In this document: piece after piece, positions 1-64,000 of the stretch
Numbering within the stretch: position 1 is the stretch's first letter
How the letters are laid out: each line of letters opens with the position of its first letter
NCBI GenBank assembly: GCA_002070115.1
Contig: MWCO01000002.1
Coordinates: forward strand, 1-64,000
From: Deltaproteobacteria bacterium ADurb.Bin207
GTDB taxonomy: Bacteria > Myxococcota_A > Polyangia > Polyangiales > Polyangiaceae
Length of the DNA: 64,000 nucleotides
Reading direction: 5' to 3'
Translations under genes and position numbers: made by a program
The notes under the pieces: generated by a model
Databases searched by the model: none
Seen by the model: the letters and a program-made list of their open reading frames with translations, nothing else
Told to the model about the DNA's origin: nothing

Positions 1-1
1 T

Positions 2-667
2 TCAGTTCAAAAAACTTGGCCAACTATCTTGCGTTCTTTCTTCCCAAAGTACGCCCCCATGCTGCGATTGCAGGTGGACCGGATTTTGAACAAGGAGTCA
101 CTACTCGACGTATACTCGGTCGACATACGCGTCACGCGGGACTCGGGCTCGAACCGATTCGACATATCCGTGCAACTGGACCCCACCAAATGGGAAGCAA
201 AGCGTCGGTACGATGGCTGGAACATCCTTGTTGCGCATCCGATGCTCCAGGACAAGTCCGCCAGTGAACTGTGCAAGCTTTATCGCGCGAAAGACGCAAT
301 CGAAAAAGACTTTCAAGTGATCAAAAGCTTCACCGAACTGCGCCCTATGCGCCACCGCACCGACGACAAGGTGCGTGCGCACGTCACGATCTGCATGCTG
401 GCCCTGCTGCTGGAAAGGACACTACACAAGCTTTTATCCGGTAAGGTAAAACGCAAAGCCAAGTCACCCGAATCGTTGTCGGCTGTCGCTGCCCTCGAGT
501 TACTGGAGCCTTGTCGACTCAACTGTTATGCGCCCACCGATGACGGGCCACCGGCGTACCTGCTCACCGCTACGCAAAGCGAGCAGCAGCGCATCCTGGC
601 CAGGTTGAAAATGACGCACCTTTCGCAGGACGAATCCCTCGCCGAGCTTCTGGAGAAGGGTTCATAG
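2..667 (+). CDS. Transposase, IS1634/IS4-superfamily DDE type, C-terminal part
   Basis: The frame is open from the window edge, so the N-terminal part is not visible. The visible part has DAIEKDFQVIKSFTELRP followed by MRHRTDDKVRAHVTI. This matches the block around the last catalytic acidic residue (the Glu of DAIEKDF) and the following RP-H-T...I-H motif in IS1634-type transposases. The remaining residues form the Leu-rich C-terminal RNase H-fold tail. The first two catalytic Asp residues would lie mostly outside the window. The first ATG in frame is at 59 and a GTG or TTG could start inside the window, but a start here would remove the catalytic core. Whether the element is complete cannot be judged. 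No terminal inverted repeat was found downstream before the next gene. Confidence 0.75.
   Translation, partial: SVQKTWPTILRSFFPKYAPMLRLQVDRILNKESLLDVYSVDIRVTRDSGSNRFDISVQLDPTKWEAKRRYDGWNILVAHPMLQDKSASELCKLYRAKDAIEKDFQVIKSFTELRPMRHRTDDKVRAHVTICMLALLLERTLHKLLSGKVKRKAKSPESLSAVAALELLEPCRLNCYAPTDDGPPAYLLTATQSEQQRILARLKMTHLSQDESLAELLEKGS
5..58 (+). repeat. Imperfect direct repeat, copy 1 (54 bp)
   Basis: Positions 5-58 and 788-841 align without gaps at 44 of 54 bases. They share gttcaaaaaact, then ctcttgcgtt-like and tacgcccc blocks. Copy 1 lies inside the transposase frame and encodes VQKTWPTILRSFFPKYAP. Confidence 0.6.
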
Positions 668-787
668 CCCACGAGTATCGATGCGTTACGCTTAAGTATC
701 GGTATTTAATCATATTTAATATAAGGTGATCAAAATGGGGTCAAGGGCAAAGTCAAAGTTCAGGGGTCATGCTGCCGAGTCATCTCG

Positions 788-841
788 GTTCAAAAAACTC
801 GTCCTATTCTCTTGCGTTTTTTCATCCCAGCGTACGCCCCA
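788..841 (+). repeat. Imperfect direct repeat, copy 2 (54 bp)
   Basis: This is the second copy of the 54-bp sequence at 5-58. In the matching frame it reads VQKTRPILLRFFIPAYAP, so the peptide as well as the DNA is conserved. It is followed after a few codons by a stop. It may be the remnant of a second transposase copy upstream of the broken gene at 931. The stretch 668-787 between transposase and repeat holds no gene that I can see. Confidence 0.55.
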
Positions 842-930
842 TGGTGTAGACTCAAGAACCGTCTACTATCCTGATTGAAACAGATGGGAGATAAAATGGT
901 TTCGTAAGCCAGATCGTCCGTGAGGGAGCC

Positions 931-2291
931 ATGACAACGATCTTCAGCGCAGAGACGCGGATATTGATTTGCCAACACTGTTGGGCCCCTCTGGAGAGCA
1001 CCTTGGCTGGGGGCAACATCGCCTGTCGTTTCTGCGGTACACAAAATCAGGTCTCCGTTCGTGACGACCGCCCGATGTTCAACGTGGACTATCAGGCTCC
1101 GCAAAACGAGACCGAACGAATCGAGCGGTTGCGTTCGCAAGATGGACGGCCATTTGTTCCCCCATCGGGGCTTCAGGACTTGGTTCCCCATGGGCAAATC
1201 GTTCCGTGGAAGGTGCAAGAGGTGGTTGTGGTCTGGCAGCAAGCGCGCCATGAAGTCGCTACCAACGGCTCGTTTGATGCGGCCGAGCAATTGCTGTTCT
1301 TGACAGTGGCGCTCTCCAATTATTTTGGCGATCAGCGTGATGAAGTCCGCGAACGAGCCATGGTATAGAGCGCCCTCGATGTGGTACGGCTCCCACGGCA
1401 CAAGCAGATACTGCGGGGGTTTCTCGCACGCTCCGCGGTGCGCTCCGGCGACCTGCAAGCTGCGGAAACGTGGCTGGCGCCGTGTGACCCACGCTCCGAT
1501 GACCTTGAGACCGATACCGCCTATCGGATGTCACGCGCGCTGATCGATACAGCCAAGCAGAATTGGAATGCTGTGCTCCGTGTCTTAGGCACGAATGACT
1601 CAGATATCCCTATCATGGATTCGTTTGACACCTTGGCGGCGGTGTTGCGAGCCAACGCGCTGCAGAGGACAGGACAGGAGCAAGAGGCGACGGCGCTGCT
1701 ACGAAAGGCGTTGTCAACGCTAGGGGCCGTGGCACGACCGGTCCTCAATCGACTTCTACAAACCTACGCCCCCCTCGGGCTTTGTGCGCAAAGTTACCCG
1801 AGCGCTGTGCAACAGCGTAGCCAAGCCGCTGCGGAAAATGCAAATGCCATAGATGTAAAAAAGTTCTTATTTTTCCTTGTCTCTGCTCTGGGGTGCGGTG
1901 GTACGGGCGTCTTCGTGTTTGTGATGTCAATTGTAGGAATAATAGAACCTGGGGGAATGGTCGCAGGCGTTGTCTTCGTGATTGTTGGGCTCATTCATTT
2001 GGCGATCATGTACCATGATCTCAACCGGCGCATGAAAGATAAGTATATTTGGCTCCACGGCATCCAGGCTACAGAGCGAGTTGTCGAGATTAAAAATCGA
2101 AGGGGACCGATAAACAACGTTGTGACCATGATGTTTGAGGCCATGGTGCAAGTGGAAGGACAATCTGATTACAAGGCGAGCCTGTCTATGACTCTTAATG
2201 AAAAAAAGCCGCCCTGATTGTACCCAATGCGATTATCTCTGTTCGTGTAGACCCGACGGACCCAGCTTATATCTTGGTTGAGGCAAATTAA
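931..2291 (+). pseudogene. Zinc-ribbon/TPR-like membrane protein gene, broken by TAG and a frameshift
   Basis: A zinc ribbon near the N-terminus (CQHCWAP...CRFCG) is followed by a helical, TPR-like region. Then come two hydrophobic segments (about 1855-2015) and a basic cytosolic-looking tail. Two lesions are visible. An in-frame TAG at 1366-1368 interrupts the frame, which then continues unchanged as SALDVVRLPRHKQ. At the A7 run 2201-2207 the frame ends early at 2217, but one extra A would continue it as AALIVPNAIISVRVDPTDP to a stop at 2291. The VDPTDP ending reads like a genuine C-terminus. Both lesions could be real decay or sequencing errors. The function is unknown. The start at 931 follows gtgagggagcc. 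Confidence 0.7.
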
Positions 2292-2444
2292 AGACATAAT
2301 TGCTATTTCCCAGAAAAGCCATGTTTCGATACTTTTCTGAGCTGTGCCCTGCTCCTTGTGTCTGCCATGGTGAGGGAACGGTGGAATCGATAAGAAGAAA
2401 AACCTGATATGAACCTTTCGTTCCCGTGCGCGGACAAAGATCAA

Positions 2445-5400
2445 TCATTCCGATTGCGCTCCGTTTTGGGGTCTGTGAAGGCCGTATTTCAGGAGTTTCC
2501 GGTACAATGTATTGCGCGGCATGGCGATGGCGCGTGCCACCTCGCTGATATTCCAGCGCTTCGATTCCAGGTGCGCAAGAATCTTGGCGCGCTCTTCTTG
2601 CTCAAAGGCTTTGCGATCTCGCGGCTTGGACTTGCTGTCCACGGACATGGCAGGAAAAAGGTCGAGGTCTGCCAAACCGATAGCGTTTCCTTCGGCCAAT
2701 ACCCACGCGCGTCGCAGGAGATTGTCGAGCTGACGAACATTTCCCGGCAAAGGATGCCGTAGCAACGCTCGCAATGCTTCAGGACGCAGCGTAGCCGCCT
2801 GTTTGCCAAGACTTGAAGCTGCCTGATGGAGAATATGATGACATAAGGCAGGAATATCCTCCGGACGTTCTCGCAAAGGCGGAAGCCTCACTTCGACGAC
2901 GGCAATGCGATAGTAAAGGTCTTCTCGAAATCGACCGGCGGAAATCTCATCGAGCAGGTGACGATTGGTGGCTGAAACCAGACGAATATCGATGGGGATC
3001 TCTTGACTGGAGCCCAGGGGCCTCACGCGCCGTTCTTGCAAAACACGCAGGAGTTTGGCTTGCATTCCAAGGGGCATTTCCCCAATTTCGTCGAGAAAGA
3101 GCGTGCCACCACAGGCGCTCACCAGCAGACCTTTCCGATCCGTATGGGCACCCGTGAAAGCGCCTTTCACCACACCAAATAATTCAGATTCAAGGAGACT
3201 TTCGGGAAGTGCAGCGCAATTGATGGATAAAAATGGCCCTTGGCGACGGGGACCATTGAAGTGCAGCGCCCGTGCAACCAACTCCTTTCCTGTTCCGCTT
3301 TCGCCTTGCACGAGAACATCGATATTCATGTCCGTCACCCGATCCAGCGTGTGGAAAACCGCTTGCATCGGGGCACTTGTCCCGATGATGCTGCTGTAAT
3401 CGTATCGATGTTCGAGGGCTTGTTGGCGCGTTTGCACTTCGGAAGAAAGCTTTTCGATGGTAGCGGCCTGACCTTCGAGCAATTGCTGCACGCGCTCTTG
3501 TTCTTTTTGAAGCGCCTCCGTTCGACGTTCCAAGTCCTCTACGAGGCGTGCATTGCGCAGGGCGATCGCCACCTGGTCCGCGAAAGCTCCCAGCAAGTGG
3601 AGCATGTCCTCGTCGAATTGATCTTTCCGAAAGCGATGGTCGAGATATATGGCCCCAAGCACACCTTGGGGTGTGGTTACAGGTACGCACACAACCGAGC
3701 GAAGCCGCATCGCATGAACCGATTGATGGGAACGAAAACGATCATCGGTAAGAGCATCCGTGGTGGTCACGGGAAGACCTGTTTTCACCACGTTCTCAGC
3801 AATAGACCGACTGAACTTGAGATGGGAACGGCCGATACGCTCCTTGTCGAGATTCCGCGCGACGGCAACATCGAGTTGTTTGCTGTTGGGTTTGGAGCGG
3901 ACGAGCAAAAAACCGCGTTCCGCTCCGGACAGTTCAATCGCCGCGTCCAACGCGAAAGACAGAACATCGTGGGTGGCAAGAGACGAATTGAGCCGTCGGT
4001 TGATCTCGAGGATTCTCAGAAGTTCGCGAGGTGTTGGGGGAGCTGCCTTGAGTGATGGCTCGGGACGATGGGCGCTGCGGCGGGGATGCGCCCAAAATGC
4101 CGGACGAAAAGACTCCGGAAGACCCACCGCCATGGATTCCCAAGCCCTGCGCGCTTGCAGACGATGGTCACAAGCGAGTTGGCTGGCGCCTTGCTGCTCA
4201 TAAATATCGGCCATCAACGTTTGCATTTCAGCGTCGAGCGCGGACTGTTTTGACGCTGCGGCCGAGATCAGGGCTTGTTGTGCATGAGACAGGGCTTGTG
4301 CGGGATGACGACCGAGCAGCGATCGAGCCGACAGAGCGTGCCAGCGAGCGGTAAGGTCCGGGGCAGAGATGTCGCTCAGGGTTTGGAAAAGGCTTTGTCG
4401 CAAGGAATCCGCCTGGGCGTGGTTGCCTTGTTGGAGCAGTAAAGAGGCTTGGTGCCAGCACATTTCGGCTACTTCCCGCTGGGCACCCTGCTGCGAAAAT
4501 AGCCGTTCCGCACGCTCGTATCCTGTCATGGCCTTGTCGATCAAGCCTTCCGCCTCGAAAAGTTCGGCTTCCAGAGCCAGGCGATTGGCTTCGACATAAC
4601 CAAGGTCACGTGTGTTTCGAAGCGTAGAAAGCAGGGTGCGAGCCCGGTCATACACACCAATTCCAGCATAAAGATTGGCAAGATTCAGCGTTAGGGTGCA
4701 AGCCGTATTGCCTTTTCCAATGGCGCGCGCAATCAAAAGTCCACGCTCGTACGATGCCAATGCGTTTCCCCATTCTCCTGCCTGTTGTTGCGCTGTTCCC
4801 AGGTTCATGGCCGTCGAAACCATCTGGTCCCCCAAACCATGCTCTTCCGCCCAACGCGACGCTTGACGGTAACCGTCGATGGCGCGCGGCAGATCCCCCT
4901 GTCGGTAGGCCAGGATCGCCGAAAACGACGAAAGGCGTACTTTTTCCCTCGGTGTGAGCGCGTCAGGGTTCGCCGTATTTGCTTTTTCAAGATGCTCGAC
5001 GGCTTGCTCCATTTGTCCCAAGTAGGTGCAGGCCAGGCCCATACTCGCGTGTAGCTTCGCCCGGGTCGAAGCTTCCGACGTGAGATGCAAGCCAATTTTG
5101 CCGTTGGTGAGCACGTGTTCGTAGTTTCCTTGCTGGATTGCGATTCGGCATCTGGTTTCGAGCAAGCAAGCTTTGACGTCCGGCTTCTCTGCCAGGAAAA
5201 GAGCCGTATTGATGGCTGTTTCTGCTCGTTGAAGTCTGCCCGACGCCAGAAAACATAAGGCTGCTTCCATTCGGCAGGCGATGCGCACGGATACGCCAGG
5301 ACGAGAGCGAAGACAGCGGGCGATCCAGCGCAAGGCTTGCTCAAAGCGTCCACACAAGCGGTTGACTTGTGCGCACGCCACCTGTACTTCCGGTGGCACC

Positions 5401-7196
5401 CTTTCGCCACCAGATACGGCTTCTTCCAAAGCATCGGTGACTGGACGCCACGCTTGCGGAGACTGCTCGATCAAAGACGCGTATTCCAGCAGCAATTGTC
5501 CTGCTTGGAATGATTCGGCCCCGCAGGCGAAGTGATAAGCCCGCATAGGAGGATTATCCGCGCTTTTTTCCGCATGCCAGCGATGAATGCTTGTGACGGT
5601 CTCCCTGTCGATAGAGGCAAGAATACGGGGCGCGATCCAACCTCGTTGCAGTTTCCAATGGCGCCCCTCCCGTTCGATCCATCCCCTTTGATGAAGACGC
5701 AACAAGACGTGTGAAGTTGTCTGACAGCAAGAGCGCAGGGTGGCATCATCACACATCGCGACCGCAAGCCACCCCAGCACGAGTTTTTCTTCTTTCGGCA
5801 AGGAAAGGAATAAGCCTCCGGCCGATTGCGGGGCGGACGCGTGGGGAAGGTCTGATTCAGGAATCTCCCCCCGCAAAACCCTGTCCATAAGAGCTTCCAG
5901 ATCAGCAGGATACCCACCAGTGAGGCGTAGGACATGGGGCACAACGGCTGGACTGAGCAAGCCTTGGGTCCACGCCAAGACACCTGAAGCATCGAGGGGC
6001 CCAAGGGAATAAGTCGTGATTTCCTGATTTTTCAAGGTTGGCTCGTGCCGACTCGTGAGCAAAAGGAGCCAAGGATCCGTGGGTTCGAGGAGCCGGAGCC
6101 AGGCGTCGAGCAACTCGCGCTGGTCGGAAGCAAGAAGGTGGATGTCATCGAGCACCAGCACCACCGGCTGGGAACGTTGCGCAAGCTCGTGGCGTGTCTG
6201 GACGATGGCGGACAAGCCCTGACGGTCAATCGCGGAAGATCCAAGCGCTCGCGCGAACATATCTTCGATAGCACGGGGCGCTCGAGCATCACCTTGTATG
6301 ACTGCGCCTTCAAGCTGAGCTTGCCATTTCATCTCGTTCAGCAAACGGCTTCGTCCAACGCCATCCGGGCCGTGAAAAACGAGACATCGAGGGTGGGGAG
6401 CGCGTTGCCGCAAGGCGCTAAGGGCCTCTTGAAAGGATTTCAGGGGAGCCTGTCTTCCGACGATACGCTCCAGTCGTCCTTGAGGGGGGCCGAGCGTAAA
6501 AGGTGGAAAACCAAAGGCTTCATTGACTTCGGCGGCATCGCTGGGACGGTGGTCCGGATTAGGGTCGATCAGCCGTTGGAGCAGGTTGGAGAGTTCGGGC
6601 GCAGGAGTTGGCAAGACGATGGAGCAGGTGATACCGAAAGCGAAAAGATCGGCACGAATGTCGACCGGGCCTCCTTCGAGCAGTTCCGGAGCCATGAACC
6701 CTAGTGTGCCTGATATGGTATCCAAGGTGGCTTTCAATGGCCGAGCGCAACCGAGGTCGATGAGGACGCCCTGTCCCTGGGGGGTGACGAGGATGTTATC
6801 GGGTTTGATGTCGCCGTGCCGGATTCCCAGGCGATGCAGGAAATGCAGGGCATCGAGAATATGGGCGAGGGGCGTGAGAATATCGTGGGCCGAACGGGAC
6901 TGGGCCCACGGCGTCAGGGGGGTGCCATCGATGAAGTCCGCCGTGTAAAAAAGGTGGTCGGCTTGTTTTTCGAGGTCACGGACGAGGGGTAGGTGAGGGT
7001 GAAACCGTCCGACGAGGATTGCGAATTCTTGCCGCAGGGCCGCGGTGAGGGCGGGGTCATGGGAATGAAGGAGTTTGAGGGTGACGAGGTCATTTCGGAG
7101 CAGGTCACGAGCGAGTAAGGCAGAGGAAGAGGCTCCTTTTCCTAGGGGGTGAAGGATTTCGTAGCGGTGTTGGAGGACGGTGCCCTGCTTGATCAT
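2445..7196 (-). CDS. Kinase-like/AAA/TPR/GAF/sigma54-activator fusion regulator
   Basis: This 1583-residue one-protein signalling chain has five regions. Residues about 11-230 are a Ser/Thr kinase fold with Lys41, HGDIKPDN (127-134) instead of HRDxKxxN, and DLG (147-149) instead of DFG. The C-lobe is shortened. Residues about 245-520 are a STAND-like ATPase with GPDGVGRSR at 276-284, where Arg replaces the P-loop Lys, and LVLDDIH. About 600-1010 is a TPR array. About 1085-1240 is a GAF domain. The sigma54 AAA+ domain has GESGTGKE (1298-1305), GAFTGA (1345-1350) and TLFLDE, and a Fis-type helix-turn-helix lies at about 1540-1575. The GAFTGA loop implies contact with sigma54. The HGD and DLG changes and the P-loop Arg may weaken catalysis in the first two domains. 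It is divergent from the lipoprotein genes at 7446 and 8508, and its leader overlaps TGTACCA/TGGTACA sites, so autoregulation is likely. The ATG at 7196 has only a weak GAG upstream. Confidence 0.93.
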   Translation of the reverse strand: MIKQGTVLQHRYEILHPLGKGASSSALLARDLLRNDLVTLKLLHSHDPALTAALRQEFAILVGRFHPHLPLVRDLEKQADHLFYTADFIDGTPLTPWAQSRSAHDILTPLAHILDALHFLHRLGIRHGDIKPDNILVTPQGQGVLIDLGCARPLKATLDTISGTLGFMAPELLEGGPVDIRADLFAFGITCSIVLPTPAPELSNLLQRLIDPNPDHRPSDAAEVNEAFGFPPFTLGPPQGRLERIVGRQAPLKSFQEALSALRQRAPHPRCLVFHGPDGVGRSRLLNEMKWQAQLEGAVIQGDARAPRAIEDMFARALGSSAIDRQGLSAIVQTRHELAQRSQPVVLVLDDIHLLASDQRELLDAWLRLLEPTDPWLLLLTSRHEPTLKNQEITTYSLGPLDASGVLAWTQGLLSPAVVPHVLRLTGGYPADLEALMDRVLRGEIPESDLPHASAPQSAGGLFLSLPKEEKLVLGWLAVAMCDDATLRSCCQTTSHVLLRLHQRGWIEREGRHWKLQRGWIAPRILASIDRETVTSIHRWHAEKSADNPPMRAYHFACGAESFQAGQLLLEYASLIEQSPQAWRPVTDALEEAVSGGERVPPEVQVACAQVNRLCGRFEQALRWIARCLRSRPGVSVRIACRMEAALCFLASGRLQRAETAINTALFLAEKPDVKACLLETRCRIAIQQGNYEHVLTNGKIGLHLTSEASTRAKLHASMGLACTYLGQMEQAVEHLEKANTANPDALTPREKVRLSSFSAILAYRQGDLPRAIDGYRQASRWAEEHGLGDQMVSTAMNLGTAQQQAGEWGNALASYERGLLIARAIGKGNTACTLTLNLANLYAGIGVYDRARTLLSTLRNTRDLGYVEANRLALEAELFEAEGLIDKAMTGYERAERLFSQQGAQREVAEMCWHQASLLLQQGNHAQADSLRQSLFQTLSDISAPDLTARWHALSARSLLGRHPAQALSHAQQALISAAASKQSALDAEMQTLMADIYEQQGASQLACDHRLQARRAWESMAVGLPESFRPAFWAHPRRSAHRPEPSLKAAPPTPRELLRILEINRRLNSSLATHDVLSFALDAAIELSGAERGFLLVRSKPNSKQLDVAVARNLDKERIGRSHLKFSRSIAENVVKTGLPVTTTDALTDDRFRSHQSVHAMRLRSVVCVPVTTPQGVLGAIYLDHRFRKDQFDEDMLHLLGAFADQVAIALRNARLVEDLERRTEALQKEQERVQQLLEGQAATIEKLSSEVQTRQQALEHRYDYSSIIGTSAPMQAVFHTLDRVTDMNIDVLVQGESGTGKELVARALHFNGPRRQGPFLSINCAALPESLLESELFGVVKGAFTGAHTDRKGLLVSACGGTLFLDEIGEMPLGMQAKLLRVLQERRVRPLGSSQEIPIDIRLVSATNRHLLDEISAGRFREDLYYRIAVVEVRLPPLRERPEDIPALCHHILHQAASSLGKQAATLRPEALRALLRHPLPGNVRQLDNLLRRAWVLAEGNAIGLADLDLFPAMSVDSKSKPRDRKAFEQEERAKILAHLESKRWNISEVARAIAMPRNTLYRKLLKYGLHRPQNGAQSE

Positions 7197-7205
7197 GTCT
7201 CACAC

Positions 7206-7251
7206 TGTACCAATTGCACCTTAGCTGCTCAATTTGGTACAAATTGGTACA
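7206..7251 (+). promoter_or_regulatory. Putative upstream activator sites (TGTACCA ... TGGTACA-N3-TGGTACA)
   Basis: TGTACCA lies at 7206-7212 and TGGTACA at 7235-7241 and 7245-7251. The last two are in tandem with a 10-bp period, which puts them on the same DNA face. The block starts 10 bp upstream of the regulator start codon at 7196. It also lies 52-97 bp upstream of the -24 element at 7302. The same set recurs at 8380-8435. I infer that these are binding sites for the adjacent sigma54 activator, acting both on its own leader and on the 7446 gene. Confidence 0.55.
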
Positions 7252-7301
7252 ATACGACAGGAGAGTCAAGCGAAAAAACACCGTTCGAGCCCCCCCGTAC
7301 T

Positions 7302-7317
7302 TGGCAAGCACTTTGCA
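7302..7317 (+). promoter_or_regulatory. Putative sigma54 promoter (-24/-12) for the 7446 gene
   Basis: The sequence tggcaagcactttgca fits TGGCAC-N5-TTGCW with one mismatch (the sixth base is A). The invariant GG (7303-7304) and GC (7315-7316) are separated by exactly 10 bp. Predicted transcription would begin near 7328, leaving a leader of about 118 nt before the ATG at 7446. Confidence 0.6.
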
Positions 7318-7445
7318 TTCATCAGGCGCTAGGCCCTGCGGCTCATAAGGGTTAACCATGAGAAGACGCGCGGTGCGGGCTGTCGGACCGATGGGGTGAC
7401 ACGCGCGGATAGTGGAAACGATCCCATCGAAATAGGAGTCCTACG

Positions 7446-7940
7446 ATGAAAACGACAAACCTTTTCCTCTCCCTCGCTCTTGCTTTGCCGCTGTATGCTT
7501 GCGGAAGCGATGCATCGGACGAAGATATCAACGGCTCATGGGATAAGCTGACTCCCAGAGTCTGCGAATATGACGGCAAATCCTACAAGGTGGGCGACTC
7601 GTTCCCGGCTGCCGATGGCTGCAACTCCTGCGCATGCAACGAAGATGGCTCGGTGGTCTGCACCCTGGTCGATTGTGAACGCGTTACCTGCGAATACAAC
7701 GGAAAATCCTACGAGGTGGGTGACTCGTTCCCGGCTGCCGATGGCTGCAACTCCTGCGCGTGCAACGAAGATGGCTCGGTGGTCTGCACCCTGGTCGATT
7801 GTGAACGCATTGCCTGCGAATATAACGGTAAATTCTACGAGGTAGGGGCCTCGTTCCCGGCTGCCGATGGCTGCAACTCCTGCGCATGCAACGAAGATGG
7901 CTCGGTGGTCTGCACCCTGGTCGATTGTGAACTATCCTGA
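7446..7940 (+). CDS. Lipoprotein with three pacifastin/VWC-like cysteine-rich repeats
   Basis: A signal peptide ending LALPLYAC (lipobox at Cys19) is followed by a short acidic linker and three nearly identical 42-residue repeats. Each repeat reads C-x18-CNSCAC-x3-G-x3-C-T-x3-C. From the second Cys onward this agrees with the pacifastin signature CNxCxCx(2-3)Gx(3-6)CTx3C. The first loop is longer (18 residues against 9-12), so a von Willebrand type C fold is the alternative. Pacifastins are serine-protease inhibitors known mainly from arthropods. Inhibition here is only an inference. AGGAG at 7434-7438 fixes the start. The gene is probably transcribed from the sigma54 element at 7302. Confidence 0.9.
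   Translation: MKTTNLFLSLALALPLYACGSDASDEDINGSWDKLTPRVCEYDGKSYKVGDSFPAADGCNSCACNEDGSVVCTLVDCERVTCEYNGKSYEVGDSFPAADGCNSCACNEDGSVVCTLVDCERIACEYNGKFYEVGASFPAADGCNSCACNEDGSVVCTLVDCELS
7563..7940 (+). repeat. Three tandem 126-bp coding repeats
   Basis: The units start at the Cys codons 7563, 7689 and 7815, giving a constant 126-bp period (42 codons). Long stretches are identical in all three, including the segment encoding FPAADGCNSCACNEDG. Such DNA-level identity points to recent duplication or gene conversion. Copy number could vary between strains or be misassembled. Confidence 0.9.
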
Positions 7941-8379
7941 ATCTCACCGAAAATGGTGCCCCCCTGGGCTTCCTTGTTTTTTGAGCGCCCTTGCCGCAAC
8001 CGGACCCGCGAATCCCCCACCATCCCTTCTGCCCAACGTCTTTAGCTGCTTATCCACGGCAACCGGCCGATCAGTCCGCGCATCGTTCCCACCGCGGCAA
8101 CCAAGGGCCAAAGCAAAGGCCTGCCATGAGTCGTTCGGAGGCCAATTCGTACGATTCCATTGCCAATCTCGTTGAAATTCGGGGCAACATAAGGCCTTTT
8201 GTGTAGCTAAAACCACGACTATCCTTGCTTCCGTACCAAACGCTTTGGAAAAACGGCTGAAGATACGGTCCCCGGCAAGCGTTGTCCCGCCGCGTGGTTT
8301 CTGCTCCTGAGCGCTGCGTTGGCAGGACAGCGGCTCGAGGTTGCGGAAATGGCGAGAATGCGTCAGAAAAACGCATGAA
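7941..8379. other. Intergenic, no gene recognised
   Basis: This 440-bp stretch lies between the pacifastin-like lipoprotein gene and the activator sites of the next gene. It has a T6 run at about 7974 preceded by only a weak cacc/ggtg stem, which is not a convincing terminator. A long reverse-strand frame (7944-8684) crosses it but has no family-like sequence and overlaps the better-supported 8508 gene. Confidence 0.5.
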
Positions 8380-8435
8380 TGTACCATAGTGTTCAAATTC
8401 GTTGGCACATGCTCATGATGGTACAACATGGTACA
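8380..8435 (+). promoter_or_regulatory. Putative upstream activator sites, second copy
   Basis: TGTACCA lies at 8380-8386 and TGGTACA at 8419-8425 and 8429-8435. The last two have the same 10-bp tandem period as at 7235-7251. The spacing between the inverted and the tandem sites is 39 bp here and 29 bp there, a difference of one helical turn. The first site is 98 bp upstream of the -24 element at 8478, against 96 bp in the other copy. Confidence 0.55.
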
Positions 8436-8477
8436 TACTTCCGATCGGGAATCCCGTGCGTGAGCAGCATTGTGAAT

Positions 8478-8493
8478 TGGCAAGACTTTTGCT
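8478..8493 (+). promoter_or_regulatory. Putative sigma54 promoter (-24/-12) for 8508-10149
   Basis: The sequence tggcaagacttttgct has GG at 8479-8480 and GC at 8491-8492, exactly 10 bp apart. It shares 12 of 16 bases with the element at 7302. The predicted start of transcription near 8504 leaves only about 4 nt before the ATG at 8508. That implies leaderless translation, or that the promoter or start assignment is wrong. Confidence 0.5.
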
Positions 8494-8507
8494 CTACTAT
8501 TTTGGAA

Positions 8508-9386
8508 ATGGCGCACCGTCTCTCCCCAGTTCTGCTTGTCCTCGTCACCCTGCTCGCGTGCGTTCATTGTGGGATCAATCCTGTTCCCGAACCGCCCTCC
8601 GGCGAGCCCATCGCCCCCCCTGCCATCGACAATATCACCGTCTATCCTTTCCAAATCATGACAGAAGGGAATATCAGCATCCACGCAGGCCCGAATACAG
8701 CGGAACCTGGAAGCACGCTATGGGCGATGAATATCGATGGCACCGGCCCTGCCGTGACCACCAAAGTCCACGATGATGGCTCTTTTGCCTTAGAGATTAC
8801 GGCCGGATCCGGTGATGAAGTGCGGTTGCAAGTCCGATCGGGCCAGCAGCGTTCCAAGCCGATTGATGTGATAATTCCCAGTGAAGAAGGCCCTCCAACC
8901 CTCGCCGTGAGGCCCCTGGCAGGCTGCCTTTCCCTCGAGCCGGCTTTCGAGTTGGAACTGCCGCCACCCGCGGGCTCGCAGCCGCCCTCCGCCTCGATTC
9001 TCATCAAAAATCGATGCTCTTCCGATGTGCTCTTCTCCAATATCCACCTTCGCGTCCCTTCCGAGGCTTTCGCCGTGCTGCCTTCGGAATTGACGATCGC
9101 CCCAGGAAACACCGCTGAAGTTGTCGTTCAGGTCTTCGGCGACGCTCCCCGAGAAGAAATTCTCCTGCTCGAAACCCAAGCTCCTGAGCTGGACCGTCGA
9201 CCCATCACCCTTTTCGGCCAAGGAGGCATTCATGGCCTTTTGCCCAACTGCTCCCTTGTGGGAGGCCGTTGTCTCTCAGACCCCATGGATGTCACGTTTC
9301 CGGCCAATTGTGAGGCCTTGGGAATGAAATACCTCGAAGCCACTTGCCAAGCGATGAACCTGAGCTGCTGTGGAGATGCTCCCTGA
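8508..9386 (+). CDS. Lipoprotein with C-terminal six-cysteine CLSDPMDV domain
   Basis: The start MAHRLSPVLL was chosen because it begins a lipoprotein signal ending TLLAC. The longer frame from 8379 would run through the operator sites. Residues about 45-110 look like a beta-sandwich with carboxypeptidase-regulatory-like turns (GTGPAVTTKVHDDGSF). A further beta-rich segment follows (about 120-240, with SILIKNRCSSDVLFSNI). The last 42 residues form the domain C-x6-CLSDPMDV...NC-x11-C-x6-CC, also found twice in the next gene. That gene starts 31 bp downstream, so the two are probably co-transcribed. No enzyme motif was seen, and an extracellular or periplasmic adhesive or protective role is a guess. 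Confidence 0.85.
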   Translation: MAHRLSPVLLVLVTLLACVHCGINPVPEPPSGEPIAPPAIDNITVYPFQIMTEGNISIHAGPNTAEPGSTLWAMNIDGTGPAVTTKVHDDGSFALEITAGSGDEVRLQVRSGQQRSKPIDVIIPSEEGPPTLAVRPLAGCLSLEPAFELELPPPAGSQPPSASILIKNRCSSDVLFSNIHLRVPSEAFAVLPSELTIAPGNTAEVVVQVFGDAPREEILLLETQAPELDRRPITLFGQGGIHGLLPNCSLVGGRCLSDPMDVTFPANCEALGMKYLEATCQAMNLSCCGDAP

Positions 9387-9417
9387 TTCAGCCTGTCACG
9401 AAAAAAGGATACTTGTC

Positions 9418-10149
9418 ATGAAACTAGCAACAAATTGGATGGTACTGGCCCTTTCTTTCCCCTTGTTTGCTTGCAGCGGTACGGTTTCGAACGAGGGAAC
9501 CCATAGCGCGTCAGAGAAATTATCTCGTCAGGAAGCCAAAGCCTTGGACAAGGCAGATTGGCCCACCGACTACTGCGAAGTCAACGGATGGTACGGTGAT
9601 GGGGTGTATTGCGACGACTTCTGTCCTTTGCCTGATCCGGATTGCGCGCAGTCCTGTGCCTCGCTTGGAGGCGAATGCTTGTCGGACCCCATGGACGTTG
9701 GCTTTGGCGCAAACTGTGAACAGCTCGGACGCCGCACCCTGACGGGAGCTTGTGAAGCCTTCAACCAGACCTGCTGCAGCGCCCCTTCGTCGTCGAATCC
9801 CACCTGCGAAGAGATGGGCGGCACCTGCCTGTCGGACCCCATGGACGTTGGTTTTGGCGCGAAATGCGAACAGCTCGGACGCGTGACTATGTCGGGCCGT
9901 TGCGAAGCCATCAACCAAACCTGCTGCAGCGACAAGAAAGAAAGAACGCCTGTAGAGGAGCATTGCATCAGAAATGCAGGCGATTCCTGCGAGGCGGATG
10001 CAGATTGCCAAACCGGGGGGTGTGGCGGAGAGTTATGTTACAACCCGGCGTTCGAGGGGGGGATAAGCACCTGTGATTGCGCCGAACCACAGCCACCTTT
10101 GGTCGCTGGATGCGGCTGTGTCGACGGTGTCTGTTCCTGGTATAAGTGA
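9418..10149 (+). CDS. Lipoprotein with two CLSDPMDV domains and a Cys-cluster tail
   Basis: The ATG at 9418 follows aaaaaagga and starts a signal peptide ending FPLFAC. The longer frame from 9370 overlaps the preceding gene. The mature protein has an acidic-aromatic segment CEVNGWYGDGVYCDDFC of a kind I recall from myxobacterial secreted proteins. Two six-Cys CLSDPMDV domains follow (C-x6-C-x12-C-x11-C-x6-CC). The tail, CGGELCYNP...CDCAEP...CGCVDGVCSW, resembles the bacterial eight-cysteine-cluster domain. The six-Cys spacing with a terminal CC recalls defensin-like folds, but with a longer second loop. The likely product is an exported disulfide-rich protein, second in an operon with the 8508 gene. 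Confidence 0.87.
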   Translation: MKLATNWMVLALSFPLFACSGTVSNEGTHSASEKLSRQEAKALDKADWPTDYCEVNGWYGDGVYCDDFCPLPDPDCAQSCASLGGECLSDPMDVGFGANCEQLGRRTLTGACEAFNQTCCSAPSSSNPTCEEMGGTCLSDPMDVGFGAKCEQLGRVTMSGRCEAINQTCCSDKKERTPVEEHCIRNAGDSCEADADCQTGGCGGELCYNPAFEGGISTCDCAEPQPPLVAGCGCVDGVCSWYK

Positions 10150-10451
10150 ATCAATCACTCATCTCTGTCCTTTCGTTCCCGCGAAAACACAGCCGGTCGA
10201 CGGTCTTCGCGAGTTTCGCAAAACCGTGTGAGGCGCTGGCAAAAGCGGGGGCTGCTCGCCCCTATCAGCGAAAAAAAGCGGTGGAAAACTCGTCGGTGGG
10301 AACGAGAAGCATCGAATTTCTCTGCCCCTCGAGCCTGATAAGTGTGTATCCCGATTCCACACAAGACCCCCATGGTAACCAACAAATATACCGAATTCCT
10401 CCTTTTGCCTCCTGGCGTGTTGGCGCTTTGAGGGGTGGCCGTGTTTGTCGT
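10150..10451. other. Intergenic, no gene recognised
   Basis: I see no coding frame with family-like sequence and no convincing terminator. A GGGG-N7-CCCC inverted repeat near 10248 lacks a following T run. The 3' end carries the promoter of the 10517 gene. Confidence 0.45.
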
Positions 10452-10480
10452 TTGACAAAATCAATACATTCCGTTAACAT
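10452..10480 (+). promoter_or_regulatory. Strong sigma70-type promoter
   Basis: A TTGACA box at 10452-10457 and TAACAT at 10475-10480 are separated by exactly 17 bp. The -35 is perfect and the -10 differs from TATAAT at two positions. Transcription would start near 10487, just upstream of the small AT-rich gene. Confidence 0.65.
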
Positions 10481-10516
10481 ACGAGTCTATTCGCCATGAC
10501 CAAGGATTCAGAAACG

Positions 10517-10756
10517 ATGTCTGATGACAAAATTGAACACCTGATGGCTCAGTGGGGGTTTTCCAATGTAAAGAAACCCATTCTTCCTGACGAAAGAATC
10601 CTAGCCAAAGTATTTGAACATTTTCGTGAATTATCAAAACACCCTGAAATAGCCGCAATCGTAAAACGACAAAGCGACGGAGAAATAACCCGTAAACAAA
10701 TGTGGGACGACATGAGAGCCGTAGCCAAAGAAATCGACAAAGCCAATAAGAAATAA
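10517..10756 (+). CDS. Small hypothetical protein, AT-rich gene
   Basis: The product is a 79-residue, charged, probably all-helical cytosolic protein (ERILAKVFEHFRELSKHPEIA, in part). AAGGA at 10502-10506 supports the ATG at 10517. An in-frame ATG at 10496 is the alternative, but it would lie only about 9 nt from the predicted transcription start. Base and codon use (many aaa, gaa and ata codons) differ from the GC-rich neighbours, which suggests recent acquisition. No family was recognised. The dedicated near-consensus promoter indicates that it is expressed by itself. Confidence 0.65.
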   Translation: MSDDKIEHLMAQWGFSNVKKPILPDERILAKVFEHFRELSKHPEIAAIVKRQSDGEITRKQMWDDMRAVAKEIDKANKK

Positions 10757-11160
10757 TTTGATACTGTCGAAATGATGTTCCTATCGCCGTCCTCATTATT
10801 TTATGGCGATACCGTATTTACGAAATATACGTAACCGATCGACGCCGGGGCTGGCTATTAGCATTATCATGAAAATTCGTTAAGACCATCTACGCAGCCA
10901 TCCAGTTCCGCACTCCTTACCTGATTCTTGCCTCACCATGGACTGGATTGTCGAACCTACACCTGAGTTTCAACCCGGTCTTGTCCGTGGCATGGTTGCT
11001 GGTGATGAAGGGCACTGGGGTTGTTCGAAGCAAGTCATCACGGGCCGCATCGACGTGTCTCGACATCCCCTTCGCGCCATGAATGGCCACGCAACAACCT
11101 CTGCGCATGGTGGGCCAGGTCCCCCCCATGGCACAAGCATTCTACCGTGTACGACCCGAA
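10757..11160. other. Convergent intergenic region, no gene recognised
   Basis: This stretch lies between the ends of the 10517 gene (+) and the 11161 gene (-). The first 130 bp are AT-rich like the small gene and the rest is GC-rich. Frames at 10917-11129 and 10938-11210 have no recognisable sequence and no ribosome-binding site. Confidence 0.45.
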
Positions 11161-11838
11161 TCAGAACCAGCCCACCATACCGGCGTATACACCGAAATGC
11201 AGGGCGCTGAGATCCCCATCGACACGCCCTGCATCAAATTCTCCGGTGAGCGGCAGACCTAGCGCAGGCCCGACTTCCAGTCCAAAACCTCCCGATATCC
11301 CAAACACGAACATTCCTTCCGCCTCGAACTGCAACGCGGAAGCTTCAGAGACATCACTATACTCGGGGTCCGCTTCTATCGACACATAGGTGGGACCACC
11401 ACGAAGCCAGAACCAGATCGTATCGCTCAACCCAAACGCATATCCCACGCGCGGAGCGAAGGTAACTGCGGTGTGATCCCCTTCCATGCTACTACCACCC
11501 GACTTCACCTTAACCGAAGCCGTCGAAAAGCCTACGGATCCGCCCAGAGAAAGACCGTCGATGACGAAATAGTCAAACGACGTTCGAGGGTAGATGGCAG
11601 GAACAACAGGGCTTGCCCCTGCTTGAGCACCCCACAACAAGGAGAAAACCGTTCCCTTGACATCGATATCATCGGTATACGGAATATCCGGGTCAAGCGT
11701 AATTTTATAGCTCGTTACCCCAAATAAGTGGTCCGCGCTCAGCGCCATCGCTCCTTTTTCCGCGAATTGTTGTGCCAATGCCGGGGTACCCAGGCAAGTA
11801 AGCGTGGTTAGCGAAGCTCCTATGATGAATCGGCGCAT
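11161..11838 (-). CDS. Exported beta-barrel-like outer-membrane protein
   Basis: The start MRRFIIGASL follows AGGAG (ggacaggagaattgcc) and begins a type I signal peptide ending TPALAQQ. The longer frame adds 24 residues with no signal character. The mature protein of about 205 residues alternates polar and hydrophobic residues in amphipathic strands (FDYFVIDGLSLGGSVGFST, WFWLRGGPTYVSIEAD) and ends in Trp-Phe, typical of the outer-membrane beta-signal. A barrel of about eight strands is likely, and a pore, adhesin or structural role cannot be told apart. A TTGAAC-17-TATTTT promoter lies upstream. Confidence 0.8.
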   Translation of the reverse strand: MRRFIIGASLTTLTCLGTPALAQQFAEKGAMALSADHLFGVTSYKITLDPDIPYTDDIDVKGTVFSLLWGAQAGASPVVPAIYPRTSFDYFVIDGLSLGGSVGFSTASVKVKSGGSSMEGDHTAVTFAPRVGYAFGLSDTIWFWLRGGPTYVSIEADPEYSDVSEASALQFEAEGMFVFGISGGFGLEVGPALGLPLTGEFDAGRVDGDLSALHFGVYAGMVGWF

Positions 11839-11875
11839 GGCAATTCTCCTGTCCACAACACCACCTAGCTGGACG

Positions 11876-11904
11876 AAAATACTCCTGTTGGCATCGAAGT
11901 TCAA
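11876..11904 (-). promoter_or_regulatory. Putative sigma70 promoter of the 11161-11838 gene
   Basis: On the minus strand, TTGAAC (11904-11899) and TATTTT (11881-11876) are 17 bp apart, and the -10 box ends about 37 bp upstream of the start codon. The match is moderate. Confidence 0.4.
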
Positions 11905-11920
11905 AGACAATTCAAAGTAT

Positions 11921-12241
11921 TTAAAACTCTGGATTTATTGAAAGACGTTCGACAACAGTACCATTTTCAATCGCATCAAGGATATCCTGGATATCCTCTA
12001 TGGTGACTCGACCATACATGATATGTTGCGGCTCGACCAATATCGATGGCCCCGTCGTGCAGGCATCCAAGCAGCTACAAGACACCACCCGGGCGCGTAC
12101 ACGGGCCAATCCTCGCTCCTTGAGCCCCGCCCGCAGCGCCTTGTACACCTGTTCCGACCCTCTTTCCGCACACGAGCCCTTCGGACTCCCATCCGGGCGG
12201 CGGTTCACACAAACCATCAAGTATTGGTCTCGAAGCGGCAT
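11921..12241 (-). CDS. Thioredoxin-like [2Fe-2S] ferredoxin
   Basis: This 106-residue cytosolic protein has Cys11, Cys24, Cys57 and Cys61, with an extra Cys55. The C-x12-C and C-x3-C spacings are those of thioredoxin-fold ferredoxins (Aquifex Fd, NuoE C-domain) that bind one [2Fe-2S] cluster. The context VVSCSCLDACTTGPSILVEP followed by MYGRVTIEDIQDIL is standard for the family. The electron partner is unknown. The gene ends 82 bp upstream of the start of the outer-membrane protein gene on the same strand. It is divergent from the VWA gene at 12367. No clear ribosome-binding site precedes the ATG at 12241. Confidence 0.88.
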   Translation of the reverse strand: MPLRDQYLMVCVNRRPDGSPKGSCAERGSEQVYKALRAGLKERGLARVRARVVSCSCLDACTTGPSILVEPQHIMYGRVTIEDIQDILDAIENGTVVERLSINPEF

Positions 12242-12366
12242 AAACGCTTATCTGACGGGGCCTTGCCTCGACGTCAAGCACACAATTCACATTCGAGCCC
12301 AATGAAGGAAACATGACCGTGTCAAATGTGTCACCATATCGGCTGGCAAGGCTCAGGAGGGTTCGC

Positions 12367-14247
12367 ATGCTTCGTTACAATTCGTTTCGCTGGTGGTGTG
12401 GGTGGATCGTGCAGCTATCGTGGGTAGTCTCGCTGCTCATGTTCGTCGGTTGCCGAAATAGTTCACCCAGCGACAAGAATGCCGCCGCTGCAAGCATCGA
12501 CCATCCGCCAGGACTCCCTCACCCAGAAATGGAAGCCAACCAAGTTGCTCTCGAAGAACCCGGCGGCACAAGGTCAGGCACGCCCAATGGCATTCCTCCT
12601 GCGTTACGAGGACCGCGACTCGCCAACGGCGAAAAAGGTGGTGGCCTGGGAAATCATGCGCGATCACCAGGCGCGCCACCGCTGGCTGCCCAAGAATCAT
12701 CCCCCTTCATGGCAGGACAGCCAATCACGGCCGAACCACAATTGGCCATCGACCCCAACGGCCGATTTGCCACGACGTATCGCCCCGGCGGTGGGCATCT
12801 GGCCGCCTTCGAATCAGCGGTGGCAAGGGGAATCGTCCCGGGCGCCGAACGGGAACTCGTCAGCGATGTGGGCGCGCGATATTGGACGCCGATGGACTCT
12901 CCCCGGGACCGTGCCTTGGCCCTTCGAACGGACTTCGAACGCGCCGCACTTCCGCCAAGCGGGGGGGAGACACACATGCGTCTGTCTCTTCGTTCCAGTG
13001 ATCGAGCTGCCGCCGCACGCCCTCATCTTTCCGTTCATCTCGTGCTCGATGTCAGCGGTTCGATGCGGGGAGAGCCCATGGACCAAGCCAAATCCGCGGC
13101 CAAAGCCTTGTTCGACCGGCTTGCTCCCAACGATGATTTTTCTCTCATCACGTTCTCGACCGATGCCCAGGTGCGTGTGCAAAACACACGCGTGGCAGCC
13201 GCCAAAGCGCGTGTTCACGGTGCCATCGACGAGATCGAAGCTACGGGGGGAACCAATATCAGCGAAGGACTTCGTCTGGGCTATGCACAAGCAAAAAGCG
13301 GGGGAATTCCAGCAGATGCCGTGCGGGTGGTGTTCCTCCTTTCCGACGGTCGAGCCAATTCCGGTATCACCAGCCCCCAGCGGTTGTCCCAACTTGCGCT
13401 CGAAGCTTTCCAGGACGGGATTCAAACCAGCACCTTCGGTCTCGGCACCGATTACGACGGTCCCTTGATGAGCGCCATCGCTTCCGATGGTGCCGGCGGC
13501 TATTACTACCTTCGCGACGGACAGCAAATCGCACCGGCCCTTTCCACCGAATTGGACCGACGCCTGGACCCCGCCGCTACCGCCGTGGAAATCCGCATAC
13601 GCTGGAGCCAGGGAATCGATGTGCTTCAAGTGTATGGCTCACGGCGTCTCAATGAGGCGGAAGCCGCTCGGGTGCGCGCGATCGAAGTGGCCGCGGACGA
13701 TCAAGCGGCAAAGCGTGACCGCATCAAAAAAGACCGGCAAGACGATACGCAGGGCGGGATGAGGTTTTTGATTCCTGCTTTCGCTCGCGATGACAACCAC
13801 GTGATGCTGTTCAAAATTCGTGTCCCCGCTGGTGTCGAACCACGCCAGGTGGCCCTGATCGAACTCAAATACAAAGACCGGGGAACGAAACGAAATTTCT
13901 CCGAGGAAGTGCGTGTCAACCTGCCATACGCCAACAGCGATGCCCAAAGTGCCCAATCCATCCAGCCGCAGGTCGCACGAACGGTGCAAGGATTCGCCGC
14001 GGGCGAAACCTTGATGGAAGCGGCCCGATTCGTGAGCCATGGGGACCGTCCCCGCGCCCTGGCCTTGCTCACCGAACGAGAGCAAATCCTTCGCAAGGCC
14101 GCGGAATCATTACAAGAACCTGGATTTCGACGAGATGCCGATCGGCTTGCGCGTTTTCGTTCCCATCTAGACACCAACGCCGGGGTAGGCGAATCTCTCG
14201 TGCTCGCCATGCTTCTCGAAACCGCGGGAAGGGCTCACCTTCGCTGA
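12367..14247 (+). CDS. VWA-domain lipoprotein
   Basis: The strong site caggagggttcgc before the ATG at 12367 decides the start, 54 nt inside the longest frame. The signal peptide ends LLMFVGC. A low-complexity linker is followed by a typical N-flank and a VWA domain. Its metal-ion site is complete: DVSGS at about 228-232, Thr of GGTNIS at about 295, and SDG at about 328. The C-terminal third is a beta-sandwich and helical tail (FAAGETLMEAARFVSHGD) like that of batA/YfbK-type VWA proteins. A Mg-dependent ligand-binding role in the cell envelope is likely. The next gene begins 25 bp later and encodes a membrane protein, so the two probably work together. Confidence 0.9.
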   Translation: MLRYNSFRWWCGWIVQLSWVVSLLMFVGCRNSSPSDKNAAAASIDHPPGLPHPEMEANQVALEEPGGTRSGTPNGIPPALRGPRLANGEKGGGLGNHARSPGAPPLAAQESSPFMAGQPITAEPQLAIDPNGRFATTYRPGGGHLAAFESAVARGIVPGAERELVSDVGARYWTPMDSPRDRALALRTDFERAALPPSGGETHMRLSLRSSDRAAAARPHLSVHLVLDVSGSMRGEPMDQAKSAAKALFDRLAPNDDFSLITFSTDAQVRVQNTRVAAAKARVHGAIDEIEATGGTNISEGLRLGYAQAKSGGIPADAVRVVFLLSDGRANSGITSPQRLSQLALEAFQDGIQTSTFGLGTDYDGPLMSAIASDGAGGYYYLRDGQQIAPALSTELDRRLDPAATAVEIRIRWSQGIDVLQVYGSRRLNEAEAARVRAIEVAADDQAAKRDRIKKDRQDDTQGGMRFLIPAFARDDNHVMLFKIRVPAGVEPRQVALIELKYKDRGTKRNFSEEVRVNLPYANSDAQSAQSIQPQVARTVQGFAAGETLMEAARFVSHGDRPRALALLTEREQILRKAAESLQEPGFRRDADRLARFRSHLDTNAGVGESLVLAMLLETAGRAHLR

Positions 14248-14272
14248 CACTTCCATCGTAGGCTGATACACC

Positions 14273-15127
14273 GTGCCTTCCACGACTTTTCCCATTCGCC
14301 TCGACACTCCAGCCGTTCATGTACCCATCGAACCCGGCGGCAAACTCATCCTTCGTGGCTATTTCCACTCGACCCACGATGGCTCCATCGTGGATGCCGC
14401 GACAACCACCTGGCCTTCCGGCGCACCAGGCGGCGCTAGCGTGGATGCAGCCGGGCTCATCGATTGGCAAGCTGGTGGGTTTCACCTCGTTTCGCGCGAT
14501 CCCCAAACCCACGAAGTTCAGTTGCTGGCTACCGATGGTCCTGCCCCCGCCTGCGATCTCAACCACGTCCAAGCGCCCTGCCTGCCCCTTCGCGCTCACC
14601 ATCAGGCCCTGAGCCGCCTGATGACCGTTAGCGAATGGACCTCATCGCTCAAAGGCGGCATCCAGGGGGAAGTGGTAGCGCCTCCTGTCTACGCACCGGT
14701 CACCACGATCGCCTCCACCATGAAGCCGGTGCTGATTGTCAGTGGAGTTGGGCTGCTGGTACTTGCCATGCTCCTTTTCGTGGGGTGGCAGTTTCGACGC
14801 TGGTCCCGGTCAGCTCCGGTCGAATTGCGAAGATTGGCAAAACGCGTGCGAGACAAAGCATTGCGCGCGGATCCCATTCTTTCAGGCCCTCTTGCTCCAG
14901 CCCTCGATTCGATGATCAAAGCCATCGAATCGAGCAAAGTCGATCCGGTGTCCGAAGAAGGACAACGCATCGTGAAGGTGCTGCGTCGTGTCGACGCCAC
15001 GCTCGATGAAAAGGCGGCGGAAAACAAAGCATGCGACGAGCGAAAGATGGCGGACGAATTGGTTTCGGAAGTGGAAATCGCGCTGGAAGCAGCGGGAGAA
15101 GCAGCACGTCTTGGACCGCAACGATGA
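14273..15127 (+). CDS. Single-pass membrane protein, partner of the VWA gene
   Basis: The product has 284 residues with a GTG start. The N-terminal 150 residues are beta-rich (PIEPGGKLILRGYFHSTHDG) and resemble a FHA- or Ig-like extracellular domain, without a clear family. One transmembrane segment lies at about 150-172 (VLIVSGVGLLVLAMLLFVGW), followed by a basic stop-transfer. The C-terminal 100 residues are charged helices. Without a cleavable signal peptide, the N-terminus would be outside if the protein is inserted by this segment alone. It follows the VWA lipoprotein gene closely. The function is not recognised. Confidence 0.75.
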   Translation: MPSTTFPIRLDTPAVHVPIEPGGKLILRGYFHSTHDGSIVDAATTTWPSGAPGGASVDAAGLIDWQAGGFHLVSRDPQTHEVQLLATDGPAPACDLNHVQAPCLPLRAHHQALSRLMTVSEWTSSLKGGIQGEVVAPPVYAPVTTIASTMKPVLIVSGVGLLVLAMLLFVGWQFRRWSRSAPVELRRLAKRVRDKALRADPILSGPLAPALDSMIKAIESSKVDPVSEEGQRIVKVLRRVDATLDEKAAENKACDERKMADELVSEVEIALEAAGEAARLGPQR

Positions 15128-15197
15128 CAGCCATCAAAAACGGTTATCGGAGCCGCTCCTATCATGTCCGACCCCGACGACTCCGCATGTAGTCTGA

Positions 15198-16505
15198 TCA
15201 TTGAGCCCAATAGGCTTCTTCTTTCAGACTATCCTCGCGTTCCGGCAGCCCGTGGGTCAGCCGTGGTGAACCATGGGCCAGCACTTCGAAGCTAACCCGA
15301 TTGGCGTACCGACAAACCTGCGCAAGCGACGAATAAGTCAGAAATTGAAATGTATGTTTCGATGAATTCGGCACGTTTTCGCGATGATGCCGATTGGCAG
15401 CGATGTCGTGCAACACCGCAGCCAATGCGCCATCTCCCGCTCCATTGGTGTTGGCGATCCGGTTGGGGCCACCCATGTAGGGAGCGATATACGCAAAGGC
15501 GCGCACCGGTGATTTGCAGTGTTCTCGCAGCATCGCGCGACTGAATTCATAACGGTTGAACTCGGGAATGGCGCCAGGAAGCAGGGGATAACGTGTCTGC
15601 CGTTTCGCCTTCTCATCCACGTGTCCCGCCATGTACAGCCCTTCCGGACCCGCCGTGCAAAGCACCAAATCCGTCAGATCCAAGGTGGCGTCACACGCTA
15701 GCAGTGGGTCTTCATGCCCTGTCAACGCCATCCCTTCTTCCTCGTTCATCGCCACGATGTTCACGTTGTCTCGAATGAATGCCTTCCAGTATTCCGGTCG
15801 ATCGGCAATCACGTGTTTCGTGCCCAGCGTGAGCACCACCGGAACCCGCGCTCGTTTTGCCAAAGCGATGGCCCGCAACGCGGACTCCGGCATGGGATCG
15901 GACGGTTTGCAGCGCATGAGATACGCGGTGATCAGCAATGCCGATGCATGCTCGAACGCTTGCGCAGGAATGCTTTGCGGACGAAGTTGGTTCATCGCAC
16001 CTTCGTTGATCGCGAAGGTGCGTTCATGATCGGGCGTGATCAGCGCAAAACACCGACCAATCGGACCATCCACGGGCTGCAGGTGGTCGAGATTCACGCG
16101 GCTCGAGGTATGACAAAGATACCGATACCCTGAGGTGCCCACGTGAATGCTCTCGCTCATCACCCCCAACAGGATCGAGTTATCGTCAGCAAGCACCGAG
16201 TAGTTGTGCAAGGTATTGCCCACCGTTCCCCCCGCATGCTCCTGCATGATGAGTCCGTACTCGGATAGTTCCGCGTAAATCGCCTCCGCACGACCGGCTT
16301 CCACCACCAACGAATGCCCCTTGCTCAAATCATGACGCTGTAGGAAATCGTCGGATACATGAGCCTCGATATCGACCAAAGTCTGATCGATACCCACGAC
16401 ATGCGTACGATGAGAAAACGTCTCGATCCCCGCCCGATTGAGCAAGGGATCTCGCGCTTTGACGGGGAAAAAATGGGTGTACTTGCGACGTCCGGGAAAT
16501 TTCAT
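15198..16505 (-). CDS. gsk: Inosine-guanosine kinase
   Basis: This PfkB/ribokinase-family enzyme phosphorylates inosine and guanosine to IMP and GMP with ATP for purine salvage in the cytosol. It has 435 residues against 434 for E. coli Gsk as I recall it, and it is collinear from end to end. It starts MKFPGRRKYTHFFPVKARDP and shares VVGIDQTLVDIEA, AGGTVGNTLHNYSVLADD and VDGPIGRCF. It also shares VLTLGTKHVIA, LPGAIPEFNRYEFSRAM, the anion-hole NTNGAGDGALAA, and SSLAQVCRYANRVS. Such near-identity to an enterobacterial enzyme is unusual beside myxobacterial-type genes and suggests horizontal transfer or strong conservation. Confidence 0.96.
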   Translation of the reverse strand: MKFPGRRKYTHFFPVKARDPLLNRAGIETFSHRTHVVGIDQTLVDIEAHVSDDFLQRHDLSKGHSLVVEAGRAEAIYAELSEYGLIMQEHAGGTVGNTLHNYSVLADDNSILLGVMSESIHVGTSGYRYLCHTSSRVNLDHLQPVDGPIGRCFALITPDHERTFAINEGAMNQLRPQSIPAQAFEHASALLITAYLMRCKPSDPMPESALRAIALAKRARVPVVLTLGTKHVIADRPEYWKAFIRDNVNIVAMNEEEGMALTGHEDPLLACDATLDLTDLVLCTAGPEGLYMAGHVDEKAKRQTRYPLLPGAIPEFNRYEFSRAMLREHCKSPVRAFAYIAPYMGGPNRIANTNGAGDGALAAVLHDIAANRHHRENVPNSSKHTFQFLTYSSLAQVCRYANRVSFEVLAHGSPRLTHGLPEREDSLKEEAYWAQ

Positions 16506-16674
16506 GGCGCCCTTGGCGAAAAGAAACCCGCACCCTACTGTCAGCGATCGTCGCTTTCAACCTCCGTCCCGCCTGTCGCCCTCCCAGGCACGACGAATTT
16601 AATAGAACGAAGGGGGAGAGAAAAACATACGGACGGTCTACCGCGCTTGCCTGCGAAACGAACGCTTCGCTCCG

Positions 16675-17691
16675 TCACTCGAACGTCACCGACCACGCCG
16701 CGGACGTTCCTTGGGTTGTCACGGCTACCACGGTCTCGCTTACGTAAATCGTCCAATCGGATACATCGACGCGCCGATTATCCCCCCCCATCAAGACCAA
16801 GGAGCCAAGAGGCCCGGGCGGAATCATCGCCATGACGGAAGCTGGCACCGTGCCCGTTGTCTTCGCGCCGTCGAACGAACAAGAAATAGTCACCGATCTT
16901 GCCTTGTTTGCATCATTGCGAGAAAGAGTAGCGGTCATGGTCCCTCCCTCCGCTCCAGACCACGCAAGCGCCAATGGCTCTTTGGTGGAAATCGTCATGG
17001 TCGATCCCGATGCAGCGGCCGGGACCGAAACCACGGCCGACCCAACGCCCGTGAGTGTGGTCTGAAACGCCGGGACCTCGCCGCCTTGCGCGGAAATGGT
17101 GAGCGATGCCCCTTTCGTCCACAGACGCTCCTGGCCTGTCCGCACCTCGTAGGTTCCCGTCGCATCCGGTGTGAGCGTCAAGGGAATATTGGCCCCCGCA
17201 AGCGATACTGGACCCGCACTCACTTTCTCGTAAGCCATGGTGCCCCCATCGATCGTCGAAGTCGCGCAGTCCACGATTCGGCAATCCCCTTGTTCTTGGA
17301 TTTCGCAAGGTGAATTCTCCGGGTCGTTCGTTACCCGCATGAATTGTGCGAAAAACGAATAGCTAACGTATTCCGTCCCGTTGACGGTCATCGCCGTTTG
17401 GGACAAGCCCACGCTTCCGGTTTTGAAAGGTCCTCCCGCGTCACTGGCGTCTTCGGTGGTGCTTCCCCCGCCGGAACCACCCATGCTTTCGGCCTGGCCA
17501 TCTACAGGATTCGCGCTTGCATCCGCATCATCCACACTCGTATCGACCTGTCCCGAATCGGTGGAAGCATCCGCTCCGCCGCTGCCTGCTGGATGCGAAT
17601 TCGAGTCGTTTCCGCTTTGCTCATTGCTGGAACAAGCGTTCAAATTGCCAACCAATAGTGTCGCTGGAATGATCCAGAACCAATGTCGCAT
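16675..17691 (-). CDS. Asp/Gly-linker lipoprotein, unknown function
   Basis: The start MRHWFWIIPATL follows gggagagttttca. The signal peptide ends LNACSS. About 75 residues of Gly/Ser/Asp/Ala-rich linker follow (ADASTDSGQVDTSVDDADAS). This style is common in surface lipoproteins of myxobacteria. The folded part of about 240 residues is beta-rich, with two Cys pairs early (CEIQEQGDC, DCATS). No enzyme motif was seen. The gene lies between gsk and a divergent lipoprotein gene and does not obviously belong to an operon. Confidence 0.8.
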   Translation of the reverse strand: MRHWFWIIPATLLVGNLNACSSNEQSGNDSNSHPAGSGGADASTDSGQVDTSVDDADASANPVDGQAESMGGSGGGSTTEDASDAGGPFKTGSVGLSQTAMTVNGTEYVSYSFFAQFMRVTNDPENSPCEIQEQGDCRIVDCATSTIDGGTMAYEKVSAGPVSLAGANIPLTLTPDATGTYEVRTGQERLWTKGASLTISAQGGEVPAFQTTLTGVGSAVVSVPAAASGSTMTISTKEPLALAWSGAEGGTMTATLSRNDANKARSVTISCSFDGAKTTGTVPASVMAMIPPGPLGSLVLMGGDNRRVDVSDWTIYVSETVVAVTTQGTSAAWSVTFE

Positions 17692-17862
17692 TGAAAACTC
17701 TCCCTGTGCATCGTGGATGATGACCGAATGAATGGCTGGTGTCCTACCTTTTCTGATCACCACCTCGTTCAACCGCAAGGTTAGAAAACAACCAACGCGG
17801 CTTGGCCTCTGCGGATGGCCTGCGCTATGATGATTTGTATTTTGCGGCCTGTGGAGGTGACC

Positions 17863-19197
17863 ATGCTAGGTCGTTCGGTCAAGGCAATCGCTATCCTTTT
17901 GGTGGGAATGTCTGCTGCCTGTTCCGCCGGAGGGGGCAACTCCGGAGTAAGTGGCTCCCATGCCGGGGGAAACACCCTTGAGGAAGGAGGGATAGGCGGT
18001 GCGGGTAATGCCAGCACGGGAGGCTCCGGCGGCTTGCTCATCCCTGAGTCGGGCCCCGTGGATGCGACTCAGCACGTGGCCACGCTCCAAGGACGAGTCG
18101 TTGCCCCTGAGGGCACGATTCCCATCTCGGGCGCGTTGGTGTACTTGGCCTATTCACCTCCACCACCGATTCCAGATGGCGTATTTTGCGATGAATGCGT
18201 CAAGTTGGATCCCGACGACGAATACACGCTGACGAGTCCGGATGGTTCGTTCTCGCTTCTGGCCCATTCGACGGGCTCTCGATACCTCGTGGTGCAGAAA
18301 GGCCAATTCCGAAAGGTTCGACCCATCCAAATCGAGGCTGGTGATCAGCAGGTAGACCCAGAGTTCACGCGTCTTCCCGCGAGAATGAACAAGGCCGCTG
18401 GAGAAGACATCCCCAAAATGGCAATCATCGTGGGTAAATGGGATTCGATCGAGCTATCCCTCGCCAAACTAGGTTTGGCGAAAATCGTTCCTGGATTCCT
18501 CGGTTCGACGGTCGACCCGGCTACCGCCGGATTCGACATGATTCAGGGCGTGTTTCCTCCGGATCTATCCGATCCGATGAAAAACCCAACGGCGTTTCTG
18601 AAGAATTACGACTACTTGAAACGCTATCACATCATTTTCATTCCTTGTTCTGGAAGCGATGGCACGACGTGTACGGATACGGTGCCGGACAACAAAACCG
18701 TACAAGACAATCTCAAGCGTTTCGTCAGCGAAGGGGGAAAGCTGTATGTCACGGATTATTCTTATGAATACGTGAGACGGCCGTGGCCGGGCTTTGTGAA
18801 TTGGGATACGGAAACCTCTGCCACCGGTTCCGCATGCCTTTCGGGCGAATACGATGCTCCCGCCACTGTCGAGGACCAGGAGATGCGTGAGTGGTTGCTC
18901 GCCCAGGGGATCGATCAATTCGAAGTGGAAGCGAATTGGACGAGAATATCCGCCCTTCACACCCTTCCTGGCTTCGACCCGAAAGGGGCTCCCATCGATG
19001 TCACACCCAAAACCTGGGTGAAAGGCAGTCAAAATCCCGCGACCATCAGCTTCGAAGACCGTTGCGGACGCGTCCTTTTTTCCACCTATCATACCGAAGG
19101 AAGTGGGGAAAGCGCGTTGCTCGCCCAAGAACGTGCCTTGCTTTACGTATTGCTCGAGGTCAGCGTTTGTGTCGGTCCCCCCATCCCGCCGAAGTAA
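17863..19197 (+). CDS. Lipoprotein with carboxypeptidase-regulatory-like and ThuA-like domains
   Basis: The start at 17863 follows ggaggtgacc. The signal peptide ends VGMSAAC, followed by a Gly-rich linker. Residues about 70-165 look like a carboxypeptidase-regulatory-like beta-sandwich (LQGRVVAPEGTIPISGALVY, then DGSFSLLA). The C-terminal 250 residues have the pattern of a class I glutamine-amidotransferase/ThuA-like Rossmann fold. They include YHIIFIPCSG, then VQDNLKRFVSEGGKLYVTDY and GRVLFSTYHTEG. The expected nucleophile-elbow Cys is present as PCSG, but catalysis is not established. The likely location is the periplasm or outer-membrane surface. It is divergent from the 17691 gene. Confidence 0.82.
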   Translation: MLGRSVKAIAILLVGMSAACSAGGGNSGVSGSHAGGNTLEEGGIGGAGNASTGGSGGLLIPESGPVDATQHVATLQGRVVAPEGTIPISGALVYLAYSPPPPIPDGVFCDECVKLDPDDEYTLTSPDGSFSLLAHSTGSRYLVVQKGQFRKVRPIQIEAGDQQVDPEFTRLPARMNKAAGEDIPKMAIIVGKWDSIELSLAKLGLAKIVPGFLGSTVDPATAGFDMIQGVFPPDLSDPMKNPTAFLKNYDYLKRYHIIFIPCSGSDGTTCTDTVPDNKTVQDNLKRFVSEGGKLYVTDYSYEYVRRPWPGFVNWDTETSATGSACLSGEYDAPATVEDQEMREWLLAQGIDQFEVEANWTRISALHTLPGFDPKGAPIDVTPKTWVKGSQNPATISFEDRCGRVLFSTYHTEGSGESALLAQERALLYVLLEVSVCVGPPIPPK

Positions 19198-19602
19198 ACA
19201 CTCCCTGAGCCATCCCCTCATCTTTTCTCGAGCCTTTCCTTCACGATCACAGCCCACGGTCACGGCGCACGGCACACAAAAACGCTCACGGTCATCCCAT
19301 ATCGTTCACCGCAAAACGCCAGCCCAATGAATAATCGCCCAGGGCAACTGTTGGGGGTGCTCAAACGGGGGCTAAAGGACCGAGCCCAAATCAAGACCCA
19401 AGAATCTTCAGCTCATATCCCTTTCCAATTCAGGAAAAATGAGGGGATCTGTCCGAAACGCTCCCCTGCCGCGTCCACGTTGGTTCCCAACGTGTCTTCA
19501 TCAATCCGCATCGTATCGTCGAGGCTTCGTTTCTTTTCGACAGGCCAACGGCAATCGGACTCCGCACGAACCGATGATTCGTGATAGGAGCGCAACGCAC
19601 GA
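19198..19602. other. Intergenic, no gene recognised
   Basis: Short frames on both strands here have no recognisable sequence. AGGAG at 19586-19590, 12 nt before the ATG at 19603, is the only signal that I see. Confidence 0.45.
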
Positions 19603-21123
19603 ATGTGGGAAAGACTATCCTTCCGAAATGCCCAAGACGACACGCCTGTCAAGGTAGCGGTGGCGGTGAGTTTGCTCCTTGTCACGGCGCGCTTCGTTCT
19701 GTCGGAAAGTATCGGTTTCGGTGATGCAGAAGCACTTTACGCTTCCTACTCTCTTTTCGGACAGGCCACCTACCTGGATCATCCCGGCCTTATCGGATGG
19801 CTCGGTTCTTGGTTTTTGAACGAACAAGGCGTCGCTGATCCCGTCTCGATCCATCGATTCACCAGCATTGCCGCCACGGCAATCCCTTGGCTGGGTGGGC
19901 TCGCAGCTCGGTTCGCCGGTGCATCTGCCCGAGGAGCCATTCTTGCTGTTCTTGCCATCGCCATCGTGCCAGAAACCGCCATCGGATTGTTCGCGTTTTC
20001 CCCAGACCTTCCTCTCGCCATCGCATGGTTGGGAGCGCTTGGTCTGGCAGCGTTGGCGTTGCGCTCACACCCCTCTTCCCTTCGAAGCTTCGCCGCTACT
20101 CTCGGCGCAGGCTTATGCACCGGCCTCGCCTGCGCAGCCAAAGTCACGGGCATTCTCCTTGCCATCGCTCTGGTAGCCACCTGGTCCTCCCGGCCCGCAC
20201 GCGAGCGTCTGCGCACATTCGCCCCCTATTTCGCTGTCTTGCTCGGCATCATCGTCACTTTGCCCATGCTACAGCGAGAGATATCCCTGGGATGGCCCAT
20301 GCTCCATCATCGCCTGTGGCACACCCAAGTCGGTTTCGGACTTACCCTGCGCAACGTGGGCGCATTGTTGGGGGGGCAAGCTCTTTATCTTACCCCCTTC
20401 GTCGCCATAGCCATCGTGGCAATCGCGATCGATCTGGCCCGACAACCGCACAACGATGCGGTGGACCGATTGCTTTTTTACACAACCATCCCACCTTTCG
20501 TTGCCCTTGCGACGCTCACCATCTTGTCGCGCGTGGCGGAACCCCATTGGGTCGCGCCTGCCTACCTTGGCCTGGCTTTGCACCTTGGACGACGAGCCGA
20601 TAGCGCGCTTGTGTCGCGTCGACTCGCCCTTGCCTCCGTGTTCACCTCGCTGCTCGCCATCGCCGTGGTTTTCCTCGTCGTCCGGTTTCCGGTTTTACCG
20701 AAAATTCTCGGTGATTCTTACGATCCCAAGCTGGACATCACCAACGATTTGTTCGCCTGGAAAACAGGTTCTACTTTGGTCCAAAGCTCGCTTCGACAAG
20801 TCCGAGAGGCCGGAATCGATGATGTCGTCGTGGTAGGACCCCATTGGGTCATCTGCGCGCAGGTCCAGGCGGCGATTGGACAAACTGCTGAAGTTGCCTG
20901 CGAAACACCCGAGGGTGATGATTTTCAACAACGCTTGCCCAAATCCGCATGGGAGCGTGCCCCTGTATGGTTGTATGTCACCGACGACCGCTTCCCCATC
21001 GATATTCCCACCCATTTTCCCAATCGAAGCATCGCTGGAGTCAACCGTGCGACGGTGCGAAGAGGAGGCGTGGTGGTTCGCACCATTCGCGTGATTCAGC
21101 TTCAGCGAATGGGAGCGGTTTGA
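19603..21123 (+). CDS. GT39-like polytopic glycosyltransferase
   Basis: The product has 506 residues with about ten hydrophobic segments. The first extracytoplasmic loop carries GFGDAEALYASYSLFGQATYLDHPGL (in part). The DAEALY and YLDHP elements match the D-E/D-A-x-Y and Y-x-H/D-x-P patterns of ArnT/PMT-type (GT39, GT83) transferases that use polyprenyl-phosphate sugars. The C-terminal domain of about 140 residues (IDDVVVVGPHWVICAQVQA) is soluble and probably periplasmic. The acceptor is unknown and could be lipid A, a protein or a glycan. No partner gene is adjacent. Confidence 0.82.
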   Translation: MWERLSFRNAQDDTPVKVAVAVSLLLVTARFVLSESIGFGDAEALYASYSLFGQATYLDHPGLIGWLGSWFLNEQGVADPVSIHRFTSIAATAIPWLGGLAARFAGASARGAILAVLAIAIVPETAIGLFAFSPDLPLAIAWLGALGLAALALRSHPSSLRSFAATLGAGLCTGLACAAKVTGILLAIALVATWSSRPARERLRTFAPYFAVLLGIIVTLPMLQREISLGWPMLHHRLWHTQVGFGLTLRNVGALLGGQALYLTPFVAIAIVAIAIDLARQPHNDAVDRLLFYTTIPPFVALATLTILSRVAEPHWVAPAYLGLALHLGRRADSALVSRRLALASVFTSLLAIAVVFLVVRFPVLPKILGDSYDPKLDITNDLFAWKTGSTLVQSSLRQVREAGIDDVVVVGPHWVICAQVQAAIGQTAEVACETPEGDDFQQRLPKSAWERAPVWLYVTDDRFPIDIPTHFPNRSIAGVNRATVRRGGVVVRTIRVIQLQRMGAV

Positions 21124-21191
21124 AAGCGTTTTGAAGGGCTCTCGACTCGGACCCGTTGCAGATGGGATGGCTTGGCCTTAGGCTCGAGGCC

Positions 21192-22130
21192 ATGAAACAA
21201 ATCAGGTCAATCGTTTGGGGTTTTGGTTTTTTGGCCATCAGCTTGTCTCTTGGAGCCACGGCTTGTGGGGATGATGATGATAACAGCGGGTCGGCTGGGT
21301 CGGGCAAAGCGACCGGCGGCTCGGGTGGTGCTACCGGCGGCTCAGGTGGCGCCACTGGCGGAACGGGCGGAGGCAGCAGTAATCCTGAATTCATCATCGG
21401 CGTCGATGGTATTGCAGCCTTTGACGCACTGTCCTCTGCCGACAAAGATGCATTGAAAAATACCAAAGTGTTTTTTCAGCACATGTCCGTCGGTGAAAAC
21501 CTGCTCATGGGCTACAACAATTGGTCTCCCCCATGGAAAGGCGGCACGGCCTCCTTGGGATTCGTTTTCACGAACGTAAACAACGCGTCCAGCTACGGCA
21601 GCGTCAAGCTGGGGGATAAAGCCTTTGGTTATAACGGCAATCCATTCAACAAGATCAATGGATTTCGACAGCATATCCTTGATATGGGAATTGGAAATGC
21701 CGTGCAGGTGGCGGGGTTCAAGTTCTGTTATAATGACTTGACGGTGGACATCACCTCCACGGGCAAGGATGTCATCGATGCGTATAAATCCGCTTATCAT
21801 GATATTGAAAATGGGACGATAGGCACGTCATTTTTCCACGTTACGACGCCACTGCAGCCGGCCAACCAGTGGCATACGGTAGAGAATAACAAACTCCGCG
21901 GAACGTTCGCCGAGTTTCTGCGAACCAATTACGCGGGAGGAAGGCATGTGGTATTCGACTTGCAGCAGATCGAGTCGACGGACGCCAACGGCTCGACATG
22001 CAGCCAAAGTGGGGTTCCCGTGCTTTGTGCGGCATGGGCAGCGGACAACGACGGGCATCTCAATGACACAGGAGCGACACGAGCGGCGAAAGCGTTTTTG
22101 TACGCATTGCATGTGGCGCGAGGATTGTAA
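21192..22130 (+). CDS. Lipoprotein with SGNH-like domain
   Basis: The start MKQIRSIVWGFG begins a signal peptide ending GATACG. The longer frame from 21156 adds 12 residues. A DDDD stretch and a Gly-rich linker made of TGGSGGA units follow. The folded part has VFFQHMSVGENLL near its start and DNDGHLNDTGATRAA near its end. This pairing recalls SGNH-fold proteins with a HHSVG-type N-motif and a D-x-x-H block. The Ser of HMSVG would be the nucleophile, and Asp and His of DGHL the rest of the triad. Esterase or acyl-hydrolase activity is an inference. Confidence 0.75.
   Translation: MKQIRSIVWGFGFLAISLSLGATACGDDDDNSGSAGSGKATGGSGGATGGSGGATGGTGGGSSNPEFIIGVDGIAAFDALSSADKDALKNTKVFFQHMSVGENLLMGYNNWSPPWKGGTASLGFVFTNVNNASSYGSVKLGDKAFGYNGNPFNKINGFRQHILDMGIGNAVQVAGFKFCYNDLTVDITSTGKDVIDAYKSAYHDIENGTIGTSFFHVTTPLQPANQWHTVENNKLRGTFAEFLRTNYAGGRHVVFDLQQIESTDANGSTCSQSGVPVLCAAWAADNDGHLNDTGATRAAKAFLYALHVARGL
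21312..21371 (+). repeat. 21-bp tandem repeat encoding TGGSGGA
   Basis: Three units (21312-21332, 21333-21353 and a partial 21354-21371) form the flexible linker after the lipobox. Differences are almost all synonymous. Confidence 0.8.
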
Positions 22131-22306
22131 GCCGCATCTGCAAGCTGATTCGATGCTGTAGAGCCTGGTATCCCAATCCAAGCAGAAGCCGTATTGACTA
22201 AGCCGTACAATCGACTCCCACAATCCCACGCCCCCGCAAAAACAGCCATTCGGCGATTGGACTTCTCGAACGCTAGACCGGAGTCAAGCGTCGAACTCAC
22301 CCGTGA

Positions 22307-23038
22307 TTACGGAACATCGCCTTGTGTCTCGAGCCCCGTGACGAACAGCTCTCCCATCCCATTGATTTCGAATCGAAATTGAAAAGCGGCGCGATGGTTT
22401 GTATTCGTGAAATAACGATGCTCGCCACATAACTCCCCTTGGTAACCATCAGCACCCACCGTCTCGCGAAGCAAACACACCCGGCTTGCTATATGCCAAT
22501 AGGTTCGGACGATGTCCGCGCGAAGCAAAAACGCCAACACATCCCTGGGAGCCAAAACTCGTGCTTCCACCGACAATTGTCCGAGCCGGCGACGCTCCCC
22601 CGGACGCAATCGGGGCACATCGACGACTGTCAGGTCTCCGGAAAAGCGTTCGTCCACAACCGCATCGACATGATCCGTCGTCCACCATAGGATAGGCTCA
22701 CCGTTCAGTCGGTGCGCGGCGACGACAGCGACCGGGTCTTGCACGGCAGGATCGATTTTGCTCGAAATATGGCGCTCGAAAAAGTCACTTCGATGGGGAC
22801 CGCGTTGACGCTGTTCGCTCAATACGCTGTCATCGCTCGCCAAGTCCCACGTGGCAAGCCCGTTGGAAAAACAAGATTCATTTGTAATTACAACAGGTTG
22901 CGATGCATTTGGGCGCTTCATGGGGTTGTCCGTCGAGGAAAGGGTGGTGGGGGTGGAAAAGGCCGCTGGGGAAGTCGGCGTCGTACAGCCCATGAGCCAT
23001 AGCGCGATGGCTATTCGTTTACAAACCTTGGGGAGCAT
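22307..23038 (-). CDS. Lipoprotein, unknown function
   Basis: The product has 243 residues. The signal peptide MLPKVCKRIAIALWLMGCTT has its lipobox at LMGC. The mature protein has one Cys near residue 56, then Cys-containing segments CLLRETVGADGYQGELCGEH. The end is beta-rich (FQFRFEINGMGELFVTGLE). A pattern of GEPILWWTTDHVDAVVDERF precedes a basic region RLRPGERRRLGQ. No family was recognised. It stands alone on the minus strand between two plus-strand genes. Confidence 0.72.
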   Translation of the reverse strand: MLPKVCKRIAIALWLMGCTTPTSPAAFSTPTTLSSTDNPMKRPNASQPVVITNESCFSNGLATWDLASDDSVLSEQRQRGPHRSDFFERHISSKIDPAVQDPVAVVAAHRLNGEPILWWTTDHVDAVVDERFSGDLTVVDVPRLRPGERRRLGQLSVEARVLAPRDVLAFLLRADIVRTYWHIASRVCLLRETVGADGYQGELCGEHRYFTNTNHRAAFQFRFEINGMGELFVTGLETQGDVP

Positions 23039-23750
23039 GACGAACCCTCATGGCATCGGTTTGGATGAGTCCACCGGGAATTCTCGGAAAAATGACGTCT
23101 TTGGCGACAGGACCGGATGCACGATCACCGCAAAAACCTGTCCACAAAGCTCGGGTTGGCTTTTTTTCGTGTGTCCCAGGTATCCCTTCCACGACACTAT
23201 CATCCTGGAGTGGGCGCATGACCGATGCTATCCTCGAACAGGCTGAAGTCCAACGATTTCTCGAGAAAACGCAATGCAGAACGGCGGAGCAGACCCACGC
23301 ACGAATGGCGTTGAGGACGGCTCATGACGACGCATCCTCACCGTTGCGAGCGCTCGCGAATCAAGCGATGACTGGCATCCGCCAGGTCTTGACGGTACGG
23401 ATGCTGTTCGTTGGGCTTGGGGACCCGGGCTTCTACCCCTCGGCGCTCGGGACGATCGGGCCGCGCGGCCACGGCGTTGGCATCATGTCCCGCAAACGAT
23501 TCCCGGGCCATTCCCCGGGCCGGAGTTCGAGCTGGGTCGGCCATCGTGGAGTCGACGCCATCGCGCCTCCAATGCCCTTGTAACTCGCGGTGTATACGTT
23601 ACGCTGCTGCCCAATGCCGTCGCGCTCGCAACCCAATCGCCCCTTTTTCCCCATTGTTCGTGCGATTGCGCTCCACGAGCCGGTAGCAAGCCTGTCGTTT
23701 GCCGCCCACCCCTGGGTGCTTACTTTTGGACACTTCATAGGATGACCCTC
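23039..23750. other. 700-bp region without a confident gene
   Basis: Two competing weak frames occur here. One is on the plus strand at 23218-23583 (MTDAILEQAEVQRFLEKTQ...), whose second half turns low-complexity. The other is on the minus strand between about 23340 and 23740 and is broken by a stop near 23599-23601. Neither resembles a family known to me. The region could be a decayed gene. AGGA at 23739-23742 is the ribosome-binding site of the next gene. Confidence 0.4.
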
Positions 23751-26468
23751 ATGAACGGCTGCCTATTCCCTGATGCCCCCCACGAAAAACTGCTGCGGGC
23801 AGGCGGCAAAGCCGCCCAGCTAGGTCGTCTGGCCCAGGCCGGCATGCAAGTTCCCGCCTTCTTTTGCCTCGACCAGGACGCTCTCCGCGGTTTTCTCGAA
23901 CACAACCACCTCAGCCCCCATCCACAGCAGCGCCGCGATCTCGATGATTTCGAAAAAGAAGTGGAAGCGGCTTTCCTTTCCGCCGCATTTCCGCCGGAAC
24001 TCGAACAGGCCCTTGTCGAGATTCTCGGCTCGCCGCCGTTTTCCACTCACGACCTGGCTGTCCGTTCCAGCGGTCTGGACGAGGACTCCGTGGAGCATTC
24101 TTTCGCGGGCCAATACGCCACATTTCTTCATCAACGGGGAACCAAGGCGGTTCTTGGTGCCATCCGACGATGCTGGGCCAGCGCCTGGTCGGCTCGTGTG
24201 GTTAGCTATCGCACCATGCGAGGCATCGGCAATGATAATGTCGGCATGGGTGTTGTCGTACAAGTCATGGTGAATGCGGATCGGGCCGGTGTCGCCTTTT
24301 CTCGCCATCCGCTCGAGCCGCTGGACCGGAAACACTTGCTCATCAGTTCGGTATTCGGCCTTGGAGAAGGACTCGTAAGCGGTGCCCTCGATGCGGATCA
24401 CTTCGAAATCGATCGTGAGTCTTTCACAACGACATCCGAAGTCATTGCCCATAAAAGGGAAGCCCTCCGTGCGGATGACGAAGGCGGGATCCGTTCTTAT
24501 CCCTTGCCTGAATCCCAGCGAACGGAGCCGAGCCTGTCGCCGGAGCAACGAAAGCAAGTCGCACGGCTCTGTCTTCGCTGCGAAACGCGGATGGGTTCCC
24601 CCCAAGACATCGAATGGGCCTTCGAAAACGACTCGCTTTTTCTGCTTCAATCCCGTCCCATCACCACACTTCCTCCCGATGCCTTTTTCGACCCAGCGGT
24701 CGTGGGCCGTGAGGCTACCTTATGGGATAATTCCAATATCGTAGAGAGCTATTGCGGAGTCACGACCCCCCTGACCTTTAGCTTCGCCTCCTCGGCCTAT
24801 CGACAAGTATATATCCAATTCTGTGAGGTCATGGGCGTTCCTCCCCAGGAAGTCGAAACGCGAGAAGCCATGTTCCGTAATATGCTCGGGCTTCTTCGGG
24901 GACGGGTTTATTACAACCTCATCAATTGGTATCGCTTGTTGATGCTTTTTCCGGGGGTGGCGGACAACAACGCCTTCATGGAAACGATGATGGGGGTGAA
25001 AGACAGTATGAACCCCGAGCTTGCGGGGATGTTCGAATTCATGAAGCATCCGCCGCATTATTCGACCTTACGACGGGCCAAACTCGCGGGGATCACCCTG
25101 GTGCGATTCGCGCGTATCGACTCGATCGTCAGGGAATTTCAAGAGTATTTCCGCGATGTATACGATCAAGCCCGTGCGACTCCCATCCAGGACATGGGCC
25201 TCGTGGCGCTCGCCTCGCATTATCAACACCTGGAAGACAAGCTGCTTCGACGATGGCAGGCCCCGATCATCAACGATTATTTCACCATGGTTTCTTTTGG
25301 GTTGTTGAAGAAATTGACGGATCAATGGCTTGGGGATAGTCCTGAAATCAACAACTTACACAACGATCTGCTGTGTGGCGAGGGGGATCTGGAGAGCACG
25401 GAGCCCACCAAATCGTTGATGCGCATCGCTCGCCGGGTGGATGAAGGCCCTACGGAGACCCGTTCACTATTGTTGGAAAACCCCGCTTCCGAGGTCTGGT
25501 CTCAACTATTGCAGGGAAAAGCGCCGCAACTTCGGAAAGACTTCGAGGATTTCCTCGACCGGTACGGATTCCGATGCGTCAACGAACTCAAGCTCGAAGA
25601 GCCGGATTTGCACGATGACCCCAGTTTCGCCGTACAAGCAGTGGCGAGCTACGTCCGAATGAAAGCCTATTCGATCGAGGCCATGGAGGAAAGGGAACAA
25701 TCCATCAGAAATCAAGCGGAAATCGCCGTACGGAGCCGTCTGGGGGGCCCGCGACGACTCGCCTATTTCTGGGTCGTCCAACAAGCGCGTAAAGCGGTCC
25801 GACACCGCGAGAATCTCCGCTTCGCACGAACCAAAGTCTTTGGAATCGTTCGACATTTATTCCGAGCCATGGGAGACCGCTTCGTTCGCCTCGGCGTTCT
25901 TCAAGACCCCCACGATATCTTCTACCTTACCGTCGACGAAATCTTCGGATTCATCGAAGGAAGACCCAGCTCGCTGGCCTTCCTTCCCCTCGTGGAGGCC
26001 AGAAAGCGCGAATTTGCAGCGTATCGACAAGGCCCCGGCCTACCGGATCGCTTTTTGACCTACGGAGCCGTCGGCGCATCCCTCCCCTACCCCCAAGTCC
26101 TGCACGCCACCGACTTGCTACGCGGAAAAAACCAAAGCCAGGACCCGTCGCTGTTGACGGGGATCCCTTGCTGCCCCGGCGTCGTCGAAGGCACCGTCCG
26201 TGTGGTGCGCGAAATGAAAGATGCGGAAGGACTGCATGGCGAAATCCTCGTCACGGAACGAACCGACCCCGGCTGGGTCCCCCTTTACCCCTCTTGCTCC
26301 GCCCTGCTCATCGAACGGGGCAGCCTCCTTTCCCATTCCGCCGTCGTTGCCCGCGAACTCGGATTGCCCGCGGTCGTCGGCATCTCCGGGGGGCTCATGC
26401 AAAAACTCAAAACCGGGGATCGTGTCCGGGTCGACGGCGCGGCAGGTACGGTTACCTTGATTTCCTGA
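23751..26468 (+). CDS. PEP-synthase/rifampin-phosphotransferase-like enzyme
   Basis: The product has 905 residues. The ATG at 23751 has AGGA 8 nt upstream, and the ATG at 23742 overlaps that site. The N-terminal region (about 1-310) is the ATP-grasp PEP/pyruvate-binding domain: GGKAAQLGRL, LAVRSSGLDEDS, SFAGQYATFL, and a closing LFLLQSRPIT. A central 440-residue region corresponds to the rifampin-binding-type domain. The C-terminal swivelling domain has the phosphohistidine block GSLLSHSAVVARELGLPAVV, with His862. The arrangement and length (RPH is about 865) fit rifampin phosphotransferase-type dikinases that move the beta-phosphate of ATP to a small-molecule hydroxyl. The true acceptor here is unknown. 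The genes that follow suggest a biosynthetic rather than a resistance role. Confidence 0.88.
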   Translation: MNGCLFPDAPHEKLLRAGGKAAQLGRLAQAGMQVPAFFCLDQDALRGFLEHNHLSPHPQQRRDLDDFEKEVEAAFLSAAFPPELEQALVEILGSPPFSTHDLAVRSSGLDEDSVEHSFAGQYATFLHQRGTKAVLGAIRRCWASAWSARVVSYRTMRGIGNDNVGMGVVVQVMVNADRAGVAFSRHPLEPLDRKHLLISSVFGLGEGLVSGALDADHFEIDRESFTTTSEVIAHKREALRADDEGGIRSYPLPESQRTEPSLSPEQRKQVARLCLRCETRMGSPQDIEWAFENDSLFLLQSRPITTLPPDAFFDPAVVGREATLWDNSNIVESYCGVTTPLTFSFASSAYRQVYIQFCEVMGVPPQEVETREAMFRNMLGLLRGRVYYNLINWYRLLMLFPGVADNNAFMETMMGVKDSMNPELAGMFEFMKHPPHYSTLRRAKLAGITLVRFARIDSIVREFQEYFRDVYDQARATPIQDMGLVALASHYQHLEDKLLRRWQAPIINDYFTMVSFGLLKKLTDQWLGDSPEINNLHNDLLCGEGDLESTEPTKSLMRIARRVDEGPTETRSLLLENPASEVWSQLLQGKAPQLRKDFEDFLDRYGFRCVNELKLEEPDLHDDPSFAVQAVASYVRMKAYSIEAMEEREQSIRNQAEIAVRSRLGGPRRLAYFWVVQQARKAVRHRENLRFARTKVFGIVRHLFRAMGDRFVRLGVLQDPHDIFYLTVDEIFGFIEGRPSSLAFLPLVEARKREFAAYRQGPGLPDRFLTYGAVGASLPYPQVLHATDLLRGKNQSQDPSLLTGIPCCPGVVEGTVRVVREMKDAEGLHGEILVTERTDPGWVPLYPSCSALLIERGSLLSHSAVVARELGLPAVVGISGGLMQKLKTGDRVRVDGAAGTVTLIS

Positions 26469-26686
26469 TCTTCATGCCTCCCAGCTCGCACGCGGCATCC
26501 TCAATCGCTAGCTTCGACTCTTCCCAACCATGGCGCCATGGCCTCCAAAGTCGGCCTATCCTTTGCGAAACGCCTTGTTCCTCCGGCCCTGCATCGCCCG
26601 AACCCCGGCACCCCGAACTCCCCCTTGATTCCCCGTAGGCTCGGAAAACCATCCCCTTGAACGGGAAACGAGCTACGCTGCCTCCC

Positions 26687-27712
26687 ATGACGGCCCTTCA
26701 TATCCGATGCCTTTCCGAATCTCAGCCCTCCGAGTTCGTAACGTCGTTTTGCGAAATCCCCTATACCTTACGCCGCGACCCATTCCGGGTGGGGTTGTTG
26801 CCCCCGGAGGCGGAAGCTCTTTTGCTGACACTGCCCCTTCCGAACCTTCGCGAATTCTGGATCGCCACTCGGCAGCAACGAATCGTCGGTCGCATTGGTG
26901 CTTCGCTCTCCGCCGACGGAACCCAAGGATTGGTTGGTTTTTTCGAAGTCGATCTCGACGACGAAACCGCTGCCCGGCAATTGCTCGAAACCGCCGAGGC
27001 GTGGCTTCGTTGCCGTGGTATCCGCAAGGTCTTCGGCCCCGTGCACATAAATACGTGGTTCCCCTATCGATTCCGGGTCGAAGCCCACGATGAGGGGGCG
27101 TACTCGTGGGAGCCGGTGCAGCCGCCCGAATATCCTGAACAATTTCAAGCATTTGGCTTTAGGGTGGATCAAGTCTATCATAGTGATGAACTCGTGGATC
27201 TGGAGGCCATCCGAAAGGGATTCGAGCCTCATTACCGACGAACGCTGCAAGCCGGTTATACCTACCGCCCCATCGACACGGTCGAACTCGAACGGGAGTT
27301 GCCTGTGTTGTATCGTCTGAGCCTGAGCGGGTTTTCGCAAAACTACCTATTTGAACCGATCTCCGAGCCTGTGTTTCGAGCACTTTATGTGGCGCAAGCG
27401 GCGAAAAGAAAACCGCTCGGATGCCACTTCGTCTGCCACCCCACGCGGGGAGAAGTGGGGTTTACGGTGGGATTTGTCGATGAAGCGGAGCAATTCGTCC
27501 TCAAAACCCTGGTGGTCTTGCCGGAGGTGCAAAGCCAGGGGTTGTCGATGGGATTATTATTCGAGGCTTTCGGCTCCGGTGTTCGCGCGGGCCATCCCTC
27601 AGCCATTGCAGCCCTGGTCCAGGCGGGCAATCGAAGCGAAGCGTCGTCCCGTCGAACACCGATTGGATGGCGGCACACCTATGCTCTTTTTCGAAAAGAT
27701 CTGGGCGAATGA
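26687..27712 (+). CDS. GNAT-like (double acetyltransferase fold) protein
   Basis: The ATG at 26687 is preferred over the TTG at 26657. The N-terminal half has EFWIATRQQRIVGRIGASL, then GFFEVDLDDETAARQLLETA and FGPVHINTWFPYRF. The C-terminal half has FVLKTLVVLPEVQSQGLSMG, the position of the acetyl-CoA pyrophosphate loop (V-x-P-x-x-Q-x-x-G). This fits a tandem GNAT protein in which the second copy keeps the loop. The sequence GPVHINTW is common in bacterial proteins annotated as GNAT near small-molecule pathways. The substrate is unknown. It lies about 220 bp after the PEP-utilising enzyme and is convergent with the HMG-CoA reductase gene, 33 bp away. Confidence 0.75.
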   Translation: MTALHIRCLSESQPSEFVTSFCEIPYTLRRDPFRVGLLPPEAEALLLTLPLPNLREFWIATRQQRIVGRIGASLSADGTQGLVGFFEVDLDDETAARQLLETAEAWLRCRGIRKVFGPVHINTWFPYRFRVEAHDEGAYSWEPVQPPEYPEQFQAFGFRVDQVYHSDELVDLEAIRKGFEPHYRRTLQAGYTYRPIDTVELERELPVLYRLSLSGFSQNYLFEPISEPVFRALYVAQAAKRKPLGCHFVCHPTRGEVGFTVGFVDEAEQFVLKTLVVLPEVQSQGLSMGLLFEAFGSGVRAGHPSAIAALVQAGNRSEASSRRTPIGWRHTYALFRKDLGE

Positions 27713-27745
27713 TGGAGCATCAGCAGGCTCGGAGACGATGAGCGC

Positions 27746-30475
27746 CTACAGCGAACAGCCGTCCAAGTATTCGAAATGACTATGTAATACTCTTGGAAGG
27801 TATTCGTAAACATTAACGCCTTGCGCAATCGTCAACATACCAAGCCGGTCGATCGCATAATCGAAGCTGGCAAGATCGAAGCCGCGAACGAATGTGGCGG
27901 CATCGAGCGAGCGCTGAGCATGCTTTTCGAGGGCTCGTCGATAGGTTTCCACGTATTCCAGCCAACCCTCGCGGGAGGTACCGGGGGGTAATACGAAAGA
28001 GAGGAACTCGCAGATATCGCGTTGCGGCAGATGCATGGTGGCCAATTCCCAATCGTAAGCGCACAATCGGAAGCCACTGCCCGTCCGTCGCAAGCAGATA
28101 TTGCGCAAGTTGAAGTCGTTGTGGATGAGCGTGCGAGGAGCGGCCTCGATTTCACGCCACAAGGGGCCAATACGTTGAATAGCTCGTGATAAGTAGGCAA
28201 GACGCGGTGGAGTGAATAGGGCGGGAAATTGTTTTGCGTTGTATTGTAGGATGGCTTCCCACAGGGGTCCCATTTCTTGTTTTGCGGGAGCCGAAGGGAT
28301 TTCCAGCCATTCCACGCGCTCGAGGTCCGCTTCTCGACCCAGATACATGGAATGGAATCGGGCGATATCATGGAGTACGGCAACGATATGCTCCTGTTTC
28401 CAAATCTGGGGTTGTTTGACGGAATTCAAGTGGGTAACGTTTTCGAGGTATTCCATCACGATCAGGTAGGTGGCATGCGTATCGTCTCTCCAAACCGTCA
28501 AAAATTCGGGTGTGATGGAAGTGAAGCGAGGATCATTGATTTGCGCCATTTCGAGTTCGCGGACATGGCAATTGCGAAGCCCAAGGCGGTATTGATAAAC
28601 CTCGTAAAGGGAAGCCAAAGGCTCTCCGCAGAGCATGGCCACCGCACGCATCATACGGACCACCTCGTGGTCCGTGGGCTTGGATTTGACCAAAAATCGC
28701 GATGACCCAGCGGTGTTATCCATGGTCCACGAGGCTTCGACCACGGCGTGACGCTGTTTTCCCACGGCATCCAACGAACCCATGAAACTATCTTCCGTTC
28801 CTCCTTGCACCGGCACAACGGCATGAATTTTCAGTTCGTCCATCGGTTCGAGCCGGAGCCATTTGCGCACTGCCCGGCTGCATAAATCCGATAGCAGGGA
28901 GGGTTCCAATCGCTCGGATTGTCGATGGCTGCGACCCAGGCTTTCGTGGGCGGTGGCGAAATGCCCCGCGGCAATCGCCGATAACGTGGATAGGTCCAGG
29001 GCGAGACAATAGCCAGCGATGATTTCGGCGAGACGAGCGGCTTTGGCGCGGCCGTACGCTCCCACAATCTGCAAGCATTCTCGCTGCCCCGGAAGCCTGG
29101 TTCCTCCTCCTACCGATCCGACGACAAGGTTCGGGAGCATCAAATAGGCCCTCACACCATCCTTATGCCGCTCCAAATGAAACTGTCCGACGGAGGATTC
29201 ATGCACCGACGCGATATCTTGTCCGGTTGCCGCGAACATGGCCGCCACCACGTTGGCGAAATTGGCATTCATGCCCATCATTCCCGCGTAGGCAGAGCCG
29301 GTAATCGCCGAATCCCGCAATCGAAGCAAGGTATCGGCATCGACCCGCAGACGACTCAACGCGATGGGAGGCAACAGCGCTTCGGCGGTCACCCGAAACC
29401 CGCGTCCCATCACGTAATTCAGCGACGTTGCTTTTTTATCCCCACTCGTATTGGCTTCCACGAAAAAATGTTCGATAGGAAGGTCCGGCAGGTAGGCGGT
29501 TTGCGCGCGGATCCATTGACATGCTCGCCACGTGGCTAACGTCGATGAGTTCTGCCCCGCCGCATCCCCCGTTTCGAATAGGAATCGCAAGTGAAGATTG
29601 CGCCCAATGAGCACCGGGTCAAGTTGAACGAGTCTCGTGTGGTGGCCCACCTGATTCACTTGGCTACGAATTTCCGGTTCATGATCCATGATCCAGGCTT
29701 GAAGCCGTAGGGCGGATTCCAGACGGTCCGTCACAAAAACCGGAGCACGAATCATTCGCTGATGAATGATGTGGGTGGTAACCCCTCCCGCGGCGGTCAC
29801 CGCGCGAGCGCCCCGGTTCGTGGACGCCACCAACGCTCCTTCCGAAGTTGCCATGGGAGCCAGAATCATTCCCCTGGCATACCGGCCATGAAACATCATC
29901 GGTCCGGCAAGGCCCACGGGAATCTCGATGGCACCAATATAGTTTTCGATATTGCCTTCGACATCCTGCGGATTCAATCGCGCTCCTATAAGCGCGGGAA
30001 AATCCTGACCGAATACTTCTCGAAGCCAAGCGGCTCGGTCCTCCCAGGTCTCTTTCGCATGCTTTGCCCGGCGTGGAACACGCAACTCTTCGTAGTCGCG
30101 CTTCTCCCCAACCCACGGCTCCCCCGACGACAACTGCCGCCGATGATATAAGTACGACCATAGCGCCGCCACGGACCTGGGATCGTCGGTCCGCAGTTCG
30201 AGAACCGTGCCCAAAGGATCGGGCTTGCGTGTCTGAACCTGCATGAACTGCAAGGTTATCTGCCCCCATTCCGTGCGAACGGTGGCCTTGTCCACCCAGG
30301 TGCCGGCCCGTATCCGCGATGCATCATCGACCACCACGGACAAACCAAGCCGTCGCACCATCCGTACAAGAGCTTGTTCTTTGCCCTGCGCGTGCTCGAG
30401 GTCCACGAGTAGCCTGGACGGCTGAGGCACAATCCAGGACCCTGTCGCAGAAAAATCATGAAGTTCGTCTGACAT
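27746..30475 (-). CDS. Class I HMG-CoA reductase fused to an APH-type kinase
   Basis: The N-terminal 160 residues are of unknown fold. The reductase follows with ENYIGAIEIPVGLAGP, MATSEGALVASTNRG (Glu212), NTSGDKKATSLNYV (Lys347-348), MGMNANFANVV...ATGQD (Asp420) and AAGHFATAHESLGR (His510). These residues cover the full catalytic set for NADPH-dependent HMG-CoA to mevalonate conversion, and SGDKK marks class I. From about 560 a phosphotransferase-like (APH/choline-kinase fold) region follows. It has TLIHNDFNLRN as the catalytic loop and AYDWE in the Mg-binding position. The kinase could phosphorylate mevalonate or another alcohol, but this is inference only. Numbering is from the ATG at 30475, and a GTG at 30505 is the alternative start. 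Confidence 0.93.
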   Translation of the reverse strand: MSDELHDFSATGSWIVPQPSRLLVDLEHAQGKEQALVRMVRRLGLSVVVDDASRIRAGTWVDKATVRTEWGQITLQFMQVQTRKPDPLGTVLELRTDDPRSVAALWSYLYHRRQLSSGEPWVGEKRDYEELRVPRRAKHAKETWEDRAAWLREVFGQDFPALIGARLNPQDVEGNIENYIGAIEIPVGLAGPMMFHGRYARGMILAPMATSEGALVASTNRGARAVTAAGGVTTHIIHQRMIRAPVFVTDRLESALRLQAWIMDHEPEIRSQVNQVGHHTRLVQLDPVLIGRNLHLRFLFETGDAAGQNSSTLATWRACQWIRAQTAYLPDLPIEHFFVEANTSGDKKATSLNYVMGRGFRVTAEALLPPIALSRLRVDADTLLRLRDSAITGSAYAGMMGMNANFANVVAAMFAATGQDIASVHESSVGQFHLERHKDGVRAYLMLPNLVVGSVGGGTRLPGQRECLQIVGAYGRAKAARLAEIIAGYCLALDLSTLSAIAAGHFATAHESLGRSHRQSERLEPSLLSDLCSRAVRKWLRLEPMDELKIHAVVPVQGGTEDSFMGSLDAVGKQRHAVVEASWTMDNTAGSSRFLVKSKPTDHEVVRMMRAVAMLCGEPLASLYEVYQYRLGLRNCHVRELEMAQINDPRFTSITPEFLTVWRDDTHATYLIVMEYLENVTHLNSVKQPQIWKQEHIVAVLHDIARFHSMYLGREADLERVEWLEIPSAPAKQEMGPLWEAILQYNAKQFPALFTPPRLAYLSRAIQRIGPLWREIEAAPRTLIHNDFNLRNICLRRTGSGFRLCAYDWELATMHLPQRDICEFLSFVLPPGTSREGWLEYVETYRRALEKHAQRSLDAATFVRGFDLASFDYAIDRLGMLTIAQGVNVYEYLPRVLHSHFEYLDGCSL

Positions 30476-30654
30476 GCCGGCTCTCTCAGTCGATGCAATC
30501 ACCACAGCCTATCCCGACTCCTAATCCAACTGCCAACCGTTCGACAGTCCCCAAGCATCCGCGGCGGCTCGGCGTCGCCTATTTCTCCGATTCCGTGCAG
30601 TATTTTGATGCCCCCAGCGATGCACCCCCTTCGTGAAGGGCCGACCGCGGCGTA

Positions 30655-30795
30655 TCATCCTTCAACCCAATAGGCAAAGGTGGCGCCCTCCGAAACGCGG
30701 TCGCCGTCGAATATCGCTTTCCCATCGATAAAATCATTTGTATTTTCAAATAGATAGGCAATACCACGGCTCAAAAGCTCCCCAAGCGTTCCCAT
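30655..30795 (-). CDS. Putative small protein of 46 residues
   Basis: A minus-strand ATG at 30795 opens a frame reading MGTLGELLSRGIAYLFENTN and ending GATFAYWVEG. The composition is protein-like, with an acidic IDGKAIFDGDRV section. It sits alone in a 430-bp gap between the HMG-CoA reductase gene and the DUF116 gene. A weak GGGAG directly precedes the ATG. It may be a real small gene, the end of a decayed one, or chance. The rest of this gap (30476-30654 and 30796-30907) shows nothing else. Confidence 0.35.
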   Translation of the reverse strand: MGTLGELLSRGIAYLFENTNDFIDGKAIFDGDRVSEGATFAYWVEG

Positions 30796-30907
30796 CTCCC
30801 ATCGCAAGCGCGTGGACGAACAGTCCGAATGTCATGGTGCAAACGAAAAGGCATTTCGATTCACGACCACGGCTGTTGCGGTCGCGGCAAAAAGACGGCT
30901 AATAGAA

Positions 30908-31771
30908 ATGACCATGTCTTCGCAAGCCATTCGACAGCCTCGAAAGCGCCTGTTTTTCGGATTGGCTGCACTAGCGTGGCTGCTGACGGCGGCGGCGGGC
31001 TTGCTATTGTGGCGCATCACCGCTCCTGGATTGGGGCAACTTCACGCGGCGTTGCCCATCGCGTCGGCCCTCATCATCGGAGCAGGAGTCGCGGCTTTGG
31101 GTCTTGGCACCCTGGGGATGGTATTGGCCACGTTAGGCTTTCGCCCGCCGGTACAAGTGGCTCGCACCTTCGCTTGGTGGGCGATCAACCTTGTATTTCG
31201 ACCTGTGATGCTCCTTGGACGCCTTTTCGATATCGAACGAGAGCGCATCGAACGTTCTTTCATCGAGATTTCGAATCATATCGTTCGAGGCCGACATATC
31301 GAAGTGTTTCCGAATCAATTGCTCATTCTTCTTCCCCATTGCTTACAACTCGATCGATGCCGACACAAAATCACACACCGTATCGAAAACTGCCGACGAT
31401 GTGGGGTATGCCCCATCGGTGATCTCGCGCGTTTGGCAGAGTATTACGAAGTGAATATTGCAGTCGTTCCGGGAGGCACGCTTGCCCGCAAAGTCATCAA
31501 ATCCTTGAAACCCCGAGCGGTGCTTGCCGTGGCTTGCGAAAGGGACCTGGTCAGCGGCATCCAGGACGTTTTTCCCATGCCGGTCATCGGCGTGCTCAAC
31601 GATCGGCCGCAGGGGCCTTGTTGCAATACGATCGTCGACCTGGACGCTCTCGAGCGAGGGATTCGAAGTCTGCTTCGTCCGCAAAGCCTTCCGCCGCCGG
31701 CATCGCTCAGTCGCCCCCCGCGATCGAGCGGCCAACCACGAGTCGACCCACCATGCCTTTCTTTGCATTGA
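30908..31771 (+). CDS. DUF116-family membrane protein
   Basis: The ATG at 30908 skips 32 upstream residues without membrane or family character. Two transmembrane segments (about 20-42 and 50-75) precede a cytosolic cysteine-rich domain with the DUF116 signature. This comprises LLPHCLQLDRC, ENCRRCGVCPIGDL, VPGGTLARKVIKSL, AVACERDLVSGI and GVLNDRPQGPCCNTIVD. The many Cys residues suggest Fe-S or zinc binding. The biochemical role of DUF116 is not established. It is followed after 30 bp by the MFS gene, so co-transcription is likely. Confidence 0.88.
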   Translation: MTMSSQAIRQPRKRLFFGLAALAWLLTAAAGLLLWRITAPGLGQLHAALPIASALIIGAGVAALGLGTLGMVLATLGFRPPVQVARTFAWWAINLVFRPVMLLGRLFDIERERIERSFIEISNHIVRGRHIEVFPNQLLILLPHCLQLDRCRHKITHRIENCRRCGVCPIGDLARLAEYYEVNIAVVPGGTLARKVIKSLKPRAVLAVACERDLVSGIQDVFPMPVIGVLNDRPQGPCCNTIVDLDALERGIRSLLRPQSLPPPASLSRPPRSSGQPRVDPPCLSLH

Positions 31772-31801
31772 CCTTCCCTTGCATGGATTTCCATTCCATG
31801 C

Positions 31802-32995
31802 TTGGAGCCCTGCGTCTTGAACTACCATCCAACGCTACGTTCCTTACGGCTCTTTTACTTTTTTAGTTTCGGCGCCCTGGGATCGCTTTTCCCTTTCCTA
31901 CCCTTGTTGCTGCACAAACGGGGCCTCGGTCCGAGCCAAATCGGTTGGATCATGATGGTGATCCCCTTTGCCAACGTCGTGATTCCCCCAATATGGGGAT
32001 TTGCTGCGGACGCCTATCGCATTCGTTTACCTTTGCTCCGCTTGGCCGCGACCGGAAGCGCGCTGACATGCCTGTTGCTTCTGACCCAGCACGGATTTTT
32101 CGCGACTCTTGCGGTGGTCGCCTTGTTTTCTCTGTTTCGCGCTCCGCTCACTTCCCTTGCCGATGCGGCCAGTGTCGCCTCTCTCGACGGTCGCAGCCAT
32201 GAATTCAGCCGTATTCGCGTTTTTGGCTCCGTCGGTTTCGGGCTATTCGTTGCGACTCTGGGATGGCTCGACGCCACCGATCATCCTTCCTTGCTCATCG
32301 CATCGACCGCGGTCGTATACCTTCTGGCGACAGCCACCACCCTATCGTTGTCCACGCCCTCCACCGTCTCGAAAACCGGCATGTCCAGCGACGTTCGAAG
32401 GGTGCTTGGTCGTCCATCGGTCCTTGTGTTTCTCGCCATGAGCGCCGTTTACTACGCGGGGCACGCTATTTTCGACGTGTATTTCGGCTTGCGCATGGCG
32501 TCGTTGGGGTTGGGCGACAGCGTGGTGGGAGCCGGATGGGCCATCGGTATCGCTTCGGAAATCATGGTGTTGTTGTTGGCTCCTCGATTCTTTCGATTCG
32601 TCAGAATGGAGATTTGGCTGACGGTTTGCGCCGTGGCCGCGGCGCTGCGGTGGTTGGGAATCGCCGCCCTATCGTGTGCCGACGCGCTTCTCGCCCTGCA
32701 ATCCCTGCACGGAATCACTTTTGGGCTTTGGTACTTGAGCCTCGTGACCTTTGTGCAAACGCGCGCCGACGAAAATAGTCGCACATCTTTGCAAGCCATT
32801 GCGTTGTCTTGCACCGGCATTGGTTCTTCTTTCGCAAGCGTGCTGGGAGGCAACTTGCTAAGCCATCACGGCGCGCGAACTCCGTTCCACATGGCCGCGG
32901 TCTGTGCTGGTATCGCCGCTTTCGGATACGCAATGCTTGCCATCACATCACGAAACCAAAACCAACCTCACCGCGACATCTCGTCCAGCGAATAG
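31802..32995 (+). CDS. MFS transporter
   Basis: The product has 397 residues with about 12 transmembrane segments. The start is a TTG, because no in-frame ATG precedes the first membrane segment. Motifs include LFPFLPLLLHKRGLGPSQIG in the first helix pair and PPIWGFAADAYRIRLPLLR in the loop 2-3 position (motif A-like). RIRVFGSVGFGLFVA follows. The pattern matches the LacY-like/MFS_1-like group often annotated as nucleoside or sugar permeases. The substrate cannot be told. It follows the DUF116 gene closely, and the next gene is convergent 14 bp downstream. Confidence 0.85.
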   Translation: MEPCVLNYHPTLRSLRLFYFFSFGALGSLFPFLPLLLHKRGLGPSQIGWIMMVIPFANVVIPPIWGFAADAYRIRLPLLRLAATGSALTCLLLLTQHGFFATLAVVALFSLFRAPLTSLADAASVASLDGRSHEFSRIRVFGSVGFGLFVATLGWLDATDHPSLLIASTAVVYLLATATTLSLSTPSTVSKTGMSSDVRRVLGRPSVLVFLAMSAVYYAGHAIFDVYFGLRMASLGLGDSVVGAGWAIGIASEIMVLLLAPRFFRFVRMEIWLTVCAVAAALRWLGIAALSCADALLALQSLHGITFGLWYLSLVTFVQTRADENSRTSLQAIALSCTGIGSSFASVLGGNLLSHHGARTPFHMAAVCAGIAAFGYAMLAITSRNQNQPHRDISSSE

Positions 32996-33008
32996 GACGA
33001 CACTCGCC

Positions 33009-33200
33009 TCAGGGCTCGTCTCGTTCGAGCACGATGACGACGTTTCCCTGTTCGTCGGGCACAAGTGTCTCCACCATTTTCCATCCTTGGCTCAGCAAAA
33101 CAGACAGCTCTTTGGTGCTCAAATGTCGCTCGAGCGTGCTTTCAAGGCTATCCGTCCCTGGAGTCATCGACAACGTCAACGATTTTCGAACCTTCGGCAT
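33009..33200 (-). CDS. Small hypothetical protein (63 residues)
   Basis: A GAGG five bases before the ATG supports the start. The C-terminal half GWKMVETLVPDEQGNVVIVL resembles small single-sheet proteins of the DUF4177 kind, but the match is by eye only. The N-terminal half is basic and then acidic-helical (DSLESTLERHLSTKELSVLL). It ends 14 bp from the MFS gene end. Confidence 0.6.
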   Translation of the reverse strand: MPKVRKSLTLSMTPGTDSLESTLERHLSTKELSVLLSQGWKMVETLVPDEQGNVVIVLERDEP

Positions 33201-33599
33201 GGACCCTCATGTCCGTGGCAATCCCCCTTGTCATACAACAATCCGCAATGAACCGAAAGAACGCTCGTAACATCGATGGACCATCATGGACGTTCAGCTA
33301 CCGCGATTGCCAATCTCCCGAATCTTCCGGTCAATGGCCAGGGTTTTCAGCGGCTCTCCTGGACGCTTCCCAGGCCAAAAGCTACGCTTTGGCTAATCCA
33401 ACCCCAAAACATCTCGTTTTTTATTTCCGAGGTTCCCTCGAAATGGCAAGCCAAACGATGATGACACTCATCGCACATCATCGTCGCCAATCGTCTTGCC
33501 GTCTGCTGACAACGTGCTCAATAGATAGAAGGCCTGTCTGACTGAGCCGGGCACGACTTCCTTGGCATCGTTCCAGCCACCAACCCATAGGAGGCCACC
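33201..33599. other. Intergenic, one weak frame
   Basis: A plus-strand frame with an ATG at 33248 (to 33541, 97 residues) has partly protein-like sequence (PTPKHLVFYFRGSLEMASQT) but no ribosome-binding site and no family. I do not call it. The 3' end holds aggaggccacc, the ribosome-binding site of the 33600 gene. Confidence 0.4.
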
Positions 33600-34556
33600 G
33601 TGACGTCTTTTTCTCGCTTTTGTTGCTTGGCCATAGGCATATTGGCTTTCGCTGGTTGCGGAAGCGATGAATCCGAAAACAACCAGAACGAATCGGATGC
33701 GGGCTCCGATTCCATGAACGATGACGTACAAGCCGACAGTCCCGTTGGCGACGATGCGAAGCCGGACACTGGCGACAGTTCATGCACCCCGGTCAATTCC
33801 GTGTCCGGTTCGGTCATCAACGAACAGGGAGATGCCTTTTCAAACGTAGGTGTCGTGCTTTGCGTGTACCAAGACGACGGAAGCGCCAAGTGCCTCAATC
33901 CGGTTAAAACAAGCGCTTCAGGGGAATTTTCCGTCACCATCCCCGCGGGAGACGGCTGTCTCGAGTCGGCAGCTTACCAACTCAAGGCAGACGCTCTCTC
34001 GGTTATCCCCCTGTACTGTCCCGTGGATGTCGCCGCTGGGGGAGCCATTGCGATGGCGAATCCCAATCGCCTCGTGGATACGCCCGCATGCACTCGCGAT
34101 GCCCTGGGTGAAGAATCGAAGCCGCATGAGGTTTCGGCTCCCGATGACATGAAAATGACCGTTATCCCCAATGGAATATGGCTATTTGACTTTTCCTACG
34201 ACGACCTCGGCATTCGTCGATGGGATGCAGCAACGTGGGGCTGGCCTTGTTTCATCGACGCCGCCAACGCTCCCGACGATCTTGCGGTTTTCGCTCCCGA
34301 GCTGGAAGTGAAGTCCGATGCGAAAGACGCGGTTCATATCTCCTTCCCCAACGAGGCGGGGTTGTCCGCGGGGACCGTGGTCGACTTGTATGGGCTAGGC
34401 GGAGCCGCCACATCGATGTGGGATGGCAAAGAAGTGCATGAGGGCTCCTGGCAAGTGATTGGAGAAGCACAGGTCAGTGCCGACGGTTCTCGTATCGAAA
34501 CCCGTCCAGGGCAAGGTCTACCCTTTGCGACATGGATCGGCTGGAAGAAGAAATAG
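33600..34556 (+). CDS. Asp-rich-linker lipoprotein with carboxypeptidase-regulatory-like domain
   Basis: The GTG at 33600 follows ataggaggccacc. The signal peptide ends LAFAGCG. An acidic linker (NNQNESDAGSDSMNDDVQAD) follows, then a Cna_B/regulatory-like beta-sandwich: VSGSVINEQGDAFSNVGVVL, with SGEFSVTIPAGDGC. Four Cys in this region suggest disulfides. The C-terminal 150 residues form a second beta-rich domain (GTVVDLYGLGG). The likely location is the periplasm or outer surface. The function is unknown. Confidence 0.8.
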   Translation: MTSFSRFCCLAIGILAFAGCGSDESENNQNESDAGSDSMNDDVQADSPVGDDAKPDTGDSSCTPVNSVSGSVINEQGDAFSNVGVVLCVYQDDGSAKCLNPVKTSASGEFSVTIPAGDGCLESAAYQLKADALSVIPLYCPVDVAAGGAIAMANPNRLVDTPACTRDALGEESKPHEVSAPDDMKMTVIPNGIWLFDFSYDDLGIRRWDAATWGWPCFIDAANAPDDLAVFAPELEVKSDAKDAVHISFPNEAGLSAGTVVDLYGLGGAATSMWDGKEVHEGSWQVIGEAQVSADGSRIETRPGQGLPFATWIGWKKK

Positions 34557-34652
34557 AACCGATTTCCCCCTCATTCCTATCGAAACCGCGCACCGCTCGA
34601 TCTACGGTCCCCTGTCTTCGAACTCATTGGCGAAAACTTAAGGAGCAATCTC

Positions 34653-35324
34653 TTGATCGATATTCGATGGTCCCTGGACCACCCGGATCTTTGGTTAGGT
34701 TTCGTACAAGCGCAAAACGTACGTTGGTCCACGACGGAGCAAGCGCTTCATCAAAGCATCGCCGAGACCGTAGAGCGAATGCGTCACCAGCCTTGGCCTG
34801 CGGAAACCACACGCGCTGCCATCCGCGATTTGCTTCGACGAGGTGGGTTCAAGCCGACGGGACGAAGCAAGCCAGCGAGTGAATACTTGGCCAACACCGC
34901 CGTCGATTCGTTTCCGCTCATCAGCAATCTGGTAGATATCAACAACCTCGTGTCGTTACAAACCGGTTGGCCGTGTTCCGTCCTCGATCTGGACCTGGTT
35001 GGCACCAAGGAAATCGAGGTACGATTTGGCCGAAAGCAAGAGACGTACGTGTTCAACAGCGCAGGTCAATCGATCGATGTCGCCGGGCTCATCTGCCTGT
35101 GCCGCCTCGATGGCGACCCTATCGCCAATCCGGTCAAGGACTCGATGAGCACGAAAGTAAGAGAAAGCACGACACGTGCTTTGTTTGTCACCTATACATC
35201 TCGACGGATAGCCCAAGAATCCGAGTTGCAAACGGTGCTCGATCGCGTGGCTTCGTACCTTCGCGATCATGCGGGAGCTTCGGAAACAGAAACGCAATGC
35301 ATGACCGGCCTGACGGCAGGGTGA
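34653..35324 (+). CDS. Free-standing B3/4 tRNA-binding-domain protein
   Basis: The TTG at 34653 follows aaggagcaatctc. The sequence LVDINNLVSLQTGWPCSVLDLDLV and PVKDSMSTKV belong to the B3/4 domain of the beta subunit of phenylalanyl-tRNA synthetase, here as a 223-residue stand-alone protein. In PheRS this domain holds the editing site that hydrolyses Tyr-tRNA(Phe). Stand-alone homologues are presumed trans-editing or amino-acid-binding proteins, but their substrate is not established in this case. The SDR gene follows 22 bp later, so the two probably form an operon. Confidence 0.83.
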   Translation: MIDIRWSLDHPDLWLGFVQAQNVRWSTTEQALHQSIAETVERMRHQPWPAETTRAAIRDLLRRGGFKPTGRSKPASEYLANTAVDSFPLISNLVDINNLVSLQTGWPCSVLDLDLVGTKEIEVRFGRKQETYVFNSAGQSIDVAGLICLCRLDGDPIANPVKDSMSTKVRESTTRALFVTYTSRRIAQESELQTVLDRVASYLRDHAGASETETQCMTGLTAG

Positions 35325-35346
35325 AAGAAACGAAGGAGAGCGACGT

Positions 35347-36120
35347 ATGGATATTCGTAATCAGCGGGTATGCATCACGGGTGCATCGAGTGGAATCGGA
35401 GAGGCGTGCGCAAAGGCTTTTGCGGCGGCAGGATGCCATCTTTGTCTCATGGCGCGACGCAAAGGACGTCTCGAGGATTTGGCCGTCACGCTGCAACGAC
35501 ACCATGCCGTTGACGTCATCACCTTCGAGTTGGATGTGCGAGATCGAGATGCGGTATCCCAGCTTGCTCATCGACTCCCCTCGCCATGGCAACATCTTGA
35601 TATTTTGATCAATAACGCGGGCTTATCCCGGGGCCTGGACCCCATCCACCGCGCGTCCATCGATGATTGGGAAGAGATGATCGACACGAACGTGAAGGGC
35701 TTGCTCTATGTAACCCACACACTGCTTCAAGCCATGGTGCAACAAGGTCACGGACACGTCATCCATATCGGGTCAATCGCGGGCCATGAAGCCTACCCGG
35801 GAGGCAGCGTCTATTGCGCGACGAAGCATGCGGTGGCAGCTATCAATCGAGCCATGGCCATGGACCTGCTTGGGACGGGTGTCCGCGTGTCTTCCGTCGA
35901 CCCTGGAATGGTGGAAACCGAGTTTTCCCTCGTGCGCTTTCATGGCGACGAAAAGCGAGCCAAAGGCGTTTACCAAGGGCTGCAACCCCTTTCCCCAGAG
36001 GATGTGGCCGACGCCGTCCTGTTTTGCGCTACCCGCCCAGCGCATGCGAATGTACGAGAAATGGTGCTCGTGCCATCCGCTCAAGCCTCTGCAGTCCACA
36101 GTTTTCGAACGCCTTCTTGA
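35347..36120 (+). CDS. Short-chain dehydrogenase/reductase (classical SDR)
   Basis: The product has 257 residues with a complete Rossmann SDR set. GASSGIG is the nucleotide loop and NNAG the beta4 motif. Ser of IGSIAG and YCATK give the catalytic Ser-Tyr-Lys, and SSVDPGMVETEF follows beta6. ARRKGR after beta2 favours NADP(H). It is closest by eye to the YdfG (serine/3-hydroxy acid dehydrogenase) group. The ribosome-binding site aaggagagcgac precedes the ATG. It is second in a likely operon with the B3/4-domain gene. Confidence 0.9.
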   Translation: MDIRNQRVCITGASSGIGEACAKAFAAAGCHLCLMARRKGRLEDLAVTLQRHHAVDVITFELDVRDRDAVSQLAHRLPSPWQHLDILINNAGLSRGLDPIHRASIDDWEEMIDTNVKGLLYVTHTLLQAMVQQGHGHVIHIGSIAGHEAYPGGSVYCATKHAVAAINRAMAMDLLGTGVRVSSVDPGMVETEFSLVRFHGDEKRAKGVYQGLQPLSPEDVADAVLFCATRPAHANVREMVLVPSAQASAVHSFRTPS

Positions 36121-36290
36121 GCAAGCTACCGCCCGGATATCCCCCCCCTTTGTGCATGCAGCTTTGCACCCTGAACCGCGACATCCGGTTCAGAGATGAA
36201 ACTTTTTTCCATACGGTCATCTTCAAAAAACCCGCATTTCAAGGTCTAGACATGGGCACAACCCTTGCTTAACTTGAAGCCGAGGTTTCC

Positions 36291-36452
36291 ATGCTGCCCC
36301 CATTCATCATCGAACAAATCCGTCGGAGAGAAAACACTCACCGACAGGAGCGCGTGCAACCCCAGATCGAATTGCCGCTCGATGACCGTCCCGCAAGAGA
36401 AAGCTCTCCTCCCGACGAGCCGGGCGTCGTCATCATCCCCCTATGGGACTGA
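36291..36452 (+). CDS. Small conserved-type protein, MLPPFIIEQI family
   Basis: This 53-residue gene has GAGG at 36282-36285 just upstream. It begins MLPPFIIEQIRRRENTHRQE, continues with QPQIELPLDDRP and an acidic Pro-rich stretch, and ends GVVIIPLWD. I remember many small myxobacterial proteins with the MLPPF-IEQI-RE start, a basic helix, an ELPLP segment and a GVVII(D/P)L end. The role is unknown, and the short hydrophobic C-terminal tag looks like an interaction peptide. A hairpin follows immediately after the stop. Confidence 0.7.
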   Translation: MLPPFIIEQIRRRENTHRQERVQPQIELPLDDRPARESSPPDEPGVVIIPLWD

Positions 36453-36475
36453 ACTGCGGTGCGAGCTACCGCAGT
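36453..36475 (+). terminator. Bidirectional hairpin between convergent genes
   Basis: The stem actgcggt/accgcagt (8 bp, perfect) with a 7-nt loop begins right after the 36452 stop, and it lies 10 bp from the end of the minus-strand gene at 36485. An outer atggg/cccat pairing could extend it. No long T run follows on either side, so Rho-independent function is likely but not certain. Confidence 0.5.
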
Positions 36476-36484
36476 CCCATGGTG

Positions 36485-38929
36485 TCAAAATACGATCTCT
36501 CCCATTCCCGTCCCTTGTTCCACTCGATATCGATGCCTCGGCGTAAGACCCTGAATGGTTTCAGTGCTTCCGCCCACCCACCTCACTTGCAGGGATGTAA
36601 TCTCGGTGGCTTCTCCCAAGCCGAAGTGGACGATTCGGTCGCTTTGCACGTTGTGACCGCCTCCGGCACGCACCTCCCGGACTTGTGTGATACCTCCAGC
36701 GGTCAACGTCACCCGAGCGCCCACCGCTCCCCGGTTCGTTGTAACTCCGCGTAAATCAAGTTGAATCCATGGTTTCTGCTGACCGACTCGATTGATGAAA
36801 AGGTGAATCCGGCGCGGTCCCGAACGGTCCACCACCAGCAAGTCCAAATCCCCATCGTGATCAACATCCGCCCACGCCACCGTCACGGCATCCTCCACAG
36901 CCACGTTGGCTTCATAGCTCACGTCGGTGAAATGCCCCGTGCCATCGTTGTGATAGAGCCTGGAGAAGTGGCCCGGATACAGCGATGCGACGGCCAAGTC
37001 CAAAGCGCCATCGTGGTCGAAGTCCGCAAAAGCGCCGTTGACATCTCCCTCATCGTAGACGAGCCCTCGCGACGCTCGCTCATCCACGAATGAATAGGCT
37101 GGCGGACCTTGATTGATGAGCAACATGCTGATGTCGCTGTTCGGTTGGTAACGAGGGTGGGCGATATTCGCGGCAAACAAGTCCAGGTCCCCATCGTTGT
37201 CGATATCCCCGAAGTCCCCGCCGAAGGTATTGCCTCCTTGGTATCCGACCGAGTCTTTGGCGATTCCGATCTCCACCCCCACATCCGTAAATGTCCCCGT
37301 GCCGTCGTTGTTCCACATCAAGTTGTTGCTATACCCGTAATTGCCGACCCAAATGTCCTGATCACCATCGTTGTCGTAGTCGTTCCACAACACCCCATAG
37401 CAAGGCGATTTTTTCGCACCGACTCCAGACTCCTGTGACCGATCCACGAAAGTCCCATCTCCACGCCCTTGCATATATACGTCCGCCACAGAAGCCGGAT
37501 TCGGATAGTGAACCAGCCAATTTCCCCAATATAGATCCAGGATTCCGTCGGCGTTGCCATCCCCAAAAGCTGCTGCCGCCGAAGGATCGAACACCTCCAC
37601 CCCCGCGGAAGCCACCGCCCGAAACACGCCCGCCCCGTCGCTAATCAATATTCGATTGACGAAATCCTCGTCCACCTCGCCATCGCAATCGTTGTCCCGG
37701 CCGTCCAACAACTCCGGCGCCCCGGGACACACATCGGCTCGTTGGTCGTTACAATCCCCCTGCGCCACGCTCACCCCATCGCCATCCTCATCCGTCATGC
37801 TCGTTCCGTCATCCACCACGCCATCGCAATCATCATCGATCCCATTTCCCATGATCTCCTTAGCGCCTGGTTTGACGTTGGGATCCGCGTCATCACAGTC
37901 TCCGTCGGCGCGATGGACTCCATCACCATCCCGATCGGGAGGGACATTGGCTCCTGCAAACGCGTCTAGATCACCATCATTGTCGATATCCGCGAACACG
38001 AGCAGAGTATGTCTCGGAGTATCCGGAAATGGATTGAACGAAGGGGTGGAAAAACCTCCTTTCCCATCGCCAAGGAACGCGGAAAGCCGATCGCCGTTGA
38101 CGATCATGTCAATGGCGCCGTCGTCGTTGATGTCCGCCCATGAGCCATATTGCCCAAGTGTCTGGACAAAAGGCTGTTGTTCGTCTTCTTCGAACCAGCG
38201 CTGCTCCGGTGCCCAGCGGCAAAACGTCTCTCCCCCAAGCTCCATCCGAAAATTTCCCTCGGAGCCGTAGGGCATGGTTTCTCCGGGAATGAGCATCAGC
38301 GCTCGTGAAGTCTGCCCCTCCGGAACGGATTCCACCGCCAACAAGGGGGTTTCACCTATTTGCTCGAATACAAGGGCATAATGCTGTGTCGGCTCGAGAA
38401 AAACCTCGTGCTCGGAGACGTCGATTTCGATCCAGGTTTCGGCGTTTGGCTCGGTAACCTCGAATTGTTGCGGAGGCATCAAATCACCGGAAATCAAACC
38501 GATATCCGGATACGATCGACCGAACGTGCGCATGAGACGCAATCGAACGTTTCCGCTTTCATGCACGAACGCGGCTCGCAAAGAGGTCACCCGAAAAGGA
38601 TGCTCGGGAATGATTTTCATGACGAGCAAGGTTCCGACAGGAAGGCCGTCGTAAGCACCGAGGTATTGTCCGGACAGACGTCCCGCCGTGTCTTGTTGCG
38701 TGGTTTGCTGCCAAGGGGTGGAGCAATACCCGTCGAAAGATTCCGTGGGCCCCCAATGCGTGTCGACGTCTTGTGGCGCATCGGCCTCGATGGGCGGATC
38801 GACCATGACATCGGACGGCTCTTGCACGTCCGTTCCTGCATCCAACAACCCTTTGGGTGCGGAGTAGCCTTCGTGAGCCCCACACCCGAGCAAGAGGCTC
38901 AAGGTCACCCCAATCGACGTATTTCGCAT
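36485..38929 (-). CDS. FG-GAP/MopE-repeat/UnbV surface lipoprotein
   Basis: The start MRNTSIGVTLSL follows ggagacagcc. The signal peptide ends LLLGCG. Residues about 60-220 are a beta-sandwich. FG-GAP/VCBS-type calcium repeats follow (DINDDGAIDMIVNG, DIDNDGDLDAFAG). Two MopE-type units come next, reading DGDCDDADPNVKPGAKE and DCNDQRADVCPGAPELLDGR, each followed by a (D)NDCDG-type end. More FG-GAP repeats follow, forming a seven-blade-like propeller. The last 100 residues are an ASPIC/UnbV domain (NRGAVGARVTLTAGG, REVRAGGGHNVQSD, HFGLGEATEI). It is a secreted, Ca-binding, probably adhesive surface protein. Most Asp-rich loops are intact. Confidence 0.92.
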   Translation of the reverse strand: MRNTSIGVTLSLLLGCGAHEGYSAPKGLLDAGTDVQEPSDVMVDPPIEADAPQDVDTHWGPTESFDGYCSTPWQQTTQQDTAGRLSGQYLGAYDGLPVGTLLVMKIIPEHPFRVTSLRAAFVHESGNVRLRLMRTFGRSYPDIGLISGDLMPPQQFEVTEPNAETWIEIDVSEHEVFLEPTQHYALVFEQIGETPLLAVESVPEGQTSRALMLIPGETMPYGSEGNFRMELGGETFCRWAPEQRWFEEDEQQPFVQTLGQYGSWADINDDGAIDMIVNGDRLSAFLGDGKGGFSTPSFNPFPDTPRHTLLVFADIDNDGDLDAFAGANVPPDRDGDGVHRADGDCDDADPNVKPGAKEIMGNGIDDDCDGVVDDGTSMTDEDGDGVSVAQGDCNDQRADVCPGAPELLDGRDNDCDGEVDEDFVNRILISDGAGVFRAVASAGVEVFDPSAAAAFGDGNADGILDLYWGNWLVHYPNPASVADVYMQGRGDGTFVDRSQESGVGAKKSPCYGVLWNDYDNDGDQDIWVGNYGYSNNLMWNNDGTGTFTDVGVEIGIAKDSVGYQGGNTFGGDFGDIDNDGDLDLFAANIAHPRYQPNSDISMLLINQGPPAYSFVDERASRGLVYDEGDVNGAFADFDHDGALDLAVASLYPGHFSRLYHNDGTGHFTDVSYEANVAVEDAVTVAWADVDHDGDLDLLVVDRSGPRRIHLFINRVGQQKPWIQLDLRGVTTNRGAVGARVTLTAGGITQVREVRAGGGHNVQSDRIVHFGLGEATEITSLQVRWVGGSTETIQGLTPRHRYRVEQGTGMGEIVF

Positions 38930-39182
38930 GGCTGTCTCCGAACACATGGCGTGACTTTCCAGCATATCACCGAATCCGGTGGCGAAGCAGACGGCGCGGC
39001 CTCCGGCCAGTCCCAAGCCATGGCAAAAGCGATATATTCTGCCGAGGCAAAATAAGGAGCCGTAACGACTTCGAGCATGACGCTTCGAGCAGGGAAGATG
39101 GTTGCCGAACGACCCGCCGCAGTTTGCGTTTTCGCGGGCGCGTCATACGCCGTTGATGTCAGATCCAGCGAGGAACAAAGCG

Positions 39183-41282
39183 TTATGGATTGGGCATTGC
39201 CGGCCGGTCGGACTCCCTTGAACCGGATGTAAGTTGTTGAATTTGCGAAAGTAATTGTGGAACATCAAAGGGCTTCGAGGCGAAGGAAGCCGCGCCCAAC
39301 TTCATGGCCTCCTCCACGAGTTGTTCATCGGCGAACCCTGTCACGAGCAACACACGGATGCTTGGATACCGTGCTCGCAAGGCGACAACGACGTCTTTGC
39401 CATTGAGCCCCGGCATCACGAGGTCGAGCAGCACCAGATCGAATCGCCCATCACATTGTTCGCACGCTTCGATGGCACGGCGTCCATCCTCCGCAAGCAC
39501 GACTTCGTAACCGCGCGTGGATAGTAGACGAGCCAGGGAGTTTCGATTGGCGGCTTCATCATCGACGACCAGCAGCCGAATCTTATCCTTGTGAGAAGAG
39601 GGAGCCGTCACCGGGCGAAGGGCTTTGACAGCGGGACGGTCGGTAGCGGGGAGAAAGACGAAATAGGAGGTGCCTTTTCCTACGCTGGACTCGAGAGAAA
39701 TGACGCCCCCATGACGTGTGATGACGGCCCGTGCGTTCGCCAGGGCCAAGCCCGTCCAACGACCACCATCGGAAGAAAACATCGGTTCGAAGGCGCGCGG
39801 CACCATGTCGGCCGGAATACCGATTCCCGTATCTTCGATGGTGATCGCTACGTATTGTCCTGGAGCCAGCCCCTTGGGAAGGGAAAGGGAATCGCTCGAG
39901 GCATGAATCCGCAAGGTCCCCCCATCGAGCATGGAAGCGTAGGAACACCCCACGAGATTGGCAAAAGCGCGTTCGAGTTGTCCTTCATCGCCGAGGACTC
40001 TTTTGATCCCGGAATCGATGTGAACAAGGACCTCGACATTGCTTTCCCCCTTGCCAAGCGTCACCGCTCGGTCGATGAGCGCGGCCACATCGAGAGGTAC
40101 GGCGTGGGGGGATTGCGTATCGATGAGGTCTCGCAATTCGCGGACCAATCCGGTGGCCCGAGCGGTTGCGCTGCGGATGATTTCCACTTCCATCGATTCT
40201 GGTGCATCTTTCGGAATGGATTCGGCGAGCACGTACGAGGAGGCCTCGATACTTGCAAACATATTGTTGAATTCGTGTGCAACGCCGCCGGCTAGCGATT
40301 GAAGAGAATACAAACGGTCACTCCGCTGGGTTTGTTCGAGTAGACGCTGTTCGGCGGTGGCATCCCTGAGCAGGATCTGTATGACATCATCACCTTCGTA
40401 TCGCACGCGGTACACGGCGACATCGAGAACGCTAGTATCTTCCTGTCCTCGGCCAAGCCGAAGATTTTCGATGAGGACAAATCCTTCCACCAACGCTTGC
40501 TGCCAGCATTTTTCCAATTCACGAGCAAGAGGACCAGGCAACGCCGTATACGCCTCGAGGCCTACGAGTACGCCACGAGGAATTCCGAGCACATCACTGG
40601 CCGCGGCGTTGGAATCGACGATGCGCCCAGCAGAATTACAAACCAGCAGGCCGTCGGATACTTGATTGAGAACTCGTCGATGAATTCGCTCCAATTCATC
40701 GGATGCGTTCGTGCTTTTCCGCGCGCCAACGACAGAGAGGGTCACGACCCCACCTGTAACGACAAGAACGATGATGAGCAAAATCAGATCCATCACGCGT
40801 ACAAACGGCGGTTGATACATCATGGTATGCAGATAGATGGCGGCCCCCGCGATTTCGAATGCGGCCAACGCCACCGTAAACAGCGATGAGGGGAGTTGGA
40901 AACGCAAGGCGGAAACTGCGGAGAAAAGCAGGTACGAAAGAGCGGCCGCAAGCATCATCGTAGTGCTCGATCCATGGAAACTGGCAACGAGCACGGCGGT
41001 TACGACGGTGACATCGATGGCTCCGTTGATATAGGCGAAGCGAGGCAGTGGGCTTCTATTTCGGGCCAACGATAGAGCCACGAGCGATGCTGCAAGGCCA
41101 ACCACGAGAAAACCAAACACGACCGCAGCGGGAGTTCCGACGATCTGTTCCCGCCCATAGGCCCAGAGCACCGCGAAGGCCAGGATTCCGCTAGCCACAC
41201 CGCGCAAAATGGACACGCGTTCCTCAGCTTTCGACTCGTCCAAAAACGATTTCCATCCAGGTTCATGCTGGGAAAAGTCCAT
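39183..41282 (-). CDS. Hybrid sensor histidine kinase/response regulator
   Basis: The product has 699 residues. Five to six transmembrane helices (about 25-190) form an integral sensor. A PAS-like domain follows at about 200-315 (RVLNQVSDGLLVCNSAGRIV). The kinase core has the H-box LAGGVAHEFNNMFASI and a degenerate N-box QLERAFANLVGCSYASM. G1 is EDTGIGIP and the G2 region is GGRWTGLALANARAV. A C-terminal receiver (about 570-685) has DLVLLDLVMPG with the phospho-acceptor Asp and KPFD. No response regulator or HTH gene is adjacent, so output may be through phosphotransfer elsewhere. It is divergent from the MaoC-type gene. Confidence 0.92.
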   Translation of the reverse strand: MDFSQHEPGWKSFLDESKAEERVSILRGVASGILAFAVLWAYGREQIVGTPAAVVFGFLVVGLAASLVALSLARNRSPLPRFAYINGAIDVTVVTAVLVASFHGSSTTMMLAAALSYLLFSAVSALRFQLPSSLFTVALAAFEIAGAAIYLHTMMYQPPFVRVMDLILLIIVLVVTGGVVTLSVVGARKSTNASDELERIHRRVLNQVSDGLLVCNSAGRIVDSNAAASDVLGIPRGVLVGLEAYTALPGPLARELEKCWQQALVEGFVLIENLRLGRGQEDTSVLDVAVYRVRYEGDDVIQILLRDATAEQRLLEQTQRSDRLYSLQSLAGGVAHEFNNMFASIEASSYVLAESIPKDAPESMEVEIIRSATARATGLVRELRDLIDTQSPHAVPLDVAALIDRAVTLGKGESNVEVLVHIDSGIKRVLGDEGQLERAFANLVGCSYASMLDGGTLRIHASSDSLSLPKGLAPGQYVAITIEDTGIGIPADMVPRAFEPMFSSDGGRWTGLALANARAVITRHGGVISLESSVGKGTSYFVFLPATDRPAVKALRPVTAPSSHKDKIRLLVVDDEAANRNSLARLLSTRGYEVVLAEDGRRAIEACEQCDGRFDLVLLDLVMPGLNGKDVVVALRARYPSIRVLLVTGFADEQLVEEAMKLGAASFASKPFDVPQLLSQIQQLTSGSRESDRPAMPNP

Positions 41283-41455
41283 GAGCGTTCAGGCCATTGT
41301 AAGCAGGTTGCTTTCATTCGTCACGCGTGGACAATTTCCTGGTTTCGCATCGACCGTTCCCTGCTCGCCAGGACAGGATTTCGAGTCGAAAAAGATGCCG
41401 AATTAGCGCAATGCCACGCTGTCGCACGTCGACACAAGACAGAAGGAAACGAGGG

Positions 41456-42574
41456 ATGAGGCAATACTTCACGTTAGAATACGGTCGAAAGCTGGATGAC
41501 TTCGCAGTCGGCGAAATCTACGAGCATCCATGGGAAGTCACGGTGGATAGCGGAATGATGGCGCTATTTGCCGCATCGTTTCTCGATGCCACACCCGTGT
41601 TTGCAAGCCGGTCGGTAGCTCGCCATCTCGGGTTTCGTGATCGCCCCGCGAGCCCATGGCTGCTGCTGAATCTCGCCCTGTCATTTTCCGTGCATGACGT
41701 CAGTGAACAAGCGATTGCGCATTTATCGTATCTCGACGTTCGGTTTCCGGAGCCCGCTTACGCTGGGGATACCCTGACGGCATCGTCGGAAGTGCTGGAC
41801 GTGAAGCGGTCGAAGTCGGCGCAAAGAGGGGTAGTTCATGTTCGAACGCGGTTGCAGACACAAGATGGTTCAGTAGCATGCGTTTTTGAACGCAAAGCGT
41901 TGATACGAGCGGGTCGGCTCGATACGCGTCCGAAAACCGCGGAAAGTCTGCGGGCACCGAGCGATATTCCTTATCCCAAGCAGCCTTCGGTGTTGCGCGA
42001 ACCGACGACCGGATCGCCCATAAGTACTGGTTTTTTCGGCTATTTTGAAGATTTCGAGCCGGGGCAGGTTTTCGTTCATGCCCACGGTCGCACCGTCGGT
42101 GAATCAGAACATATGCAACTGACAACGCTCGTTCGTAATTCCCATCCGCTGCATTTCGATTCCGTGTATTGTGAAAAAGAATCGTTTACGAAACGTCGCA
42201 TCGTGTATGGGGGTCTGGTGCTGAGCTGGGTGTTGTCCCTAGCCAGTCGAGATACGACGGGTCACGGGTTGTGGCCTGTTGGGCTTGATGAAGGGGCCCA
42301 TCCCAATCCCACGCACGGGGGCGATACGTTGTTCGCACTGAGCCGCGTCCTCAGCACGCAAGCGATGGGGCCCCATGCGGGAGTTGTCCAATTTCGAGTG
42401 ATCGGGGTAAAAAACGAGCATCCAGTCACGCTGCTCGAAAAGGGGGCCGATCTATTTACACCCGAGATCCAGAAAACGGAAGGCCATAGGGTGGAGCAGA
42501 AGGTGGTAGAAATTACGCGAGCGGTATTGGTTGAAAAACGGCAAGCTTGTAACGGTTCGCACACCATCGCCTGA
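41456..42574 (+). CDS. Tandem hot-dog MaoC-type dehydratase
   Basis: The ATG at 41456 follows aaggaaacgaggg. The 43 upstream residues of the longest frame are not conserved-looking. Two MaoC-like hot-dog repeats are visible. The first (residues about 5-155) includes LDDFAVGEIYEHPWEVTVDS. The second (about 195-365) includes YFEDFEPGQVFVHAHGRTVG and NSHPLHFD, with the catalytic Asp/His pair position, and IVYGGLVLSWVLSLA. The layout resembles mesaconyl-CoA or 3-methylfumaryl-type hydratases. It probably hydrates or dehydrates an acyl-CoA. The substrate is unknown. Confidence 0.87.
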   Translation: MRQYFTLEYGRKLDDFAVGEIYEHPWEVTVDSGMMALFAASFLDATPVFASRSVARHLGFRDRPASPWLLLNLALSFSVHDVSEQAIAHLSYLDVRFPEPAYAGDTLTASSEVLDVKRSKSAQRGVVHVRTRLQTQDGSVACVFERKALIRAGRLDTRPKTAESLRAPSDIPYPKQPSVLREPTTGSPISTGFFGYFEDFEPGQVFVHAHGRTVGESEHMQLTTLVRNSHPLHFDSVYCEKESFTKRRIVYGGLVLSWVLSLASRDTTGHGLWPVGLDEGAHPNPTHGGDTLFALSRVLSTQAMGPHAGVVQFRVIGVKNEHPVTLLEKGADLFTPEIQKTEGHRVEQKVVEITRAVLVEKRQACNGSHTIA

Positions 42575-42643
42575 TCTTCGTGCTATGCGGCGTGTTTTGC
42601 CGTAAGATTCCCCAATTCTATGCGTACCCAAACGTACTGACGT

Positions 42644-44227
42644 ATGATTGCGATGATGGCCCAACCCTCCCGTGTGGGCGACCTACTGGCCGGGAAATAT
42701 CGACTCGATGCGCTGCTGGGAAGTGGTGGCGTAGGGGAAGTGTATCGCGCGCAAAACACCATGATGGGGCGAACCGTCGCCATCAAAATTCTAAAACCCG
42801 AACACGTCACCGACGGCGCAGTAGTCGCGCGATTCATGCGTGAGGCCAAAGCCGCCAATTTGGCCAGGCATCCCAATGTCGTGGATGTGTTGGACGTTGG
42901 GTTGGATGACGATGGCGTTCCTTTCATCGTGCAAGAGTTTCTCGAGGGCGTGGACTTGGGAAAGCATCTCAAACGTTCGAAAGGAGCGCTGGGTTACAAG
43001 CAGGTGCTCGAATTGATGATTCCCGTGGTGGAGGCGGTCGGTCTGGCGCATGCGCAAGGGGTTGTCCACCGGGATATCAAGCCAGAAAACGTGTTTCTGG
43101 CAAAAGTGGGGGATACGGTTGTTCCCAAGCTTCTCGATTTTGGGATTTCCTACATCAAACCCCAGCCAGGGGATGTGCGCATGACGCGAACGGGAATGAC
43201 GGTGGGGACGCCCGCGTATATGTCGCCGGAGCAATTGGAGGGAACGTCGGGTGTGGACGTAAGAACGGACGTTTGGGCGCTCGGAGTCATTTTATACGAG
43301 GCGCTGTCGGGCCATCTTCCGTTTGAAGGGGAAACATCGGCGTTGCTATTTGCGCAAATTGCATGGGTGGATCCGGTTCCCTTGCAAAAAATAGCGCCGC
43401 AGGTGCCCGAAGCCCTGGCGCAAGTGGTGAGCAAATGTTTGCGAAGGAAGGTACAGGAACGCTACGCCTCAGCCACGGAACTTGCGCGGGATTTACGTCG
43501 GGTTCGCCAAGGAAAAACGCTTGACATCGAACCAGCGGCGAAGCTGACGGGCTCGATGCCTTCGCCTTGCGTCTCCACCCCTCGGGCAAGGCCCGCACAG
43601 GACCTGATCGTTCCGGTGGCGGAACCGATAGAACCGCCACAGGTAACGAATAAGTCCGGGTTGGCCCTCGCCACGCTTCCCCCTCCCAAGCCGGATCCAA
43701 TGCCTTCCAGCCCTCCGGAAAATGTCTGGCAAGATTGGGCTTGTGGAGCCGCTGTCGTGGTGGAGGTATTGTGCGTGACGGGTTTGTGGATGGCCGTCGT
43801 TCATCAGCCGGAGGGCTGGCCGGTGCATGCTTGGCTTGTTTCAAGCGTTGGCGGGATTCGCTCCGCGTTTGGTTGGATGTTTGGAATCGCGGGCCTCGGC
43901 CTTGGCGCATGGCTCATCATTCGCCATATTTCTCAGCCAACTCGATACTGGGGGTGGCTGGTGATGGCGGCAGGGTTGTTGTTGGTCGCGCTGCCCCTGG
44001 CTGGCGCGATTTTTAGTTCGGCACCGGCAGACGCGAAGGCACCGGTATTGTGGGGCTGGGGATTGGCGATTGCGGCTTGCGGCGTGGGACTGAGCGCCGT
44101 GCAACAAGCGTGGGTAACGTGGAGAAGCGGGCAGGCAGTTAGCAAAGGGCTTGGCTGTGCGTGGGTAGCGGCTGCCACCTTGGCATTTTTATCGGCATTC
44201 GAGATGATTCGCGCGCTTTCCGCCTAG
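42644..44227 (+). CDS. Ser/Thr protein kinase with C-terminal membrane domain
   Basis: This is a Hanks-type kinase with the P-loop GSGGVG at 26-31, Lys48, HRDIKPEN at 142-149, DFG at 165-167 and MSPEQ at 193-197. All catalytic residues are present. A Pro-rich linker (about 290-360) leads to a C-terminal region with four to five transmembrane helices (about 365-525) and no evident extracellular sensor. Such Pkn-like kinases are abundant in myxobacteria. The cytosolic kinase is membrane-anchored by its C-terminus. A PP2C phosphatase gene at 49888 may counteract it. Confidence 0.93.
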   Translation: MIAMMAQPSRVGDLLAGKYRLDALLGSGGVGEVYRAQNTMMGRTVAIKILKPEHVTDGAVVARFMREAKAANLARHPNVVDVLDVGLDDDGVPFIVQEFLEGVDLGKHLKRSKGALGYKQVLELMIPVVEAVGLAHAQGVVHRDIKPENVFLAKVGDTVVPKLLDFGISYIKPQPGDVRMTRTGMTVGTPAYMSPEQLEGTSGVDVRTDVWALGVILYEALSGHLPFEGETSALLFAQIAWVDPVPLQKIAPQVPEALAQVVSKCLRRKVQERYASATELARDLRRVRQGKTLDIEPAAKLTGSMPSPCVSTPRARPAQDLIVPVAEPIEPPQVTNKSGLALATLPPPKPDPMPSSPPENVWQDWACGAAVVVEVLCVTGLWMAVVHQPEGWPVHAWLVSSVGGIRSAFGWMFGIAGLGLGAWLIIRHISQPTRYWGWLVMAAGLLLVALPLAGAIFSSAPADAKAPVLWGWGLAIAACGVGLSAVQQAWVTWRSGQAVSKGLGCAWVAAATLAFLSAFEMIRALSA

Positions 44228-44243
44228 CGTTGGCAGGCATCCC

Positions 44244-44939
44244 TTAGTTTTCTTCTCGCTTTTTTCGGGCTTGCGCAGCCTCTTTGGACAAGCGAAGCAG
44301 TTCGTCGGCCAAAGGATTGGGAGAGGTCTTCTCCGTCGATCCTTGTGTTTCTTTTTGTCGTTTTTTTCTAGCTTGCCCGATGTCAATGACGGAGCCTTTC
44401 GACGGTTTTCGAGGGAAGGGTTTTCTGATTCGGTATCGCATGGCCGCCCACCACTGTTGGAAACGTCCATGACGAAACACCTTCCACGCTTCCGCGCCGT
44501 CGAGGGGTGGAACGGGAATCAGGTTGAGCCCGATGAGCATTAGGTTCGAACGAATGAATGCGTAAGCCATTTGCGAAACATGAGGATTGGAGGGAGTTCC
44601 GAAAAAGGCGATCAGCAGCAGCGTAAGAAGCAGAATCACCAACTGGGCGAGAACGCCTCCCCACGCAATGACGGAGCGTTCGAAGCCGTTGGCGTGGCCG
44701 GACCAGCGGCATAGCCCACCGAATCCCGTGACGTCGATGCTAAGCACGCGATATCGATAGGCTCTCACGACGATGGCATGACCGATTTCGTGAGCGAGTA
44801 CGAGGAAGGTGAAGGCTAGCCAAAAAGCGGGGACGAACTGAAATCCGCTGAAGACGGCGCAACCGACGGGGATGGACCAATGAAGGCGGATGGGGACGCC
44901 TCGAAACGTTCCCACGTGCCAAAAGCCTCGATCGAACAT
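44244..44939 (-). CDS. Site-2 protease-like (M50) zinc metalloprotease
   Basis: The product has 231 residues. HEIGH lies at 50-54 in the second hydrophobic segment, and NLIPVPPLDG has the third zinc ligand Asp at about 147. Three to four transmembrane helices surround them. The sequence VPIRLHWSIP at the N-terminus is typical of SpoIVFB/sll0862-type M50 proteases. The last 60 residues are a basic and charged cytosolic tail, without CBS or PDZ domains. It probably cleaves a membrane-bound regulator. It is convergent with the kinase gene, 16 bp away. Confidence 0.9.
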   Translation of the reverse strand: MFDRGFWHVGTFRGVPIRLHWSIPVGCAVFSGFQFVPAFWLAFTFLVLAHEIGHAIVVRAYRYRVLSIDVTGFGGLCRWSGHANGFERSVIAWGGVLAQLVILLLTLLLIAFFGTPSNPHVSQMAYAFIRSNLMLIGLNLIPVPPLDGAEAWKVFRHGRFQQWWAAMRYRIRKPFPRKPSKGSVIDIGQARKKRQKETQGSTEKTSPNPLADELLRLSKEAAQARKKREEN

Positions 44940-45071
44940 AGCCGGAGCAAGCTAACCACGGCAGAAGGCTCCGTAAAGCGGTGTGCTAACGAAGTCCGAG
45001 GATTCACTTGCGTTTGCGACGATAGCGTCCTACTTGGAGAACACCTTTTCAGCCATGAGGAGAAACATCGC

Positions 45072-45530
45072 ATGACGACGTTCAAGTCAGTGGAGGAGAT
45101 TCTTGACTTCGCCATCAAGAGTGAAGAAGAGGCCGAGGCGTTTTACACAGGGCTTGCGGCAAAGACGGAATCCAAAGGTATGAAAGAGGCTTTCCTTTCT
45201 TTCGCCAAGGAGGAAGCGGGGCATAAAGCAAAGCTCGTGGCCATCAAGGAAGGCAAACTCGACAAGCTGTTGCCGTCTTTTCGAATCGTGGACTTGAAGT
45301 TGGCCGATTATTTGGTGGACGTCGAAGCCACGCCCACGATGTCCTACCAAGACGCGTTGATTGTGGCGATGAAGCGAGAAAAAGCTTCGTACAAGCTGTA
45401 CAAAGATCTCGAGGCGAAAGTCGAAGATGCGGATTTGAAATCGACTTTCGAAGCGCTGGCTAACGAAGAAGCCAAGCATAAGATGCGTTTCGAGGTTGAG
45501 TACGACGAGAAAGTGTTGGCAGAAAACTAA
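45072..45530 (+). CDS. Ferritin-like diiron protein (rubrerythrin-type fold)
   Basis: The ATG at 45072 follows tgaggagaaacatcgc. The longer frame from 44880 runs into the divergent M50 gene. Two helix-pair repeats carry SEEEAEAFYTG with EEAGHKAK, and KREKASYKLYKD with NEEAKHKM. These are the E...ExxH pairs that bind two irons. There is no rubredoxin domain. The family usually handles peroxide or iron. No Fur-type operator was identified. Confidence 0.88.
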   Translation: MTTFKSVEEILDFAIKSEEEAEAFYTGLAAKTESKGMKEAFLSFAKEEAGHKAKLVAIKEGKLDKLLPSFRIVDLKLADYLVDVEATPTMSYQDALIVAMKREKASYKLYKDLEAKVEDADLKSTFEALANEEAKHKMRFEVEYDEKVLAEN

Positions 45531-45670
45531 TTGCCTTCCTTTTCTATTGTCCGCGAAAGAAACGCTATTTTCAGTGCGACGCGACAGCTAATTCTTCAAC
45601 GGCTCTCTTCCGTTGGCCTCCGTGGGAGTATTAACCTCGACAACGGACCAGGAGAAGTCGGAGCGATTAT

Positions 45671-46303
45671 ATGACCAAGCATAGAACACGCGATGAATGG
45701 GTCGCGGAGATTCTGGATGCAGCGGCCGGACGTATCGTTGCGGAAGGCTACTCGAATCTGACGATGGAATCGATCGCGGCCCACACGTCATTGAGCAAGG
45801 GCGGCGTTTACCGCTATTTCCGAAACAAACGCGACGTGGCTTTGGCGCTATTCGAACGGGTTTACAACAACTCGATGGACTTCGACTACGACGACATCGT
45901 GGGTTGGAACCTATCGATCGCCGAGACGATTCAACGGCTTCTCGTGGTTCGTCGAAACGCCGAACAATTGCGTCAGGACCATGTCATTTGGGTGCAACTC
46001 ATTCCGGAAACTCTTTGGGATGAGGGGTTCAAACAACACCGAACCCGCTTGTTCGAAGCGTTGCGCGGTAAGTTCGAGGAGTTGGTTCGACGCATCGTCG
46101 CACGAGATGGTCTGGTCATCCATCCAGAGTCCGAGTCCCGGTTCCAGCATTATGTGTACTATGGGCTGGTGCTTCGGGAGGGCATGACTTTCCACAGTGT
46201 GATGGGGCTGCCCCTCGAAGAGCAGGGCGAGATGTACCGTCAGTTCATCGAGTTATTTGTCAAAGACGTGTTCGCGGGGCAAGTCCCGACATCCAGAAGC
46301 TAA
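45671..46303 (+). CDS. TetR-family transcriptional regulator
   Basis: The N-terminal helix-turn-helix is LTMESIAAHTSLSKGGVYRYFRNK (in part), in the position expected for TetR proteins (residues about 28-55). A helical ligand-binding domain of about 150 residues follows. The target is unknown. It is flanked by the ferritin-like gene (same strand, 140 bp upstream) and convergent with the 46412 gene. No palindromic operator was seen by eye in the 140-bp upstream gap. Confidence 0.9.
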   Translation: MTKHRTRDEWVAEILDAAAGRIVAEGYSNLTMESIAAHTSLSKGGVYRYFRNKRDVALALFERVYNNSMDFDYDDIVGWNLSIAETIQRLLVVRRNAEQLRQDHVIWVQLIPETLWDEGFKQHRTRLFEALRGKFEELVRRIVARDGLVIHPESESRFQHYVYYGLVLREGMTFHSVMGLPLEEQGEMYRQFIELFVKDVFAGQVPTSRS

Positions 46304-46411
46304 GGTTGAACAAGTGGTTTGAGCGATGGTGGGGTCGGAGCCCATGCCATGACTCATGCCACATCCAAGGCGTTGGGTCGTTGGACATGATCGTCATGAT
46401 GCCACGCTCCA

Positions 46412-47740
46412 TCAACGTGCGCGCACGCCGAGCCCCAACAACAAGCCACCGGTTGTCAAACCAGTCTCCAGGTCTACGGCGGTGGATTTGGAAGGATGGT
46501 AGGTGATGCCGAGTTGAGGAAACGCTAGCCACGGATAGATGAACGGGCGTTTGCCGCCCGCAAACCAATTGGGTTCCGCATACCCGTAATGATTCGCATC
46601 GTGATCGAGTTCATTACAGTATAGGTAGCTTCCTGGAGGATCGTTGGGGCCCGCGCATTTTTGGTAGGTGTAGGGGTCCCCAGGTCGAAGATCGGGAGGG
46701 TACGCTTGGGTTCTAAGGATATCTCCCGCCAAAGCCCAACCAAGCCCGATGCCTCCCCCCCAGTAAAACTCCCAATGCCCACCGTCATCGAGCGCCGAAC
46801 GCCACGCAAGCTCGACGGTTGCATTGACGTTATGCAAAGAGCTTTCGACGATTTCCCAGTCTGTCTCCGGTGCGTTGCGTCCCTTCAAGGGCATGGGTTT
46901 CCACCCGTAATACGCGTAACCTACGGTGAGCATCAGGTCGGCATTGCCTGTTTTGGTTGTGAACGACAGCGCTCCCCCCGGCGCGAAGACGGTTCGTCCG
47001 CCATCACCAACGATTCGCCAAAAAAAACCGGGGATGACAAACACACGGCCTCGGCCGCCAAACCATGGATCCGCTGAGGAGACGTCCTCGTCGGATACGC
47101 TTATTTCACTTGTTTTCTCGGCCTTTACGCTTTTGGTCAAAACAATCGGTCGTACGAAATGCTCTCCTTCGCGAAGCGTAAACTCATCTTCAAGTTCGTC
47201 ATATCCGTTGGCGCGAACCACGAGTGAAAGAGGCATATCGGGAGCGACAGGCTTTGGCGCAAAGGGATCATCGAGTTTCACGCCGTTGAGGAACACCTCC
47301 AGATGTGGGTATTCCTCAGAGGTTTCGAAGGTGACGGTGGGCAGTCGAGCTTGCGCGTCGGCGAGCCGTTGTGGGGCTTTTTTGATGGCTGAACGGTCCT
47401 GGAACAGATGTTTTGGGGTGATCTTCTCCTCGGAAAGCGCACGATACAGTTCCACCGCTTCCATGAGTTTTCCCTTGCTCGCGTAGCAGTCTGCCAGAGC
47501 GAGGGAGACATGTGCCTGATGGCGTAGCAGTTCCGCTTCTTCCAACAGAGGGATGGCCTGCTCGCATTTGTTCCAGCGCGCCCACATCAACCCCTGTTGT
47601 GCCTTGTATCCTGCTTGATCGGCAGAAGCATGCATCGGCCAAACCACGGCCATCGCGCAGAAAAACCCGATGAAAATTCCGCGATCATGCCAGTGCCGGA
47701 AAGAGCCGCATGCGATCAAGTCACGATACCCATTGAGCAA
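46412..47740 (-). CDS. Exported TPR/PEGA-like protein with beta-rich C-terminus
   Basis: The product has 442 residues. A long N-region precedes a signal peptide ending VWPMHASADQ. Residues about 45-120 form TPR-like helices (AIPLLEEAELLRHQAHVSLA). About 130-205 is a PEGA-like beta domain (HLEVFLNGVKLDD, LVVRANGYDELEDEFTLREG). The last 220 residues have amphipathic strands and aromatic girdle residues (LMLTVGYAYYGWKPM, GLLLGLGVRAR), like a small outer-membrane barrel. The domain order is common in myxobacterial envelope proteins. The function is unknown. Confidence 0.8.
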   Translation of the reverse strand: MLNGYRDLIACGSFRHWHDRGIFIGFFCAMAVVWPMHASADQAGYKAQQGLMWARWNKCEQAIPLLEEAELLRHQAHVSLALADCYASKGKLMEAVELYRALSEEKITPKHLFQDRSAIKKAPQRLADAQARLPTVTFETSEEYPHLEVFLNGVKLDDPFAPKPVAPDMPLSLVVRANGYDELEDEFTLREGEHFVRPIVLTKSVKAEKTSEISVSDEDVSSADPWFGGRGRVFVIPGFFWRIVGDGGRTVFAPGGALSFTTKTGNADLMLTVGYAYYGWKPMPLKGRNAPETDWEIVESSLHNVNATVELAWRSALDDGGHWEFYWGGGIGLGWALAGDILRTQAYPPDLRPGDPYTYQKCAGPNDPPGSYLYCNELDHDANHYGYAEPNWFAGGKRPFIYPWLAFPQLGITYHPSKSTAVDLETGLTTGGLLLGLGVRAR

Positions 47741-47786
47741 AGAGTATGCGTAGACCTGTTATCAACCGTGCGCAAGCCGTCTTCGC

Positions 47787-48950
47787 TCACCGCTGGGACG
47801 TCGTACACCCCACGAGCACGTCGATTCTGCCTTCCGCATCATCTTGCACGTCATCGCATGAGGCTGGGCACAAAATGATACGCGTCGGCGCAGAGTCATC
47901 GTCGTAGCGCCATCCCGGGTCAGAACCACAGGTCTGCGGTGACTTGACGCGAGGTATGGTTTCCTTACTACCAGTGCCTGAGGTGAATTCGACCTCGATG
48001 ACCTCCGGGTTGACAACACCTGCTTCCGGTACAGGCATCTTGTATTCACAGGCAAGCAGGGATGTCCGAATATCGTCGAGCGCTGCAATGAAAGAAGCGG
48101 TTCCCCCCGTTGCGTTGTAGGCTTTTTTCGTTCCGCCATTGATAGCAATGGCAGTCATGGAGTCGGTTGCCTCCGAAGCCGCATAGATAGCGAACGTTTT
48201 GATGGACGGTTCCCCAGCGGCGGGATTGGCATATTGGTAAGCGATTTGCCCGAGACCAGAATCCGACTCGATCGGACACATGTTGCAGCACGGGTCACCG
48301 TCGCTGACAATGACCGCCGCGATGGTGTGGCCCTGCAATGCTTTTTGTCGATCGAAGGCACCTCGGAGCACGCCGTTGAGAGCGTCTTGGGTAGGTGTAC
48401 ACCCATCAGGGGATTTCTTTGCCAAAGCATCTGCAAGGACAGAAGCATGACCGGGAAGGACTCCCCACTGGACCTGCGGCTTGAAGTAATTATCGCCGCT
48501 GCAACTTTTATCTGCGGATTGGCATTTCCCATCGTAGGGGAAAAAGGATAGGGCGATCGAAATACCCTTGCTCACGGGGTCGGTGAAAAAAGCGTTAAGC
48601 CCTCCCACCAGACTGCTCCAGCCGCTGCCACTCATGCTGGTTGACGAATCCGCCATGATGAACAGGTCAACGGGAATCTCTTCGGCCTGAATGGTCTCGA
48701 CGGCACAAGCCACGTCCTTGTTGATCGAACCATCCCCTGTAAATCCACTATCAAAGACAGGGCTCGCCTCTTGTTCGACGTCTTCGGTTTGGATGTCTTT
48801 GGCAGCATCGCTTGGTGAAGAAGGGCTTGCTTCGACGCCAGCATCTCGAAAGCCAGCGGAAGAAGAGTATTGGGTTTCATTGCTGGATGTTCCGCACGCC
48901 ACGGTAATCAGCAAAACGGCAAGAATGGAACCAAGGCAGGTCCTAGACAT
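47787..48950 (-). CDS. VWA-domain lipoprotein
   Basis: A full-strength ribosome-binding site, ggaggtgatt, directly precedes the ATG at 48950, so the 63 upstream residues of the longest frame are excluded. The signal peptide ends LITVACG. An acidic linker of about 55 residues is followed by a VWA domain with DLFIMADSSTSMSG (an ADSSTSM metal-site variant of DxSxS) and VIVSDGDPCCN. The end CGSDPGWRYDD...LCPASCDDVQDD is a Cys-containing tail shared by many myxobacterial VWA lipoproteins. Surface adhesion or ligand binding is inferred. Confidence 0.88.
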   Translation of the reverse strand: MSRTCLGSILAVLLITVACGTSSNETQYSSSAGFRDAGVEASPSSPSDAAKDIQTEDVEQEASPVFDSGFTGDGSINKDVACAVETIQAEEIPVDLFIMADSSTSMSGSGWSSLVGGLNAFFTDPVSKGISIALSFFPYDGKCQSADKSCSGDNYFKPQVQWGVLPGHASVLADALAKKSPDGCTPTQDALNGVLRGAFDRQKALQGHTIAAVIVSDGDPCCNMCPIESDSGLGQIAYQYANPAAGEPSIKTFAIYAASEATDSMTAIAINGGTKKAYNATGGTASFIAALDDIRTSLLACEYKMPVPEAGVVNPEVIEVEFTSGTGSKETIPRVKSPQTCGSDPGWRYDDDSAPTRIILCPASCDDVQDDAEGRIDVLVGCTTSQR

Positions 48951-49085
48951 AATCACCTCCAACGCGATGTGCGAGAAGATAGGCAATAGTATTCTTTTCT
49001 GGTATTGCCACAAAGATTTCGAAAGGCTGTCCTTGTCGAGCCTGGCGGCTTTCCCAAAGCACGAATGGACGATAGACCCCCGGCA

Positions 49086-49856
49086 ATGCAAGTCGAAGAC
49101 CTGATAAAAGCGATGGAAATAATTGCTCCAACGCGTCATGCGGAGGCGTGGGACAATGTCGGTTTGCTGGTGGGCGACGCCAAAGCTTCTCTTTCGCGGC
49201 TATTGTTGACGATCGACCTGGGGATTGCGCAAGTACAAGAAGCGAAGCAATTGGGCTGCGAGGCGGTGATTGCCTATCATCCACCGATATTCAAGGAGGT
49301 ACGGCGCCTGCTCTCCGATTCGCCGGTATATGAAGCGATCCGTGCCGGGATTGCGATTTATAGCCCTCATACGGCATTGGATGTGGCGCAGGGGGGGACC
49401 AACGATTCGCTGGCGGAGGACGTGTTGGGCATGCGAACGAGCGAGGCGCTGCATCTGCGAGTGGATGGAACGGGAATGGGAAAAATCGGCGTTTTCGATC
49501 CGCCGATGCCACGGGTGCAGTTGTTGGAGCGGATCAAAAAGCGCCTGGCCCTAGAGCATGTTTTGGTGGCTGGCCCCCAAACCGGTGTGGTGCGAAATGC
49601 TGCCGTATGTGCGGGCTCTTGCGGTTCACTCGTGGAGTTGGCGGTGAGCAAAGGGGTGGATTTGTATCTCACGGGTGAAATGAGCCATCATAATGCCTTT
49701 CGAGCGGCCAGCCGAAACATGACGGTTGTGTGCGTCCTGCACTCCCATAGCGAGCGACTGAGTTTGCAGCGTTTGAAAAAAAGACTTCAGCATGCGCTGC
49801 CCAACCTCGATGTCATGGTGAGCCAAACGGACAACGACCCCTTCGACATTTGCTAA
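49086..49856 (+). CDS. Nif3-like dinuclear metal-centre protein
   Basis: The sequence MQVEDLIKAMEIIAP, AEAWDNVGLLVGD, AVIAYHPPIFKEVRRL, IYSPHTALDVAQGGTNDSLA, TGEMSHHNAF and CVLHSHSERL covers the conserved blocks of the YbgI/YqfO/Nif3 family. It includes the His, Asp and Glu metal ligands, for example H of AYHPP, H of SPHTALD and the HS-SE block near the end. The fold is a toroidal hexamer with two metals per subunit. The cellular role is debated. The start at 49086 was chosen over 49005 or 49065 because family proteins begin near this motif. It is followed by the PP2C gene after 31 bp. Confidence 0.88.
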   Translation: MQVEDLIKAMEIIAPTRHAEAWDNVGLLVGDAKASLSRLLLTIDLGIAQVQEAKQLGCEAVIAYHPPIFKEVRRLLSDSPVYEAIRAGIAIYSPHTALDVAQGGTNDSLAEDVLGMRTSEALHLRVDGTGMGKIGVFDPPMPRVQLLERIKKRLALEHVLVAGPQTGVVRNAAVCAGSCGSLVELAVSKGVDLYLTGEMSHHNAFRAASRNMTVVCVLHSHSERLSLQRLKKRLQHALPNLDVMVSQTDNDPFDIC

Positions 49857-49887
49857 TGGATCCAGGAAACGAACCGAGTATGATGGC

Positions 49888-50790
49888 ATGCCTATGACTC
49901 ACGCAGGCGGAAACGTTCCGATCCGAGCTGTATTTGGCGGATTGACCGACGTTGGACACAAGCGTGAACACAACGAAGACCACATTCTCGTTCGGGTCGA
50001 CTTGGGATTGTTCATCCTTGCGGATGGCATGGGTGGCCATAATGCAGGGGATGTAGCGAGCAAGCTTGCTACCTCTTCGCTCGTAAGTTTTTTCGAAGCC
50101 ACACGAGGCCAAACGTATTTCGGAATACCGCCGGAAGGATACGATCACCTGGATGTCGATGGCTTACGTCTGCTGTTCGGAATCATCAAAGCCAACGAGG
50201 ATGTCTATCGAGTCTCGGCTGCCGCCGGGGCCCACCACGGTATGGGTTCGACCATCGTGGCGACCTACATCACGAGAGACGGAACCGTTCATATCGGCCA
50301 CGTCGGTGATAGTCGATGTTACCGGATCTCCGATGGGGAGATTGAACAACTCACGCACGACCATTCGTTCGTCAACGATGTTCTTCGCGCAAAACCCGAT
50401 ATGGATCCGGAGCAATTGGCTCATCTTCCCCAGAACATCATCACCCGCGCTCTAGGCATGCGCGAAGAAGTGGAGCCGTCGATTCGATCGGAACCCACGA
50501 TTCCCGGCGACGTATACCTATTGTGTTCGGATGGCTTGAGCGGCCAGGTCAGCCGTGAGGAGATCCATCGCATCGTTGGAACCGGACAAAATCCACAGCA
50601 AGCTTGTCAAATGCTCGTGGACGCCTCGAACGCCGCTGGTGGAAAAGACAACGTTTCGGTCATCATCATTCGCGTGGATCCCGCTCAACCGCGTATTCCA
50701 GCTCCATCTGTGGCCGTATGCCGTCGCTGCGGTTCGCCCAATACTCCTGGCGTGGCGACCTGTCAGCGTTGTGGGTCGCCGATGCATTGA
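49888..50790 (+). CDS. PP2C-type protein phosphatase with C-terminal zinc ribbon
   Basis: The Stp1/PrpC-type phosphatase core has HNEDHILV, ADGMGGHNAGD (first metal Asp at 46), HVGDSRCYR, CSDGLSG and GGKDNVSVIII, so the Mn/Mg ligands are present. The last 26 residues, after a short Pro-rich linker, form a zinc ribbon: CRRCGSPNTPGVATCQRCG. This appended ribbon is not part of the standard phosphatase. It may target the enzyme to substrates. It probably dephosphorylates Ser/Thr phosphoproteins and could counter the kinases at 42644 and, if active, 2445. It is likely co-transcribed with the Nif3-like gene. Confidence 0.92.
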   Translation: MPMTHAGGNVPIRAVFGGLTDVGHKREHNEDHILVRVDLGLFILADGMGGHNAGDVASKLATSSLVSFFEATRGQTYFGIPPEGYDHLDVDGLRLLFGIIKANEDVYRVSAAAGAHHGMGSTIVATYITRDGTVHIGHVGDSRCYRISDGEIEQLTHDHSFVNDVLRAKPDMDPEQLAHLPQNIITRALGMREEVEPSIRSEPTIPGDVYLLCSDGLSGQVSREEIHRIVGTGQNPQQACQMLVDASNAAGGKDNVSVIIIRVDPAQPRIPAPSVAVCRRCGSPNTPGVATCQRCGSPMH

Positions 50791-50838
50791 AGCTTGCTTA
50801 TGGCGTCCCCGGCACGACCCCAAGGGTTCCTTCCGGGT

Positions 50839-53800
50839 TCATCCCCCCATGTTTTTCCATATTTCCGCTACCTTCTGGGGAGACACGGAGATTGGATTTC
50901 GAATTTCCGGTGCAAAAACACACATCCTAAGCTCTTCGATCAGCCATCGAAACGCGTCCAGATCACGTTCCGCCAGCCCGCCAGCCAGCAAGGCGGCCTT
51001 TCGCTGGTGAAACGACTGCCAGATAGGAACGACTTTCGCCGCTTTATCCATGTCGCGACGCGGGTCGTGAACCAATCGTTCCAGGCGTATCTGCATCCCC
51101 TTCAGATAACGTGGGAAGTGCATCCACCGCTCCATCGGTACGTGCAGAAGCATTGCTTTGGGCAGCAGATGCGCCAACTGATCACGTACATCATCGAGGG
51201 TCGAACGTGCCGCTCCCGGTTTTCCCGACAGGTTTTCGAGCATCGACTCTACTTTCGCCACCGCGGTTCCCATTTCGGTCGCGACTTTGCTAACTAATTG
51301 AATTCGCGATGGAATTAGTGGCCGGCCCGTACGCAAACACGCTTCAAACGCCGGCTTATCCCTTGGATAGCGAGATGGTTCGCGCAGTTCGAACGCATCA
51401 TCCAACGCACAAATCACAAGCTGTTCCCGAAGCTGCAGCCCATGATCCGCCACGCGCGCGGCAAGGGTCAAGAGCGGCAATGACTCCGGTATCTGGCGCA
51501 TCACCCTTTCCACCGTCTCGCCCATCGCTATCAAGAGCAATCGTCGCAAACCTCCACGGGTGGCTTGTATGGCAGCGCTTTTCGAAGGTTGCGCGCGCAA
51601 CGACACACTGACCACCTCGTCGACCAACGCGGGAAACGCATAACCCGTTCCCCCTGCCGCCCCCATGGGCATGGTTTCAGGCAGCGTGCCGAAGCTCCAA
51701 CTTGTTAGACCGCTCCGTTCCCACGAACAGCGAGCGGTTTTGGCCCACAATTCCTTGGCCGGCCTCGACAGACGATCCTGCCATGGTTTCAAATCTCTTC
51801 CTTCGCCCAACACGCGCCCCGTCTCATCGACGATCCGGAACAAGAACCGAAGATGATCGGGAAGACCCTCGGGACGCCACGCATCAAGAGGGATGGTAAC
51901 GCCTTTGATGGTGGAAACATCGTGCGACAACGTCCGCAGCATCGGTCCCTCGAATGGTTTTCGTTTCGAGGCGATGTCACGGGCCAGCGGTGCCATCGGA
52001 GCCAACGCCTTGCGAAATGCTTTCGGCAGAGACTGTAACAAAAGCAGTATTTTTTCCTCATGCCATCCCGGTATGGTCCATTCAAACACTTCCGCATCCG
52101 CTCGAGCCAGTACCGACAACGGCAACGTCACCGTGATCCCATCGTCGACATCTCCTGGAGCAAAGCGATAACGAAGCGGGAAGTCGACTCCCCATAGCGA
52201 TATCGAATCGGGATAGTTCTCGGGCGTCAGATCCGCAACCTCTCCCAGCATCACGTCCGACAGAGACAAAAACAAGAACCGTGGATTGATTTTCTCTGCC
52301 TGTCTTCGCCAATCTTCAAAGGTTTTTCCGCAGTACACATCGCTGGGAACGCGGTTGTCGAAAAAAGGCAATAACACATCGTCATCCGCAATCATCTCGC
52401 TTTTTCTTGCCTTGTCCCGAAGCCGTCGCGCTTCGTCCATGATCCTTTTGTTATGCTCTACGAACGCTCCTTTCGACTTGAATTCCTGACGAACGAGGGC
52501 GTGCAACAAGAAGATCTCCCGAGCGACCTTGGGATCGATGGGACCATAGTGAACGCGTCGATCCCGGATGACAGGAAGACCCAATACGGATACTTGCTCC
52601 TTGGCGATGACCCGTGCGGGACGCTGCTCCCAGTGGGCATCTTGGTACGTTCTCTTGCACAACGGACCGGCGATAGACTCCACCCAGGCTGGATCGAGAA
52701 TGGCCGCGACACGAGCAAAGGGTTGGGAGGTTTCCACGATTTCCGCTGCAAATACCCAGGCGGGCGGTTTTTTTGCCAGGGCCGAGGATGGATGGATCAC
52801 GAAGCGCGTTTGCCGCGCACCCACATACGATCGTTTTTCCGGTTGCCACACGCCCATCCGCCCCAGCAATCCCGCGAGCGCGGCTCGATGGATGGCCTCC
52901 GTATTTGCCGCTAGCTCGTTGGGTTGCATGTTCAATTCGGAGCACCGCTCGCGAAGTTGATTGTGCAGGTCTCTCCATTCTTGCATGCGATTGGGCGACA
53001 GATAGTGATCTCGGCAGTGTTTTCGATACCTAGTTCTCGACACGGTCTCCCATAGATTCTGCTGCCAGTCCCATAGCTTCAGAATCCCGGCGAAGTCCGA
53101 TCCTTCGACGTGAAACCGACGATGACACTCATCAGCTTTATGTTTTGCAAGCACTGGGCGTTCTCGCGGATCCTGAATCGAAAGCGACGAGGCGACGACC
53201 AGCATTTCTCGCAGACATCCTTCGCGTTGGCCGGCGAGCAGCATCTTCGCCAATCGCGGATCGATAGGGAAATGCGACAGTTGGAAAGCAAGCTCATTGG
53301 GCTCCCCCTGGGCATCGAGCGCGCCCAGTTCCTCGAGCACACGATACCCATCGCTTATCGCCCGTTTCGAAGGGGGATCGAGAAAGGGAAATGCATCGAC
53401 TCGTCCCAAACCCAACGTCTTCATGTGGAGAATGACGCCCGCAAGCCCCACGCGCTGGACTTCGGGCATCGTGAACGCCGGGCGAGACATGAAATCCTCT
53501 TCGGAATAAAGGCGGTAACAGACCCCGCTGCGCATGCGCCCCGCCCTTCCCGTTCGCTGATTCGCGCTCGCCTGGGAGATGCGTTCCACTTGAAGCTGCG
53601 TCATCCCATTTCGAGGATTGTACCGATTGATTCGCGCCAAACCGCTATCCACCACATAGGCAATCCCCGGAATCGTCAGAGAGGTTTCCGCCACATTGGT
53701 TGCCAAGACGATCCGACGTTGCCGCAAGCTTTGAAACACTTTGTGCTGCTCGCTTTGCGGCATACGACCGTATAATGGAAGCACTACCGTATCGGGATAG

Positions 53801-54648
53801 TCACGAGCGATGAGAATACTGAAAACCTCGTGGATTTCCCGTTCTCCTGGAAGAAATATCAGCACGTCCCGTTGCGGTCCAAGTTCGGTTATCTCGTCGA
53901 CCGCATCCGCCACCGCATCAACCAGATCGCAATCGCTGGCGGGAGGATGATAGACAACTTCTACTGGATACGTCCGACCTGAGATGGCAAGGATCGGCGC
54001 GTCCGCGAAATAAGCGGCAAACCGGTCGACCTCGAGCGTGGCTGAACTGATGATGACACGCAAGTCCGGTCGTTTTGGGGCAATCCGCTTCAAACAGCCT
54101 AGCAGAAAATCGATGTTTAGACTTCGTTCGTGCGCCTCGTCGACAATGATCGTGTCATAACCGTTCAACCATGGATCACTCCGCAATTCCGCCAATAAGA
54201 TGCCGTCGGTGACAAACTTCACATAGGTGTCTGGTGAGGTGCGATCGGAAAACCGGATCTTGAATCCCACCTCATGCCCCAGTTCGACACCGAGTTCGTC
54301 CGCCACACGAGATGCCACACTCGTTGCGGCAATACGACGAGGCTGGGTACAGCCGATCCTGGCGCGAAGACCTCGACCCATGGCGAGGCAAATCTTCGGA
54401 ATCTGTGTTGTTTTTCCCGATCCCGTCTCCCCGCAGACAATGACGAAAGGGTGCTGATCAATGGCGCGGGCAATGTCCTGCACCCGCCCACTGATGGGCA
54501 ATTCAGGCGGAAAATGTACCGGAGACTGCGAATGGGAAGCCACGAAATACTCCGTCGTAGCATCTTTTGAACGATTCGTTAGCGGTGAGATGTCGAGATC
54601 GTCAACCCCTGGCACCGTCCCAACGCAGGTAATGGTTCGACCGCGCAT
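50839..54648 (-). CDS. hrpA: ATP-dependent RNA helicase HrpA
   Basis: This is a DEAH-box helicase of 1269 residues (E. coli HrpA is about 1300). Walker A is GETGSGKTT from 73, DEAH is at 171-174, and SATLE, TNVAETSLT and QRTGRAGR follow. Winged-helix, ratchet and OB-fold (HA2) regions come next. A long C-terminal DUF3418 region (from about 690) is characteristic of bacterial HrpA rather than of shorter DEAH helicases. In other bacteria HrpA rescues stalled or collided ribosomes and processes mRNA. The start at 54648 is the longest frame. An internal start near residue 30-40 is possible. Confidence 0.94.
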   Translation of the reverse strand: MRGRTITCVGTVPGVDDLDISPLTNRSKDATTEYFVASHSQSPVHFPPELPISGRVQDIARAIDQHPFVIVCGETGSGKTTQIPKICLAMGRGLRARIGCTQPRRIAATSVASRVADELGVELGHEVGFKIRFSDRTSPDTYVKFVTDGILLAELRSDPWLNGYDTIIVDEAHERSLNIDFLLGCLKRIAPKRPDLRVIISSATLEVDRFAAYFADAPILAISGRTYPVEVVYHPPASDCDLVDAVADAVDEITELGPQRDVLIFLPGEREIHEVFSILIARDYPDTVVLPLYGRMPQSEQHKVFQSLRQRRIVLATNVAETSLTIPGIAYVVDSGLARINRYNPRNGMTQLQVERISQASANQRTGRAGRMRSGVCYRLYSEEDFMSRPAFTMPEVQRVGLAGVILHMKTLGLGRVDAFPFLDPPSKRAISDGYRVLEELGALDAQGEPNELAFQLSHFPIDPRLAKMLLAGQREGCLREMLVVASSLSIQDPRERPVLAKHKADECHRRFHVEGSDFAGILKLWDWQQNLWETVSRTRYRKHCRDHYLSPNRMQEWRDLHNQLRERCSELNMQPNELAANTEAIHRAALAGLLGRMGVWQPEKRSYVGARQTRFVIHPSSALAKKPPAWVFAAEIVETSQPFARVAAILDPAWVESIAGPLCKRTYQDAHWEQRPARVIAKEQVSVLGLPVIRDRRVHYGPIDPKVAREIFLLHALVRQEFKSKGAFVEHNKRIMDEARRLRDKARKSEMIADDDVLLPFFDNRVPSDVYCGKTFEDWRRQAEKINPRFLFLSLSDVMLGEVADLTPENYPDSISLWGVDFPLRYRFAPGDVDDGITVTLPLSVLARADAEVFEWTIPGWHEEKILLLLQSLPKAFRKALAPMAPLARDIASKRKPFEGPMLRTLSHDVSTIKGVTIPLDAWRPEGLPDHLRFLFRIVDETGRVLGEGRDLKPWQDRLSRPAKELWAKTARCSWERSGLTSWSFGTLPETMPMGAAGGTGYAFPALVDEVVSVSLRAQPSKSAAIQATRGGLRRLLLIAMGETVERVMRQIPESLPLLTLAARVADHGLQLREQLVICALDDAFELREPSRYPRDKPAFEACLRTGRPLIPSRIQLVSKVATEMGTAVAKVESMLENLSGKPGAARSTLDDVRDQLAHLLPKAMLLHVPMERWMHFPRYLKGMQIRLERLVHDPRRDMDKAAKVVPIWQSFHQRKAALLAGGLAERDLDAFRWLIEELRMCVFAPEIRNPISVSPQKVAEIWKNMGG

Positions 54649-54832
54649 CCGGACGCTAACATTTTCATGTGTTTCATCCGATTAACCGATCATGACGGCG
54701 ATCGGGATGCTTTCTTCCATGACCCGACGAAGCCTGCCGTACCGTAAGGCAGCGAAAAGAAGAAGAAGGAAGAATCGCGGAGGCGATCGTCAAATTGTTG
54801 GCCGTTTCTGCTGATAGTCTCAGGATGCCGCC

Positions 54833-55162
54833 ATGTTGGATCGTCGTCAGCGAAGGAGCGAGAAACGAGAAGAAGCGTTGAGCCTGTTTCTCGAGGCGGA
54901 ACGAAAGCGCCTGGGAGTTCGTGGTCTCGCGCTCGGCACGGAACAAGGTCAACTCATTGCGGGTGCAGGTATCGGGCTGAAACGACTCGCCGCGATCGGA
55001 GCCTCGATTCACACACACGCCACGTCTTCCGTGCTTTCACCGTCCCTCGCCACCTGGGGACTGCGCATCCACGACCATCAATTCATCGTCACGTGCCTCG
55101 GCCGCAAATTCACCGCCAATCTCGGAGAAGGGATTCGTCGGATCCTATTGGCCTGTGACTGA
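54833..55162 (+). CDS. Small hypothetical protein (109 residues)
   Basis: A highly charged N-terminal helix (RRQRRSEKREEALSLFLEAE) is followed by VRGLALGTEQGQLIAGAGIG and a beta-rich end RIHDHQFIVTCLGRKF. The alternation with LIAGAG recalls roadblock/LC7 small regulatory folds, but I would not assign it. It is divergent from hrpA. No strong ribosome-binding site was seen. Confidence 0.55.
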   Translation: MLDRRQRRSEKREEALSLFLEAERKRLGVRGLALGTEQGQLIAGAGIGLKRLAAIGASIHTHATSSVLSPSLATWGLRIHDHQFIVTCLGRKFTANLGEGIRRILLACD

Positions 55163-55199
55163 AAGCTTCCTTGGCAAACTCGAGCCTCGAAGGATTCAC

Positions 55200-57101
55200 T
55201 CAAGTATCACAGGCGAATTCGACCATGCGCAATACGCCCTCGTGTTTCGTCGTCTTGATTTCCAGGGACACCGTGGGCGTTTTGGTCGAAAACGACGTGG
55301 GCGCGTTCGGTCGTGCAACATGAGCGCTGGAATCGGTTCGAACCGTCAGCTCCACAGTGTCCGTCGCATCGATCTCGACCTCGCACCGCGATCCCTCGAG
55401 TGACAATTTGCGATAAATGGCTTTGGCACCTTTCGCCAGGATGAGTTGCATCTGTCCCCCTTGATCAAGCGTAACTCGAGCCGATTGCGAAGTGGCAAGA
55501 AGCCAAAGGGGCAGGTTAAGGTGCCCGTCTTCCCATCGTGGTGCAAGCGGACCACCGATATGACGCAGGAAGGCGACACCTTCGACGGACTCCGTCGGCG
55601 TACGATAATAGAAGGGCTGGTATTCTTGCTGCCAGACCGGAAGAGCCACCATTTCTTTTCCGGAGCGAAAGAACGGAGTCAAAGAGCCGTAAGGCAGACG
55701 GAAAACAACGATGTCGGGTCGCCGTTCGAGCACATACGCACCGTTCCCTAACTCGTGGCCGACTTGTTCCTTGCCAGTCAGCTCTGGCGGATGCGTAGCG
55801 AGAAATCGGTCGTTGAGTCCGAGCATATCCAGGGATCGAAGCTTGGAAAAGTACGGCAGGGAGCCGGCCGGATCCACGGCGACCAACGGGTCTTTGGGCC
55901 CGAAAGCCGCTTGAAAAAACAAACCAATGGGCCGTCCCGTCCAATACCAATGCGCATTGTTGGCATCGGCAACCGCCCAATCATCACGCTGAATCCACAG
56001 CAACAGAGCAGGCGTCGCGAACGTCAAGTACCACGCCACCAGGGCCGCCCCTCTCACGGAGACGAGATACCGAACCGCCTCCGCGGCGATGGCGATGAAC
56101 AGGAACAAGGCCGGAACCCAATGCCGACGTTGCGGCATGAAGTCTCCACCGATGAACAGGACATACGTAAGCCACACCAACAGGCTCGGGATCACCAGAA
56201 CGACGCGTCGACGCGTGTGCGGCGAGCACAACGCCACCACGATTGCCAACCCAAACAACAGCAACAAGGGTGACCATATTGCGTGGTCGCGGGAAATATA
56301 CTTCCACCCGTCTTCCAGCCGAGATCCTGGAACCAGCAGCTTGAACGAGGTATTGGGAACCCACGCACCGTAATAGAGGCGTCGAAATACGGATAGAGCA
56401 GCAAACGATGCTGTGCTCATCGCTCCCGCTACCACGGCGTTTTTCCACACGAGTCGGCGATTTCCCCGCGCCAACACCAGTCCCAAACAGAACGAAGCCG
56501 TAAACAGAGTGCCATCCGGTCTCGTCAACGAGAGGCAAGAAAGCACAATGCCAAGTCCAAGGCCGAACCGAAGGTCTCGTCCTTCTCGCGCGATGATTTC
56601 GTATCCAAGGGCAATGGCCACACCAAGGCCAGCCGTGATAAGCGATACTTCGAGCCCCCCCGCGGCCCAAGCGGCAATCGGTCCCATCGACGCCATGGCC
56701 AGGGCCACCATCCATATCCCCGCGGAATCCCTCCATCGCTGCCCCCGGGCCGCCCAAACCACCGATCCCATGGCCACGGTCATAAGCAAAAATCCGAGGA
56801 CCCGTGAGGGAACGATCAAATCATCGAACACCAAACCGAGCGCCGCAATCATCACGACCCAAAGAAAATTCGTACACCCCTCCACACGTTCGCCATCCGT
56901 CCACGTCAGTCCAAGACCGTCCCGCAGACGGTCCGCGTAACGAAGGGAAATGAAAGCATCATCAAAAAAAAATTTCGGATAGCGCGCGCTATTTATCCCA
57001 AGCAGCACTACCCCGAGCACAAGGGCCGCAATGACCGGCCACGGCACATGGTGCAGTTTCTGCTTCACACTCAACCACCCGAAACGAATTCGCGAAGCCA
57101 T
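55200..57101 (-). CDS. GT-C polytopic glycosyltransferase, AftB-like
   Basis: The ATG at 57101 (MASRIRFGW) is preferred to a TTG 12 nt upstream. About ten transmembrane helices span residues 15-385, followed by a soluble domain of 240 residues. The first loop has FFDDAFISLRYADRLRDG and LTWTDGERVEGCTNFLW. This DDAFIS...G-E-VEG-TNFLW pattern is that of AftB-like arabinofuranosyl/mannosyl transferases that use lipid-phosphate sugar donors. FIGGDFMPQRRHWVPA is a further typical loop. It probably modifies an envelope glycan or glycoprotein on the outer face of the inner membrane. The exact sugar is unknown. Confidence 0.85.
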   Translation of the reverse strand: MASRIRFGWLSVKQKLHHVPWPVIAALVLGVVLLGINSARYPKFFFDDAFISLRYADRLRDGLGLTWTDGERVEGCTNFLWVVMIAALGLVFDDLIVPSRVLGFLLMTVAMGSVVWAARGQRWRDSAGIWMVALAMASMGPIAAWAAGGLEVSLITAGLGVAIALGYEIIAREGRDLRFGLGLGIVLSCLSLTRPDGTLFTASFCLGLVLARGNRRLVWKNAVVAGAMSTASFAALSVFRRLYYGAWVPNTSFKLLVPGSRLEDGWKYISRDHAIWSPLLLLFGLAIVVALCSPHTRRRVVLVIPSLLVWLTYVLFIGGDFMPQRRHWVPALFLFIAIAAEAVRYLVSVRGAALVAWYLTFATPALLLWIQRDDWAVADANNAHWYWTGRPIGLFFQAAFGPKDPLVAVDPAGSLPYFSKLRSLDMLGLNDRFLATHPPELTGKEQVGHELGNGAYVLERRPDIVVFRLPYGSLTPFFRSGKEMVALPVWQQEYQPFYYRTPTESVEGVAFLRHIGGPLAPRWEDGHLNLPLWLLATSQSARVTLDQGGQMQLILAKGAKAIYRKLSLEGSRCEVEIDATDTVELTVRTDSSAHVARPNAPTSFSTKTPTVSLEIKTTKHEGVLRMVEFACDT

Positions 57102-57165
57102 GATGAATATCAAGGGGCGATGCGCCTATCCAGAAAGACGCGCCACCAAGCAAGCAAGAACTCCC

Positions 57166-58086
57166 TTAGCAACACTGCTCCAAAGATGACAACCGTTCCA
57201 GCAGCATGGCCTCCACATCGTCCATCGCCCGCCGCAGTTTTTCTTCCATGGACTTTCCAACGGTTTCACGCGCCGATGAACTCGATACCCCCTCCGGAAG
57301 CGTCATACGCGCGGCATGTACCTCCGAAAGGAGCGTTCCCATCAATTGGTCACCCGCTCCCGTCGTATCTCGCACATCGATCGTGCGCAACGGTCTCAAT
57401 CGTATTGTGTGTGTCGTGTCATACCACTGCAGGCCTTCGGCTCCCATCGTGACCACAAGATGCTCGACACGTCGTTGTCGCATCCACTCGAACACTTGTT
57501 TTTCCCTGGGTTCCTGGGTTCCCACGAGCGCTTCCAATTCTTGTTCGGTGGGTGTGATCAAAAACACATCATGCAATGCCTTTCGCGAACGCGCGGCTTT
57601 GTCTACAGAAACGGGCTCAAAAACGATCCAGGCTCCGCGCCGCGCCACCGCATCCACAAGATAAGCAATGGTGTCCGGTACGAGATTGGCATCGATCACC
57701 ACGATATCTTGCGGGCATACGGCTCGTATCACTGTCTCCAGCCAGCCCGGATCCATAGCCTCCTCGAATGTGGATGCATCCGTGACGCCATAAAGCAAAC
57801 GCCCTCTTTGCATGAGGGCAAGATACATACCCACGTCCCGGTTCGGCATGACACGAACCATGATTTGATCGGCATAAGCTTCGAGCGCTTCTTTTGCATA
57901 GTGGGAGAAAGGTCCATCGCCCAATGCCGTGATGAATCGCCGGGGCGCAGAACCAAGCGCTCGAAAAATGTTGAAGCCCACCCCTCCCATCGCCGTTCGG
58001 ACGGTAGCGATACAAGACGTCCCGGGCGTAAACGCATCGTGACACGCAATGGCGTCAACCAATACGGCACCAAAAACATGAATCAT
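57166..58086 (-). CDS. PfkB-family carbohydrate kinase
   Basis: It has a ribokinase-like fold with MGGVGFNIFRAL near the N-terminus (PfkB signature 1 position) and DTTGAGDQLMGTLLSEV as signature 2, with the catalytic base Asp in GAGD. The substrate could be a sugar or nucleoside such as pseudouridine. IDVRDTTGAGD and the size (about 306 residues) fit the PsuK/PfkB group but do not decide it. The C-terminal 40 residues extend beyond the usual end with charged helices. No strong ribosome-binding site was seen. The WD40 gene ends 32 bp upstream on the same strand, so an operon is likely. Confidence 0.85.
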   Translation of the reverse strand: MIHVFGAVLVDAIACHDAFTPGTSCIATVRTAMGGVGFNIFRALGSAPRRFITALGDGPFSHYAKEALEAYADQIMVRVMPNRDVGMYLALMQRGRLLYGVTDASTFEEAMDPGWLETVIRAVCPQDIVVIDANLVPDTIAYLVDAVARRGAWIVFEPVSVDKAARSRKALHDVFLITPTEQELEALVGTQEPREKQVFEWMRQRRVEHLVVTMGAEGLQWYDTTHTIRLRPLRTIDVRDTTGAGDQLMGTLLSEVHAARMTLPEGVSSSSARETVGKSMEEKLRRAMDDVEAMLLERLSSLEQCC

Positions 58087-58117
58087 GAGGAGTCCAGACA
58101 ACCAAAGCCGTTGTTGC

Positions 58118-60571
58118 TCAGCTTTCTTTTCTCAGGATCGTCACGCTAACACGAGGGCTCTTGACACGCCCCTGAATATTGACCGCTTCCGCTTCGAGTA
58201 CGTTGTCGCCCACGACCAAGGGGACACGATAGACAACAATTTCGGAAAGCCCTTTCACGCTCCGCTTATCCTCTGATTGCGCCGAACTATCCTTAATAAG
58301 CTCACCATTGACGTACAATCGTATGGCCGCAATACCGCCTCCGCGACTTTTCGCCTGAACGCTAACCTCGACCGTATCCGAGGCCACCTGCTTGGGCAGC
58401 GGATCGACAAACTCCACCGATGGAGGAAGACCAATCCCATGCTCGGACTCCATCGGAACCGAGATGGGACGCCCCTCCGAAAAGGCAACTCCCAACCCGT
58501 CGTGGAAGAAAGACTCACTGAGTTGCTCTGCACTGAGCAACTCCGACGTCGCAACATCGTCGCCCACCCGATACAACACTCGTCTTAAAGCCCGAGGATC
58601 CCCTTCAAAAACACCATCCAAGGTATGCGCAAGACCCACTTCTTCGCCATCGACAGCAAACGTGCGCAGCACAAGGGCGTGACTGTCGGATCGGCGATGC
58701 ATGAGTACGGACTCTCCAGCCGCGGCAAGGAATTGACCATTGGGACTGAAAGCCACCGCATCGACGGAACCGGCATGCCCTCGATAGGTTGCCCGCAACC
58801 CACCATCTCCTGAGTCCCACAACTTGACCGTTTGATCCCGCCCCGACGTGGCAATCAGGCTTCCATCGGGGCAAAAGGCCACCGCTCGAATCGAATCACC
58901 GTGCGCGAAGATGGTATCTCGCAACTTGGCAGTGCTCGTTTCCCAAATTCGAAGTGTTTTGTCATCTCCACCAGAAGCAATTCTCACACCATCGGGACTT
59001 ACCGCCACGGCACGCACCGCCGACTCATGCCCTTTCAACCATGTTCGCAATCCGCGTCGTCGAATATCCCAAATGGCGAGAGACGCATCCTCCGAGGCCG
59101 TCACCGCCACGGAGGAATCTGGCGCAAACGCAAGGGCCACCACCGGTCCTCGATGGCCCCGCCATTGGTTCAATAGCTTTCCCGTGGCGGCATCCCACAT
59201 GCGAACGGTCTTATCCTCACTTCCCGCAAGCAAAACCGTCCCATCCGGAGACCAGCCGACACATCGAACGGGCTCTTCCGACACGGAAAGGGTTCGCAAA
59301 ACAGAACGGGTTGCCACATCCCATACCTTGACAACCCCCTCATCCCCCGCGGTCGCCAAATATTTTCCCGAGGGATCGAAGGCGACCGCCCAAGTTGCAA
59401 AGGCATCCGATGCTAAAGACGCTTGGATTTGCCCGGACTTGAAGTTCCAAAGCGTTACGGTGTTTTTTTGGCCAGCCGTCGCCAACAATTCGCCCTGGGG
59501 TTGGAACTGCACCGACGAAAGGTACCGAACTTGACCAGGTAGCGTCGTTCGAAGATCCCACACGTTCGTATCCCACAGCAGAATCGAACGGTCGAATCCC
59601 GACGATGCAAGCAGATTACCCTCGGAAGAAAAGCTCACGGTTTTGACGTGATCGGTATGTCGATTCAACGTTCGAACGAGATGTCCGTCGATGACACGCC
59701 ATATCCGGATAGTCTTGTCACCACTGCCTGAGGCAATCCTCAAGCCGTCTGGACTAAACGCCACAGACCATACGGGCCAAGTATGTCCCAAAAAAGACCG
59801 GATGATCTTCGCTTCCGCGTAGTTCCACAAATGAATCGCCTTGTCCGCACCACCGGAGAGCAACATACGACCATCGGGACTGAACGCCAATGCCTCGACC
59901 CAATCCTCGTGACCACGATATTCACGCTGAAATTCTCCGCTGATCGCATCCCAACGCTTGATGCTCTTGCCCACCGTTGCGATGATCGAAGCGGAATCAC
60001 GAGAGAACAACACCTTCGCGATTCGTTCTTTTCCGGCTTCAATCGTCCAACGAACCGCATAGGTTTTTGCATCCCAAAGTCGAATTGTCCCGTCTTCCCC
60101 TGCTGATGCCATGCTTGCCCCATCCGGGCTCACATCCACCGATACAATCGCCCCTTTATGTCCGTATAGGGTCTTGAGTTCCTCCGCCGTGCGCACGTCC
60201 CAAACGCGCAGCGTTTCATCAGCGCTCGCAGACGCTAGAAACAGTCCTGCAGGATGCCAGGCCACTGCATTCACAGGCCCTTTGTGGCCATGAAGCGTGG
60301 CTCGTAACGCGCCACTCGTCGCATCCCAAAGTTTGACCGTTTGATCGACACTCGAGGAGGCAATGAGTCGGCTGCTTGGATTGAACGCGAGATCCGTCAC
60401 CCAATCGCTGTGCCCAGTTTGTAGGACAAACACCGGTCTACCGGCTATCACAGCATTTTGTTGCGAAGGCTGTGAACACAACTGCAACGGGCAAGCTCCC
60501 CCCGAACAGGCCATGATGGACAACGCAATCACCGGCCAGCGAACGCGACCAACGCAACGAGACAAGAGCAT
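58118..60571 (-). CDS. WD40-repeat lipoprotein with two propellers
   Basis: The start at 60571 gives a signal peptide ending LSIMACSG. Thirteen clear WD40 units follow, ending in WD/WN/WE pairs such as KLWDATSG, RVWDVRTAE, RIWRVIDG, KVWDVATR and RIWETSTA, plus a degenerate fourteenth. Two seven-bladed propellers fit this number. The last 150 residues include a beta-sandwich (EVSVQAKSRGGGIAAIRLYV) like a bacterial Ig-type domain. Propellers of this type are interaction platforms. An exported, lipidated double propeller is unusual, and its partner is unknown. It lies 32 bp upstream of the PfkB gene start. Confidence 0.9.
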   Translation of the reverse strand: MLLSRCVGRVRWPVIALSIMACSGGACPLQLCSQPSQQNAVIAGRPVFVLQTGHSDWVTDLAFNPSSRLIASSSVDQTVKLWDATSGALRATLHGHKGPVNAVAWHPAGLFLASASADETLRVWDVRTAEELKTLYGHKGAIVSVDVSPDGASMASAGEDGTIRLWDAKTYAVRWTIEAGKERIAKVLFSRDSASIIATVGKSIKRWDAISGEFQREYRGHEDWVEALAFSPDGRMLLSGGADKAIHLWNYAEAKIIRSFLGHTWPVWSVAFSPDGLRIASGSGDKTIRIWRVIDGHLVRTLNRHTDHVKTVSFSSEGNLLASSGFDRSILLWDTNVWDLRTTLPGQVRYLSSVQFQPQGELLATAGQKNTVTLWNFKSGQIQASLASDAFATWAVAFDPSGKYLATAGDEGVVKVWDVATRSVLRTLSVSEEPVRCVGWSPDGTVLLAGSEDKTVRMWDAATGKLLNQWRGHRGPVVALAFAPDSSVAVTASEDASLAIWDIRRRGLRTWLKGHESAVRAVAVSPDGVRIASGGDDKTLRIWETSTAKLRDTIFAHGDSIRAVAFCPDGSLIATSGRDQTVKLWDSGDGGLRATYRGHAGSVDAVAFSPNGQFLAAAGESVLMHRRSDSHALVLRTFAVDGEEVGLAHTLDGVFEGDPRALRRVLYRVGDDVATSELLSAEQLSESFFHDGLGVAFSEGRPISVPMESEHGIGLPPSVEFVDPLPKQVASDTVEVSVQAKSRGGGIAAIRLYVNGELIKDSSAQSEDKRSVKGLSEIVVYRVPLVVGDNVLEAEAVNIQGRVKSPRVSVTILRKES

Positions 60572-60766
60572 GAAACGAGTCTTTCCATGCTCGATTATCC
60601 TTCGCACACGTACAGAAGCAAGCTCCGCAGACACCCAAGGCAATCGAAATCACCCGTTCGTCTCTGCTTCGTCAACGCAGGACTACAGGAACGGCAAGCT
60701 TGACCGTCACCAATGAGTCACCAGAACACACCCCGCCACGTGTCGGTCATCATCGCCTTTCATGGC

Positions 60767-60934
60767 TCAACGAATCCCTCCGGACAACAAAAAACCCATT
60801 ACCGCACCATAGACAGTCGATATCCATGGGTTTGCCGTAATGGGGCATGCCCCCGTCCGACAGCCAACGAGTTTGTGGTAGGCGAAGCCCGCAAGGGCAC
60901 CCAACGCAACGAAAACAACAAGCTTGACGGTCAT
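60767..60934 (-). CDS. DUF6132-type small membrane protein
   Basis: The ATG at 60934 gives a 55-residue protein. It reads MTVKLVVFVALGALAGFAYH, then KLVGCRTGACPITANPW and ISTVYGAVMGFLL. Two short transmembrane segments flank a C-x5-C loop with the conserved CPIT-NP sequence. I recall this arrangement as DUF6132, often found near thioredoxin or rhodanese genes. The Cys pair suggests redox or metal handling. The longer frame from 61039 adds 35 residues without family character. Confidence 0.75.
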   Translation of the reverse strand: MTVKLVVFVALGALAGFAYHKLVGCRTGACPITANPWISTVYGAVMGFLLSGGIR

Positions 60935-61078
60935 TTTCCAACGAGGAGTCAGGGTGGCAGGCAACGATAGGGCCGCCGAAGACGACGCTCGTTCTCGGTC
61001 CCGACCGCGCGCACCGAACCACCGGGTGGGAGACAACATAATGCGGTTAGAGTCGGTAACAGCTCGTTGGATTCATAA

Positions 61079-61438
61079 TCATGATCCCGCAATGAGATCA
61101 TGCACGCGTCGATCGACCTCGACCGTCGATACTCCCGCTGCCTCACACACCGCGTGCAAATAGACCTTTTCTTCGTCAGCGTATTTGCGGTCCACGGCTG
61201 CTGCTTGCACCAACAGCTCCAGGGCTTCCTTCTGCACGTCGGCTCCCAATGCCCGGAATTCGTCCGCGGCCTCTTTGGTATCCATGATCGGAAATAAAGC
61301 GTCGCGCTCCTCTGTCGAAAGCTCAAATTGAGCAAGCATACGATCGATGAACAAATCTTCACTTTCATCGAGTTCGTCGTCCACCACCACGATTCCTGCA
61401 ATCAAACGACAAACCCTGCGGCGGGTATCCTCGTCCAT
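61079..61438 (-). CDS. TerB-like tellurite-resistance fold protein
   Basis: The ATG at 61438 follows tggaggcatc, so the 25 upstream residues of the longest frame are dropped. The 119-residue helical protein has CRLIAGIVVVDDELDESEDL, then AVDRKYADEEKVYLHAVCEA. These are the two acidic helix-loop segments (A-x-D-G/E-x-x-x-x-E-x) typical of TerB-like domains. A metal- or membrane-stress role is commonly proposed for the fold. No other ter gene is nearby. Confidence 0.78.
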   Translation of the reverse strand: MDEDTRRRVCRLIAGIVVVDDELDESEDLFIDRMLAQFELSTEERDALFPIMDTKEAADEFRALGADVQKEALELLVQAAAVDRKYADEEKVYLHAVCEAAGVSTVEVDRRVHDLIAGS

Positions 61439-61552
61439 GATGCCTCCATGATCACACAAGCGAAGGGATCCATAGCCCCGAAAGGCCAGATATCGAAACG
61501 AATGGGCAGTCACCCAAGGCCCTAGTGTACTTCGGAAAGGATGGTCACGTCT

Positions 61553-63586
61553 TCATCCATCCTGTTGCGTCAGAAGACCAATCTGATCAAGGTCTGAAAT
61601 ATTTCCCGTTAGGATGAGCACGTCATCGGCGCGTAATTCGAGGTTGGGCCGGACGTGAACGGCCACAAAGGCACCCGTATTCGTTGCGCGACGAATTCCA
61701 ACACATACCACACCGAACCGTTTTCCCAAATCCACCTCTCGCAAGGTCTTGCCGACGAATGCTGGAGGTACGGGAAGGGCTACTACGTCATGTCGCAAAG
61801 GTCTTGTCGAGGGATCCCCTCCGGACATCGGTGCCCAATCGCTGAAGTACAAATCGTTCTGCAAAAGGTCATGCGCACAAAAATCCATGAGATCCGAACG
61901 CCAAACCAAACCGACCAATTGTGATTGCTCGGACACCACGGGCAGCGCCGGCGCGTCGTGACCCATAAACTGCACAATCGCTTGCGCCACCGAATCGCCC
62001 TTGTGCAAAACCCCCGTGTCGATCATCAGGTCCCGCGCCGTTTTTCCTTCCAACGCTTCCCCATCTTTTCGCATCGCGGCACGCGTGGAAATGACCCCCA
62101 TCACGCTAGCCCCATCGGCCACCACGAGCACAGACTGACGAACCGCAGGCAAGCGGTTCACCAGCTCGAAAGCAGACAACGACGCCGGCACCGTGTCTCG
62201 CAACGGATCGATCAACTCCTCGATCGTCGTTGGCGTCAACTCGATCGACGATTGCACCGGACCTTGCGCTGGAAGCCCTGGACGATGGCCGGAAACCGGC
62301 TCATCACGAATCGTCGCCGACATGATCGAGGCGGCCACCCCTGCCACCACCCCAGGAACGACAGCGTCGTAACTACGTGTAATTTCAACGATAAATGCCG
62401 CGGCGGTGAGGGGAGCATGCACCACCGCCGACGCCATCGAGACCATCCCAACCGCCGCATACGATGAGGCTGGAGCAAACGTCTGAGGAGCGACACCGTG
62501 AACGGCACGGCCCACCAGCCAACCGAGGCCCCCCCCCACGACAAGCGATGGAGAAAACACCCCACCTACACCCCGACTTCCCAAGGTAAGTGCCGTCGCA
62601 GTGAGTTTTGCCACCAATACCGCGACGACGAACGAAATCGTTACAGAATTGGACAATAGACCCGACAGCGCGGGATAGCCCACCCCCACGGCCTGAGGAA
62701 CCATCAGAACGACGCCACCCACCATCAACCCGCCCAAAACCGACGGCCACACCCCAGCGCATCGATCCCTCATCGATACCAACCATTCCGTTGCTTTGAG
62801 GAGCAGAACGGCCAATGCGCCGCATCCTGTCCCCACGACAGCATGAATCACAAGGTCGAGCGGACTTTGCAACACGAACGGTGGCGCGGAAAATGGCGCA
62901 TCGAGTCCTGCGCCCCATCGTGACAACCCCAACGAAACCCCCGCGGCAAGCAACAAATACGCAAGGCGCCGAATCGCGTACACCCCCAACACCACCTCCG
63001 CGGCAAAAACGACAGCCGCAAAAGGTGTATGGAAAATTCCCGCGATACTCGCGGAAACACCGCAAGCTATGAGCAGTTGTGCTCGACTATCATCGAGCCC
63101 AAACCGACGCGCAAACCATGAACCAAGCGCGGTGGAGGCTCGCGCCACCGGTCCCTCCGCTCCTACGCTCCCTCCCATCGTCATGGTCACTGCACAAGCC
63201 AGCAAACGAAGCAATGCAGTGGGAACGGCAAGAATCCCCACCGTCGTCAGGAATGACTTGCGCAATTCCTCGACTCCCGGTTCGCCAACCGCCATCGAGA
63301 TACGAGCAATAAGCCCGAGTACGAGCCCGCCCAGGGCCGGAATTGCCAACACCAGAAGCACGAATAGAGGGCGATCCAAGGAACGAAGATACGAAAACGC
63401 CCACCAATTCATGTCGATGAGCAGCCGGACCCCCAAAGCAAACCCACCACCACAGGCCCCCACGATGATGGCAGCCCACAACAACAACAAGCGTTCGTTG
63501 CGGAAGAGACGGTCCGTAACGGTATTGTGAATCAACAATTCGGGGCGAGACTCTCTCCAAGGCCGAGGGCGCGTCGAAGGTTGCAT
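61553..63586 (-). CDS. ClC chloride channel/antiporter with CBS and RCK_C domains
   Basis: The ATG at 63586 is preferred over the GTG at 63601, with a G-rich site about 8 nt upstream. About 420 residues form a ClC transporter. GGSVGAEGPVARAST carries the gating Glu in the GxEGP position. GVSASIAGIFHTPFAAVVFA and GSRGVGGVFSPSLVVGGGLG are the other ion-path motifs. A CBS pair follows (about 470-600: PAVRQSVLVVADGASVMGVI, PALPVVSEQSQLVGLVWRSD). The C-terminus is an RCK_C/TrkA_C-like domain (FVGKTLREVDLGKRFGVVCV, then LRADDVLILTG). CBS and RCK_C suggest nucleotide control. Whether it is a channel or a H+/Cl- antiporter is not clear from the sequence. Confidence 0.92.
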   Translation of the reverse strand: MQPSTRPRPWRESRPELLIHNTVTDRLFRNERLLLLWAAIIVGACGGGFALGVRLLIDMNWWAFSYLRSLDRPLFVLLVLAIPALGGLVLGLIARISMAVGEPGVEELRKSFLTTVGILAVPTALLRLLACAVTMTMGGSVGAEGPVARASTALGSWFARRFGLDDSRAQLLIACGVSASIAGIFHTPFAAVVFAAEVVLGVYAIRRLAYLLLAAGVSLGLSRWGAGLDAPFSAPPFVLQSPLDLVIHAVVGTGCGALAVLLLKATEWLVSMRDRCAGVWPSVLGGLMVGGVVLMVPQAVGVGYPALSGLLSNSVTISFVVAVLVAKLTATALTLGSRGVGGVFSPSLVVGGGLGWLVGRAVHGVAPQTFAPASSYAAVGMVSMASAVVHAPLTAAAFIVEITRSYDAVVPGVVAGVAASIMSATIRDEPVSGHRPGLPAQGPVQSSIELTPTTIEELIDPLRDTVPASLSAFELVNRLPAVRQSVLVVADGASVMGVISTRAAMRKDGEALEGKTARDLMIDTGVLHKGDSVAQAIVQFMGHDAPALPVVSEQSQLVGLVWRSDLMDFCAHDLLQNDLYFSDWAPMSGGDPSTRPLRHDVVALPVPPAFVGKTLREVDLGKRFGVVCVGIRRATNTGAFVAVHVRPNLELRADDVLILTGNISDLDQIGLLTQQDG

Positions 63587-63607
63587 GCCATTGCCCCCCA
63601 CGCGGCG

Positions 63608-64000
63608 CTACTTGACTTTGAACCGCGCCGATGGCTCATCCATTCGGGTACGAAAAGAATCATACCAACGAACCCGCAGGGGATCTTGCAACTCGATGCT
63701 GACCCCCCGTAGTTGTTCGACCCGCTCATGACGTCGCAGCACCAATTCGGCGCTCGCGAACATGGCCTTTTCACGTCCAACCCCATCCACCATCATCTCA
63801 GTTTTGAGCACCTCGCCCCCAGAGCGTCCATAATAGCGCAATGGGAAACGTTCGGGCATACCTGGTCCCGGCCGCTTGAGTTCGAGACGCAGCACTTCGG
63901 CTCCTTTTTCCGATACGACCGCCTTCATTTTCGAGCGCTTGACGGAGATATCGATTCCCGCGTGAAAACTCGGCAATCCCCAATGCTGGGTCGATGCTTC
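63608..64000 (-). CDS. Partial CDS at window edge, possibly acetoacetate-decarboxylase-like
   Basis: The frame is open to the last base of the window, so the N-terminal part is outside. The visible 130 residues begin EASTQHWGLPSFHAGIDISV and end RTRMDEPSARFKVK. The start resembles the WG-P-x-x-A-x-I-D region of acetoacetate-decarboxylase-fold proteins. The rest is beta-rich. The match is weak and no catalytic Lys was identified. It is immediately upstream of the ClC gene on the same strand, so co-transcription is likely. Confidence 0.6.
   Translation of the reverse strand, partial: EASTQHWGLPSFHAGIDISVKRSKMKAVVSEKGAEVLRLELKRPGPGMPERFPLRYYGRSGGEVLKTEMMVDGVGREKAMFASAELVLRRHERVEQLRGVSIELQDPLRVRWYDSFRTRMDEPSARFKVK

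Follow-up and report, generated by a model that had tools for sequence, protein, structure and literature searches.

Genes and promoter elements of the locus

The analysed window, a 64-kb (64,000-nt) stretch of DNA, contains a gene for a sigma54 activator on the minus strand and, on the plus strand, lipoprotein genes with two predicted sigma54 promoters. The features are as follows:

2445-7196, minus strand: activator gene (P0001), 1583 aa; Ser/Thr kinase, AAA_16, TPR, GAF, sigma54-interaction AAA+, Fis-type HTH
7196-7212, minus strand: left 17-mer of promoter 1, TGGTACAGTGTGAGACA; a strong half-site next to a variant one
7235-7251, plus strand: right 17-mer of promoter 1, TGGTACAAATTGGTACA; exact tandem TGGTACA-N3-TGGTACA
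7302-7317, plus strand: sigma54 -24/-12 element of promoter 1, TGGCAAGCACTTTGCA; GG 7303-7304, GC 7315-7316, predicted +1 near 7328
7446-7940, plus strand: Cys-rich lipoprotein (P0002); three pacifastin/VWC/TILa-like repeats
8380-8396, minus strand: left 17-mer of promoter 2, TTGAACACTATGGTACA; weaker than the right 17-mer
8419-8435, plus strand: right 17-mer of promoter 2, TGGTACAACATGGTACA; exact tandem TGGTACA-N3-TGGTACA
8478-8493, plus strand: sigma54 -24/-12 element of promoter 2, TGGCAAGACTTTTGCT; GG 8479-8480, GC 8491-8492, predicted +1 near 8504
8508-9386, plus strand: lipoprotein A (P0003); lipobox, C-x3-PxPxPP, two Ig-like beta-sandwich domains, C-terminal six-Cys module
9246-9383, plus strand: six-Cys module of lipoprotein A, CSLVGGRCLSDPMDV...CC, from alignment; recurs twice in the next gene
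9418-10149, plus strand: Cys-rich lipoprotein B (P0004); GWYGDGxxCDDFCPxPDPDC module, two six-Cys modules, eight-Cys cluster below cut-off
9655-9777, plus strand: first six-Cys module of P0004, from alignment
9805-9927, plus strand: second six-Cys module of P0004, from alignment

P0001 has the sequence features of the NtrC family, namely an AAA+ sigma54 domain with a Walker A motif and GAFTGA, and a C-terminal Fis-type HTH. Specifically, Pfam identifies Pkinase at 12-195 (3.4e-25), AAA_16 at 245-377, TPRs, GAF at 1076-1213, Sigma54_activat at 1270-1436 (4.2e-68), and HTH_8 at 1532-1571 (8.7e-9); GAFTGA and GESGTGKE (Walker A) are both read in P0001 and are present in 42 and 44, respectively, of 46 long members of the activator family; and the recognition helix of the HTH reads PRNTLYRK. 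The kinase motifs VTLK, HGDIKPDN, DLG, and APE match VAxK, HxDxKxxN, DxG, and APE. In some relatives the catalytic motifs are degenerate, and phosphorylation is therefore perhaps not the trigger everywhere. No transmembrane segment was found in P0001 (highest 19-residue hydropathy 1.39), and Pfam returned no receiver domain (best 25 of 27 matches examined), a kinase domain being present instead. For the kinase-sigma54 paralogues at C7 and C8 of the same genome, the upstream stretch examined contains no such sites or lipoprotein.

The criterion for targets of the family, -24/-12 elements with upstream sites, is met at the level of sequence only. Both elements have GG-N10-GC, are near consensus, and are identical to each other at 12 of 16 bases. 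The pattern TGGCANGNNNNTTGCW matches these two elements and nothing else in the window (0.07 matches expected by chance; two or more in 0 of 100 shuffles). Promoter 1 would give the 7446-7940 gene a ~118-nt leader that carries an AGGAG ribosome-binding site, while the predicted +1 of promoter 2 lies 4 nt 5′ of the 8508 start codon.

Upstream of each element are two 17-mers, spaced 39 bp apart at both promoters and also in two relatives (L073 and L124). The exact sequence TGGTACANNNTGGTACA occurs twice in the 6.55-Mb genome, at the two right 17-mers only, and a scan of the genome independently recovered the left 17-mers with up to two mismatches (2 each). The better half of the left 17-mer is the inner half at promoter 1 and the outer half at promoter 2. 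The left 17-mer of promoter 1 adjoins the activator start codon (complement of ATG, 7194-7196). From the first base of the right 17-mer to the -24 GG there are 68 bp at promoter 1 and 60 bp at promoter 2; this 8-bp difference in distance from sites to promoter counts against the main reading given below.

P0002 matches Pacifastin_I (1.6e-16; 60.1 bits, cut-off 27.9) and TILa (4.6e-11), and a sequence search of the PDB gave no match. An AlphaFold2 model of lipoprotein A, based on an alignment of window and genome-contig sequences that did not include loci from the order search, gave MSP/HYDIN/Cep192-like matches in Foldseek. The six-Cys module of P0003 is present in the window protein and missing from aligned relatives; the module, in P0003 and P0004, has no sequence match in Pfam, NCBIfam, or the PDB, and its AlphaFold2 model, from an alignment of 3 sequences, is of moderate confidence (pLDDT 78, pTM 0.57). 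The GWYGDGxxCDDFCPxPDPDC module of P0004 is common to partner genes of relatives.

An initial sequence-only reading of the locus had proposed the kinase-AAA-TPR-GAF-sigma54 architecture with GAFTGA and a Fis HTH, the paired -24/-12 elements, tandem TGGTACA sites upstream of both promoters, overlap of the activator leader with one set of sites, and a pacifastin-like product of the 7446 gene, all of which held; a genome-wide scan confined exact TGGTACA-N3-TGGTACA to the two promoters. Its claim that the 8508 gene encodes a Cys-rich lipoprotein held in part, the product being an Ig-like lipoprotein of two domains in which only a short tail is Cys-rich, and its term "defensin-like" is unsupported by any library match. 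Two claims failed: the upstream TGTACCA, read as a lone inverted site, is half of a second, weaker, opposite-strand 17-mer, and because of this the supposed 10-bp difference between promoters in the gap from inverted to tandem sites vanishes as an effect of labelling. A helical-turn shift between promoters 1 and 2 was rejected, their 39-bp geometry being identical.

Conservation of the locus in Polyangiales

Relatives were gathered by a lipoprotein-A profile search of Polyangiales, an order of soil bacteria. In at least 21 genera, lipoprotein A is accompanied by the kinase-AAA-TPR-GAF-sigma54-Fis activator, a sigma54 promoter, and tandem TGRNACA sites. Of the 60 loci with lipoprotein A, ~50, from 21 genera, have the divergent activator/lipoprotein-A pair. 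Computation shows conservation of the motifs as well as of this gene order: the 51 shared intergenic regions contain 136 half-sites, versus ~10 (10.3) in shuffles; paired half-sites have the same orientation in 82 of 86 pairs; and sigma54 elements are present in 30 of the 51 regions in the forward direction and in none in the reverse direction (shuffles, 0.9). No half-sites are present at the nine lipoprotein-A loci without an upstream activator. Fewer than two recognisable half-sites are found at 11 of the 51 loci, and several sigma54 elements are weak. At 39 of 48 loci the sigma54 element lies 25-32 nt (mode 27) 5′ of the lipoprotein-A start codon; from this sequence evidence, without start-site data, the 5′ ends of lipoprotein-A mRNAs are predicted to lie 2-5 nt from the start codon, which would make these mRNAs near-leaderless.

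The exclusivity of the motif is likewise shown by computation. Across ten further genomes, about 120 Mb in total, TGGWACA-N3-TGGWACA has 8 matches, all at activator/lipoprotein-A loci, and a scan for TGAGACA-N5-TGAGACA gave 4 matches, each at such a locus in Sorangium. The tandem motif being confined to such loci, the regulator looks dedicated. A search for plasmid carriage gave no match, searches for lipoprotein A beyond the order Polyangiales gave weak partial matches only, and a genome-contig search with P0003 as query gave no match.

The partner gene in relatives usually encodes a Cys-rich lipoprotein in which Kazal, pacifastin, or unnamed modules are shuffled, also where the partner sits between the activator and lipoprotein A. 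In several lineages the Kazal and pacifastin modules exceed Pfam cut-offs by a wide margin (Kazal_1 up to 7e-28, Pacifastin_I 8e-19), and many partner modules have no inhibitor-family match (partner proteins 3-7 and 10).

Covariation of the recognition helix and site sequence

One residue of the recognition helix covaries with site sequence, a relation shown by computation on sequences only, without binding data. Residue X of R-X-[TS]-[LF]-Y-R agrees with the class of site in 39 of 40 activators (Fisher 2.7e-10), the exception being L139, and 4-5 switches are inferred on a tree built without the HTH. Support rests on these 4-5 evolutionary switches only, and a phylogenetically independent-pairs test was underpowered. 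The rule leaves the TGGCACA half-site unexplained; an RRT-helix clade (L080, L081, and L083), which falls outside the activator family on the tree, has at most one TGGCACA half-site upstream.

Proposed regulation and alternatives

We propose that the locus is a dedicated, self-contained sigma54 switch for neighbouring surface lipoproteins, a reading that we consider likely (probability ~0.82) in the absence of binding or expression data. In this model, HTH dimers would bind 17-bp sites (two TGGTACA half-sites, 10 bp apart), two of which, 39 bp apart, lie upstream of each sigma54 promoter; triggering of the sensory block of the soluble 1583-aa protein (Ser/Thr kinase, AAA/STAND-like ATPase, TPR, and GAF) would cause the activator to oligomerise; and its ATPase would open sigma54-RNA polymerase at 7302-7317 and 8478-8493, switching on the pacifastin-like lipoprotein gene and the lipoprotein A/Cys-rich lipoprotein B pair. 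Because the left site abuts its start codon, the activator probably also limits its own synthesis. Binding, activation, autoregulation, and the near-leaderless start are all inferred. Lipoprotein A, with its Ig-like domains, may serve as a conserved carrier or scaffold, and the partner may display on the cell surface a rapidly changing array of disulfide modules, many of them from protease-inhibitor families. Domain names are the only basis for assigning the lipoproteins a role. The nature of the signal is a guess, and so is the idea that the system protects against proteases, whether foreign or the cell's own.

The sequence-only reading had held that the adjacent activator controls the lipoprotein promoters. 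Four computed lines support this, without binding, rpoN-dependence, or start-site data: the divergent pair, tandem sites, and sigma54 element are conserved in 21 genera; sites are absent where lipoprotein A has no upstream activator; site sequence covaries with the recognition-helix residue; and the scanned genomes contain no copy of the tandem motif outside these loci. Its term "regulon" held in part, for a single locus; the idea of a genome-wide regulon was rejected for lack of tandem sites elsewhere in the scanned genomes.

The alternative that survives best accepts activator-driven sigma54 promoters and takes the lipoproteins to be structural or adhesive (matrix, spore coat, or fruiting body), with disulfide modules as robust extracellular beads rather than protease inhibitors. 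The many partner modules that match no inhibitor family and the Ig/MSP-like character of lipoprotein A favour it; however, strong Kazal and pacifastin matches in several lineages are an unexpected theme for generic beads, and we lean slightly against it. A second alternative, in which some other, trans-encoded regulator uses the sites, or a repressor of the divergent genes has its operators there, with the activator a mere neighbour, is very improbable: the left site is operator-like in abutting the activator start codon, and binding data are lacking, but sites are missing where the activator is missing, their sequence follows its own recognition helix, and the tandem motif is confined to these loci. 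Chance similarity of motifs in two intergenic regions is virtually excluded by shuffles and motif exclusivity, in the window and across genera, although TGTACCA and TGGTACA are individually short words.

The dedicated-switch reading can be extended to a widespread Polyangiales surface system in which a one-protein kinase-STAND-GAF-sigma54 sensor, its specificity retuned by one helix residue, would control a private one-locus regulon through near-leaderless sigma54 mRNAs, pairing a constant Ig-like carrier with a hypervariable protease-inhibitor-module partner against rival, prey, or self proteases; as a joint claim, this falls a little short of being probable.

The proposed switch is a variation on NtrC-family regulation. 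Like NtrC, NifA, and Nla28 of Myxococcus xanthus, P0001 has an AAA+ sigma54 domain with GAFTGA, GAF, and a Fis HTH, and paired half-sites upstream of -24/-12 elements; Nla28 also uses tandem direct repeats (PMC9765219). Unlike them, P0001 has no receiver domain, its sensory part being a Ser/Thr kinase, AAA_16, and TPR, and it has one predicted local target, versus 70 promoters proposed for Nla28 (PMC9765219). Cyanobacterial dual Ser/Thr-histidine kinases (STK-GAF-HisKA, HstK type; PMC2176072, PMC1262709) share an N-terminal Ser/Thr kinase and GAF in one chain, but in P0001 their HisKA/HATPase output is absent and a sigma54 activator domain with HTH stands in its place, for direct DNA output from a single protein. 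The partner lipoproteins match Kazal and pacifastin/VWC inhibitor families above curated Pfam cut-offs but are lipid-anchored proteins of bacteria, with the modules in tandem and interspersed with unnamed Cys modules, and inhibitor activity is inferred. Among ASH/MSP/PapD-like Ig domains (Cep192, HYDIN, and VAP-A), single MSP domains align with a portion of lipoprotein A (TM 0.57-0.69 by target length), but the protein is a secreted bacterial lipoprotein with a C-x3-PxPxPP start, and full-length alignments are poor (rmsd > 15 Å). The sequence-only reading had called a kinase-fused activator driving such secreted proteins undescribed; this held, in that the open literature searched yielded no sigma54 activator that is fused to a Ser/Thr kinase and has a defined target.

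The protease-inhibitor-like cargo recurs and diversifies, which suggests an unstudied surface-defence or self-protection trait of these bacteria, and near-leaderless sigma54 transcripts, if true, would represent an unusual mode of translation. The locus offers a predicted binding code, without binding data, together with a single predicted target and a conserved operon; since the operon is present in cultured Sorangium strains (So0157-2, So ce26, and So ceGT47), the chain from kinase to lipoprotein is testable at one locus.

The predicted sigma54 promoters and the genes they serve

The proposed switch comprises a divergent activator gene and the lipoprotein genes served by two predicted promoters:

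2445-7196, minus strand, divergent: activator with Pkinase, AAA_16, TPR, GAF, Sigma54_activat and HTH_8 domains
7446-7940 (promoter 1): lipoprotein whose three repeats score as Pacifastin_I, TILa and VWC2L
8508-9386 (promoter 2): lipoprotein A, with a lipobox and then C-x3-PxPxPP at its start
9418-10149 (promoter 2): Cys-rich lipoprotein

The anatomy of the switch is shown by computation. The sequence-only reading had placed a -24/-12 element before the genes at 7446 and 8508; both are present as described, and TGGCANGNNNNTTGCW is matched in the 64-kb window only by these two elements (0.07 expected). Exact copies of the tandem TGGTACA-N3-TGGTACA occur only at 7235 and 8419 in the 6.55-Mb genome. 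When two mismatches were allowed, the search picked up 7196-7212 and 8380-8396 on the complementary strand as well; the TGTACCA previously read as a lone inverted site is therefore the better-matching half of another 17-mer (two half-sites 10 bp apart). The 17-mers are spaced exactly 39 bp at both promoters, a spacing also found in two relatives from another family (loci L073 and L124). The claimed 10-bp difference between the promoters thus fails; it reflects which half of the left 17-mer matches better, the inner half at promoter 1 but the outer half at promoter 2.

The activator has intact kinase motifs, and no transmembrane segment was found in it (19-residue hydropathy peaks at 1.39). The AlphaFold2 model of lipoprotein A contains two confident beta-sandwich regions, and the nearest solved folds are MSP/HYDIN/Cep192-type Ig domains. 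The tail of lipoprotein A shares a six-Cys module with the 9418 product, which in turn shares a GWYGDG..C..FCP module with the partner genes (usually encoding Cys-rich lipoproteins) that accompany lipoprotein A in relatives.

Elsewhere in the window are a fragment resembling the C-terminal part of a transposase (29-667, at the left edge), an outer-membrane-beta-barrel-like ORF (11161-11910, minus strand), a small ferredoxin-like ORF (11921-12241, minus strand), and a lipoprotein-like protein with an apparent von Willebrand A domain (12313-14247; DVSGS motif read by eye).

Conservation and exclusivity of the sites

Conservation and exclusivity are likewise shown computationally, with dinucleotide shuffles as the control for half-site and sigma54-element counts. 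In particular, 51 activator-adjacent intergenic regions contain 136 TGRNACA half-sites (shuffle mean 10.3, maximum 20), while nine lipoprotein-A loci without an activator upstream contain none. Sigma54-type elements scoring ≥6 point towards the lipoprotein in 30 of the 51 regions, with 0 on the opposite strand and a shuffle mean of 0.9, and minus-strand half-sites lie left of plus-strand half-sites in 82 of 86 pairs. When each genus is represented by a single locus and the window is excluded, 20 genera yield 45 half-sites on average versus 3.7 in shuffles. TGGWACA-N3-TGGWACA has eight matches in ten other genomes (~120 Mb), all inside the intergenic regions of units (activator plus lipoprotein-A locus), and TGAGACA-N5-TGAGACA has four in eleven genomes, all at Sorangium units of that site class. 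Since the tandem motifs are confined to unit loci in the scanned genomes, each activator appears to serve its own locus only, and we consider such dedication likely.

Full-length activator relatives are present in 14 of 39 near genomes, most with TGT..ACA-type sites and a divergent lipoprotein directly upstream. Of 184 genomes from the order, 58 contain lipoprotein A by a profile search, including Sorangium cellulosum So0157-2, So ce26, So ceGT47 and So0008-312, one Polyangiaceae MAG, and one Sandaracinaceae MAG; outside the order, 379 genomes sampled from the phylum gave only weak partial matches. From these names and the kinship tables, the window is inferred to belong to Polyangiales. A kinase-activator adjoins ~50 of 60 lipoprotein-A loci, mostly divergently and within 100-300 bp, across 21 genera. 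The window's genome (G000) carries a second unit, with TGATACA-type sites, split between contigs C126 (L063:9959-10216) and C136 (L147:1-658), whose ends share a 19-base overlap reading into CENAISPQPEPP. Genome G180 (L127, L143, L149, L160-L163, L165) has some nine lipoprotein-A genes, and several of these are paired with a separate kinase-activator, which suggests lineage-specific expansion.

Covariation of recognition helix and site class

Covariation is also shown by computation. Specifically, in the helix R-X-[TS]-[LF]-Y-R, X is A or P with TGAGACA/TGATACA sites and T, N or M with TGGTACA/TGGAACA sites, a fit that holds in 39 of 40 activators (Fisher 2.7e-10). This p-value is overstated because the relatives are not independent; an independent-pairs test had too few pairs, and a tree built without the HTH places four to five switches of residue and site class. 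One unit of each class occurs within single Sorangium genomes; genomes holding both are So0157-2 (L114 and L129), G018 (L074, M/TGG; L070, A/TGA), and the window's own (N/TGG in the window; P/TGA at C126). A sister clade of kinase-sigma54 activators (L080, L081, L083) has R-R-T-F-Y-R helices and, upstream of these activators, a single TGGCACA half-site at most; a third DNA specificity is conceivable.

Inferred mechanism, leader and cargo

Our best reading, at a probability of about 0.8, is a private sigma54 switch, probably with negative autoregulation; binding, activation and autoregulation are inferred, not shown. Autoregulation is likely because the left site abuts the activator start codon; by binding there, the activator would hold down its own synthesis. 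The kinase may act on the activator itself or on partner proteins. Some relatives have incomplete kinase motifs, and their kinase domain may therefore be a ligand-sensing pseudokinase. The purpose is a guess, perhaps protease defence or self-protection.

The nearest described systems are Nla28, with tandem half-sites as here (PMC9765219), a connection between sigma54 and the cell exterior (PMC3162934), and dual kinases of STK-GAF-HisKA type (PMC2176072, PMC1262709). The open literature searched yielded no sigma54 activator fused to a kinase; subscription papers were outside its scope, and priority is unproven.

At 39 of 48 loci, 25-32 nt (mode 27) separate the leading G of the -24 element from the lipoprotein-A start codon downstream of it, with 1-11 loci in other 8-nt bands; in most relatives the element keeps a fixed distance of 27-30 nt ahead of the start codon. 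Transcription from sigma54 promoters usually begins 24 nt downstream of the -24 position, and the fixed distance therefore implies a 5′ leader of ~2-5 nt (4 nt predicted for the window, 8478-8508, from the usual spacing). Near-leaderless sigma54 mRNAs are thus predicted for the lipoprotein-A genes of most relatives; this start is inferred, not observed.

Partner genes encode lipoproteins with 8-80 cysteines arranged in tandem modules. Kazal_1 is matched in the partners at Sorangium L129 (7e-28) and at L131 (4e-19), and Pacifastin_I, the class of the window 7446 gene, at L160 (8e-19); the remaining modules matched no named family, and an ORF filter found no Cys-rich partner in about a third of loci with enough flank. 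At L153, L155, L156 and L162 the partner lies between activator and lipoprotein A, like the 7446 gene. In parallel to the window's double promoter, L072:4900-6244 (G032, another family) has two sigma54 elements for two genes, one before a Cys-rich lipoprotein gene and the other before a lipoprotein-A-like gene, and the sites upstream of its second promoter are degenerate.
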